Shown here: in pieces, positions 1 through 64,000 of the stretch
How positions within the stretch are numbered: the first letter of the stretch is position 1
Layout of the letters: the number at the start of each line of letters is the position of its first letter
Assembly: GCA_903813345.2 (NCBI GenBank)
Contig: CAIIXF020000010.1
Coordinates: forward strand, 20,163,181 to 20,227,180
From: Owenia fusiformis
Lineage: Eukaryota > Annelida > Polychaeta > Sabellida > Oweniidae
DNA length: 64,000 nucleotides
Direction of reading: 5' to 3'
Notes under the pieces: model-generated
What the model was told of the DNA's origin: nothing
What the model saw: only the letters and a program-made list of their open reading frames with translations
Databases searched by the model: none
Position numbers and translations under genes: made by a program

Positions 1-574
1 GAAAATGTAAGTCGTTTGAAGTATCTTTAAAAATCAGCTTTCATCCCCGTAAAACTTTGCGTTATTCACTAATTAAGTTAAAACTTTGTAAGACCAATAT
101 TTCATCTACTTCTTTTTATATTTTAGTATTCAATCCTGAAATGTTATTTCTGTTTCTTTTGTATTTCTATTTCTTTACATCTGTATTATTTTTTAGAAAC
201 AAAAGATTTAAATTTTTCAAAGACCGATAGGGAATTCATAATAGGGGCTCAGAATAAGAGATAATAATTATATTTTTTGTTAATGGTAAGAATAACACAG
301 AAGCTTCAATTGCTTCTTTATGAAGTATTTAGACGAAAAAGCGAAACAAAGGATTTTTGAGGTTAGGTCTGAGGCCCAAAATTCGTCCCCTTTTTTGTCA
401 AAATGCTTTGTTACAAAGCTATTTGACCCTGCTGTATATCAGTTACGCATGTCGTAGACTATGCATTTACCAGAATTTGTATGCATCGGTATACAGAACA
501 ATATTAATAATGATATATTTCAAATGCTTGAATGACATATTGCTTATGTCAAATATCAAAATTAAGAAAAAACG
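1..574. other. Gene-free AT-rich stretch
   Basis: No coding segment or RNA gene was recognised. One 87-codon open frame at 357-620 runs into the foldback element and has no protein-like features. Confidence 0.5.
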
Positions 575-1300
575 CAAACCCCACATTTATTTACAGGGGC
601 TTTTATGGAAGATCTGGTAGAGCCCTCATGTCGCATTAGAAAGGAGAGTAATAAGACATGAGGGCTCTTTTATCCCGTGCCAGGACTATAGTCCTGAGAA
701 CGTCTCAATCTTTTGCCTGTACGATTACAACATGGAAGAATTTTTTACGCTTCTTACACTTAAGATACCTACTTCAATAGATTCCTTGGTATTTTAGCAT
801 TCTTTTCGTGAAGTTGAATCCACAATTGTCTGGGTTTATCGGCAGAAAAAGGAAATTTTCGTTTTTTATCGCAATATTTACGTGTAATATTTAACTTATT
901 TCAACCGTCAAATACCTCCATTTATTGGTACTTCCGGGCCAGTCAAACGGGGAATCCCCTTTTAAATCCAACCACCATCTTGAAAATTGATGGCATCTCT
1001 CTTGATGAAAAAGAAAAATGTTCCTGTTCTGCCGATATACCAAGATAATTGTGGATTTAACTACAGGAACAGAATGCTAAAACTCCCAGGAATCTATTGA
1101 AGTGGACCTATCTTAGTGTAAGAGGCGTAGAAAATTCTCCCATGTTGTAATCGTACAGGAAAAAGATTGAGACGTTCTCAGGACTATAGTCCTGGCACGG
1201 GTTCTGCTCATAGAAAGGAGGCTTATAAGACACGAGGGTTCTGCCCAATCTTCCATACAAGCCCCTGTGCATTTATGGGGGTATTTTTATCAAAATAAGC
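575..1300. mobile_element. Foldback-type element with long terminal inverted repeats
   Basis: The segments at about 575-860 and 1015-1300 are imperfect reverse complements of each other, around a centre of about 150 bp. The best core is a perfect 37 bp match between 674-710 and 1165-1201, which itself contains the palindrome CCAGGACTATAGTCCTGG. Further matching blocks are the reverse-complement pair near 725-765 and 1110-1150, and the outer blocks near 590-610 and 1245-1270. No transposase is encoded. This looks like a non-autonomous foldback element or long-TIR MITE. I could not fix a target-site duplication. Confidence 0.7.
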
Positions 1301-1765
1301 AGCTTATCGCACAAGTACATACATATACCATAATATAGCTGTTTTGACTCATGCCATAAGCTGCGTTTTCAGTAATGCTGTTTCACCATGTAACAGATGT
1401 AATAAATTAGAATACCATTGACATAAATTTTTTTTAGATTACTTCCTGAAATAGCATTAATGCCACTTGCTCATTTGGGTAATATCATAATGTAAATACA
1501 TGAAGAAACAAAAACTTTAATTTTCCCTGAATTTGATTTTTATCAAAAAAAGTATGAGTCCTGTGATTGGCCCACAACAGAATTGCAAAATCTTTACCAT
1601 GACAAAGGTAGGCTAGATTATGAAACTCCGCCAAACACAAAAGTGAATACATTATTCTCAGATAATAAAATGAAATTGAAAAATCTTTTCATTTTTTATC
1701 ATTCTCCCAGTGTTTTGTTCAGAGCAATCATAAACTTTTATTTATTATTTTCTTTATATTTGCAG
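1301..1765. other. No feature seen upstream of the DDX6 5' UTR exon
   Basis: AT-rich sequence ending in a good acceptor (tatttgcag, AG at 1764-1765) that would start the DDX6 exon carrying the ATG. The promoter and first non-coding exon of DDX6 were not identified. Confidence 0.35.
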
Positions 1766-1918
1766 GATATAGAGATAAACAATTACTGAAACCAGATATT
1801 GAGACAAATTTTGGAGAGTGTATCGTGGAGCGAGAGAAAGCATTGAGAAAATATATTATACATATAAGCCATATCATATTTATTCAACATTATAACTTGC
1901 AATCACATTTGAGTTGCC

Positions 1919-10151
<8,233 letters not shown>

Positions 10152-11064
10152 ATTCAACAACAAACTTGTACAACTCAACTCGATATACTCTTTCTCAATA
10201 AGGTAGCATTTCAACGATTCTTCTTAGTTCGCATTTATAGGAGATGATGAGTGTTTCCCAAAATTAAAAAGTCACACTTTGACGACAGGGAATTCAAATG
10301 AAACTTACTGAGACACGATTTTCGAACAAATTAGATTAAATTTAAACTGTGTAATAGCCAGATAAAGAACAGCGTGGACTGTTTTCAATTCTGAACAAAC
10401 ATTTCTACATTAAGGCAAGATACGTTGGAGAATTCTCATATAAATGCTACTAAGAAACTAGTGATTGTATATTGCACTATGGACCTGTGAGTAAAAAGCA
10501 GGAAAATGTGACGGCAGGTTAACAAAAACAAACAAAATGCCAAAGGACTTAATGTGTAATCCAATGGAATACTGAAACCAATGCGAATATCCGCAAGAGC
10601 AATCAATAACAGTGGAAATAATGACCAATGAAAATCCGAACTGATAATTGCATGGATACGCTGTATCTGAATGGAGAACTGAGAACCGCTCAAGGATGTG
10701 GTTGCTGGATGTTTCAGAATTGAAAAATAAGGATTTGAATGAGGTAGAATTTATGCAACAAGTTAGTTTAATAGTAGGGAAGTATTTACTGAAGAAGTGC
10801 CAACTTCAGACCTTGAAACAACCACGTCACGTGCATCTTTGAGGTGTCAGGCCTCAGGAATGCCTGATATATTGGAGCTTGAACCATTATTGCACACTTT
10901 CAGTGGAATATATTCAGTGTTGGTTAGAGTGAGAAAATATTCCAAGTTATTAATGATCTCATATACACTATACAGACAACATAGGATTGGAGTGTTATAT
11001 TGAAGGTTCAGTATATCAACCTAGCTACGGGACTTGGGAATCAGAGCAGTAGCTGAATTGTAGA
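10152..11064. other. DDX6 3' UTR and flank
   Basis: Follows the DDX6 stop. No AATAAA close to the stop was identified, so the 3' UTR end is not defined. No other gene was recognised; open frames at 10436-10693 and 10648-10842 lack protein-like composition. Confidence 0.4.
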
Positions 11065-11190
11065 ATGTGTCATCGACAATCGTAGCAGGTGTCATCATCA
11101 TGGAGCACATGTCATGGTCAATTGTAATACGTGTCATCATTCATGGTAGCATGTGTCATTGCCATGTTTAACATGTGTCATCGACAACTT
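11065..11190. repeat. Degenerate tandem repeat with TGTGTCATC units
   Basis: Six diverged units of about 20-24 bp, each starting TGTCATC or TGTGTCAT and followed by a CATGGTAGCA-like stretch. Confidence 0.6.
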
Positions 11191-13383
11191 AAGTGGGAAC
11201 ATGACACATCAAAACAAATGCTTATATCACAATGCTGCATATCATAAGGTGCACAATCCTGCACTACTAAGAAATCAAAATATATGGTGAATAAGGTGCA
11301 ACACTTGTCTCTGCGCCAGATGAATCAATGAGATATTGGGGTGCAAAGAAAGGAGAGAACAGTTGCTGTATATGTCTGCTCAGTCACTCATAGTGTGTTA
11401 TATAATCGCTGAAATACTGTAACTTGGTCTGCAAAATATGTGTCTCAGTCAATATAATCCCAGGCACACTTGCAAAATATTGTTTTTTTTCAAATCAAAA
11501 AGATGGACAATGGCGGTTGATACTGAGTAGTCCATGTTCATGTTAGATTCATAAATTCAAATCTGAAAGTATTTTGAGGCCCGGTTACAGAACATTGTTC
11601 CTATGCTACCTTACTGAAGAAAAAAAATGATATGAGTTTATTGATAAAGGTGCCATTTTTGAGGCATCTTTGTGAAAAAACTCAATATTTTGGGGAATAA
11701 TTGACACACATTTGGGAAACGTTGTGGGTACATAGCAATCTGAATGTGAAAAACTAAGTTTTGTATTTATATCAGAATTAAAACATTCAGATATTTATTT
11801 TCAAAAAGTACAAGTGTGACTTTCTAGAAGCATACATAGCTCAGTTTAGTTGAATATTTTATTGTCAATTACTCTGGGGTACTCATATTAAGGGGCCATG
11901 TATGCTAATGGAACTTCACAAATATTACTTATAAATGATACATGATTTTCAAAATTGAATGGAGGCAATGTTAGGTTGATGTCGAGCCCTCTGAGTACAT
12001 GGCTGCACTTATTGGTCAAAACAGCTCAGCATAGTATTGCTTCCTTTTGAGTTATTGGGAATTAACGTATTATTTGTATTGGTGATGTCAAAGCTGACTG
12101 TATTTATTCAGTGATGTCAAACCTGGTAAACTGTGAATTCAGCGATGTCAGTTCTGGTTATGTGTTAATATGGAAATGCCAATAGAATCTCCTCTGGAAG
12201 GCAGTTTTCAAAATGTAAAGATTCATACCTGTTTTTTCAATTAAACACAATTAAAAAGTTAGAATTGTAACCCATAGCAAACAGAAAAAGGCAGATAATT
12301 ATGATGAGCCTCCAGTTTTCTTGACTTCTTATTTCATCCAGTCTACTTCTAATGACATCCAATTTACTTCTTATGACATCACTGATAAATACACCCAAGG
12401 ATGTCTCTACATTGATATTGAGACATACACAAAATAACTTCCAAGAAATGCAGTTAAAAATGAGTGGTGGTGAAATGTGAAATCACTACAAAATCAGCAC
12501 TCTTAACCCTTGTCTTACTATGCCATGTGCCTTGGGATGTGCTCCCTGGCAATTGTAGGGTTAAGATAGTATTTAACTGGTGCTACAACCAAATGTGAAG
12601 TCATATGTGAAGATTACTTGATATCCCTGGTGTTTGATTGCAATACAGTTAACTACAATTTGGAGAAGTGTTGAAATAAATATGAAATTTCATTCCAGAT
12701 TAAGTATATAAGAAGAACATTATGGGTGTATATTAACTGTGTTGAATTCAGGATCAGGTTTATTTTGGGGGGGGGTCTAGTTATTAATGTAAATCAATCT
12801 GATACCAGGGAGTTGAGTAATCAGATCACTGAAGTCACAAAACAGTAGTAAAGATGTAAATATGTGGTAATAATGGAAGATTCTCTCATGATTAACACTA
12901 CCATTCCATATATTGTTCACTATCATTGACAACCAGGGATAGTGCTCTCTGTAAATGCCTCACTCCTTTAAGTTTTTTGTTACTATTTGGACAAAATTGC
13001 ACTATAGCTGCAAGTTACAACTCTACTGTTCTATCCATTGTTCACGAGATTAGAAAAAGAGATAGAGCTTTCTGTGAATGGCTTACTATCTGAGCTATCT
13101 TTCAAACAAGATTGAACTATAGCTGCAAGTTACAACCCTTTTAAGAGAACATTACATACATGTAATACAACAAATCTTTTCATAGTTAAAAATGTTCCAT
13201 GGTATATGTTGTAATCATGAGAGAATCTGACCACTTGTAGAAATGTGTGTTGTGGAATGTAGGCTATGCTTCTTGTATATTTGCTTCCCGATACAGTCAT
13301 AGAAAATAATTTATTTGAATGTACATTAAGAATAATCCTAACGAGAAAATGATACTATCTAGTATAATTATCAGTAACATATG

Positions 13384-13555
13384 CAGGAGTTTAACTAGAA
13401 TTTCTCACAACAGGCTAAATAAATGAAAACAACAGGCAAAATTAATGGAAATCATAAATTCAACATGGAAAAGTTGAAAAGTCCCTAAAACAACAGGCGA
13501 TTTTGTGAAAACAATCTGTGAAAATCACCTGTTGCCTGCTGCTAATGAAACCCCT
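13384..13555 (+). mobile_element. MITE family A, copy 2
   Basis: Same orientation as copy 1 and highly similar through AATTTCTCACAACAGGC and the CTGTTGCCTGCTGCTAATG end. It has an internal partial duplication of the ACAACAGGC block (13405-13440), making it about 20 bp longer. Confidence 0.75.
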
Positions 13556-14129
13556 AATATGCTTCAAGTATGACTTGATCAAACAAGAACAGTGCTCAAA
13601 TATAATCATGCTCAGTGCCAAAGGCATCATACCCCTTCTAGTTGGCAATATTCAAGTGTCATTAAACAATATTGAAGAGTAGAATTCAAATCTGATATTA
13701 TCTTTGACTGGGTTAGGGAACTTAGGGCCAATTGTAAATACTACTTCACGGTCATTCAGCTACAGGGTGGACTGGGAAGTCGGCGTTATATATGTACTCT
13801 AGCATGGCCATAATTTGATAGCAAAGCTTAGGTGGCTCAGATAGTTATATATAAGATGGTGTATACATAAAAATGGGAGTTCATATCCACATGTCAAAAT
13901 AGATTTCCGGGAGAGAAAACATTGTTTATTTCATTTTTCTCACCCCATTTTATTTATCCATCTTGCCAAGCAATGTTCATTTACTCATGAGAAAAACTCA
14001 TTAAAAGCTCATTAGCAAGGTCGTTGAAGGCCATTAGCATAATATTTATGGTAAAAATGAGAGTTATCAAAATGTGGCCATCCTAGATTCATATGTGATG
14101 TTTCTGTGAAAATATACAGAAATTTGAAA

Positions 14130-14220
14130 TACCATATTCATTCTAGAGAGTGCACTCAATTAAGTGCCCCTTTGATACTTGCTATGCATATACTGTGCAT
14201 TCTCTAGTGATAATATGGTA
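14130..14220. mobile_element. Short TA-flanked MITE-like hairpin
   Basis: The left end TACCATATTCATTCTAGAGA pairs with the right end TCTCTAGTGATAATATGGTA, and both continue into GTGCA/TGCAC. The roughly 91 bp unit begins and ends with TA, as expected for Tc1/mariner-type non-autonomous elements. Confidence 0.5.
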
Positions 14221-16099
14221 CAAATGAAGATATTTTTGTTGTGCAAAAGTTGTTTTACTACTGGCTTTATTCAGGGCAGTGTATTGATGATATTATGCAC
14301 ACGTTAAATAATTGAAACTAATACAAAATGGCTTAAAAGAAAATTAAAATAATGCGAGGCATTGAAATTGAAGCAATGCTCAAATTATTACCTGCCTTGA
14401 GTAAAAACCATACCTTTTAACAGCATTGATGCTTTTGTACATTGTGTTGTTATAGTAACAGATGCCCTGTAGTATTATGTACATTTAGTTCACAACATTC
14501 AGTTAACAATACGAGACACCATGGTTATAGAGATTTTTTGTACTTGTATGTATACTGGATACCAAATGCTGATGTTAAAACCAAGTACTTAAGTGTATTG
14601 CAAGATCCTTTACATGTAGCAAGCTCTGATGCTTATGTCCGGTGTCTCTTGTATTATGTTAACTTGTAATTCATAGGTAGTCAACAATTCTCTGTGTACT
14701 TTATGGGTGACTAATATATAGAGAACTGTTGGCTGCCTGTTCCGAGACGATGCAATAATGTGAAGATCACTCGTCAACTCTTAACAGTAAAGAGCTCTCA
14801 CTGAGTTCTGAGGACATAGGTGACCACAGATGTTCAATCATACTCTCAGCAAAAATGATGATTTCAAGTGATTCAAATATGGAAAATTCATTTTAAAGAA
14901 ACATGAGGTTCGGATGATATTTAAATATTTATTTGTATGGGCATGAAACAGATTTTGATGCATTATACTGTTAACATTGAATTGTGATGTCATACGTAAT
15001 CAGAGGCTGTGCACAATGTTAAAAACGCACACATTGATGCTTTATTTTCAAATGTCACCATAGTAACATGTTTAAGTTATGTGAAACAATCAATTAACTT
15101 GATGCCATATACAATTACAGTACAGGTGTGTTTATCTGGTACACAATGTGCAATCAGATAAGAGCCTACCTGTATTGAATGTTCACTTTGTGATGAAGAA
15201 ACCCTACTTTTAAATTGTGATTGTTAAAATTGTAGACACTTTACTTGATTGGACTAATTTTTGAAATGTCATAATTAATTTTAATGTTATATGTTGAGTA
15301 GAAATGGATGCATCCTTCCAACATGTTTAAAGTTTGACAGTCGGCTATTTTGTGGAAATTATTATTTATATTTTATTAAACCTGTGACATACAAGTAAAA
15401 GAAAATCTGTCCAATGGTCCAATGTTAACACTGTAGGTTATCTACTCATGACAGGAACATAAATTATGGGCAGAATTTTATGAACAAATGTATTTAAAAA
15501 TTGTAAGTGATAATTTTTCATGCATAATGGATTTATTTAAAGAATTCTTCAAATTAGGTTAGATATTTTTTAATGCATTTAATGATGGTCGCTTATGTGA
15601 TGTCATACTTAAATATGTTATTTGATGAATGAAATGTTGTCCCTATTCAGGAAATATCATTCGTAGCATCAGCTGCTGTTTCTGGAAAATTTCTTAAGTA
15701 TGATGTCTTGTGCGTTTCAATAGTCTTTGATGATTTTGCGGTGGTAAACTCATGAAATTCAATTGAATTCTACGAATTGAAATTGATGATATTTGCGGGA
15801 TAAAGTTACATGATTTTGAGATTTAAATAGAATGAATGAGGAAAATGTGCTTTGGAAATGTTGGATCTGAGGTGTTCTACACAATGGTAACTGAAGATTT
15901 AGTTTAAAGTGACAAAGTTTAGTTCTTTATATTGTAAACAAATAATCATTTTATTTTAATTTAAAATGCAACCAGAGAGGTTGCATAATTTTGTAATATT
16001 GTCACTACACAAGCTTCTAACTTTTACATGAGAATTGATTGAAATATTGAGTTATGGTGATTTATTTCAAGGTTAGAAGTTAAGTGTTTGGAGAAGAAA

Positions 16100-16534
16100 G
16101 TACATGTAGGTCAGTTTGATGTACAAGTACATGTAGGTCAGTTTAATGTACAAGTACCTGTAGGTCAGTTTGATGTACAAGTACATGTAGGTTAGTTCGA
16201 TATACAAGTACATGTAGGTCATGTTGATGATGTACAAGTACATGTAGGTCAGTTTGATATACAAGTACATGTAGGTCAGTTTCATATACAAGTACATGTA
16301 GGTCATGTTGATATACAAGTTCATGTGGGTCATGTTGATGTGCAAGTACATGTAGGTTAGTTTGATATACAAGTACATGTAGGTCAGTTTGATATACAAG
16401 TACATGTAGGTCATGTTGATGTACAGGTACATGTAGATCATGTTGATGATGTACAAGTACATTTAGGTCATGTTGATGTACAGGTACATGTAGATCATGT
16501 TGATGATGTACAAGTACATGTAGGTCATGTTGAT
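16100..16534. repeat. 27/30 bp minisatellite carrying AGGTCA motifs
   Basis: About 16 tandem units of the type GTACATGTAGGTCAGTTTGA plus TGTACAA. Some units are 30 bp long because GATGATG replaces GATG. Eleven units keep an exact AGGTCA and one has GGGTCA. The units are open in more than one minus-strand frame, which creates the spurious repetitive 129 and 131 aa frames here. Confidence 0.95.
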
Positions 16535-19500
16535 CCAATTTAAAGTTTTGCTCAAGACAAAACTTAAGCCCTTCTATTGTAAGACCATAAGGGTGATATT
16601 TTAATGAAGCTGCAAAATCTCTGTATGTAAGATCTGCAGAGTTAATGTAATTTGCAGTTAATCCCTAACAACAGAACTTGAATTTTGAAATGATGTCTGT
16701 TAAACATACACTTGCAATGAAATAACTTCAAAAGTAACAGGATCTTAATGTAAGATCTCAGTATTAAGATAAAATGCATAACTGTTTTATATATTCATTT
16801 CAAATTGATTAGGTTTTGTTGTTAGGGTTACTTATTTTGCTCTATGCAAAGTTGAATAAGGGTTGAGTTAACTCTATCCCAGTCTAACATTATATGTCCA
16901 TGACAAAAACCAAACAAAAAGATAATGTCAGTCCTAATCATAATAAGGTAAGAACATTTTGAGAATAACTGGAACTATGCTCAATTTTGTGATTTTTTGC
17001 AAACGATTCCCTGTTGTGCAATGCATTTCAGAGGATTATGTATTGCAGAGCAATGTCATTGCTACACACTAAAATGTTTGATAAATGAACCTTGGTTACA
17101 GTAATGTATATGACAACATTACAGGGAGCTGACTGGCAACTGGACTGACTGGGATAGATGTTAACTAGCTTTCAATAATTCCAACCTATTTGACTTCACT
17201 TTTGGGCTCCAGTTTTCAGGAATTGCAGACTAACAAAACCAAATGAGCCAAAATTGAAAGTACACATGCACCAAAGAGCAATTGGTGAGATATGAGGTTG
17301 TAACTTTGATAGAATAGGTTGGAATGTATTGAATGATATTGTATCAAGCTACCAGTCATTTGGGTATTAGACTGGTAGATTTGGTACATGTTTGATAGGA
17401 TACAGTTTTGACTTGTGTATAAAAGCGGATCTCAATTTGGTGTAATATTTGAAAGTTACATTGTGCCATTTATATTCTCATTTTGAGGTCAATGGGGGGG
17501 GGGGGGGGGGGGGTGTTAATTATGAATTCAAAAATAAAGCTTCAGTAAAATTGATTAGAACTTGCAACATTGAAAAAAATTCTATAATATTTGTTATTCA
17601 AATGTACCATGTTTTCTGACATACTCGAGTATTTATAAACTTAACTCCAAACTGTATCTTATCAAGCCGGGTCTTATAGTGGGACCAACTTTTTAAAAAA
17701 AAACTACAGGGTATATGAAATATGGAATTTTGGAGGTTGTTTGAAGTTGTTCACCATGTAATATGTACTTTCTAAATTCTAATTCATCAGAAGTTTATCC
17801 AATACAGGTAAAGATACTTAATGGACACCCTGTATATATGAATTAGATTTTCAAGGTACTATGTACTCATTAATAGCCAATGCCAGTTTCTACCTGAGTA
17901 CTATACTCTAGTAGCTTGGTCATCATATACAATAGATCTACACTTTCCTTATGGTATTATAAACATGCAAACAGTTATTTAAGCCTTCTTGGGCACTCTC
18001 CTATATCTAGCCTAGGGCTAGCATCTTAGGTAGTACTTGATGGGCTATTGGTGTGTTGAACAACTTTTCCAAATCTCTGAATTTGTCTACAATAGGTGTT
18101 GCAACTGGTTTATTGATATGTGCATTCATTTTCAGTTTTGCATTAAGCTGGTTTGATAAATCAAATGTTTGCTATCATTTCATGCTTTTGATCTATATTC
18201 AACCAGAGATCCTTTAAAATTGCAAGATTTACAGAAGAAAATTGGCAAGATGAAAAATTAAGACTCAATTTTGTTAGAGATCATATGAAATGTATCAGAA
18301 AATGAAAGCACTCTCAATATCAGTGAAAACAATAAATTTTGGCTTATTTTCAAATATTTAGGTTTACAGTTTGTAAAAGTTTCAGCCAAATTATATTGAT
18401 GTGGAATAGATATAAGCGCTGCCTTGTCTTGAGATTCAACCCTTCAAGCACTTGAAAGGTCAAGGAATCAAGAGTTTTGTATTTATAATTTGGCTAGACT
18501 TACCATTGAAAAATACTAAAAGATTAAGTCTTCCACTGTTTATTGTAGATTGTCATAGAAACTGCAAGTTTGAAAATCTTTCTATTAACAATGTCATTAC
18601 ATTAGACACATTTGCCATTTTTAAATTGTTTAATAATTTGTATTTTGTCAAACCATTTGTTACAAAGTTTCTTAAATCTCTTCTATGCTATGCATTGGTA
18701 ATATAGACTGTTTGGATGCTGTTTTAGATCTCTTTACAGACACATCATCAGGGTTAATCAGAATTAAAATAATATTTTTATGACAATGTACAAAAAATTG
18801 TTTTGGAGAATAAAACTACTTTCCCTAAAATACACTGTTTGTTAATAATTGTCCCACGATGTTCAGTTGCACATCACTCCAACTTTTAAATAGCATTTTC
18901 CATTTTGACATTAATAATATAATATTTATTACCGGCAATTTTATCCAACTCACATGTAGTAGTCACAGGAGTGGTTACATCGCTATGGCCACCATTTTTG
19001 CGATGAGCATAAAACAGCACTGATATGTCTGACAAATACAAGAATAAATCTTATCAATTTTTTATTTGACACAAAAGATGAAGTCAATCTCAATATGGTG
19101 TTTCTAACCAAGAATAGGAAACAATAACATACAAAAAGGCATCTGTTTTATCCCCTTTTTTGTTGAAAACTCAAAAGTGGACATATCTGCACATAGCTTA
19201 AAGTTTTGGAGGTCATGTACGAAACATTTTCAAAATTAACAATTCTAAAATGATGGTATAAATGTAATAAATGGTTATCACTTCTGTTTTACAAATTCTC
19301 AGATAAAGCAAAACAAAGAGAAACCCTAATTTTTGTACAAGTTATGTTGAAAACTCCAGATTTTTTATAAAAACACTAATAAAACCACAATTTAATTTTA
19401 ACCCATATGTTTCGTTATACCAAAGAAAATTACTTTACTCCATGCAATGGGTATATCATTTGAGGGTAACTTTCACCTCTGTTAACTTAATAATTGGACG

Positions 19501-20595
19501 ATATAGTGACACAATAATATTTAGGCAACATGTTTTCAGCATAACCCTGACGGTATTAATGAGATATTGATGTATTGGGTCTTTTCAATTTTTTTATAAA
19601 AATAATGTTTAATTTCTTTGTCCGCTGTGAAACTGCTCCGTCACAGAATAATTTAAAGAAATGTTACATTTTAGAGTATGATACTCTGGCGCCATTTTCA
19701 ATAGCTTTTACTAGAGTTTAGCTGTATGATATTGCAAATGGTTATTTACAGATGGCTAAAACTTTGGATTGGAAGACTGTAGCAGATAAATTTCAATCAT
19801 TAGGGATGATATCAGCTATCACAGACAGATTATCCCATCCACCTGTATGGGTAATAACTGAAAATATCATTTGAAAATTGCAGCTGGTTTCAAAATGGCA
19901 GCTGTTTTAATGCCAATTTCAATATCTTTGCTACATCCTTTAATATTTGTAAAATATATTTATATACCAATTTCTCCTAATATAACCTCCAGTTTGTAAT
20001 TTAAAGTTTCCAATGCAAAAACTCTAAAATGTTGATTTAGGTCAAAATCTATTTTTTGAAAAGTATGGCAACCATCTTGAAAAAGTGAAACATTTTTCTA
20101 TTTTTAGTATAGTAGTCATAGTATTTAAGACATTTAGTTTGCAAGTTCGAGTAAAGTCAATCTCCTTGGAAATTTTTTTAAGAAATGATTTTCAAATAGG
20201 CAAACTAATTTTACTTCTACTTATGACCTTTATACATGCCAAGGGTTGAGATTTTTTATCGCATCGCACCAGAAACAGCCAGGTGTAAGAGATAGTATAG
20301 AGCCTGTACATTTTGCGTTATATAGCCCAGTCATTGAAGAAATCCTTTCCCCAATGTCAAATACAGAAAATCATCAATATTATGTACATGTACTGTAATT
20401 CTACTTGATTTGGCACCAACATACTTTAAGAAATAGGAATAAATTATATCATTCCTTTGACGAAGAAAAGAACATTTTGTGAATCTTAGATTAGTCATAT
20501 GATTTTACAGATTTTTCAACAAAAAAGCTGCCAGTATACTGACTTTGTCAAATTCAATAGTGCCAGATTAGAGAACTAAAAGTACAGTTGTCAAC
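16535..20595. other. Gene-free stretch; one long G tract
   Basis: No coding exon recognised. A run of 20 G lies at 17494-17513. The 84-codon open frame at 18452-18706 is AT-driven and has no recognisable features. Confidence 0.4.
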
Positions 20596-20663
20596 ATACA
20601 AGGTGTGATCAATATGTAATAGATGCTTTTTAATGCAATATACTTATTGATCACCCCTTGTAT
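20596..20663. repeat. Small inverted repeat
   Basis: ATACAAGGTGTGATCAAT (20596-20613) pairs with ATTGATCACCCCTTGTAT (20646-20663), with one or two mismatches around a 32 bp spacer. It may be a tiny MITE. Confidence 0.55.
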
Positions 20664-20773
20664 CTCACAAAACGAACAACAGTTTATTATATTTCACTTT
20701 ATTGGTGTTATATGGCATCACATGACATAGTATATTTGGAAGACTTGGAAAAATATGCTCTTCTGTAAATACA

Positions 20774-21003
20774 CGGGTTTCATTAGCAGCAGGCAACAGG
20801 CGATTTTCACTGGTTGTTTTCCCAAAATCACCTGTTGTTTTAGGGACATTTCATCATTTCCATGTTAAATTTATGATATCCATTAATTTTTTTATTTTAT
20901 TTTTTATTTATCATGTTTTATTTATATAATAATATATGTCCGTTAATTCTGCCTGTTGTTTTCATTCATTTAGCCTGTTGTGAGAAATTCTAGTGAAACC
21001 CCT
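20774..21003 (-). mobile_element. MITE family A, copy 3 (inverted, with inner insertion)
   Basis: Reverse orientation relative to copies 1 and 2. The ends read GGGTTTCATTAG and CTAGTGAAACCCC. An AT-rich insertion of about 60 bp (about 20885-20945, TTTATTTTATTTTTTATTTA-like) splits the copy. Confidence 0.75.
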
Positions 21004-21476
21004 GAAATACATTCCAACTTCTCAACCTGAAGCTATAAGCTATACATGTAAGTTATGAGTACAAATGTTTCACATAAATACTATATACAATGGTCATCAA
21101 TGTTTGTCTCTTTCTATAATTTATCCATAAATATAAAATTGCAAATAAACTTTTATGGGAGGATTAGTGTTATAACTTATTGAACAATAACTTTCATATT
21201 ATCTCCCCATAACATGAAAGTTTCTGGAACTATATGTCATGTTTTAGATGTGATATGTAAAGACGATGTCAATAATCCATAATTTTCAAAAAGTGTTTAC
21301 TTCAAAATTCAATTCTTAATTACACATTGCCCAATATGTATACTTCTGGATTCTAAATCACATGACTCAAGTATCACCTTGAATTTCCAAGGAATGAAGT
21401 TTGAAACTCTTAACTGTTGAGTGAGTACTACACGTTGCATTGTTTTTTCCACACTGCATTAGTGGATTCCTAATTG

Positions 21477-21564
21477 TACCCTTTGCATTCATTCGACTTT
21501 ACTTCTTAAAAGAGAGCTTCGTCTTCACTCGAGTGTAGTTTAACTAGACTCTGCACGCAGGGTA
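21477..21564. mobile_element. MITE family B, copy 1
   Basis: Begins TACCCTTTGCATTCATTCGA and ends AGACTCTGCACGCAGGGTA, the same termini as the longer copy at 24495-24828. The outer TA on each side suggests a TA target site. Confidence 0.55.
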
Positions 21565-21590
21565 TTAGTATTGCAATTGGTCAAAGCAAG

Positions 21591-21636
21591 TACAGTAGAA
21601 CCTGTGTAAGTGTTCCACTTAGCAGGTTCTACTGTA
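21591..21636. repeat. Perfect 14 bp inverted repeat
   Basis: TACAGTAGAACCTG (21591-21604) and CAGGTTCTACTGTA (21623-21636) bracket an 18 bp loop containing GTGTTCCACTT. Related GTGTTCCACTTTT text recurs near 22060, suggesting terminal pieces of one decayed DNA transposon. Confidence 0.6.
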
Positions 21637-21907
21637 TATTGTTTGTGTGTTCCTTTGAAATGTAAGTTAATAACAGTGAATAACAATACATGCAAAAACT
21701 TTAAACATATGTTATATATAAACACTATGCTAGAGTAAAATAAACTACATGGTAGAAACTAAAAAAAATTGATAACTGTAAACTGAAGAATAACTAAGAA
21801 TATTGATTAATACCTTTAAGAGCTAATTTTTATCAAAACCAATTTACTCAAAGATAATTCACGGATTCTGAGAGCATGGTATGTGAACAGTAAAATAAGT
21901 GTAAATG

Positions 21908-21968
21908 AAGCCCGGTATACACCAATGGGGCAAAATCCCATCTTGCCCCAATGGTGTATACCGGGCTT
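21908..21968. repeat. Perfect 26 bp palindrome with 9 bp loop
   Basis: Arms 21908-21933 and 21943-21968 are exact reverse complements (outer AAGCCCGGTATACACCAATG), separated by 9 bp. The arms are GC-richer than the surroundings. Confidence 0.9.
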
Positions 21969-22569
21969 TAAGTGCAACACCTCTGCACATGAAAGTGGAA
22001 CACTTGAAAGTCTTGCTCCTGAACACTTCAGGAATGGAATAATATTTTAAGGGTACCAAAAGTGTTCCACTTTTCTGTTTTTACTGTTTGCCCTATATAA
22101 ACAGAATTCAGCTGTCAGCATACAAATAAATGCACTTGGTACAGTATTTGTAGTATACTTTAAACAGATCACAACCCATTGCTCAGAGACAAAATGGCAA
22201 AATAATGTAACATTTAAAAAAGGGTCTTAGTCCATAAAATCATTTGACAGATCACAATCCATAGCTCGGAAGTGCATCTACTAGGACGTTCACTTAAGTG
22301 AGGTGAAAGGTTAAAATATTCATGTGAATACTAAAATTCTTACTGTATAGGCACTTATTTTCAAGGTTATTTGTTGAAAAACTTATAGATTTACCGTTAA
22401 ATGCATTGCTATGATTTTTTTGTCTTTTGTTGACAAAGGGTATATTAAAATATAAGTAAAACATTACAGATACCGCAAACATTATAGGCGCAGATCTGGA
22501 AACTGGCAAGGCGAGGGAGCAACAATTTTCTGGTGCCCAAAAACACCCCAGATCTGCAAAAAATAGATG
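21969..22569. other. 3' flank of the ZIP gene
   Basis: Likely contains the 3' UTR of the minus-strand ZIP gene. A small inverted repeat GCAGATCTGG/CCAGATCTGC lies at about 22490-22558. No other gene seen. Confidence 0.4.
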
Positions 22570-23628
22570 TTAAGGCCCTCCATGTATTTTTTTCTGTCTG
22601 ATTACATCAGGGTCCAGAAAGAGGATTCCAGCCACAGAGCTGTAGCCTATCAACAAAAATAGCAGTTTTAACAGTCTATCTTGTTGTGAGTTAAACTCGT
22701 GTGGTAAAACCTCAAAAAATGTCACATAGAGAAATGTCCCACATGCAATACCTTGAAGTATTCCATTCACTAGTGATGCTGCTAAACTATCAGAGACATC
22801 TATTATGAGCATTCCGATTGCAATTCCAGTTGGCGATGCAAGGGAGAATGCTAGATTTGAGCGGATTACGCCCCATGTTGTAAGCTTACTTTGCATTAAA
22901 TTCATACCGAGACTAAATGCTAAGACACATTTGTGTAGGATTAATGCTATGAATATTTGCAAGGTAGCTTGAGCTGTTGGTTGAAGTCCGACGGCAAGTC
23001 CCTCAAATATTGAATGTATGGAAAGAGCCATTATCAGCATCACTGAACGAATGAAAGAATGGGAACTTGGGTCATGATGCTCATGTTCATGCGATTCCTC
23101 AATCTCTGACTCATTATTATACCCAATAGATTCCACACTATTATCTGTGTTGACAACTCTATATTCACCGCTTATATCACTGATTGAGCGGTAAGGTCTC
23201 TGACAAGGGCTAGTTGGTGGCTTGGCCAGCAGGCCACGTCTTTCCTCATCTTCACCTCTTTCAATCATTTGGTTATGGGCATGATTCTCCTTAACAGTCA
23301 ATACTATTTGTTCAATAATTAGTATTATAAATATTCCTAGCACAGTGATGAACTCTGCCACAGGGTAGCCTGTTATTATTCCCATTTTGTCTAGTGTTGT
23401 ATATAGTTTGTCCTGAACATCAGGAAAGAGGTCTAATAAACAAGTGGCAAGAAAGACGCCAGCAGCAAAGCAGCTCAAGAAACTAATCACACGCTGATAT
23501 TTGCGCCTTCGTTCTCTGTGGGAACTATCATTTACGGCAGCCAGGAGCTTAACTGGGAGCATGCTAGATAGGAATGTCATGCAAAACAGCCCCCCAAGCA
23601 CCAGCGACTTCACGACAACTATTTTCAT
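22570..23628 (-). CDS. ZIP-family zinc transporter (SLC39A1/2/3 type)
   Basis: Zinc (and possibly iron) uptake transporter of the plasma membrane, 352 aa from the chosen ATG at 23626-23628. The first hydrophobic helix starts immediately (VVVKSLVLGGLFCMTFLSSM). It is followed by LSCFAAGVFLATCLLDLFPD, characteristic of ZIP1-3 helix 2, then a third helix (FITVLGIFIILIIEQIVL). A long cytoplasmic loop carries a His-rich patch (ESHEHEHHDPSSH). The ZIP signature HSIFEGLAVGLQPT in helix 4 is at 205-218, with the helix 5 motif HKCVLAFSLG from about 232. Three more helices and a short tail complete the usual eight-helix form. The same frame stays open for 29 codons upstream, but an acceptor (ttttcag, exon start at 23672) and a donor (GTAAGT at 23918-23923) suggest a spliced 5' UTR. 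Confidence 0.93.
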   Translation of the reverse strand: MKIVVVKSLVLGGLFCMTFLSSMLPVKLLAAVNDSSHRERRRKYQRVISFLSCFAAGVFLATCLLDLFPDVQDKLYTTLDKMGIITGYPVAEFITVLGIFIILIIEQIVLTVKENHAHNQMIERGEDEERRGLLAKPPTSPCQRPYRSISDISGEYRVVNTDNSVESIGYNNESEIEESHEHEHHDPSSHSFIRSVMLIMALSIHSIFEGLAVGLQPTAQATLQIFIALILHKCVLAFSLGMNLMQSKLTTWGVIRSNLAFSLASPTGIAIGMLIIDVSDSLAASLVNGILQGIACGTFLYVTFFEVLPHEFNSQQDRLLKLLFLLIGYSSVAGILFLDPDVIRQKKIHGGP

Positions 23629-23671
23629 TTTGACAACTTTCAAGGAGTGCTGAATTTGAAGAGATTGTTCA

Positions 23672-23923
23672 TCTGAAAAATAATTGTAATCTGTTAAACT
23701 ATACCACAATATCACAAATTTTTAACGACAATAATTATCAATGTCGAAAGCGGAATGTTCCTTCCAAGATTCAGGTTCCATTTTCAATTTCATTCTTGAC
23801 TCAATTTAGTTTCAATTTCATTTTGTTTCAAAACAAAGAAGTTAAAATTCTGATAAAATAAGCTCGTAAAACAATTCGTCTTATCATAATAATTTGTAAT
23901 AGCCGATTTCAGAACATACTTAC
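23672..23923 (-). other. Probable 5' UTR intron of the ZIP gene
   Basis: Reading the minus strand, GTAAGTATG begins at 23923 and a pyrimidine-rich acceptor ending in cag lies just above 23672. Splicing would place a non-coding exon above 23923 and leave only 44 nt of leader before the ATG. Inferred from consensus sites only. Confidence 0.4.
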
Positions 23924-24494
23924 TACACTTATAGATACATGAAGTGTCACATTCAAGAGATAATTGAGATAAACAAAGCAGATTTTTAACTTTTCACGTC
24001 TACCATTTTGTTTGGATGACTGTCATGTGATGAGGGATGAGTCATTATTATATTTCCGGAATTCTAGGGAGCATTAACATTTCATTATAAATAGATGGCG
24101 TTAAAGTATTGGACTTGTTTAAAACTTGAGTAGCAGACTACCTGAAGAGCATGTGCAGATGTGAAGTAGTCTAAACAATTCTGTTTTAAAATGTCATCAT
24201 TTTTATAGGCTTATAATCAAAATGAGCTGTCATGCTGTATCATTTTCCAAGTTGGTGGAGTTGCTTATGTACTGATAAAGGACAGGGCTCCCTACGAGTG
24301 TGATAAAGAACCTTTCTTGAATGTTCACCTTCAGGCTCTTCAGCTAGTTCAACTTATCATCACATCTGCAAAACTTGGTTTATGGTTGAACAACGCCTTG
24401 TTAAATAGAGTGAACTGGGCAAAACCATGATTGCTCCAACTGGAAAATGTGAGTATGAGTAGATCTATATAGGATTGATAGATGGCAGATTTGC
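23924..24494. other. Region upstream of the ZIP gene
   Basis: Expected to hold the ZIP promoter; no clear TATA or initiator stands out. An open plus-strand segment with an acceptor-like start at 24208 is discussed as a finding, not annotated as a gene. Confidence 0.3.
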
Positions 24495-24828
24495 ATACCT
24501 TTTGCATTCGTTCGACTTCACTTTTTTCAGATTACAATAAATCTCTGATCTCAATGAGCCAATCAGAGTCCGTCATCGAAATGCGGACGACTTTCTATAT
24601 GGTCATTTCCTCTGACATCACCGCATAGTTAATGAGCACGTATTTAGCACGCGTTCCTTCCACTTCGCTGATTGGCTGTGAAAGGGTCAGTGGCAGATTT
24701 GAAATTATTTATTACCCAGTCTGTCATGACTCACAGGCACAAATCTTTGGGGCGGGGCTGCTAAATTGAAATATAGTCTATATTAGGCAGAGGGTAGTTT
24801 ATTATAACTAGACTCTGCACGCAGGGTA
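24495..24828. mobile_element. MITE family B, copy 2
   Basis: About 334 bp from TACCTTTTGCATTCGTTCGA to AGACTCTGCACGCAGGGTA. The ends match copy 1 at 21477-21564, which lacks most of the interior. The interior is GC-richer and has CCAAT/ATTGG-like blocks (GAGCCAATCAGAG and CTGATTGGCTG) in inverted arrangement. Non-coding. Confidence 0.6.
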
Positions 24829-26910
24829 TAGATGGCACTGATTTTTCCATAGGTTCTGGGCCGATATAAAGATGGCAGCACCAACAGAATCCAGTATTAT
24901 CTCTTTCTCTATTTATAAATAAACTAAGATCGACCACCATGCCATCTTTATTTAAAAATTATTCCTATTGGCCTTTGCCTATGGATTTTTCCCTTGCACA
25001 GGACTGTACTATTGTATTTTAGAGTACTGTCCTGGCAGAAAGTAATCACCAATTATCAGATTATAGCTGATCCATAATGACTATCTTTTATTAAGACCAT
25101 CTCTACTTTCTGAGATGTAGAGATCGTCTTGGTACCCGGGCACTATAGATAACACAAATGTGAGGTGGCGGGGGGGGGGGTAAAGCAGGGTAAAACAGTT
25201 TTTGAGAAATCCTTCCAGCGCAAAATCTTTTCCTTACCAATAAAAAGCTTATTTTTGAATAATTTGAAAATGGGGATGAAGACCCATCATTTTGGACCAG
25301 CACCTTAGCTCCAAGTTAGGGAGAGTTTGATATAATATCATCTCTTCTTCAAACATGACAGAGACAGGTTCAAATGCAGGAATCTGATACAACTGTGACA
25401 ATGTTAAAATTCAAGACCTCATACCTCGCACCCAATTAACCACGCACCCAAGTAACCATGTATGTGGGTCCTGATACAGTCTTTGAAGGGTTCAGTTTCT
25501 AAAGTTTAAAAATTGAACCCTTCAAAGACTGTATCATGGCCCCACATACATGGGTATGTGGGTACCAGGTACGAGATTATTTAATGTTAAAGATATGATG
25601 AGTATCAGAATATTGGGAACATCAAGTACAAACATGTTAGATCATTCCCTAGCAATGTTGAAAGTTTTATCATAACATGTCATGTAACCCCTCAATCTAT
25701 TACCCAACTATTGCTGGTAATCTTACATAATGGAGACTCATGTTTCAGGTAAATGGTTAGAGGGAATATTAACAATAAAGCACTAGCAGGGACCCCACAT
25801 TGTGGTGATGGGTGAGTATAACCATTTCATGGAAAGTTTTATTGAACTTCTTAAAGCAGAACATTTATTTTTATTCATATCTACCTATTTATTGATAATC
25901 AAAAAGTATTCCATTGGCCAATACCTAGGAGGGGGGGGGGGGGGCAATAAAGAATATGAACATTCCATGGGTGTTTTAATATGACCAAATTTGGCAACAT
26001 CACCTTCTAGTCAGTGTTTAAAGGTACCCTGACTACCAGACTACCTGACTACAGAGGCTATAAGGTAAGACAAAGCTATCTCTTAAGAAGCTAAATCAAA
26101 TGAAGGGTAGTTTGAAGGCTAAATGGATGTAACCATTGAAATAGAAACTAAGTGTACCTAAAACCAGTGAAATATTATTAATATCATAAGTGATACATAA
26201 TGATGTAGAGTTGTAGACCCATAGTGCTAAACAAGGTGATTTACTAGCCAGAAACATAAACACTTGATCCCTTGCTAATCTTAATCCATGGCAAATAAAC
26301 AGAATTATGGATTATGGAATTATGGAGGTGCATTATGAATTCAACGCTAGAGTATGTAACATATTTAAAACTGGTCTGTCAAAATCCATGTAGGGAGGGG
26401 GGTGGGGGTGGGGTAGTCCAGCTATTTGGAAAAACGTAATTTCAGGTTGAACATGGTACCCACCACTCTGGTTACCATAGCAACCATATCTCAAGAACCA
26501 ATCAAAATTGAGGTCCCAAATTTTGCCATATAATGTATTAATATATAACACATATGTGTACCAAGTTTCATTGCAAAAGTTCTATTTTCCTTGAAGTTAT
26601 GGCATCAACTGCAAAACTTTTTGAACCACCTAAGTAGTATTGAATATGAGGGGCATAAAATATTGAATATAATCTTGCCTATTTATTAAAAAAAAAGTCA
26701 GCAGTTTTGAATCAATGGATAATCCAGGATAATCCCTTGATTTTTAAGATTTTCTCACAAAATATTATACATTTTCCTTCAAATCTAATGAACATTTCAG
26801 AATCTAAATTATTAATAACTTCAATATTTGATCTGATATCTCAGTTCTTCTTTTCGAAAATTAAATTAGGATTATGAGAGAATACTGGCATGCTTTTTAA
26901 AAGCAGTTCA
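24829..26910. other. Gene-free stretch with hairpins and G tracts
   Basis: No gene recognised. Contains G runs at 25170-25180 (11 G) and 25931-25944 (14 G), a small AGGACTGTACT/AGTACTGTCCT hairpin near 24999-25035, and the longer inverted repeat listed separately. Confidence 0.4.
25457..25552. repeat. Long hairpin-forming inverted repeat
   Basis: Arms 25457-25494 and 25514-25552 are inverted copies. A 23 bp block (25472-25494 against 25514-25536) is perfect, and CATGTATGTGGG pairs with CCCACATACATG outside it. Weaker pairing continues outwards (ACCTCG against GTACGAG), suggesting a MITE of roughly 145 bp. Confidence 0.7.
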
Positions 26911-27106
26911 GGCCCGTAGCCAGAATTTTCCAAGGGGGGTTCATTTTTCCAAAAATTTCTAGGGGGGGGGGGGTTCACTTTGGCAAATTTGGCCAAAAAT
27001 CACTCAAAAATTAGTCAGAATGGTGAAAAACTGCATGATTTTGAAAGAAATTTTGGCCAGGGGGGGGGTTCGCCCGAACCCCCCGAACCCCCCCTGGCTA
27101 CGGGCC
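26911..27106. mobile_element. GGCCCGTAGCCAG-type MITE, intact copy
   Basis: 196 bp with perfect 13 bp terminal inverted repeats GGCCCGTAGCCAG (26911-26923) and CTGGCTACGGGCC (27094-27106). G-rich inner edges (runs at 26962-26973 and 27060-27068) and an AT-rich core carry no coding capacity. Confidence 0.8.
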
Positions 27107-30100
27107 AGGCTGCAGTTTACACTTTCCAGTCTTTGGTGCCACTTTAAGGGCTAAATGTCTTTGGCTAGGATAGTAGTCAGCCTTATGGTAAGGATTGACA
27201 ACTGGTATGACCATTAACTTTTATAGTATACCATCAACTTTTACGGCTTCTAGATTATTAACTTTTTAATAACTCAGATGCGAGTAGGTAGTTAACAGTT
27301 TCATCACCAGGTGCCTTGTTTGGGTCAGATAGCATGGCGGGTATAGTAGAAAGTTCCATTTAACTTAAATATTCATCTGTTTTAGTGGTTCAATTTTAAT
27401 ATCACCCTTATGTATCTATTAGTGTGCTTTACAATTAATAATAATGATTAGAGAATGTTTCTCCTTTTTAACTTTCCTGCATATTGATATCCAATTTATA
27501 TCCATTTTGAAATAAATTAATCAGGATTATACTTCAGAATGGTAGGGTAGATAGTGAGGGGAGCTGGGGTAGTGATTGGATTGAAGTGAAGTTCTTATGA
27601 TGCAACATGTTGAATGGATTAGAGGGGATTAACATCATCTGGATTACTGGTCAGTGAACACTAAAGAGATGTGCTCTACTGAGGTTGAAACACAGAAATA
27701 GGGGCCAGTTCAAACCCTTTATACTTATGTTGAAGGAGATGGAGGGGGGCAGTTCTTTTATTTTATTTTTCTCAATTCCCCAGTATATTGGTGATTACAT
27801 AATCTTTCTTTTTATTATGCAGATTAATTTTCATAGAGTTTTCGTTGGTAAATTTGATAATATCTCAATTTTAGAATATCATCAACCTTGGTCAAAGGGT
27901 ATTATGATCTCTCAATTTATCTCATATTTTATGCAAACTGAAATTATTGAAACTTCCCCTGAATTTAGTCATTATCTCCAGAGAAAGCATATGGAACCCC
28001 CCTGTAGAGACCAGGGCCATTTAATGAATGCAGGAACCAGTGCCACTTTACATAACCATCACTGATACACCCTACCAGGGCTAATTATACATGCAAATTA
28101 ACACATCTGGAAATTCAACAGTAATCAACTGAACAGATCACAAGATCAAATTTTATAATTAATTTTACTTCCACATTTTAGCTTTATCACTCTTCACTTT
28201 GTTTATTTGTAAGTACTGTTGTCATAGTTACAGTTTTTAATTTTATGTATGGCATTAGTTTCTATTAAGTTGTCGGGTATCTAATTTGAAGCAATTTCTC
28301 CTTGATTTCTTTTTAATTCTTCAATATTCTTGCCTAAAAATTCTCTTATCAAACTAGAGAATTATAAAATTATTTTTGCTTCTGTATAATTTGGTACTGG
28401 TTTGGATTGTGCCAGGTATAGATATAGTGTATGGATATGGATGAAAAACTTCTTGAAAACATAGGTATTCTTCCAAAAATACACAATTTATGTAATTATA
28501 TTTTTATAAATGTTGTTTAACATTTTTTCAAATGTATATAACGCAGTTAAATAAACTTTCATTTATTATTCCCCTATTTGATCATTTTAATTTCATGAAA
28601 AATATTATTTTATTTATGTATATTTTTGAAACAGATGGCAAGTATGTCTCAACATAGAGTGGTTGTATCATTCTGGCCATAGGAATGTTAACAGGATTAT
28701 CTCAGTTCATCTAATCTATTATCTCAACGTATCCCAATTATGGGTGATTGTAAGCCATATGTCATTGTGTATAGGCTGATCAATGATCATTACTTGCCAT
28801 AATTCAATGACCACAATTAGTGTGATGTAAGCTATCATTGAATTATAGACAAACTTGCTACTGTGCTATTTTTCATGCCACATCTGTCATTTTGAAATAA
28901 GGATGAGCAGATTTTAGATTTTGATGTGTCAAAAATTGATCTGAGGTGTTTGAGATCAAATATGGGGGATGAGCTTGTGAAATAGTTTGATATGAATTTT
29001 AAAAAGAATTTGAAGGTCTTGATAGGGTTTTGGATTACCAAATTTGAATCTCATCTTTTCCATAAAAAGAATGTTTAGAATATCAGAACTCTTTATCATA
29101 AAGGTCTGGACAGGGGTTTTGGTTATCTTTATAATCTTTAAAAGATAGCTCCATATTAATGAGCTTCTGAACAAAAAAATGTTTGGAAATCAGAACTTTT
29201 GAACTCTTCAATAGACCATAGTCTTCTTCATAGACCTCATTCACATCACTTTTACATCCTTTTGCATAGTTTATGTTATTCAAACATCACAAGAGCAAAT
29301 AAGTACAAATGCCTTAAAGAACGATTGTTTGAAAAACAGAGGGCTAATATAATACTAGCTACCAGCATCTTCCTATATACAGGGGCGGACCTAAAAAATA
29401 ACAAGGGGCCCACATTTTAAGGCCCATTTTCTTGAATATTTGGCCTTTAATTTAAAAAAAGGTCCAAAAGCCCAGTAATGTCTTAAAAGGCCCAGTAATA
29501 TCCAAAAAGGCCCACTAATTTGGGCCTGAAAATATTTTTCCTAGGGGAGGGGGGGGGGGGGGGGGGCAGGGCCAGATCTACCATGAGCCCCAGAAGCTCA
29601 TTAAGATGAAGCTCTTTAAAAGATGCAATATCAAAATTTTGAAAAGGGCAAAGCCGATGTGAAGATTGGTTAATATGTCAAGGATGAATCAAGAATATCG
29701 CCCACTTCTGTTGCGTAATGACAATTTGGTGATTTCCGGATGGCTATATATAGAATATGATTTAATAATCTTTCAACAAATAATAAGAAAATTCTGTTAT
29801 GTTAGGATAATCAATTCAATTTATGGGGTACTTCACTGATTTTATTAAAATGTTCAGAATTTCATTTCTGTTGTCAGTAGGTTTTCTCTTGATAGCCCAC
29901 GCAATGAAATCCTTATATATGCAACCATACGGAAATTAGATGATAAATATTATTGAAATAGGTTAACTCTTTGTTATTATTTGAAATTGAATAGTTCCTC
30001 AAGTGTAAAATAATGAGCTAACATGCTTCAGAATGGTGCAACAATATGTCATAACTTTGAGGCAGTAGTGGGTGTAGTATAGGAACAGTACCATATATAA

Positions 30101-30619
30101 TAGCAGGCTATTTAGAACTCTATGGAAAGGAAGACGCCTGGAGGGCTATTACACTATCATGCTATGATGCAACTTTGCACAAGCACCCCTAATGAAATAC
30201 CCTCCCAGCAGCTGGTCAGCATTGATAGTTCTGTAAAGATTTGCGGTTTGAACATTTCATCAACAATGACTCCATCAAAATATGACTAAACTTTATTTTA
30301 TTACATCAGATAAGGTTCATTTATAATCGAAGATTTGATGGAACTCAAAATATTGCAAAATGTGATTCACTGCATAGTAAATGGCATATTTGTAAAACCA
30401 GGGGAACTCTTGTTTATCAAGTGATGTAAGAAGTGGATCAGATTCTAGTAAAACAGAGCTGTTCTCTAATGCCAACTAAATGATTTTAATCAATGTTAAT
30501 CCACACCCTGTAATGCAGCTCTCATATTATGTAAGGTTGGATAAAGTTACTTCCAACAACATACCATACTTTCTCCAGAAATCAAACCAGAATTTGGGAT
30601 TTCTCATTCTGATGTTAAT
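27107..30619. other. Gene-free stretch
   Basis: No gene recognised. The 126-codon open frame at 27685-28065 is rejected below. An 18 G run lies at 29549-29566. A repeat-like block at about 29379-29590, starting CAGGGGCGGACCT and full of GGCCCA/AAGGCCC phrases, is probably another decayed non-autonomous element. Confidence 0.4.
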
Positions 30620-30771
30620 TACATATCCAGCTTTTGCCGAGGGGGGGGGGTGAAAAAATTCTAGGTTGATGTACACATTTGACAACCTCAGCCCAGAATC
30701 ACTTGAAAAGTGCTCAGAATGATGAAAGGGGGTTTCACGTGAACCCCCGAACTCTTCCCTGGCTATGGGCC
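30620..30771. mobile_element. GGCCCGTAGCCAG-type MITE, degenerate copy
   Basis: The right end CTGGCTATGGGCC (30759-30771) and the preceding AACCCCCGAACTC block match the intact copy in the same orientation. The left end (CATATCCAGCTTTT plus a 10 G run) is decayed. Confidence 0.6.
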
Positions 30772-33740
30772 TCAGTGTTCTTAATTCACATGTTAAGGTT
30801 CCTTTAATGGTTTATGTATTTTATTTTAAATGTAAGATTATGTGTTATGCTGTATGAGATGCGCTAAGTAAATCACCCATGAATATCCAAATTCAAGGCC
30901 ATATTTCACCTAAGCTTTCTGAAAGTACACTGCTGGGATAAACGTAACATGGCGAGTGCAATTGGCAATCAACCCAACGTGGTATAACATACTAAACCAA
31001 TATATCACGCTTTTACAAATGGTTGAAATTTTCAAAACAGAATTTATGTTCATAAATCAATGTATTGGGAAAAAAATTATTATTTTTTACTTGGTTTCCA
31101 TTGTCACCAGTTTGGCCATCTCTAGTGGAAATGAGATACATGGATTTTGGAACCATTTGGTATACAATGTATGATATAAAATTCACAAAATATTTTGTCA
31201 CTTGTTAAATAGAGTGTTATATAAGATTTCGAAAATGTATGTTTTATTATATGAAGTTAAGTAACATTGCAGTCATATAAAAACTTTAGCTTTATGCATT
31301 ATGTTAAACCAATTATTCTGTCATGTTTTCCTTGGCTATGGGCACAACTAAGTACATAAATCACTGCTCAACTACTTGTTTTTGAAAACATTGAACTTTT
31401 ATCCCATGTATTAGAAGATGATCTCTTTTTAAAAGGCATCCTCCAAACACACGGCTTTGGACAGAGAAAGAAGATATTCTGGATCTTGGAGCCCTGCAAT
31501 TGGAGGATGCCAAAAAGCAAAAATGAAATGAGTAGAAAGGGTAAAAGAATTAGGAATAACTCTCAAAAATCAATTCAAAATATTTGTTTATTTTTTTCAG
31601 AAATGTCTATTTGAAACCTTCATTTGAAACATCTCATGCAGCCATCTAACATATTTGATATTTTAAGGATCCCCTCCCTCAACTGACAATGTAAAAATAA
31701 ATTTTATGAAGCAGTTGGGTTTATCTAATAATTTTAATAATTGTAACCACAGGTCTAAAATTTCAATTGAATTAAGCAATCAATGATTGGATTGTATAAT
31801 AATTCAGTGTTGATTGTAGCATTGTGGTTTATTAGGAGACAGACCCCACTTAGCATCATCCAATGAATGGCTTTGTAGCTAAGTTGGATATACAGTAAAA
31901 CTTATGTATAGTGAACTACTAAAGTTATTGTGAAGAAGAAACTTGTACTGGGATAAATAGATAAAAATAAACTTAAAACTAGAGTTAGAACTTTAAGGTA
32001 TTACTTGAACTTCAAGTGTTTTGTTACTTTTGAGGCCTTTTAGAAAGTGGTCACTAACTCATGAAAAAGCATTTACTGTATAGAAGTGTTCACGAATACT
32101 GGTTAAGCTGTAATAACATGAGGGAATGTTTTTGGAGAATAGCTACACTTGTTAGATCAGCAGGAGGATGGTTGAAGATCAGTAGTGTCATATAATCATC
32201 ATTGCTTAATAATAGATAATCAATAGATAATAGATAATAGACCAGACATCAAAGTAGGAACTTCCTTCTGTCATATATCTACAGATGGCCCTATCAAGTC
32301 TCTCAGTGTAAGGGAGGCAGTCAGTCATCATAGAGGTGTAGAAACAGGGAACATTGCTTAGGAAACATTTAGCAACATTTATGTTTCTTGTTTGAAATAC
32401 ACAAGGAGTTCTTCAAGTTTTAAAAGTACATTAACAAAGTGGAGAATTAAAGCAACATATAGTGTGGTTGTTTAGGGAGACTACTTGAATTTGATGTAAC
32501 TTATTTATCAAAGTGGACTGATTACTTTCAGAGGAGAGAAACTGTAAGTTATTTTGTTTTTGTACAATTACTTTTATTTAGTGACTCATTTTCAAGTTAT
32601 TTTGTATATACGAGTAGGGATGAAATATTCACATTGGATCATTTTTGCCTCTGTGTGTCAGTTAAAACAATTACTAAATGAGGTATTAGAATGAGATTAT
32701 CTTTTTTAGGCATTTGAAATTAGACTAAGATGGTTTCACATCAAGTCCTTAGGCAACCCTGCACCGGCATACATTGCAATATTATATATAATTGCAGGTA
32801 TTTTAGGCAGGAGGTTTAAAGGCTGTGAGCATGAACAAAAACTAAATTAATTTGTTGTACACCATTTATTGTGTTTACTGTTTATAGTACTATAAATCTT
32901 TAACCCAATTTTTTTTATTTCTCTCATTTTTCTCCTCCTCACTAGTATGATTTATAAATCTTAATCCAAATTTTTTCCCTTATTTAATTATTTTTTTCTT
33001 TATAATTTTAATAAATTTTTATCTAAAAATCTCACATTTGATTAGAATTCTGTTTTGCTTCATTTTAAAAACATAACATTTGAACCCATGGGAGGATTAT
33101 TTGAACCCATGTGAGGATTATCCTCACTTTGATGATATTAAAAATAAACATCCAATGGATGAAAATAACAAATCTTATTCAAATAATATGTAAAATTACT
33201 TTATATAGAGATGATAATTTTCAAGATCTCAAATATAGGCCTTGCATCTGATTGTCATTATTATTAATATGTAAAAGTATATGAATGGAGCAATAAACCA
33301 AAGTATATATAATATAACATAATAGTGGACAATATTGAAAATAAACCAATATTTCACATGTTAAACACAGGCCTGTCAGCATTCCTTGTTCACACTCTGT
33401 GAAATTACTCAAGTATTGCTTAACATTTTCAAACATTTTATATATGTTGGGTAATATAATGTAACATTGAACAAAAGTTGAGGACAATCGTGTCATTGAT
33501 GAATGGGTTTTCTTTATATTGAATTTGAGGTGAGCCCAGTTCACTGTTCAGAGGTGGCCTACTTTTTACCTTTGACATGAGATAACTATTATTATTGCTT
33601 TGCATGAGTATAGTACTTTAAGCTTCTATTAATCTTTCTTTGTGGTACTTGAAAACAGCAAAAACAATTTTTCCAGATGTATACAAAACCTTTGGGTCAT
33701 ATCTTGTAAATCAAAATTAAAATTATTATTTAAAAGACAT
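30772..33740. other. Gene-free stretch
   Basis: No coding exon recognised. Contains a small perfect inverted repeat (GGCATCCTCCAA at 31435-31446, TTGGAGGATGCC at 31500-31511) and an ATAGATAAT microsatellite-like patch at about 32205-32242. A possible non-coding exon boundary (AACT|GTAAGT near 32549) could belong to the downstream zinc-finger gene but is unsupported. Confidence 0.35.
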
Positions 33741-33885
33741 TTATGTGACCACCACAAGTGGTGATATTGTTATAGTCTTTTTTGGTAGATGGTATTCCGT
33801 GGTCAGCACACAGAGTTCGATGTTCAGAATTTTTCACCTGTAACAAATGACAGGTGGTTGAATTTGCATGTTAATGCCTTGACAT
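33741..33885. repeat. Interspersed repeat family C, copy 1
   Basis: Shares GTGATATTGTTATAGTC, GTTCGATGTTCAG, CTGTAACAAAT and TTGCATGTTAATGCCTTG with copies near 43070-43205 and 43805-44395. Starts with the small palindrome CACCACAAGTGGTG. Non-coding. Confidence 0.6.
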
Positions 33886-33988
33886 CAAAGAGTCAATATA
33901 ATTTATATAACAGAAAAGGAACTAATTAGAAATTAATTTCAAAGTTTTTAAAAGTCATTAAACATATTTTTAATTGAACTCCTTGTTC

Positions 33989-34020
33989 AACTCCCCTTCT
34001 ACAAATCTAGAAGGGGAGTT
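33989..34020. repeat. Perfect 12 bp hairpin
   Basis: AACTCCCCTTCT and AGAAGGGGAGTT around an 8 bp loop, directly before a G tract of 11 at 34031-34041. Confidence 0.6.
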
Positions 34021-34041
34021 GCGAGGAGGAGGGGGGGGGGG

Positions 34042-35320
34042 TTGCAGACACTAATTGATTGAGACAGTCTTACATACCAGAGGAAGAGGTTACAAAAATG
34101 TAAAGATTAACTAATTAAAGTCATCATAATATCAATTTCAGCAGATTAATTATAAATCCAGGAACAAGCATCTGGTTATTAAACTCATTAATATCTTATT
34201 AGCATACAGCAGGGTGTCTGTTATCTTGTTTCCCTCAAATAAAATATCATTGTTATCATGTTTAACAAATTGTAGAATAAAGGAAAATGGTGAAGTAGCA
34301 AGGAATTAAATACACGGGAGAGATATTTGGATTTTAAACCTTATAAAAACCCAAATTCTGAAGTTTATTTCATATTTTTGTGATCAATTCCAGTAAATGG
34401 CAAATATTTTTAGGTGTGATTTAAGCATAGGATGTGTTTCCCTTGGGTTCCTCTTTATGCCCCAGTCACACCAGCTATAAGTTTTCTCATGGTGAATTAC
34501 CATAATCTTGATGAGAATATTGCATAGTTTGTATATTAGAAGAGGATTTATGTTTTAGATAATGGCCTTAATTAATTAAATAACTGTTATAATTGCTATA
34601 TGAGACCCCTAAGTGTCAGAGTTCAGTACTAATGTTGCTTCAATACTGTGGACACCCTTATATTTTTCATAAACACACTACATGTGGGAAGGTATGTAGT
34701 TGAGGGGGGGGGGGGCTTACAAGGATTTGTACATAAGTTCTGTACATAAGAATGTACATAAGAATGAGCAAAATTAAGCTATTAGATGACATTGAAAAAC
34801 AGTTATATTTATCATAATTATCTAATAGATTATAATTTCAATTTAATAGATTATATTTATCATATAATTTATTCTTGTTACCTTTATCATCTATGGTTGT
34901 TACTGGTTTTGCAGTTATTTTAACCATATGTGTTTCGTGGTATTATAGCCTGGTTGGTAGATTTTTTCAAATATAGAGAGTTATCTTCAGAGTCCAGTTG
35001 TAATTATTTGTATAAACCTATATCTTGCTTAATAATTTAGGTGGCATATCACTGAACTCATGTTTAACAAGTTTTAATTGCTTCTTCTTCTGTATTATTT
35101 ATAGTTTTGGGATCTCTTATGATTATGTTGTTCAATGATTAATGTGACATACAAGTATAACAGTCAAAATAGTTAATTACATATTTATCACAAAATTGGA
35201 AGTTTAAAAATCTAAATAGAAAAAACACAAAATTCCGAATCTTAAAATCGTGATTTTTTCAAAATATTTAGTTTGTAAAAATATTGATTTTAATAGACCC
35301 TGTTATATTTTATGTTTCAG
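34042..35320. other. Gene-free stretch before the zinc-finger gene promoter
   Basis: AT-rich, with a 12 G run at 34704-34715 and TAATAGATTAT repeats at about 34819-34862. No gene seen. Confidence 0.4.
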
Positions 35321-35369
35321 ACTTGGCTTGGGCAAGGTTCCGTCAGACTGCAACTGCAATAGATGGCAT

Positions 35370-35594
35370 ATTTGACCAATCGGCTGCGATTGCTTCTACT
35401 CATTGCCGATACCATGCCAACATCATAGACGTGAGTTGCGAACATACATAGTGACGTCATTTTCCAAATTATTAAATTCATTCCACCAATCAGTGTTGGA
35501 GGTGGCCGTGTGTATGAGAACGATGACTCAAGAAAGATAGTCTATTGGTATAACACAGGGATTGTTCAATCAATCCCTCTTGGAGAGCAATAAG
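35370..35594 (+). promoter_or_regulatory. Probable promoter and first non-coding exon of the zinc-finger gene
   Basis: A locally GC-richer island in AT-rich DNA. It contains CCAAT at 35376-35380, a perfect CRE palindrome TGACGTCA at 35452-35459, a second CCAAT at 35486-35490, and the strong donor AAG|GTAAGT after 35594. Splicing from 35594 to the acceptor at 36265 places an in-frame TAA immediately upstream, making the ATG at 36336 the first in-frame start. An alternative exon with good borders lies at 35321-35430. No TATA box was found; the transcription start is not fixed. Confidence 0.45.
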
Positions 35595-36335
35595 GTAAGT
35601 TCACTCTTATTACGAGAGATTCAAGATTATTAGAGATTCTCATAAGCAAGACAACATACAATGAAATACAAAAACTACATTAATTACAATGTATGAATAA
35701 TGAAATATAAAGAAATAAGTAAAAGATGGTATAACATTATTGTAATTTCAGTGTATCAGCGTTTAAGAAAGGTTAGAAACAGTTCAATATGACTTGTATG
35801 ATATATGACAATAAAATAGAACGGATTGATTAAAAAAACTGAATACAAATTATTGTTTACATACTACTTCAAAATGTTCTGATTTTACAAGATAGGATTG
35901 ACACATAATTCAGATAGAGATGGCACAAACTATTCTTTCTCATTTTCTTTCAATTAAGTTCAGTTTATCAAAAAATTAGTCCCTTGTTATCATATTGCAT
36001 TGATTTCAGTCACAACAGCAACATACATGTAGATGATTATTTGTATTAAAGAATTATAAACGTATCTTACTTTAAAAATGTGAAACATAGCAGCAGTATC
36101 AAAACTATTGAAAAAAGCAAAAAATACAGTATATGTATAAAGTGAAAAATAAATGTTAAAAATAAATCCCATGATTCCATGCCTTCTTATAATAAATTAT
36201 TCTATTAATTTATCAAGTCAATTGAGATTGGTAATTGATATTTTCAGATATGTGTCTGTTTCAGGTACAGATGCCATCGACCAATCAGATTCATTCTCCA
36301 GGCTTGATTCTCCAAGCAGAAATCTCATTTCCTCC

Positions 36336-39300
36336 ATGGCAACTCAGGGCAACACTTCTACCTCTACTTCTCACAAATATACTCAGGGGCGCAATTTGCC
36401 AAAACACAGGGCAACTGCTCAATATATGTCAGAACATTTGCAGTATAGGGGACCTCCAAGCCCTACCTTTAATATGCACCCACCAGGCCCTGCCAACCTT
36501 ATGGGTCCACCAAGCCCTAGCCCACATCTCAACCCTGGGGGAAGACAAACAGAAACATTGAGGGACCTGTCAATTTCTCAATCAGAAAGAAGCCAAGATG
36601 CTGGAATAAATACTGTGAGGGATCGTTCATTTATGTCGTCTGATACCAAAGCACATACCTCTTATATGGTGAGACCTCCTGTGTATATTCCACACGAAGA
36701 GCCACACAGGCCTCTATATTCCACTTTGGCTCTAGGATCAAGACAAGCTCCTTACAGCCCTGGGGCACTGGATAAGCTCCACTCATTAGCACAAAGAGCA
36801 CCTAGTTTTATGGGTCGCTCTATATTCACGCCTGTTTTTTCAGGTCTTTCTCTACCTCATACTTCAAATTCAGTATTACGCATGTCAGCGTGCAACACTC
36901 AGGAATCTCACTCTCAGGAGAAGACTTTTGTCAAATATAATGACATGAATAACCAGGAGGACACTATTGTCAAAAATACTAACAATGCAAATCTTGCCAG
37001 AAATGGAATAGCTAGTAATGTAGATAATAGTAGTAGCATAGAGCATAATAGCAACATAGAGCATGATTGCAATATAGAACATAACAGCAATACAGTGCAT
37101 AATAGCGATATGGAACAAGAAAGCAATGTAGAATGTAACAGCAATATTTATAAAACAGTTGACACTAGCCAAAGCAGTATTATAAACAGACCTAGCAATT
37201 TGATAAATTATGATAGCAGCCATAGAGAAATGTACAGCAGCAATAATGAATTAAACAGTAATATCTCTTGTGAGAACAAATCCAGTGACAACATTCAAAG
37301 TGATGAAAATGTTATGAAAACAAATAGAAGCAAGAGAGAGAGTACAAGTAAAGTCACAATCAAACATAGAGTTGAAGATGGAAGCACAATCAAAGAGGAA
37401 ATTGCAGTTAGAGATGTTAGCACAATCCATGATGGAAGCACAATCAAAGAGGAAATTGCAGTTAGAGATGTTAGCACTATCAATGATGGAAGCACAATCA
37501 AAGAGGAAATTGCAGTTAGAGATGTTAGCACAATCCATGATGGAAGCACAATCAAAGAGGAAATTGCAGTTAGAGATGTTAGCACTATCAATGATGGAAG
37601 CACAATCAAAGATGGTAGCAGAGTCAGAGAAAAAAGCACAATCAAGGGAAAAGAGGGCATGGTTGGGGAAGAATCAAGAGCCATTAATATAACACATGAC
37701 AATGCTATAGAAAGTGACAAGAATACAGATGATTCAAGCCAGAAGGCATTTAATGAAAACAAAACTGAGAGCAAAAGTCTCAGTGCTCCTAAACATTTAA
37801 GCAGTTTCTCAATCTCAAGTTTACTCGAAACTAAAGACAAAGAAAAAAATGATTCTCACGATAAAGATAAAAATCCTGAGATATTTTCTGCCATGTCTCC
37901 ATTATATTGCAATACTAGTCAAACATCACCCCCTGTTAGCCAATGGTACCCACCTTATCTACCTCATCTCTCTACGGGACTTGCACCATACCCTTCATCA
38001 TATCACCATGGTAGGCCTCTGTTTTATGGAGCACCTGATCAAGCCAATTTACTGGTCAATAGAGGCGACCACCCTGGATATGCATATCACCCTTATTTCA
38101 CACATCCTAGATATTCACATAGAGATCTACTTTCATATGACAAAGCACCAAGATCTCGTCATACTTCTGAGCCCCTTATAAGGAAAAAGATAGATGTCAT
38201 GTCACCATTGAGGTCATCTGACATCATGATGCGTCATCAATCTCCAGAAATGGCGACCACTGTTAAACATGAAGCTGTACCTCATCTAGAGCCAAGTTCC
38301 CCCAAAATCATGATGTCACCTCGATTTATGGGTTCTCCTAACAGTGTTATGTCACCTCATAGTATGACATCACCAAGAAGTCTGATGTCATCTTCAAGTG
38401 TGACATCCCAACAAAGTTTGATATCAAAGCCAGATGAGATGCAACCTCCTGGAATAGACCTGACATCAGTAGGTGATGTCACATCTACCAGTGAAGACAC
38501 ACATTTATCTAAGGTATGACACAAAAATAAATAAAAAAATTATTAAAATTATTATTGTTCAGTTATTCTACTCCATCTCAAATGTGACATATACTTTGAA
38601 AATATGTACTGCAAACCTATTATCTTCACTCAATTATTCTTTAAATATGTATGAAAAGTAGCAAATTGTTCAACCCACTGACAGTGCACATTCTTCAATA
38701 GGCACCCAGTAGCCCAAACAGTGACGTTACAATAGGTGACAGTCTGGCTGCTAGAAGGGGCAGGGAGAGAACATGGCTGCCATGTGAGGTCTGCGGGAAG
38801 AAGTTTGATAGGCCATCTTTGCTGAGACGTCACACCAGGGTTCATACAGGTAAGTGCTCCCAATGCTACACTTAAAAATGCAAATTTAATCAGATATAAT
38901 GTACATTTATGTTACAAATTCCATTCTGTTTTTAGTGAATAGCCTACATGTTCATGGTTTCCTCATTTCATTTTTACAGCTCACAAGGTGGAATTGTTGT
39001 GATGGATTCAGATAATGTGAAAAAATTTGAATGATAATGTTTTGATGATGACTTAGCAGCTTGGCCGGTCTGCCATTCCTTGTTATATTTATTATATTTA
39101 TTATAAGGTACTTATATTGGATTATTTTTCAGGTGAAAAACCACATGCGTGTGAAGTGTGCAACAAGGCATTCTCAACATCAAGTTCCCTCAACACACAT
39201 CGCAGGATTCATTCTGGGGAGAAGCCACATCAATGTCAAGTCTGCGGAAAACGTTTCACCGCCAGCTCTAATTTGTATTATCACAGGATGACACACAATA

Positions 39301-41997
39301 AGGTAGGGATGACACACAATAAGTGATGACACATAATAATGTTAGGATGATACACAATAAAACGTAGAGGTGACGCACAATTACATAGGTATGAGCATGG
39401 GCTCATTCCAAAACCATGTTAGTTAGATCTAGTGAATGGAAAAAGATTTAAACATGTACATTTACAGGACATGCAATAAGTACTGATAAAAATGAAGTTA
39501 CCTTAATCGGTTGTTTTACATTTCTGAATGTCTTTTTAACTGTACATGTATATTGTTGAGTAATATTCTAATGTACTGTGAAAGTTTGAGAAAAATAACC
39601 AAGTTACAGCATTTTTATTGCACGCATGAAAAAGTACTGTATTGTTGTCGTCTTGTGTCACGTGGCATGCAGGCATCTGTCAAGGTGGCTGGGAGCCAGT
39701 AGTCAAACAAACAGTGGTACTGTTTGTTAACATTTCACTTATGATTTCTGCAGAATCTATACCTTATTTTTCAGGAAAAGCCTCATAAGTGTAAGCTGTG
39801 TTCAAAATCATTCCCCACACCTGGAGACCTCAAGAGCCACATGTATGTACACAATGGGTCCTGGCCATTCAAATGTGATATCTGCAACCGTGGATTCAGC
39901 AAACAAACCAACCTGAAGAACCATCTATTGTTGCATTCTGGTATGTACAAATGTCTCACTGTTTTCTGTTAACTCCTAAGTATTTCATGTAATATCATGG
40001 TAAAGGCATTTGATGATAGAATGGACTAAAGTACTATATCATATTTGCAAAGGTGATTTGTTGGCTGCCTTGGTGAGCCTATAAAATTACTTGTGTCTGT
40101 CTATTCTTCAGAATTCTCAGAATTTAGAATTCTGAGAAGTCTACGTAAGTAAACGAAATTGAAAAGTTGAAAATTGAACTACAAACTGTAACCTTCTGAG
40201 ATACATTCTGCATTCTACTAGGTTCAAAAATGTTACTTTTAAAATATTCAAAGTAAAGTCAAATGTGGCACAAAGTAGATTCCAAAATCAAATTCCTCCA
40301 GTGGACCAATCAGAATGTAATGTTTGACTGTGGCGGTTAGGTTAACACATCATCATTTGTATATTTCCAGGTGACAAGCCACATGAATGTGTCCTCTGTG
40401 GTAAAAGGTTTGCCCTGCAGTGCAATCTGCGCACTCACATCAAGACTCATCAAGGTATGTGTACAGGGGTGTAGCCAGTATTTAACCTCTTGACTACCTG
40501 GAGTGACAAGATTTCTCGTCACCTCAGAAATGACCTTGAAACCCAGAGTGACGAGAAAATCAGTCACAATTTATCACTAAAATTGCTCTTACATGTATTT
40601 GAACAATTTTCATCCTGTTTGCACAAAAATTGTTTTAAAATGTGTTGAAATGATCTCTGCCATCTAATTTAACTAAGTTGAACTAAGTTGTATAGGTCTG
40701 TACATGCACATTCAATAATCTATTGAAAGCCCATGGTATGTACTATGTAGTAAAATCTCAAAAAGTGGCAAAAATGAAAATTCTCTGGTTTCAACCGATT
40801 TTAGATTCTGGGATTCAAGAGGTTAATATTAGGAGAGGCAAAACTTAAATTGACGAGGAAAATTAAGCTTAAAGTTGTAATGAAAGAGCTTTACTCAATT
40901 AAGATTTATATCATACCTTACCTTATTAAGGTCACTCTTTACTATGGTGAAACACTAGAATTTCCTAAGTTTTATTTTATTGTATTATGTTACTGGGGAT
41001 TTAAAGTCAGCATGTATAAGTTTTTTTGAGTTTACAAGGTTCATGTGGGTCAATCCCATTGAGGTCAAGGTCATGCTACCATCTCCTATTAAAGGATCAA
41101 AATGCCATTTGGACAACATAAATACACACAAAAAACTCATGTAAACCATATCAAATAAGTAAATCCAGATTTATATAGTCCAGTAGAACATTGTAAAACA
41201 GGTCACTCTCATGGCTACTCACCCATCTTTGCATGCAGAGATTAAATGACATTTATTGCCAACCCAGTACCAGGAACCAGTACACACAATTTTCTGGCTT
41301 CAATCTGCGTTATCAAGTGTAACAAAAAATTGTCCTTCCTATTTTTTTATATTTGTAGAGATGATCCCTTTATTGATTATTTGTAAATGATGCAAAGTGA
41401 TACTTTAATGAATTCATCATTGTATATTGTATTTCAGGGGAGGCTCAGGAGGAATGCTTCAAATGTGGCAAGGTGTTCCTAGCCCTACATAGACAGATCA
41501 TCCAGGGTATGTGCAAGGAGTGCCTTCATGTACCACAAGGTCAAGCCATATCAAGAGGAGAGTTCATTCTAGGGGGCAGGCCATTAATAGATGGAGCTAG
41601 GCACCTTCTCACGGAGGGAGGAAGACTCATCACCCCTATGTTACCACATGGACTCAACCAATCAACCAATTTGGAACAGTCCAAGTATGGAAATGACGAT
41701 ATGAAAGGGGCGAATGGAGAAATCAAACCTGAGGAAAACAGTCATATAAATTCAAAAATCAAGCCCAGTATTTTTAGTGGTGTGTTTCCTGGAAATGGTG
41801 GCACATTACAAGAGAAGGAATTACTCATTCCAAAGTCTATGTCCAATCATAACTCAACATGCTACAATCCTTACAAATCTGAGTTTGAAGTCATGAAAGA
41901 AAATTCAAGTGTTCTGGAGTTTCATAGAGCTAGATCAGGTTTTGGAAAAGAAGGGAATGCGAGACCTTGGCCCAATGTACCACCACAGCACTTTTAG
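36336..41997 (+). CDS. C2H2 zinc-finger transcription factor with long disordered N-terminus
   Basis: Six coding exons join in frame: 36336-38513, 38702-38849, 39133-39302, 39775-39940, 40371-40454 and 41438-41997. They give 1101 aa. Residues 1-730 are low-complexity and Ser/His/Pro-rich. They include SNIEHNS-type 6-residue repeats and four 18-residue repeats of the form [17 protein letters not shown](H/N). Six Kruppel-type fingers follow: [40 protein letters not shown] and CVLCGKRF, each with the HxxxH pair and mostly TGEKP-like linkers. A last CFKCGK...CKEC pair follows. It is presumably a nuclear sequence-specific DNA-binding regulator. I do not recognise the orthologue. An out-of-frame ATG at 36271 in weak context opens a frame to 36561 that overlaps the true start, which could damp translation. 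The first-exon ATG choice is good but not proven. Confidence 0.88.
37377..37617 (+). repeat. 54 bp coding tandem repeat (18 residues)
   Basis: Four complete copies (37377-37592) and a partial fifth inside the large zinc-finger exon. Copies alternate between ending ACAATCCAT and ACTATCAAT, so the real period is 108 bp. Copies are almost identical at DNA level, including third codon positions, which indicates recent amplification. Confidence 0.95.
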
Positions 41998-42022
41998 TTA
42001 TGGGTACTGTGATGGATTTTAT

Positions 42023-42028
42023 AATAAA
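42023..42028 (+). promoter_or_regulatory. Poly(A) signal candidate of the zinc-finger gene
   Basis: AATAAA 26 bp after the stop codon at 41995-41997. Other AATAAA-like sites exist further on, so the usage is uncertain. Confidence 0.4.
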
Positions 42029-42368
42029 TTGCAGTGAACTTTATAACACATCCCAAGTTTCCTCAACCTCACTCAAGGTTAACATATTATTTACTTAATC
42101 AAAGATGTGTTCACTCAAGACAGGTTTTACTGTACATGTACCTTCTCCAGTACAGAGAAATCCAGGGACTACTGTATATTTAGTATACAAATACATGTAA
42201 ATCTTTAGTATCTCAGACATTATATATATATGATATTAATTAATATTAAGCATATTTTATACACTCTTCTACCTCGTACACATAAATGTACATTTACAAC
42301 AGTATTTTATTTTATACCGGTGCACACATGATATTGCAGTTTGTATGTTTTCTGCTGAATAGTGTTGT

Positions 42369-42546
42369 CCATATATGGTCTGCTGAGTATTGACTTCCAT
42401 ATGTGGCCTGTTAATAGTGTTGTCCATATATGGTCTGCTGAGTATTGACATCCATATGTGGTCTTTTGAATAGTGATGTCCATATATGGTCTGCTGAATA
42501 GTGACTTCCATATTTGGTCTGCTGAATAGTGATGTCTATATATGGT
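42369..42546. repeat. 28 bp minisatellite built on CArG boxes
   Basis: Seven units spaced 27-28 bp start at about 42369, 42397, 42424, 42452, 42480, 42508 and 42536. Cores: CCATATATGG (42369, 42424, 42480), CCATATTTGG (42508), CCATATGTGG (42397, 42452) and CTATATATGG (42536). Four match the serum-response-factor consensus CC(A/T)6GG. The array lies about 370 bp after the zinc-finger gene stop. Confidence 0.9.
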
Positions 42547-43069
42547 AATATATATCCCAGGAAGCACTCATACAAACAAGCATTATGTTTTAGTATGGGA
42601 ATCTTTGTGATTTTCGAGAAGACTTGTTGTATGTACTTAGTACTAGATTATTCTCCAGAAATACGGTATTTAGCTGCTGCAATGTTATTTTCTTTTAGAA
42701 TATATGTTTTTTGATAATTGTTATGTAATATAGTAAATCAATCTATAGAAAGTATGAATGGATTAAAACATTGCCATGGAATCTCATTGAAAACAGAACT
42801 CTGTTTTTGTTTTTTTAATACAGTGTAGTTGTTAACCAGATTTAACTAATTTCTTTTGTCAATAACAAATACTTTGAATGGGTATAGCCCTCAAATTGAA
42901 GAAATTTAACTGAAAAGTCAACTAATTTTGTGAGTGTAAAACTACCTTAAGATAGGGCAGAGAACAGTTCAGTAAGCTGGCTAATTCAAATGCCCGTTTG
43001 AAAACAGCAGAGAGCAAATCTAACCACCATTGAAGCAAAATCCACTTTGTGATATAGCCATGTTATACT
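42547..43069. other. Gene-free stretch
   Basis: AT-rich, no features recognised. Confidence 0.4.
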
Positions 43070-43205
43070 TTATGTGTCAAAACCTCAAGTGTTGACACAT
43101 TGTGATTCTCCATCTTTTTGTGGATGGTGTTCAGGGATTGGCAGTGTTCGGTGTTCAGCATCTGTAACAAATTGCAGATGGAGACATTTTGCATGTTAAT
43201 GCCTT
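43070..43205. repeat. Interspersed repeat family C, copy 2
   Basis: Shares GTTCGGTGTTCAGCATCTGTAACAAAT-like and TTTGCATGTTAATGCCTTG text with the copy at 33741-33885. Non-coding. Confidence 0.55.
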
Positions 43206-43804
43206 GTTAATATACTGTATGTGTTAAAATATTAAATCATATGTTGGACAGGCATATATATTTTCCACCTGCCATCAGAGGTTTTCACCACCCACAGGTC
43301 ACATACCAGTGAATGGAAAAAAAATCATTTAACTTGTTCTAACTTAGCATTCAATTGACATAACTAAACTGAAAGGAGCTCAAGGTATTTATTCAGTGAC
43401 AAAAGATGGCTTTTTATTTTCAGTCATCAAGCCCTAGATGTGTAATTACATCAATTGTATTGAGTCAAGATTAGTTAGTAAATATACAAAATCCATCAAT
43501 TATTAAATGGCATAGCGGAAAAACGCAGGGTGTAATGATGGACTGAATGGTATCTGGGAAAATGATAAAAGCACCGAGTGTTGATTTTTACTCACCCATC
43601 TTAAATATGCAATTTATAAATGCCAATTAATTAGTTGTTGAAACCTATATTTCTGGTTTTTATACATTTGATAAATACAGATGGCAGCACCTGACAATGA
43701 ATGCGATGCTGTATTGTTGTAGAATACATATATGTATAGGATCTGCCAATTCTAAGAATACAACTTAATAGCTTCATCTCATGTTTTTCCTGTCATTGTT
43801 ATTA

Positions 43805-44395
43805 TGTCACCACAAAAAAATGGTGACATATTGTTATGGTCTCTGGTTTTGGTTGTTGGTGGTTGCAGATAGGCGTCTGTAACAAATTCTTACAACTTCC
43901 AATAACTAAAAAATACTGTTTAGACTGACTTCAATTTTTTTCAAAATCACCTACATGTTTTCAGAAGTTCAAATCCAAATCTGACATTATATTTAAGATT
44001 TAACCTTTAATGACCCTTTCAAGGTCAGAAAGGTCTTTTTTCAACTTGCTTCAAACTGACCAATTTTTTTCAAAATCATCTACAAGTTATCAGAAGTTCA
44101 AAGTTATCTCAAGGTCAAAATAGGTCAAAAAGGTGTTTTTTCAACTTGCTTTGAATTGACCAAATTTAAAAAAAAAATCATCTACAAGTTCTCAACAGTT
44201 TAAATCTGACTATAGATTTGACCTTCAATGACATTCACAAGGTAAAAAAAGATTTGACCTTCAATGACATTCTTAAAGTCAAAAAGGTCTTTTTTCATCT
44301 TGCTTCAAATTGACCAATTTTTTTCAAAATCATCTACAAGTTCTCAGAAGTTCAAATCTGACTTGACATTTTGTCATGTTAATGCCGTGTATTTT
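43805..44395. repeat. Interspersed repeat family C, copy 3, with inner tandem repeat
   Basis: Starts GTCACCACAAAAAAATGGTG and ends TTGTCATGTTAATGCC. Between these, 43921-44364 holds about three and a half diverged units of 110-150 bp, each containing CAACTTGCTTCAAA, TTTTTTTCAAAATCATCTAC and AGTTCTCAGAAGTTCAAATC-like text and AAGGTCAAAAAGGTC. Confidence 0.7.
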
Positions 44396-45057
44396 ATCTA
44401 TTATATTGTTATTACTTTTATATGCTAGTGAATTAAAGTTATTGAACTAGGATATTGATGTATATTTAAACTTCTTAAGAATGAATGTTGTTAAAAAACT
44501 ATATTGGTAGTTACACATTTTCTGCATGTAAGAAACATTGGCATAATTTGTATAAGACACTTTCTTAAAGGCGCCCTATATATTTTGAAAAGATAATTTA
44601 TTCATTTTAAAGTGTTTTTTTATATGGGGCCTTTAACCTATTGAACAAGAGTGCGAGGAAATGCATGTAAAACAACCCAAACAATCTTTATTTATTTTAA
44701 TATGTATTTTAATATAGTTTCACTTGTATAATACATTTTGTTACACATACAGATATAGATTTTAGTTAAATACAACCAGCAAATGGTGGCTTACAAGACT
44801 TGATATGATCGTCTATGAGTCTTTCTATTAGTTAATATCTAAGAATTAAATATGTATAACTTTTGTACATTAATAAAACAGAGTACTATGTTACATCTTA
44901 CAGAATAATATTAATTGTATAGAATCACATATTTCATTGAATATCTTTCAAGACCAAATTATCTTCAAGATTTCAAGATAGAAATGTGAGATTGTTATGT
45001 ACATGTACATAAGATCATATTATTATACAGTATACATATGCTGATATAAACTGTGTT
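44396..45057. other. Gene-free stretch; old DEG/ENaC 3' UTR
   Basis: AT-rich sequence downstream, on the minus strand, of the pre-insertion stop codon of the DEG/ENaC gene. No other gene seen. Confidence 0.4.
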
Positions 45058-45131
45058 TTACTTATGTACAGTGAAGACACTATTAATCTCTTGGTTGTCT
45101 TCTGGCCCCTGTTTGCCATGATTTACACCTT
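45058..45131 (-). pseudogene. Stranded former C-terminal coding end of the DEG/ENaC channel
   Basis: On the minus strand the target-site duplication at 45116-45131 is followed in the channel's reading frame by KQGPEDNQEINSVFTVHK and a TAA at 45058-45060. This is the natural end of the channel gene before the Penelope-like insertion. It is now cut off from the rest by 591 bp and a new in-frame stop. Confidence 0.85.
45116..45131. repeat. Target-site duplication, left copy
   Basis: CCATGATTTACACCTT, identical to 45723-45738. The two copies bracket the inserted retroelement exactly. Confidence 0.92.
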
Positions 45132-45722
45132 AATTAATTATATTTTCCTTTTGTCTTAACCATACCTTGTTTTTTAATTTGTGACGTTTCGTCCAGCATG
45201 GTCGCTTGACTTTTTCGAACTGCTTGAAGTTGATACTTGATCTTGAGAGTTAATTAGCACTTTATTCCACAAACTTGATAATTCGTGATTGCCTGAGTCT
45301 CTATTCATACACTGTTTTTCTTTCTTTATGTAAATTGCCTCTTTTATCCACCGTTTATTTCTCTGACCTTCATTGTCTATAACCTTGACATTATCCCAAT
45401 CAACTACATGGTTCATCTGACGCACATGATCAGTGACTGCTGATTTCCCATATGATGACTGGGCTTCTTTCCTAACACTTCTTGTATACCTAGTCAGTCC
45501 ACAATCAGAGACATCAATCAGAGACTCAGGCAATCACGAATTATCAAGTTTGTGGAATAAAGTGCTAATTAACTCTCAAGATCAAGTATCAACTTCAAGC
45601 AGTTCGAAAAAGTCAAGCGACCATGCTGGACGAAACGTCACAAATTAAAAAACAAGGTATGGTTAAGACAAAAGGAAAATATGATTAATTTAGAAAGACT
45701 AACCAGATGAATTTATTTAGAA
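45132..45722 (-). mobile_element. Truncated Penelope-like retroelement with inverted 3' end
   Basis: 591 bp insertion. A minus-strand frame (45174-45533) encodes 119 residues matching the C-terminal part of a Penelope-like element GIY-YIG endonuclease region: AVTDHVRQMNHVVDWDNVKV, then KRWIKEAIYI, then MNRDSGNHELSSLWNKVL. The reverse transcriptase and the GIY-YIG catalytic start are missing, so it is a dead 5'-truncated copy. The 3' end is present twice in opposite orientation: 45132-45302 and 45520-45690 are 171 bp inverted repeats with at least one mismatch, spaced by 217 bp. A further 32 bp (45691-45722) extends the inverted copy. Family assignment is from recognised motifs; insertion borders are fixed by the 16 bp duplication. 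Confidence 0.82.
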
Positions 45723-47350
45723 CCATGATTTACACCTTTTGGATCTTGTGATGACTTGACTTTCGACTTTTCTCCTAATACCCTTATAATGTCCAAGCAA
45801 AGTATGAAAACCTCAGCCATTGTAATTATCGATACTCCAATGAATATTCCGAGACTTCCACCAATCTCTGATACCATTGACCCAAGCGTAAAATCAGCTT
45901 CCTGTTTGATTATATTTGTCTTCAAATCTTTGAAATACACATTCAAACGGATAAAATTTTGTCGAAAGCTATCTCCTATCTCTTGTTTCACTTCATTCCA
46001 GCTGGTTGAATAAACCACGTACAATTTTTGGCAAAATTCCTTCATTTGGTCATGGTAAGCTTTATAAACACTGGAGTTGTTATAATTTGGAAGGAGTGCA
46101 ATCTTCCCGCAATAAAAGTCGAATTCTACCCCCTGTTTTGGCCATTGAGATTGTGAGAGTGTCATGTCATATGTGTGGAAGCTGCAGTTGTCCTTACATT
46201 GACAGTCATCCTGGTCAAGTACAACATCCCAATTGTATTCATTCATCCCGCATTGTAGCTTCTCCAAGTCATTGAGCAGTGCAGTTATATTTGGATTTTT
46301 CTCTAACCATTCGTTATACTGAATTTTGTTACAGAATTGGACATCTTCTATATCTGGGTACATGGGTAATGATCCAAGTTTACATCCACACGATTTATAA
46401 ACCATCTTCTGGAGGCATCTCATTTGACAAACTTGTGAGTCGTATGCAAAGCCCCCTTCATCTAATAGAGGGTGATCAGTACACTCTCCCCAGGGTGGTT
46501 TCATCAAATCACGTCGCCTAGCAGACAATGCTACATTTACAGAGTGACCACTTTCCACCTCGAATCCTTCATTTTCTGGATCTGGTAGTGTCCCTTTCTC
46601 GTGTATAACAACTCTGACACCTTGGCTCCCAGAAGTTGGGTACTCTGCGTTGAATATCGCAAACAAATCCTCATCTTTGTCTAAGAATAACTGCAGTGAA
46701 AGACCACCTGTTGGGCCAGTTGAATTGATGTAAGGGTTAGAAAGTGTGGTATTGACATTGTTAAATGTAAAACAGTTAAAATAATAGTAATGTTTTACTG
46801 AATGGATATCTTCATCTGAACAGGGTTTTCCCTGATACATACAGGATGAGATAAAGTCACGTTTCTTATGACCATATTCTGTGATCGTTGGTACATTTTC
46901 ATAAAAACCTTGATAGTTGTACAGTTTCTTGTAGAACTTTTCATAGAATTGTTGTTTTTCTGAAGATACCTCTGTGAACAAGGTTGAGTTACGGTCTATT
47001 TGAACCATCTCAAAAAATAATCGTTGCAAGACTGATATAGGCAACGCTGCATCTTCTCCATTCATCATATCTTGAACAAATTTCGAAATGCCTTGTTTAG
47101 AAAGCTGGGTCAGTGGACATACAGTGACTGAAGGAAATAAAAGATCTTGGCGTTCTACTAACACCCTGTCCTTTGTCTCAAAGAGGCTGTACCTGTAGAT
47201 GATAGATGTAACGTGGCCCATAGAGGCGATTGTGCTTGCTATGCAGAAAATTAACCATGCTACTTTTGTACACTTTGATTTTCTCTCATGAATATTTCCC
47301 CAGCCATGGCCAGTTGTTGTTTTTGCAAAGTCACTAATTAATCTTTTCAT
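45713..47350 (-). CDS. DEG/ENaC-family ion channel with transposon-altered C-terminus
   Basis: Amiloride-sensitive-type sodium channel subunit, intronless, 545 aa. Visible landmarks: the N-terminal gating His-Gly (H15-G16 in TTGHGWGNI); TM1 at about 27-52; the post-TM1 motif FPSVTVCP (72-79); a large Cys-rich extracellular domain (PPWGEC, DSQVCQMRCLQKMVYKSCGCKLG, CQCKDNCSFHTYDM); and TM2 at about 495-522 with IGGSLGIFIGVS holding the G-x-S selectivity filter (G505-V-S507). The protein should assemble as a trimer; gating stimulus (peptide, acid, mechanical) is not readable. The last codons lie in transposon-derived DNA: after NHG the frame runs into TCT AAA TAA supplied by the insertion. The original 18-residue end is stranded at 45058-45114. 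TM2 is intact, so the channel is probably still functional. Confidence 0.93.
   Translation of the reverse strand: MKRLISDFAKTTTGHGWGNIHERKSKCTKVAWLIFCIASTIASMGHVTSIIYRYSLFETKDRVLVERQDLLFPSVTVCPLTQLSKQGISKFVQDMMNGEDAALPISVLQRLFFEMVQIDRNSTLFTEVSSEKQQFYEKFYKKLYNYQGFYENVPTITEYGHKKRDFISSCMYQGKPCSDEDIHSVKHYYYFNCFTFNNVNTTLSNPYINSTGPTGGLSLQLFLDKDEDLFAIFNAEYPTSGSQGVRVVIHEKGTLPDPENEGFEVESGHSVNVALSARRRDLMKPPWGECTDHPLLDEGGFAYDSQVCQMRCLQKMVYKSCGCKLGSLPMYPDIEDVQFCNKIQYNEWLEKNPNITALLNDLEKLQCGMNEYNWDVVLDQDDCQCKDNCSFHTYDMTLSQSQWPKQGVEFDFYCGKIALLPNYNNSSVYKAYHDQMKEFCQKLYVVYSTSWNEVKQEIGDSFRQNFIRLNVYFKDLKTNIIKQEADFTLGSMVSEIGGSLGIFIGVSIITMAEVFILCLDIIRVLGEKSKVKSSQDPKGVNHGSK
45723..45738. repeat. Target-site duplication, right copy
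   Basis: CCATGATTTACACCTT, inside the DEG/ENaC coding sequence and encoding its residues at about 538-543 (KGVNHG). Confidence 0.92.
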
Positions 47351-50300
47351 CGTGAAGGATTGGCTACACTAAAGGAACTCGTCTCTTGAATCTTTTCAAT
47401 AATTAAGGTGACATTTTAGCTTATTGTTTTTACACGAAAACTACATGTACTTATATTCCAGTTATTGTACCTAAAAGTCACCTATGTAGTGATTATAATC
47501 AACAAACCATTGTTATCTAGTAGCATTAATAGAAACCATTGCTATGTAGTAGTGGTTTCTACAGTTCCTTCATATCAATTTTGTTTTTGTCAGAATTTGT
47601 TTCACTCATCTCAGTAATTCTTTCCTCATCCATTGGTGCTGCTTGGAAAGTGAAATTACTTATAGTATTTCCTTGTTTTTGATTCTTTAAGATTCTTTCA
47701 CTGTCAAATGATATTGGTTTCTCTGCTTCAATTTGATTCCTTCTCTAATCTTTATTCAACTTAATACTACACACTGTTCATGTATATAAGATCATAATAC
47801 AATAATCCTTATAAATCTGAAATCTCAATATTTTTAAAATCTTTGAATCATTCTTACTACATCAGATGTTGTTCCTTTAGCTCACATTAACTTTGTAAAA
47901 TTGGTATCACCATTATTTGTATTGATTAAATCTTAAATGGACTAAAAGGTTCTCAATGATATAGCGCTATGTTTTACTTCTGACAATTGACTTTGCATTA
48001 ACCAGACTCCTTGTTATTTACATTACATCAATTGTTTAGTTTATTAAAAGGTTTGGTCAAATTGACTAAAAGGTTTCCATAACACACCATTTTAAACTCA
48101 GCAAGTTGAGATGGCTTCTTATGGATAGAATTTCAAGTTACAGAGTTTTGTAGGGACATAGCGAGGCTTTCACTCCATCTGTCAAAATCCCAAAGATGGA
48201 CTTAATGATCAAATATATTTTCCTAAAAGTAATTTTTTTCAAATTGAGGCAGTTAAAAAATCTAGCTTTATTAATTTGTAATATGTGATTTATACAGGGT
48301 GTTTCAAAATGACCTTCCCCCTCAACTGCAAATCCTAGATATATTATGAAATAGTAGTCATAAATCATGCAAATTAGGGTGTTAGTGACTACCAAACATA
48401 GGTTCATCAAATGTTCCCTACTATAAATCATGTGAATATTTGTCTGATATTTCCAAGATTGAACAAGCTTTATTAAGATATATAGGTAATAAAAGGATTG
48501 GCTATGGATGGATGAACAGTCATCAATGCATATCCTGAGTTTTTGATGCCGACCTCAAGAACATTTTAAAACTTCTCAAAAGTGTAACTTTATTTTATCA
48601 TATATTATAATGCCTTTATTACATGTAATTCAATGATATTTAACAGCAGATTACCACTTTCATATATTGTTTTTTGATTTATGCTCTTTGAAATTCAAGA
48701 TGGCTATCCAAATGCAAGACTTGGACATTCCAATGAAAAATATTCAAGAGTGCACCCAAAAACATTTCGTAAAAATCGTTCGGAAAACTCCATAATAATT
48801 TGGGAATCATATTTTGTTAGTTGGGATTTGCAACTCAGTTAAGTTTCTGTGTTTTAAATTATTCAAAGGTTTGAAGTTGATTCATTCTCAAAGCGTTCAA
48901 ATACTTTTAATGGCCATTTAAAATATTGAGCATTAATTGCTGCAATGTACTCTTAATGTGATCAATATGTATTACAAATTCTATATTACTAAAATTCTAT
49001 TTCAGTTAAGTAAACACTAGGACAGATATATGATCATTAGTCTGTGTAAAGCAAGAATGAGACTGAAGAGGTATAATGAGACAAAATTGCTATCAGCAAT
49101 TTAAATGGCCTTCACAATCCCGAAATCAATACCTGAATAAGGATCCATATTTTATCAAATGATGATTAGACAAATAAACGTCTCGTAATAATAAAGTGTA
49201 GATTGAAGGAGAATGCTTGAGTCGCAGGCCAAAATAATAGAGGATATCCTTCAATTCACGAGTTCTACCGTTTCTATCCATGAACGGATATGGAGTCTGC
49301 ATGAGCAAGCATAAAAGTCCACAGCTACATCATGTTCAAATGAATAAAGTGGGGCTAATATATCCTTTAAATTCTTTTTGTGAAAAAAACATTCCATTGG
49401 ACTTATTTCTATTGGCCCACCAAAATCTCCCATGGTTAGGCCTAACATAAAAAGTTATATCTGTATATGTTGATATAGTGCTATTTAAGTTCATCTCTGG
49501 TTCTTCAGAGAATTATTTCATCGAGGCTTTCAACCTTTTGACTTGTGGATTCGGGTCGAAAGTCTTGACATAGTACATTTTTTTTTCTCTGAAGAAATGA
49601 ATAAAGCCATAATGTTTTTATATTTTAGTATTGCCTCATGATCTCCAGGTAGAATTTACCTTCAATGACTCAGGAGTGTCTTATTATGTCTTATGCAACC
49701 AACAAACCATATATGAATTGTAATTTTAACAGTTTTGTTCAGTCAATTTATTGGCTACATTGTTTGTTTATAAAAGCAGCTGCTACTCTGTACATTAAAA
49801 TATGTCATTTTAGAAAACTATATCTCTTTATCAATACACAAATTTACAATATGTACAATATACATATATATATATATAATATATATAGGAATATTTACAA
49901 TAAATCATGCACAATATAAAAGCAAAATATGTATTTGTTTATATTGAAATAAGTTAGGTAGTCTAGTTGATTAAGCTTGACCAACTTAAACACATTTTAT
50001 AAAATTGAACTTTCCAACCACAAGTGCAAGACAAAGAAAATATGGCACTTAGCACATTATAGGGTTTAACATAAGTATATACATTTGTATAACTATACAG
50101 GCTGTCCCAAAACATTTAAATATACAGGTTAACATATTTGCATTTTGACTATATATATATTAAATCTTCAGTTTGGTGTTAAGACATGATTTTTATTAAG
50201 TCAAATGTTTTCAATTAAGTTTAAAAATCTACTAACCATTCTCTGAACACAAAACAGCACCATGCATAGTTGAACTAAAATATGGCCAGTTGCACTTTGA

Positions 50301-52542
50301 CATAATACCAGTTACACTACCAAATACGACCATTTGCACTATGTCTGCAACAGAGGCATAGTGCATAGACTGTATGCAAACTACAATTACAATAAAACCT
50401 TTGTAAGTAGAATACCTTTGGTACCCCAATATTGTGTTCTACTTGGAAGGTTTTCTACATGGGAGGTGTTCTACAGATGTTCACCTTGCATTAAATTAAT
50501 TGATGACACAACTTTAAAAAAGTTTACTTTTGGGCTGCTTAGGACAAACTTAAACGCTTTATCATGCATTCAAAATGTGATGTGTATTTGATTAAGATAT
50601 CCCTTTTACCAATATGAATGCACAGTCTTGTATTAATTGTAAAATACTGGCTCTGCTCTAGCGAGACAAAAGCAACTTTTTCAGTCTTACATCAAGTTTT
50701 TGTATCATTCCCCACTACCTGTTCAAATAGACACCCATTTTTTACAAAATTTCACAAATTAATTTTCATGATTTTGACTACTAAAACATTGCATTGATTG
50801 GTTGTCAAAATACAATAACTTTTAAACTAACATTTTTGTATTGTCTGTAAAACGTGTTTAAAGTGAAGCGTTCGCATTGAGGGGTTCCAACATTAGCATG
50901 CAAGTCAATTGGATATCCAAAACTGGATCTTAACAAGTGTTCACATATTACAAGTTTTTCTGTACATTAACTACTTCATGTTTTACATTCTACATTTTAT
51001 GTCTAACCATCTACACATTAACAACTACATTTTCTTTCTCTTTACAAAGTACAACCATGATTCTCTTTGACATGTAAATACCCTACAAAGTACTAAATAC
51101 TAGTACATTTAGGGTAAATATTGCAGAGAAGGGTCCTAAAAATTCATGGATAATTGTGGCTTAATATGACATTGTTTAAAGACCCTTCCCTAGTAAACAC
51201 TTCTCCTTTCTAAATCACATAATTTCATTTTTAACATTCAATGCATGTCTCACATAATTACGTGATTGTTTTATTAAATCACTAATAATTAGCCTACACT
51301 AAGGAAGATTTTCTATTTGAAACCTTATGGGTTTTCTACTCAACCTTAAAGGGTTTTATACTTAAAACCTTATGGGTTTTCTACTCAAACCTTAAGGGTT
51401 TATACTTAAAACCTTAAAATTTTCCACTCAAACTTTAAGGATTTTCTATTCAAAACCTGAAAGCAAGCTGTCTCCTTTCAAAACATTATTTCATCAAAAT
51501 AAATAAAAAATCATGGATGCCTGTAATTGCTTATATCTAAATAAAACACTCTATGGATCCCAAAGATTCAGAAATAATATGAATAATAATCATCATCCTA
51601 AATATGTTAGATTTTTGCTTTGATTTGTGTGAATGAATTTGCATTTATAAAGTCAAAATGCATTCGCTCACCAACTGAAGCTGAAATTAAGTTTACAAAA
51701 TTAGTAAGAAATAAGCGTGAAATGTGTTTATATGTATTAAGCGCTTAGACTATAGGTAATTTGCGCTGTTTTTGTCCTATTTAAGCTCATACTATTGAAG
51801 GGACTGTATCACAGACAATATGGTTTTACCCCATACAAAAATAAGATAAATATGAATCAACTAATATTATGCGGTACAATAAATCAGGCGAGTAGTGTCA
51901 CTCGTTTTGAGTTTATGATTGAGAGTGCTTTATCAAGATTCCAAGAACTTCCATGTTATCAAGATTTTGAACTTCCATGTCGTTCAAATTTCATTACAAT
52001 GAGTTGCAATTATAGGTATCTATGATTTTAATCCGACATATTCAGACATATTGCTTTAGATTATATACAATTCTATGAGGGAATTCTGGTTATTATGCAA
52101 TAAATATATATTTCTTAAATTATGCTTAAATCTTGATTAATAAGTATCGATATCTCTGAATGGATCAACTGATAAGTACATGTACATGTTATACACTTTC
52201 TATAGATTTCATACCAAGCCAACTTTACAGCTGATCAAAAAATTATAACTATATTTTAACAAGATTGTACACTCTATTTCCAGGCTGCACAAAGCTCTCA
52301 AGTGAATGTCCTGTTTCATATGAACAAAAACATTTCTGGCTTTGAAATTCATTACATGCATAATTACAATTGCAGTTTCTACTTGAACATGTCAGTGAAT
52401 ACACACTATATGAGCATATCACTGTCGATTTGAGTAACTGGCCTATTTTGTGAACATATTTCCCAAGGAACATTGAACAAGCAATATCCTTATGGGGCAG
52501 GAGTAATCTTCTTTAGGGAATTGGATCACTTATCAGCAATTT
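47351..52542. other. Gene-free stretch between DEG/ENaC and USF3-like genes
   Basis: No coding exon recognised. Contains an inverted repeat TTCTTCAGAGAA (49501-49512) / TTCTCTGAAGAA (49585-49596), an AT dinucleotide tract at about 49858-49888, and transposon-end-like phrases (ACAGGGTGTTTCAAAATGAC near 48295; ACAGGCTGTCCCAAAACA near 50098). The part near 52.5 kb should be 3' UTR of the USF3-like gene. Confidence 0.4.
51327..51465. repeat. Degenerate tandem repeat of about 25 bp
   Basis: Alternating AAACCTTATGGGTTTTCTAC and TCAAACCTTAAGGGTTTATA phrases repeat five to six times with drift. Confidence 0.75.
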
Positions 52543-55500
52543 TTAAAGTGGAAATCCAAAAGTTGGCGGATGTCCTGGATGACCATGGAATGTATGGGGT
52601 CCCATATTTGGGTTGCCTTGTGGAACGCGGGGGTCAAACATTTGATGGTGATGCTGCCCTAGGAGTCCTAACCCCCCAGGAAGCACCCCAGGTGAGGGCC
52701 TATGTTGATAGAGGGACCCTGGCTGGTGGGCCGGGATAGAAGGGTGGTCCATACTTGATTGGGAGGGGGGCAACATGGGGTTGCCATGGGGAAATTTTAT
52801 TGGAGATATGTTAATGGAGTCACTTGATTGTGAGTTGATATCTGGGAAAATGTTACTCAAACTGAATGTTGGAACATGGGGGGTCACACCTACAGAGGAG
52901 TGAGTGGGTAGAGATTGACTCGAGGGTTGCCCATGCATCGGATTCATGCTGAACCCAGTTGGCTGGAACCCAAGGGACCCCATACCATTTTGGTGTCGGG
53001 GAGGCGGGGGAAACAGTGCATATGGGTTACCAAGGTCCTGCTTGTTAAACTGACTATTGTTTGCATTGGATAAAGGTCGAGGAGGACCTCCAAATATATT
53101 ACTAGGCAAATAGGTTGGAATCTCACTACTCTGCATGTTCCTTGAGGGAGGGGGTGATGGGATTCCAAGGTGTGAGAAATATGGTGTCATGCTACGTCCT
53201 TGCTCAAATATAGAGTTTGAGAGATTAGTGTCAACTTCATGGTATCTATTTGCATTGTTTGATTTACTTTTAGATTTAGCTTTGGATTTTGTGGATTTTG
53301 ATGAGCTCCTACTGCTTGGAGCGCTACTGCTTGGAGGTTGGGTAGTCTCTTTCCTGGAGGTTGTTGATCTATCTGTGCTGGGTTTCCTCATGGGTTGAGC
53401 TGGGGGCTGGCTTGTGGGGTAGCTAGGGGCCTGAGGGGGAGGGGGCTGGGAGGGAGCGGGACTGGTATCAGTAGGTAGCTGCAGCATTGGTGGATCAAAT
53501 GTTGCTGAACTGAAGCTAGGCATAGGGGGCATGGTATTCTGGGAGGGGTCAAAATTGGAGGCTTGAGAGGATGCATCAGAGTTGTGATGCAGCCTCAGGT
53601 TGGATGGTGGCAAGTTAGAGCCAGATGGGGGGCCACTTTGCTGCATACCAGGGAAGTACCCAGGTTCATTTCTGTTATGTGCTTGGTGTTGTGGAGTCCT
53701 AGACTTGTCTGGGCCACTTAATGGAGTGAGATCACGGAAATCATGGCCTTCTCTTGGATGCATGTTATCTGGCATGGGGAAATTAGGGTATGATCCTCTT
53801 CGTTGTTGGGGCTGTGGCGAGGTAAGTGTGTTGGGATGGGGCATATTGCTTGGTGGGGCAGGCTGTGAGGGTTGCATGGGGGCTTGGGGCGCTGAGCGTT
53901 GTTGAGACATTCTCTTCATGTTCCCACCATCATTCCTGCCCATGGAGAAGTTGGGCATTTCCATGTTCTGTGGATTCTGTGTGTATGGCCTTGAGGTTTG
54001 GGCAGGGATATCATTAGCCATACTTCTGAAAGGTGGTGCAGTAGAGCCCCTACCAGGTGCCAACTGTGGGTTAGAAGTAAACATATTAGGAGGCCTATTC
54101 ATAGACATATCCATTGAGAATGGAGGATTTAGGTTTAGACCACCAGGTGGTTGATGCATTTGAGATGATGCTTGACTTGTATGTTTCTGATCCTCCCCTA
54201 GCCCACCATAGGGAAGGTTCATCTGGGTGGTCTGTGGCAGCATATGTGAATTGCCCTGTCCTCTCTGGGGTCCACCAACACTGGGGATATCCAATGAAAT
54301 AGGGGGGAATGAGAGAGGAGGAATACTGGAATCTAAAGGTCGCTCCCCGCTGAAGTTATTAAAACTGGAGACTGGTGGATTATGAGCCCCTCCACCAGGG
54401 GAGGTAATTGATGGATGGAGGGGGTAAAAGGGGAATGGGCCTGGTCTGTTCTCACCAGGTTTTGAAGCTGGTTTGTGTCTTTCTGTATGTCGAACTGGAG
54501 GGGGTGGTGTTGGGTTAACCCTTGAGGCAGCAGGTACCATTGCATGGCTGCTAACTGCTTTGGGAACACTGTTAGAAGCTGTAGATGCGGGTGGAGTTGA
54601 AGTTGCAGATGTTACACTAAATGAGAATGACTGATTTGAGTTTGATGAAAATGGCACATTGATGTTGTCTTTGCTGGTATTCCCCATTACAGCCTGTGTG
54701 GACGTTTGCACATTAGGAGCTACAAACTGTGAGTTTGCTGTGTTTGTATTATTCACAGACACTGGGAAGTCTTGTTGATATCTGTTCATATCCTGTCCCT
54801 GTGGTTGCTGATGATCTTGATATTGAGGCAATTTTGAAACTGGTTTCTCAAGTTTATTTTCAGCATGACGATTCTGAGCAGCAGCAGCAAGTGCCGCAGC
54901 CTCTTGTGATTTTTTATCTGGAATAAGTTTTGGCATGCTGTCTTTTGAGACTACAGCAAGTGGTGGCCCCCCACTTAGAGATGGGCCACTACTCAAGGTG
55001 GGGATACTACTAGAGATCATGCCTGTTGAGGAGAGTGTCTTGGTTACTGTTGCCAAAGTACTTACAGGAGGACCACTACTCATGGAAGGTACACTGTTCA
55101 TAGGACCACTGCTTATGGAAGGTACACTGCTTATAGGACCACCGCTCATAGCTCCACTGCTCATGGAAGGGACACTGGTTATAGGATTACTACTTAGGGA
55201 AGCAGCACTGCTTATTGGACCAGTGTTTATAGAAGTAACAGTGCTTACAGAGGCAACCACACTAACAGGCGGAGTAGATCTAGTACAAGGAGCCCCACTT
55301 GATGATGCCTTACTTGAAGAATTACCTTCACTATAAGTAGGTACATCAGGTGTGACAATAGGAGGCTCTGACACTAACTGGGGCTTGGGTTCAGAAGCTC
55401 TTTGAATTCTATGTTTCTTAATTGGATATGTTGACAAATGGGGCTGTGGACCTGCAGAAGTCACTTCTGGTACCCGATCCTTTGATTCTTTCTCCTTGAT

Positions 55501-58500
55501 TTCTTTTCCAACATCACTCTGATTGCCTTTATTAACTGGCGTGGATGTGGGTGGATGGTTAATAGAGGCCTCAGAACGTGTGTGTTCATTAAGTTTCAGC
55601 TTTGCCTCACTTTCATGGATTCTGTCCTTGCGCTTCACCTGAGGTGGTGTATAGACCTGAGGGGGAGGGGGTTTGTACTCTGGGATTTTATCCACCTGTT
55701 TCTTAGTTTCACTAGTTGATTTTGGTGGTTTAGGAGATTTCAATGGTGACCTGGGTTTGGGTAGATCAAGGGGTTTCTCAACTGGTTCTTTTAGTTGAGA
55801 TTTTGGTGATTTAAATAAACCAGGCTCTTTTCTGAGAGTTGCACTTGGAGGGGAGTCATCAAAGTCATTAAAATCATACACATCTCTACTCGTAGCTTGT
55901 TTGGCTTCCAATGGAGCCTTAATTCCTTCAGGTCTAAACTTTTTATGCATATTTACATTTGACTTCCCAAGCACCTCTGTATCCCAATCAATACTTGTTC
56001 TTCTCTTAGGATCAGACCCTGATGTACCTGGAGTCAACTCCCCTACTATGATATTATCAGACGTTCCTGTGGAGATCTTCAATTCTTCAGTCAAACTTTG
56101 ACGCTTCTCTTCTACCTTTTGCTTCTTTGGTGCTGGCTCTTGGTCAGTGTCTGTATTTGATTTATGTTTCGAACGTGTTCTTGATTTTCTTGGTTCAGGT
56201 TTTCCAAAACTTTCAACCTGATCGAGGACATCTTCAAGATCATTCTCTGAGAAGCTTATAGTATTGGGAAGTTCAACAGATTTTCTCTTATCTTTTTTCT
56301 TGGATTTTTTACTAATAGGTGACTCTTGCTGTTTTTTAGCAACAGATTCTTCATGATTTTTTATTGCTAAATCCATTGGTTGTTCTACTATTGGAGGAGA
56401 CTTGATGTGATTCTGGTTTTTATCTTCAGCAATTTGCCAAGGTAATAATACTTCTTCTTGGGACTCCTCATGTGGTGGCGGGGGTGGCATTGTTAGAGGT
56501 TCCCTTTCAGCAGATTTTTGCCGACTTTTCCTTGATTTTCGTTTTGATTTTTTTGTATCTAGATCATCAGATTCAGGTATGAATGAGTGTTTCAATTCTG
56601 GATATTTTGGAGGAGTTTCTGTCTTTGGGGTCTGCTTCTCGGGTGAATCTTTAGTTGGTGATTCGTCATGCATTGTGTAACTACTAACAACACTATCAAT
56701 GGTATCCATCACAATGTCAGTGCTCACAGGAGGTACCTTCCCAGCATCCTTTGAAGATTTATTCTTTGAAGGTTTTTCATGCTCGACTTTCTCATGTTTA
56801 CTCTGTGATCTATCACCTTTTTTCGATGATTTTGATGATTTCTTATTTGTTTCTGATGTATGTAGAGGTGAAAAGCCTTTGTAAGTTAAATCATCATTAC
56901 TCTCATTTGGTTCATCAGGTTTGGGAGGGGTTTCAGTTTTAGAGTCTTTTATTTCTTCTGTGTGTTGAGCTTTTTTAGATTTACTTTGATGTCTTGATTT
57001 GGATTTCTTAGGGGTTTCAGCAGGGGGAAATTCCTTCTTTTTCTGAGACTCTTTATTATTTCTGTTGAAAGCATTAGGGTTTGGTTGTAGATCTGAGAAA
57101 CTAGGCATATTAAGTCCATGGGCAAACATATTTGATGGAATCGTGCTTCCACTTGTATTGATATTGCCTACAGTATTGTTGAAAGTATTGACCATTGATA
57201 ATGAATTAGGACTTGGGTTTCCCATTAATGGGGGACTGCCACCAATCATAGGCATACTAAGTAGAACATTGGCTGCAGTTTTACTTGAAGGGGATACAGT
57301 TGTAGGGGTAGTTATAGAATTATTTTGATGAGAGCTCATCCCTGTTGTTGTATCAGATGTTTGTTTCTGTGGAGTACTTGGGGATGTGCTCATAGTAGAT
57401 GATTCCTTCTTTGTATTTTTATTAGGCGACGTCACACTGGGTGAACTTAATGTCACATTGGAAGTGCTTGATGTCATCTGGGTGGATACTGATGTCACAC
57501 TGGCAGTGGATGAAACACTTGACGTGGTTGTCATAGTTGTCGTTGTCGGCTCACAACTGGTTACAGGTTGAGACTGTGAGTCGTCATTAGTGACCTCATC
57601 AGATGTGATACTTGAGCTATGAGTCGTGACACCCCTGATACTGATCATTACGTTCGATTGATTAGAGGGGTTATTAACACTCACGTTGTTCTCCTTAGAC
57701 TTGTTGGGTGAACTACTTGACTGAGATGTTTGAGAGTTGTCAAGATTCTGAGAGTTTGTAGTATTATATGTGTCATGTTCCATGGCTCCCATGTCAATCT
57801 GGAGTGGGTTGTCCTCATCTGGAGCTCCGTCATGGATTCCACCAATAGGAGGTGATATTTCAATATTTGAGAAAATGGATGCCGTTGCTTTTGCGAGAAT
57901 ATCATCATCCTTAGTGCCTGCACTTGGATCCTTCTTTTCAACTTTAATTTTCGCCTTGGTTGATTTTTTCTTACCGTTTTTACTTTTACTTGGTGTTTTC
58001 TGATTTATTTCATTTAGATTCTTCTGCACTGTCTCGTTATCAGAATTGGAGATAAGGGGTGTATTCCACAATGTTGATATAGGTGTGTTATTGTCTATTG
58101 GAGGTCGCACCACTGACCCTGTACCTGGCTTAGGCATCAATAGTCTCTGCCCAGCAGCTTTTTTCTGTCCCAGTGCCCCTAGTGGGCTGCCAGGGAGGCC
58201 CAATCCAGGGGTGGTGATTATTGTATTTGGGTCAATTTGACCTCCAGGTGGTAACTGGATGATAATTTTGCCATTAGATGTCAGCACTGTTGCTGTTACT
58301 GTGTTTCCTGATGGGGGATGACCCGGACCATTGAACATTGTCCCTGGAGGGCCTATAGCTCCAGGGGGGCCTATCAACTGCCCCTGTCCATTAACAGTCA
58401 CCCCTGGGGGCCGTATGTTGCCAGGTATACCAATCATAGTTCCATTTGGGCCTAACTGATTACCACCAAGGCCTATAATACTTCCATTTGGGCCTACTGT

Positions 58501-61500
58501 TTGACCACCAGGACCAATTATATTCCCATTTGGGCCTATTGCATTGGGCCCAGGGCCCGAATTTACATTTGAGCCTATTGCATTGCCATCACTTGTAGCT
58601 GTTGTTGTCAATGTATTGTTGGTTGACATCATAACAGGAGCCTGAAAAACAAAAAAACAAGTTTTTAAGAACAATTTTCACGACCTTTATCAATGACTGA
58701 ACTGGGAATACCTAATGAAGATAGATCAGATTTACTCCTTTGTGGTAAAAGGAAAGGTACATTACACACACAGGAATGTTGTAATGATTTCTATATAGGG
58801 TAGGAGAGTTGCTTTATGGAAAACAGCAATCCCTTTTTGTCTGATGCAATTTACTCAATTTGTGAAATTTAATGTAAAAATACCTTATTTACCATGAGTC
58901 AAAATCAATCTTTTAAGTGTAAACCATAACACAAAGTCACAATTTGGAAAATTTCCTAAAAAACACACCAAGGCTGCAAAATTGAATTTTTAAAAACTTT
59001 TACCTGATTTGGCTGGCCTGGTACCTGGTGCATTATAGGTCGATGCCCCATAGAACTTATTATAGGTGGCTGGCATATTAACTGACCCGCAGAAGTCGCA
59101 ATAGATGATCCAATAGCTATGGGCTGTGAAGTTTGTGAGTTCTGTGCTAATGTTGTAAAAGTCACTGAAGTTGATGTGCATAGTGATGTAGGCTGTGATG
59201 TCACAGTCGAATCAGAATCTGAAGATGTCGTCGTCTGTGGTTGCGATACTTGAGGTGCCATAGTCTGTGGCTGTGATACTTGATTTGGAGGCTTCATAGT
59301 AAATTGGGTATTTATTTCATTGTTTATTCCACCAGGATGAGCCAAGATTCCCTGTGAGTTAGGAATCATCATATTACTACTTATTGGTTGACCCGGAGGA
59401 GGCATGACAATAGGCTGAGTCACAACAGGAACTATTTGTCCATTGGGCAGAATCAATGCCTGGGGGAGGCTATTATTTGTCATAAACTGACCAGGACCTG
59501 TCTGAACTAAATTCTGGGGCAGATTTGGCATTCCTGGAGGAAACATCATACCACCAGGAGCGCCACTAGATTGTTCACTGGTGCCATCTTTGTTTGGCAT
59601 TTCCAAAGTTGGGCCTCCAAAGCCGATAGGCTGGCCATGTTCGTTAATTAATAAAACCTGGCCCGGATGGGTAGGTTGAGGCATGATCATCCCTGGTGGC
59701 ATTGTAGAGATTAAATTCTGTCCTCCCTGAGGGGGAAGATTTTCCGAGCTCATTGTCATTGTAGTTGAAGCTGGCGCTGTGTCCGATTGTGTTTCCTGGG
59801 TATTACCTGTGTCAATTGTGAGCATACCTTGTTGTTGTGACACCTGAGGGAGCATACCCTGGGGCTGAGACACTTGAGGGAGCATACCTTGGGGCTGAGA
59901 CACTTGAGGGAGCATACCTTGGGGCTGAGACACTTGAGGGAGCATACCTTGGGGTTGAGACACCTGAGGAAGCATACCTTGTGGTGGCATCCCCTGTTGA
60001 ATCTGACCCTGAGGGGACATGTACATTGCACCATTGTTAAACACAGCTGTTTGAGTATTTGTAAAGTTCTGGAGCCCAGCCATGCCCCCATCTGGTTTAA
60101 ATGCAAAGTTTTCTGCAGAAGTAATTTCATTCAAAGTTTCATTCAGAGCTGCCTGCTCCTCCGCCACAACCAGATTTCTGATGTTCGACTTTCTACTGGA
60201 TTTAGTTTTTCCTGGTCTTATAGTCCCTAGTTTTTTCACGAAGTCAGAATTAAGTTCTAATCTTGTGAATTTAGCTTCTTTCCAAAGCTTTTCAAGATTT
60301 TCCAAACTGTCTGTGGGAAAGTCTGAAAGAAAAGAAAAAGATTGGGATTGAATGTACTATACATGTACTCCACATATCATAAAAAGAGAAAAGTTTTATT
60401 TTTGTAACCATAATTTCTGTATTTAGTGTCACTTTATCTGACACACATCTTATTACTATGACTCACAGCATAATTGAAAAACCTAGGCTTGAAATTATTT
60501 TGAGTTGAGGTAGAACTTCACTGTTCATTGTGCAACTCTAATGCTGAATCACGAAAACTGAATAAAACATCAAATACTTGTTGATTTGAAAAAATCATCT
60601 AATTTATCAAATGCTGCCTGGCGCAATCACTTAGAGTGCTGGGTTTTAGAAAAATTTTAAACCCAGAGAGAGTGGTTTCAAAACCACATTTTTTCATTTT
60701 TAACAGTCCACAATACATTTTCTTGATCTTGTTTTATATGACACACTCATGGTTTTGGGCAATATGAGTCATTTTTGGAATAATAATATAATCCCATTGA
60801 TTCATAGTATTCAAAGTTTTCTCAAGATCCAGACAGTGAATTTTCATAAATATCTTTTTCAATACTTTTGCTTTCCCATTGAATGATCACAATTTGTTAA
60901 GAGAATCTGAATTGTGCAATTTTTTTTATTTAATAAAAAAATGCATTTTCTCATTGAAACCAATGTTAAATTCAAATATTTTTCAAGAAATAACCAAACG
61001 GTCGATCTTTCTAATTTTCACCTATTTTGTTATACATCAGTATATCATTCACCTAATTCTTTTTCAGGAAAGATCTGAATTTTAGAAAAAAACGTTTGAA
61101 ACACTTTGAGCCAACCAATTCAAAAAACTTACCTTTTTGCTCAAACAGATTTTTCAACCTCGTATTCTCTTCTTTTAATGAATCAATCTCATTTCTCAAT
61201 CTCGTCATTTCCTCAGCTGGTAATATGAAATAAAAATATATCAGAAAACATAACAGTAGGATGTGACGTGGTGACGTAGTATGTGATAATTACCCTTAAT
61301 GGTTGCATCCTATTGACACACAATTCATATCATGTTACATATACGTTTAATAAAAATATAAATTTTATATTTGTGACTATAGACTAGAAATTGTTTTAAT
61401 TCTGGTATTGTATTTCATATTTCTGGGAAAAAGTTTCTATGGGAGATTAACATGGGAAATTTGTTTCCCAGTTTCCAATTTTCCTAAATCAAAAATAGTG

Positions 61501-63255
61501 TTCAGATTGATGTCAAAACCCTTTGAATTTGGAGTCACAAATATATATGGACATTGCAAATATTTTGAGATTTCTGAAATAAATTGTAAAATTAAGATAA
61601 GCTCATTTAATAGTAGCTACTCTTATATAAGTAACATTAGGGGTGCCACGATACATTATGAAACGATACGATACGTATCTCGATACTCAGGTCACGATTC
61701 GAGCAACGATACGATACATAATAGTGTAGTTAAACCGGGGGGGGGGGGGGGGGGGGGGGGGGGAGGGGGGTGCAACACTGACGTTGATTGATTCAGATGC
61801 AGCATAAAAACTATAGTCAAGTATCAGCCTACCTGCTGTGTAGTAGTCGATCACTAGTCAGCTATGCATATTTTGCGTTGCTTTCCCTTTACTGAGGAAT
61901 GTTTCAAAGTACTACAGTAGATTTTCTATTGGGGGATATAAGGATAACACAACTACCCATGTTTGATGCGTACACGGCCATAATTCTATCAAGTGTGTTC
62001 AAAACTTTCAAAAAGTTTCAATTTCTAAACTCCGGTCAACATCAATACTCCGAACGTAAATATTGTTCGGTTTTTTATTAGAGTTATCAATATTAGTAGG
62101 CAATTTTTTAACGCGTTCTATCCAATAAAAAGTTCAAAGATTACATTTATTCATACTAAATTGTCAAAAAGTATATAGAATTATAAAACAAAGTACGTTG
62201 ATATACGAAGACATAGAAGACACGAGTTATTTGTTCCCATTTTGACTGTCAGTCCGCTAAGCATTCTGTTTGCATTTATACAGCATTTTGGGCGTGTCAT
62301 GTCCAGTGAGAAACCAAACAAAAAATATAAAAACAATTTCTCAAAAAGTCAAATATTCAGTAGATTTCGGCAAAATATGATGGATTTCAGGTATGTTAAT
62401 AATACTTTGTGTGTATCGATATTTGAGTCTTCGTATCGATACCCTCATATCGTCACCAAACGAGCCGATGCATAAATATATCGATGAATCGCGGGACCCC
62501 TTATATACATATACATCTAAATGAAACAATTCAGCATGTGGCTTGCACCCACCTGCAAATCCATTTGCACCCACTTGAAAATGAGAAAAATCATGAAAAA
62601 TTGGCATATTTTGACCAATTTTGGTCTGAATTGTGAAAATGAGAATTTTGCACCCACTTGAGAAAAAATCCTGTGGAGATCACTGCGTCAGTATTTGAAC
62701 TTACCTTGAATTTCAGTGACATGTGACATCAGAAAATTCTCATCCCTTTCATTCAGGAACTTCAAACGAGCAATAGACTCTTCAAGGACTTCAGTCATTG
62801 GACGCGAGCCCTGAGTATAACAAAATGTCATAAATTTCATGGATTCAATAAGAAGCCAACAGCGGGCAATTTTCTCCAACTGTTTTACCAAAACTCCTTG
62901 ATGTTATGAGAAATGTTACTATTTCCATGAAATCCATTTTGCCTGTTGTCAGCAATTATTATGAATTTCTATGAATTACGTATATTGTATTGAGAAAAAT
63001 TCAACAACCAGGAAATGTACAGATATGATACAATACAAAAGGCACAGATATCATAATTTTTCAGTTTTTCGTTTTTTTTCTATTTCAGTATCACAAAAGT
63101 TGATCATATTGAGTCTTACCTTTTTTTCAATGGTTTTACTACTGTCTGGCAACAGTGCCCCCATTTGCATAATTAGAGCCCGGATTTTCACTTTTCGTTT
63201 CTGCTCCGTCTGATTACGCTTTGTTTGGCGTTCAAGCTTTACTGCTTCTGGATCC
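52543..63255 (-). CDS. Very large bHLH protein, USF3-like (N-terminus outside window)
   Basis: Five exons join in frame on the minus strand: 63120-63255, 62705-62810, 61133-61216, 59004-60322 and 52543-58641, giving 2580 aa from an open start at 63255. The first two encode a bHLH: basic segment RQTKRNQTEQKRKVKIRAL with helix 1 and the loop, then helix 2 (LEESIARLKFLNERDENFL). The third is a leucine-zipper-like coil (MTRLRNEIDSLKEENTRLKN). The rest is disordered and rich in Gly, Pro, Ser, Gln, Asn and Lys, including five 10-residue repeats and a collagen-like GPNG stretch. The C-terminus has FSLSNIFPDI, resembling the SLFPEI region near the end of USF3. Human USF3 (2245 aa) has the same plan of N-terminal bHLH, coil and huge disordered tail. 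Orthology is likely but not proven. The upstream acceptor at 63256-63257 means the ATG exon is further upstream. Confidence 0.75.
59839..59988 (-). repeat. 30 bp coding tandem repeat (10 residues)
   Basis: Five near-identical copies encoding QGMLPQVSQP in the USF3-like gene. Antisense and shifted frames over it stay open because of the repetition. Confidence 0.92.
60612..60690 (+). repeat. Possible tRNA-derived SINE fragment in USF3-like intron
   Basis: An A-box-like TGGCGCAATCACTTAGAGTGC and a B-box-like GGTTTCAAAACC lie about 50 bp apart, as in the tRNA-like head of a SINE. No cloverleaf of a functional tRNA can be folded with confidence. Confidence 0.3.
61639..62501. mobile_element. hAT-like non-autonomous DNA transposon in USF3-like intron
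   Basis: Ends AGGGGTGCCACGAT (61639-61652) and ATCGCGGGACCCCT (62488-62501) are imperfect inverted repeats. Subterminal regions are full of CGATACGATACGTATCGATA-type motifs, as is common in hAT elements. A 27 G run starts at 61737. No transposase frame, and no clear 8 bp target duplication was found. Confidence 0.5.
62505..62700. repeat. Repeat-like block with GCACCCAC phrases
   Basis: TTGCACCCAC occurs three times (near 62545, 62568 and 62649) around AT-rich DNA with AAAATGAGAA phrases. Probably a piece of another dispersed repeat. Confidence 0.35.
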
Positions 63256-63257
63256 CT

Positions 63258-64000
63258 ACACAAATAAAAATGAGATTACTTTTTCTATTACTGTTATCAA
63301 AAATGTTACGAAAGCAATACATACATGTATACACATGTCAATTATGTAAAGAAATGCTCCTCTTAGGACATTGAGTAGAATTAGCACATTATTTTAATAA
63401 ATTAACAATATGCTATTGCTATGTTATGTGATAATTACCACACCAAAGAGTTGCACATTCCATCGAACAGCCATGGCTGCCATTTTAGCTAATTTTTCAG
63501 TTATAGCAAAAATAACACAGATGAAAATGGCAAACATTTTCAAAATGGTCCCTCACTAGCCAAATGGTTCTATTATTTTTTGAGTCATAGTAAAAAATGT
63601 AAAATAACACACATAAAAATGGTATCCATTTTCACAGTGTGCCATGCTTATGAGTATTCACATATCAAATATGAACAAAATTGCTCTGCTACTTTTCAAA
63701 TTACAGCAAAAATTGTAAAATAGCGTGTAAGGGCTGCCATTTTTCAAGATGGGTGCCACATGTTTTTTAATTATCTACATTTCTAGCTTTATTAATGTCT
63801 TATATAACTTTAACTTTTTAATTACTGTGAAATCGGCACTAAAATGGCCGCCATTTTAAAGGAGCGACAATTTTGCCAATCGGCTTACAAGCAAAACTTC
63901 TAAACCCATAATATGAAATCGGGCCAATGGTATTTGAGTTACCACCTGGATGGACGTACAGACGGAGGCATTCCCTATTCTAATTTATATATGGCTAATG
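63258..64000. other. Upstream intron of the USF3-like gene
   Basis: Intronic by the reading-frame argument. It holds several diverged AAAATGGC(N)CATTTT-like phrases (63480-63870). No exon with a start codon was recognised. Confidence 0.4.

Follow-up and report, generated by a model that had tools for sequence, protein, structure and literature searches.

Retroelements that supply stop codons and poly(A) signals to host genes are a known kind of event, in which the host frame enters antisense sequence of the element and there meets a stop and an AATAAA. The same arrangement is found at the end of a channel gene in the window (the whole stretch of Owenia fusiformis DNA analysed here, 64,000 nucleotides, contig 10, positions 20163181-20227180). 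The case differs from the known ones in that the element is of the Penelope type, and in that the event is recent, so that the old and the new end of the gene can still be read side by side.

Elements of the Penelope/Poseidon type are characterized by head-to-head inverted ends, only one of which bears a tail (about 30 nt), by a short target duplication and by an ORF of the RT/GIY-YIG type (PMC3846280, PMC11167929). In a lizard Penelope-like element the tail was explained by two reverse-transcription start sites, both DNA strands being cut (PMC11167929). The insert in the window has the same inverted ends, duplication and single tail, and a probable counterpart of the ORF is found in its relatives. 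However, just two 5'-truncated 3' ends of the element are left here, in 591 bp. The duplications of this element and its relatives, 11-16 bp, are also somewhat longer than the 8-10 bp described for Penelope-like elements of a rotifer.

The host gene codes for a DEG/ENaC channel. The ASC domain (PF00858) spans its residues 8-516 with E 1.4e-70, which is nearly the whole protein, and its top solved relative by sequence is the FMRFamide-gated sodium channel 8on7 (E 1.3e-52). Both have the PF00858 domain and they align over residues 4-527 of the window channel, whereas the tail past residue 527 lies outside the alignment; the term FaNaC-like is used here for sequence resemblance. It is very likely that the final codons of this channel gene were hit by a Penelope-like element very recently, and that the insert now gives the channel its terminal S-K and its stop.

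The insert at the end of the channel gene

The features on which the argument is built are listed below in the direction of the gene, with positions as in the window.

45713-47350, minus strand: present DEG/ENaC (FaNaC-like) channel frame, 545 aa, a single open frame (PF00858, E 1.4e-70)
45723-45738, no strand: right (gene-upstream) copy of the target-site duplication, 16 bp, which spans the end of K, all of G-V-N-H and bases 1-2 of the G codon that follows
45132-45722, no strand: Penelope insert, 591 bp, two 5'-truncated copies head to head with their 3' ends outward
45516-45722, sense on the plus strand: shorter Penelope piece, 207 nt; its 3' end, at the right junction, carries the tail
45694-45722, plus strand: Penelope tail, 29 nt, at the right end only; its antisense reading is the new channel end
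45712-45717, minus strand: AATAAA poly(A)-signal word (candidate signal), insert-derived, overlapping the new stop
45713-45715, minus strand: present stop TAA, insert-derived, preceded by the inserted S and K codons (45716-45721)
45132-45515, sense on the minus strand: longer Penelope piece, 384 nt, with the tailless 3' end at 45132 and the last 113 residues of the ORF at 45176-45515
45116-45131, no strand: left (gene-downstream) copy of the target-site duplication, 16 bp
45103-45114, minus strand: stranded old codons K-Q-G-P, matching the K-Q-W-P that ends three paralogues
45058-45102, minus strand: 14 further open codons (EDNQEINSVFTVHK) and a stop, without counterpart in the three closest paralogues (among the best 80 of 137 candidates), which have their stop and 3' UTR there

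Copies of the 16-bp direct repeat CCATGATTTACACCTT lie at 45116-45131 and 45723-45738; the rest of the window has none, even at up to two mismatches. When shuffled sequence was searched with two mismatches allowed, the mean number of matches was 0.10 and none of 100 shuffles reached two copies; therefore, the repeat is not a product of chance. The 591 bp between the copies (45132-45722) contain inverted arms of 174 nt each, which are 99% complementary and spaced by 217 nt; this internal organization was no part of the original prediction. The shorter piece has the same 3' end as the longer one and 29 nt more, and the 113 residues coded in the longer piece nearly match the end of a 343-aa frame at another locus (L039).

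The channel frame is intact (open) from start to end and terminates in ...KGVNHGSK-stop. Read along the gene, the junction has turned the G codon from GGC into GGT, after which come TCT AAA TAA (S, K, stop). Since S, K and the stop come from the insert and the AATAAA overlaps this stop, both the stop and the poly(A)-signal word are supplied by the antisense tail. Two further AATAAA words stand inside the insert (45359 and 45266); beyond the insert, going down the gene strand, the next one is at 44696 (scan from 45800 to 44400). We infer that the channel transcript terminates within the insert.

These data agree with the original prediction on the repeat, the insert and the present frame. It had described a 16-bp repeat exactly flanking a 591-bp insert, and the search of the window returned both copies and the same insert length. 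It had also read KGVNHG in frame in the right copy, then S-K-stop from the insert, in a protein of 545 aa, as our own frame reading does; the stop and the last two residues, which it had called transposon-derived, lie in the insert together with the sequence that follows them.

Family of the element and design of its copies

The 113 residues coded by the insert are identical or nearly identical to the C-terminus of longer frames elsewhere in the genome. The two longest frames read for the same family (L039 and L040) start at YVDD or directly behind it and include a GIY-YIG-like stretch: PF01541 (GIY-YIG) was found in both, with E 0.0043 and 0.0038 (17.8 and 17.9 bits, below the cutoff of 22.6), and had no match in the 113-residue part of the insert. 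RVT_1 had no match in L039 and L040 either, and the insert is without the RT region. A 529-aa frame at L061, which shares 37% identity with the L039 frame, has RVT_1 above the cutoff (E 6.7e-13); a second relative, L062, scored 22.8 bits for RVT_1, short of the cutoff of 29.6. A Pfam scan of the 113-residue part returned no family up to E 1; a PDB chain matching this part with E 0.22 was taken as chance, and a phmmer search with a longer family frame against PDB returned none up to E 0.01.

We assign the insert to the Penelope-like elements because of its head-to-head design, tail and duplication and because of the relatives L061 and L062. A hammerhead ribozyme motif in the pLTR has been reported in PLEs and was not taken as essential for the assignment. 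As a difference from the described type, no hammerhead ribozyme was among the five hits in the window stretch (to E 10), and 16 loci that hold related elements yielded none at the gathering score; the 5'-truncated insert may lack the region, and it may be missing from several other copies that are 5'-truncated as well. RNA-family hits below the cutoff in the window stretch, two of them snoRNA-like, were treated as chance.

Related copies were looked for in 498 Mb of genome, and 20 stretches around insert matches were fetched. A second family of 14 loci (L061 and 13 others) was picked by eye as close minus/plus pairs, other arrangements being uncounted. The comparison comprised 25 two-ended candidates, 12 from family 1 (the window's included) and 13 from family 2; left out were L072, for which the search for one end failed, the single-ended L018, L020, L022 and L025, and also L027, L029-L032 and L062. 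Exactly one tailed end was present in 22 of the 25 candidates, none in three and two in none of them. The picture is still more uniform among the copies with a duplication of at least 11 nt (11-16 nt), all 20 of which have one tailed and one tailless end: L013-L017, L019, L021, L023, L026, L061, L063-L065, L068, L069, L071, L073-L075 and the window insert. Their duplication measures 16 bp in the window and 11-15 bp in the 19 other copies. In the remaining five candidates none of at least 11 nt was found; two of these have one tail (L067 and L070) and three have no tail (L024, L028 and L066). Within family 1 the window's design is shared by every two-ended copy with a duplication of at least 11 nt (10/10, the window insert and nine others). 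The claim that the insert is Penelope-like and bounded by a target-site duplication is thus borne out by the head-to-head ends, the single tail and the copies of the same design in the genome.

A candidate tail at the right end of L013 was rejected: the match has three substitutions and crosses the element end into the duplication, none exists at one or two substitutions, and this end was scored as tailless. As a control, the family-1 tail word was searched with up to three substitutions in 420 stretches of 150 nt each from channel loci and was found in none of them; the control covers the family-1 word only and not the family-2 word.

On a common ruler the starts of the two arms differ in 9/9 measurable pairs of family-1 copies (nine of the ten copies, as L026 yielded one arm only). 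Because the arms start at different places among the copies, each copy seems to stem from its own insertion event and not from an inverted unit that moves as a whole. The window insert fits the one-tailed/one-tailless pattern without any peculiarity. In vitro, no apparent difference of start site between the strands is reported (PMC11167929). Set against that result, the strict one-of-each pattern may reflect a coupling of the two ends. The 20 one-tailed copies in two families are added data on Penelope insertion, the tail on one inverted end being already published (PMC3846280).

Age of the insertion and the stranded old end

DEG/ENaC frames are abundant in this genome: by our own count at least 57 of 92 rows, with the best 80 of 137 candidates scored, cover at least 500 query residues in one frame, the window's own frame included. 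Several such frames stand in neighbouring groups on contigs 4, 5, 6 and 8. The closest to the window channel among the best 80 of 137 candidates are three neighbouring frames on contig 6 (L006, L007 and L008), 77-78% identical to it. A second haplotype copy of the channel was not found in the assembly, the next-best match among the best 80 of 137 candidates being 78%.

Between the window channel and these three paralogues dN is about 0.125, dS about 0.5 and dN/dS about 0.25, the ratio being an average since the paralogue split that says nothing on the short time after the insertion. The insert itself carries two private substitutions in 591 nt (about 0.3%), which may include reverse-transcription errors; both lie in the longer piece, and next to the inner joint there is one extra base. 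The longer piece was scored against 10 rows and the shorter against 12, of which one is the window's own other arm; all remaining rows come from six near-identical loci. Since about 0.3% of private change stands against a dS of about 0.5 to the paralogues, the insertion is recent, and by this measure the insert is very young.

In the left copy of the repeat the frame continues through NHG and KQGPEDNQEINSVFTVHK to a stop at 45058-45060, which makes 18 further residues and 561 aa in total, exactly as the original prediction had read it. Two of the paralogues end in GVNHEKQWP-stop and one in GVKQWP-stop, and the left-copy frame of the window reads GVNHGKQGP with 14 more codons. Over the first 17 nt of the stranded piece after the repeat, 14 positions match L007 and 12 match L006, as against 3/17 with each for the insert; random stretches equalled the score of the stranded piece in 1/20,000 cases for L007 and 4/20,000 for L006. 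This test took in L006 and L007, while L008, which is gapped there, was left out. Because these 17 nt match L006 and L007 far better than the insert does, the stranded downstream piece is confirmed, on the evidence of the alignment, as the old gene end. The next 43 nt of the stranded piece are similar to L006 or L007 at chance level only. As the three paralogues end at KQWP and there is no likeness to L006 or L007 past 17 nt, homology covers four of the lost residues and not the other 14.

As a matter of frame lengths the change from 561 to 545 aa holds, and a 561-aa open frame, as a lineage-specific extension, is likely for the time just before the insertion; the loss of 18 established residues, by contrast, is not supported, four being covered by homology. 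The alignment of the tail to related channels, which had been proposed as a check, gave the same division: the old gene end matches (KQ.P), but the remaining 14 residues fall in the 3' UTR of the paralogues, and translation or constraint of the 14-codon extension is supported by no comparator. On the plus strand, 45033-45104 over the stranded tail gives a SNORD53/SNORD92-like match of 23.8 bits (gathering score 46), which is probably chance.

One would argue that the old gene already stopped at KQ(W/G)P like its paralogues, that the 14 codons were opened after the insertion by decay, and that the loss amounts to four residues. Indeed, the three closest paralogues among the best 80 of 137 candidates stop exactly there, L006 and L007 have no similarity past 17 nt, and 14 open codons alone are no evidence of coding. 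However, with two private substitutions in 591 nt, about 0.05 changes (our own arithmetic) are expected since the insertion in the 15 nt of KQWP-stop, and in those 15 nt the window and L007 disagree at two sites, of which one belongs to the stop. Additionally, past their own stops the paralogues stay open for just 2-5 codons, and 14 exceeds all three. With so few changes expected, the stop was probably already missing before the insertion; the insert being too young for later decay to be a likely cause of the lost stop, the 14-codon extension was probably already open when the element landed. We consider the four-residue alternative unlikely, and it would alter one detail of the best explanation and not the event.

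Much less probable still is that the insert is spliced out as an intron and the old tail still made, removal of 607 nt restoring the pre-insertion message exactly. The duplication begins with AAG/GT on the gene strand, so that both copies carry a proto-splice site, and by sequence geometry a donor-like AAAAG/GTGTAAAT lies in the upstream copy and ATTAATTAAG/ at the downstream copy, with 607 nt between them. However, this donor is weak (positions +4 to +6 are off the general consensus), the acceptor has no preceding pyrimidine tract, the inserted AATAAA stands early, and by our own arithmetic AGGT is present in about 5% of random 16-mers. The insert would in that case be a newborn, scarless intron, and the channel would have two alternative ends, one being S-K together with the inserted poly(A) signal and the other the old tail; we hold this to be highly improbable, and to our knowledge a Penelope-class retroelement that creates an intron via an AAG/GT duplication would be unusual. 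The least credible possibility is an assembly error or a chance repeat whose copies flank no real insertion, for although inverted repeats are difficult to assemble, the insert ends correspond to the two types of end that other copies of the family have, and the stranded piece matches the paralogues.

Probable consequences for the channel

According to the recent-insertion explanation, a staggered cut would have produced the 16-bp duplication, and each end of the insert would go back to reverse transcription for which one cut strand served as primer. The channel frame now passes through the right copy into the antisense tail, where S, K and a stop overlapping the AATAAA follow, and the transcript would now end at or near this inserted AATAAA. 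The old tail, that is, the four homologous residues and the lineage-specific 14, would no longer be translated. The channel presumably still works, because the cut is C-terminal to the second membrane segment, where the paralogues vary freely.

The original prediction had suggested that the swap of tails may matter via C-terminal motifs. In 27 paralogue tails (20 + 7) inspected by eye, no C-terminal motif common to the channel family was seen; the tails differ in length and sequence and are alike only inside close subgroups, and they lend this suggestion no support. We expect from these comparisons that the effect of the swap on the channel itself is mild or none; any effect is no less likely to come from the altered 3' UTR than from the altered channel end. 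The event was described correctly, but its size and importance were overstated; little protein was changed.

What the locus offers is a clean and very young case of a gene end supplied by a retroelement, which allows a direct comparison of the states before and after the event. Should the insert still be polymorphic, both ends of the channel would be present in one population, and the effects on channel level and trafficking would be testable there.
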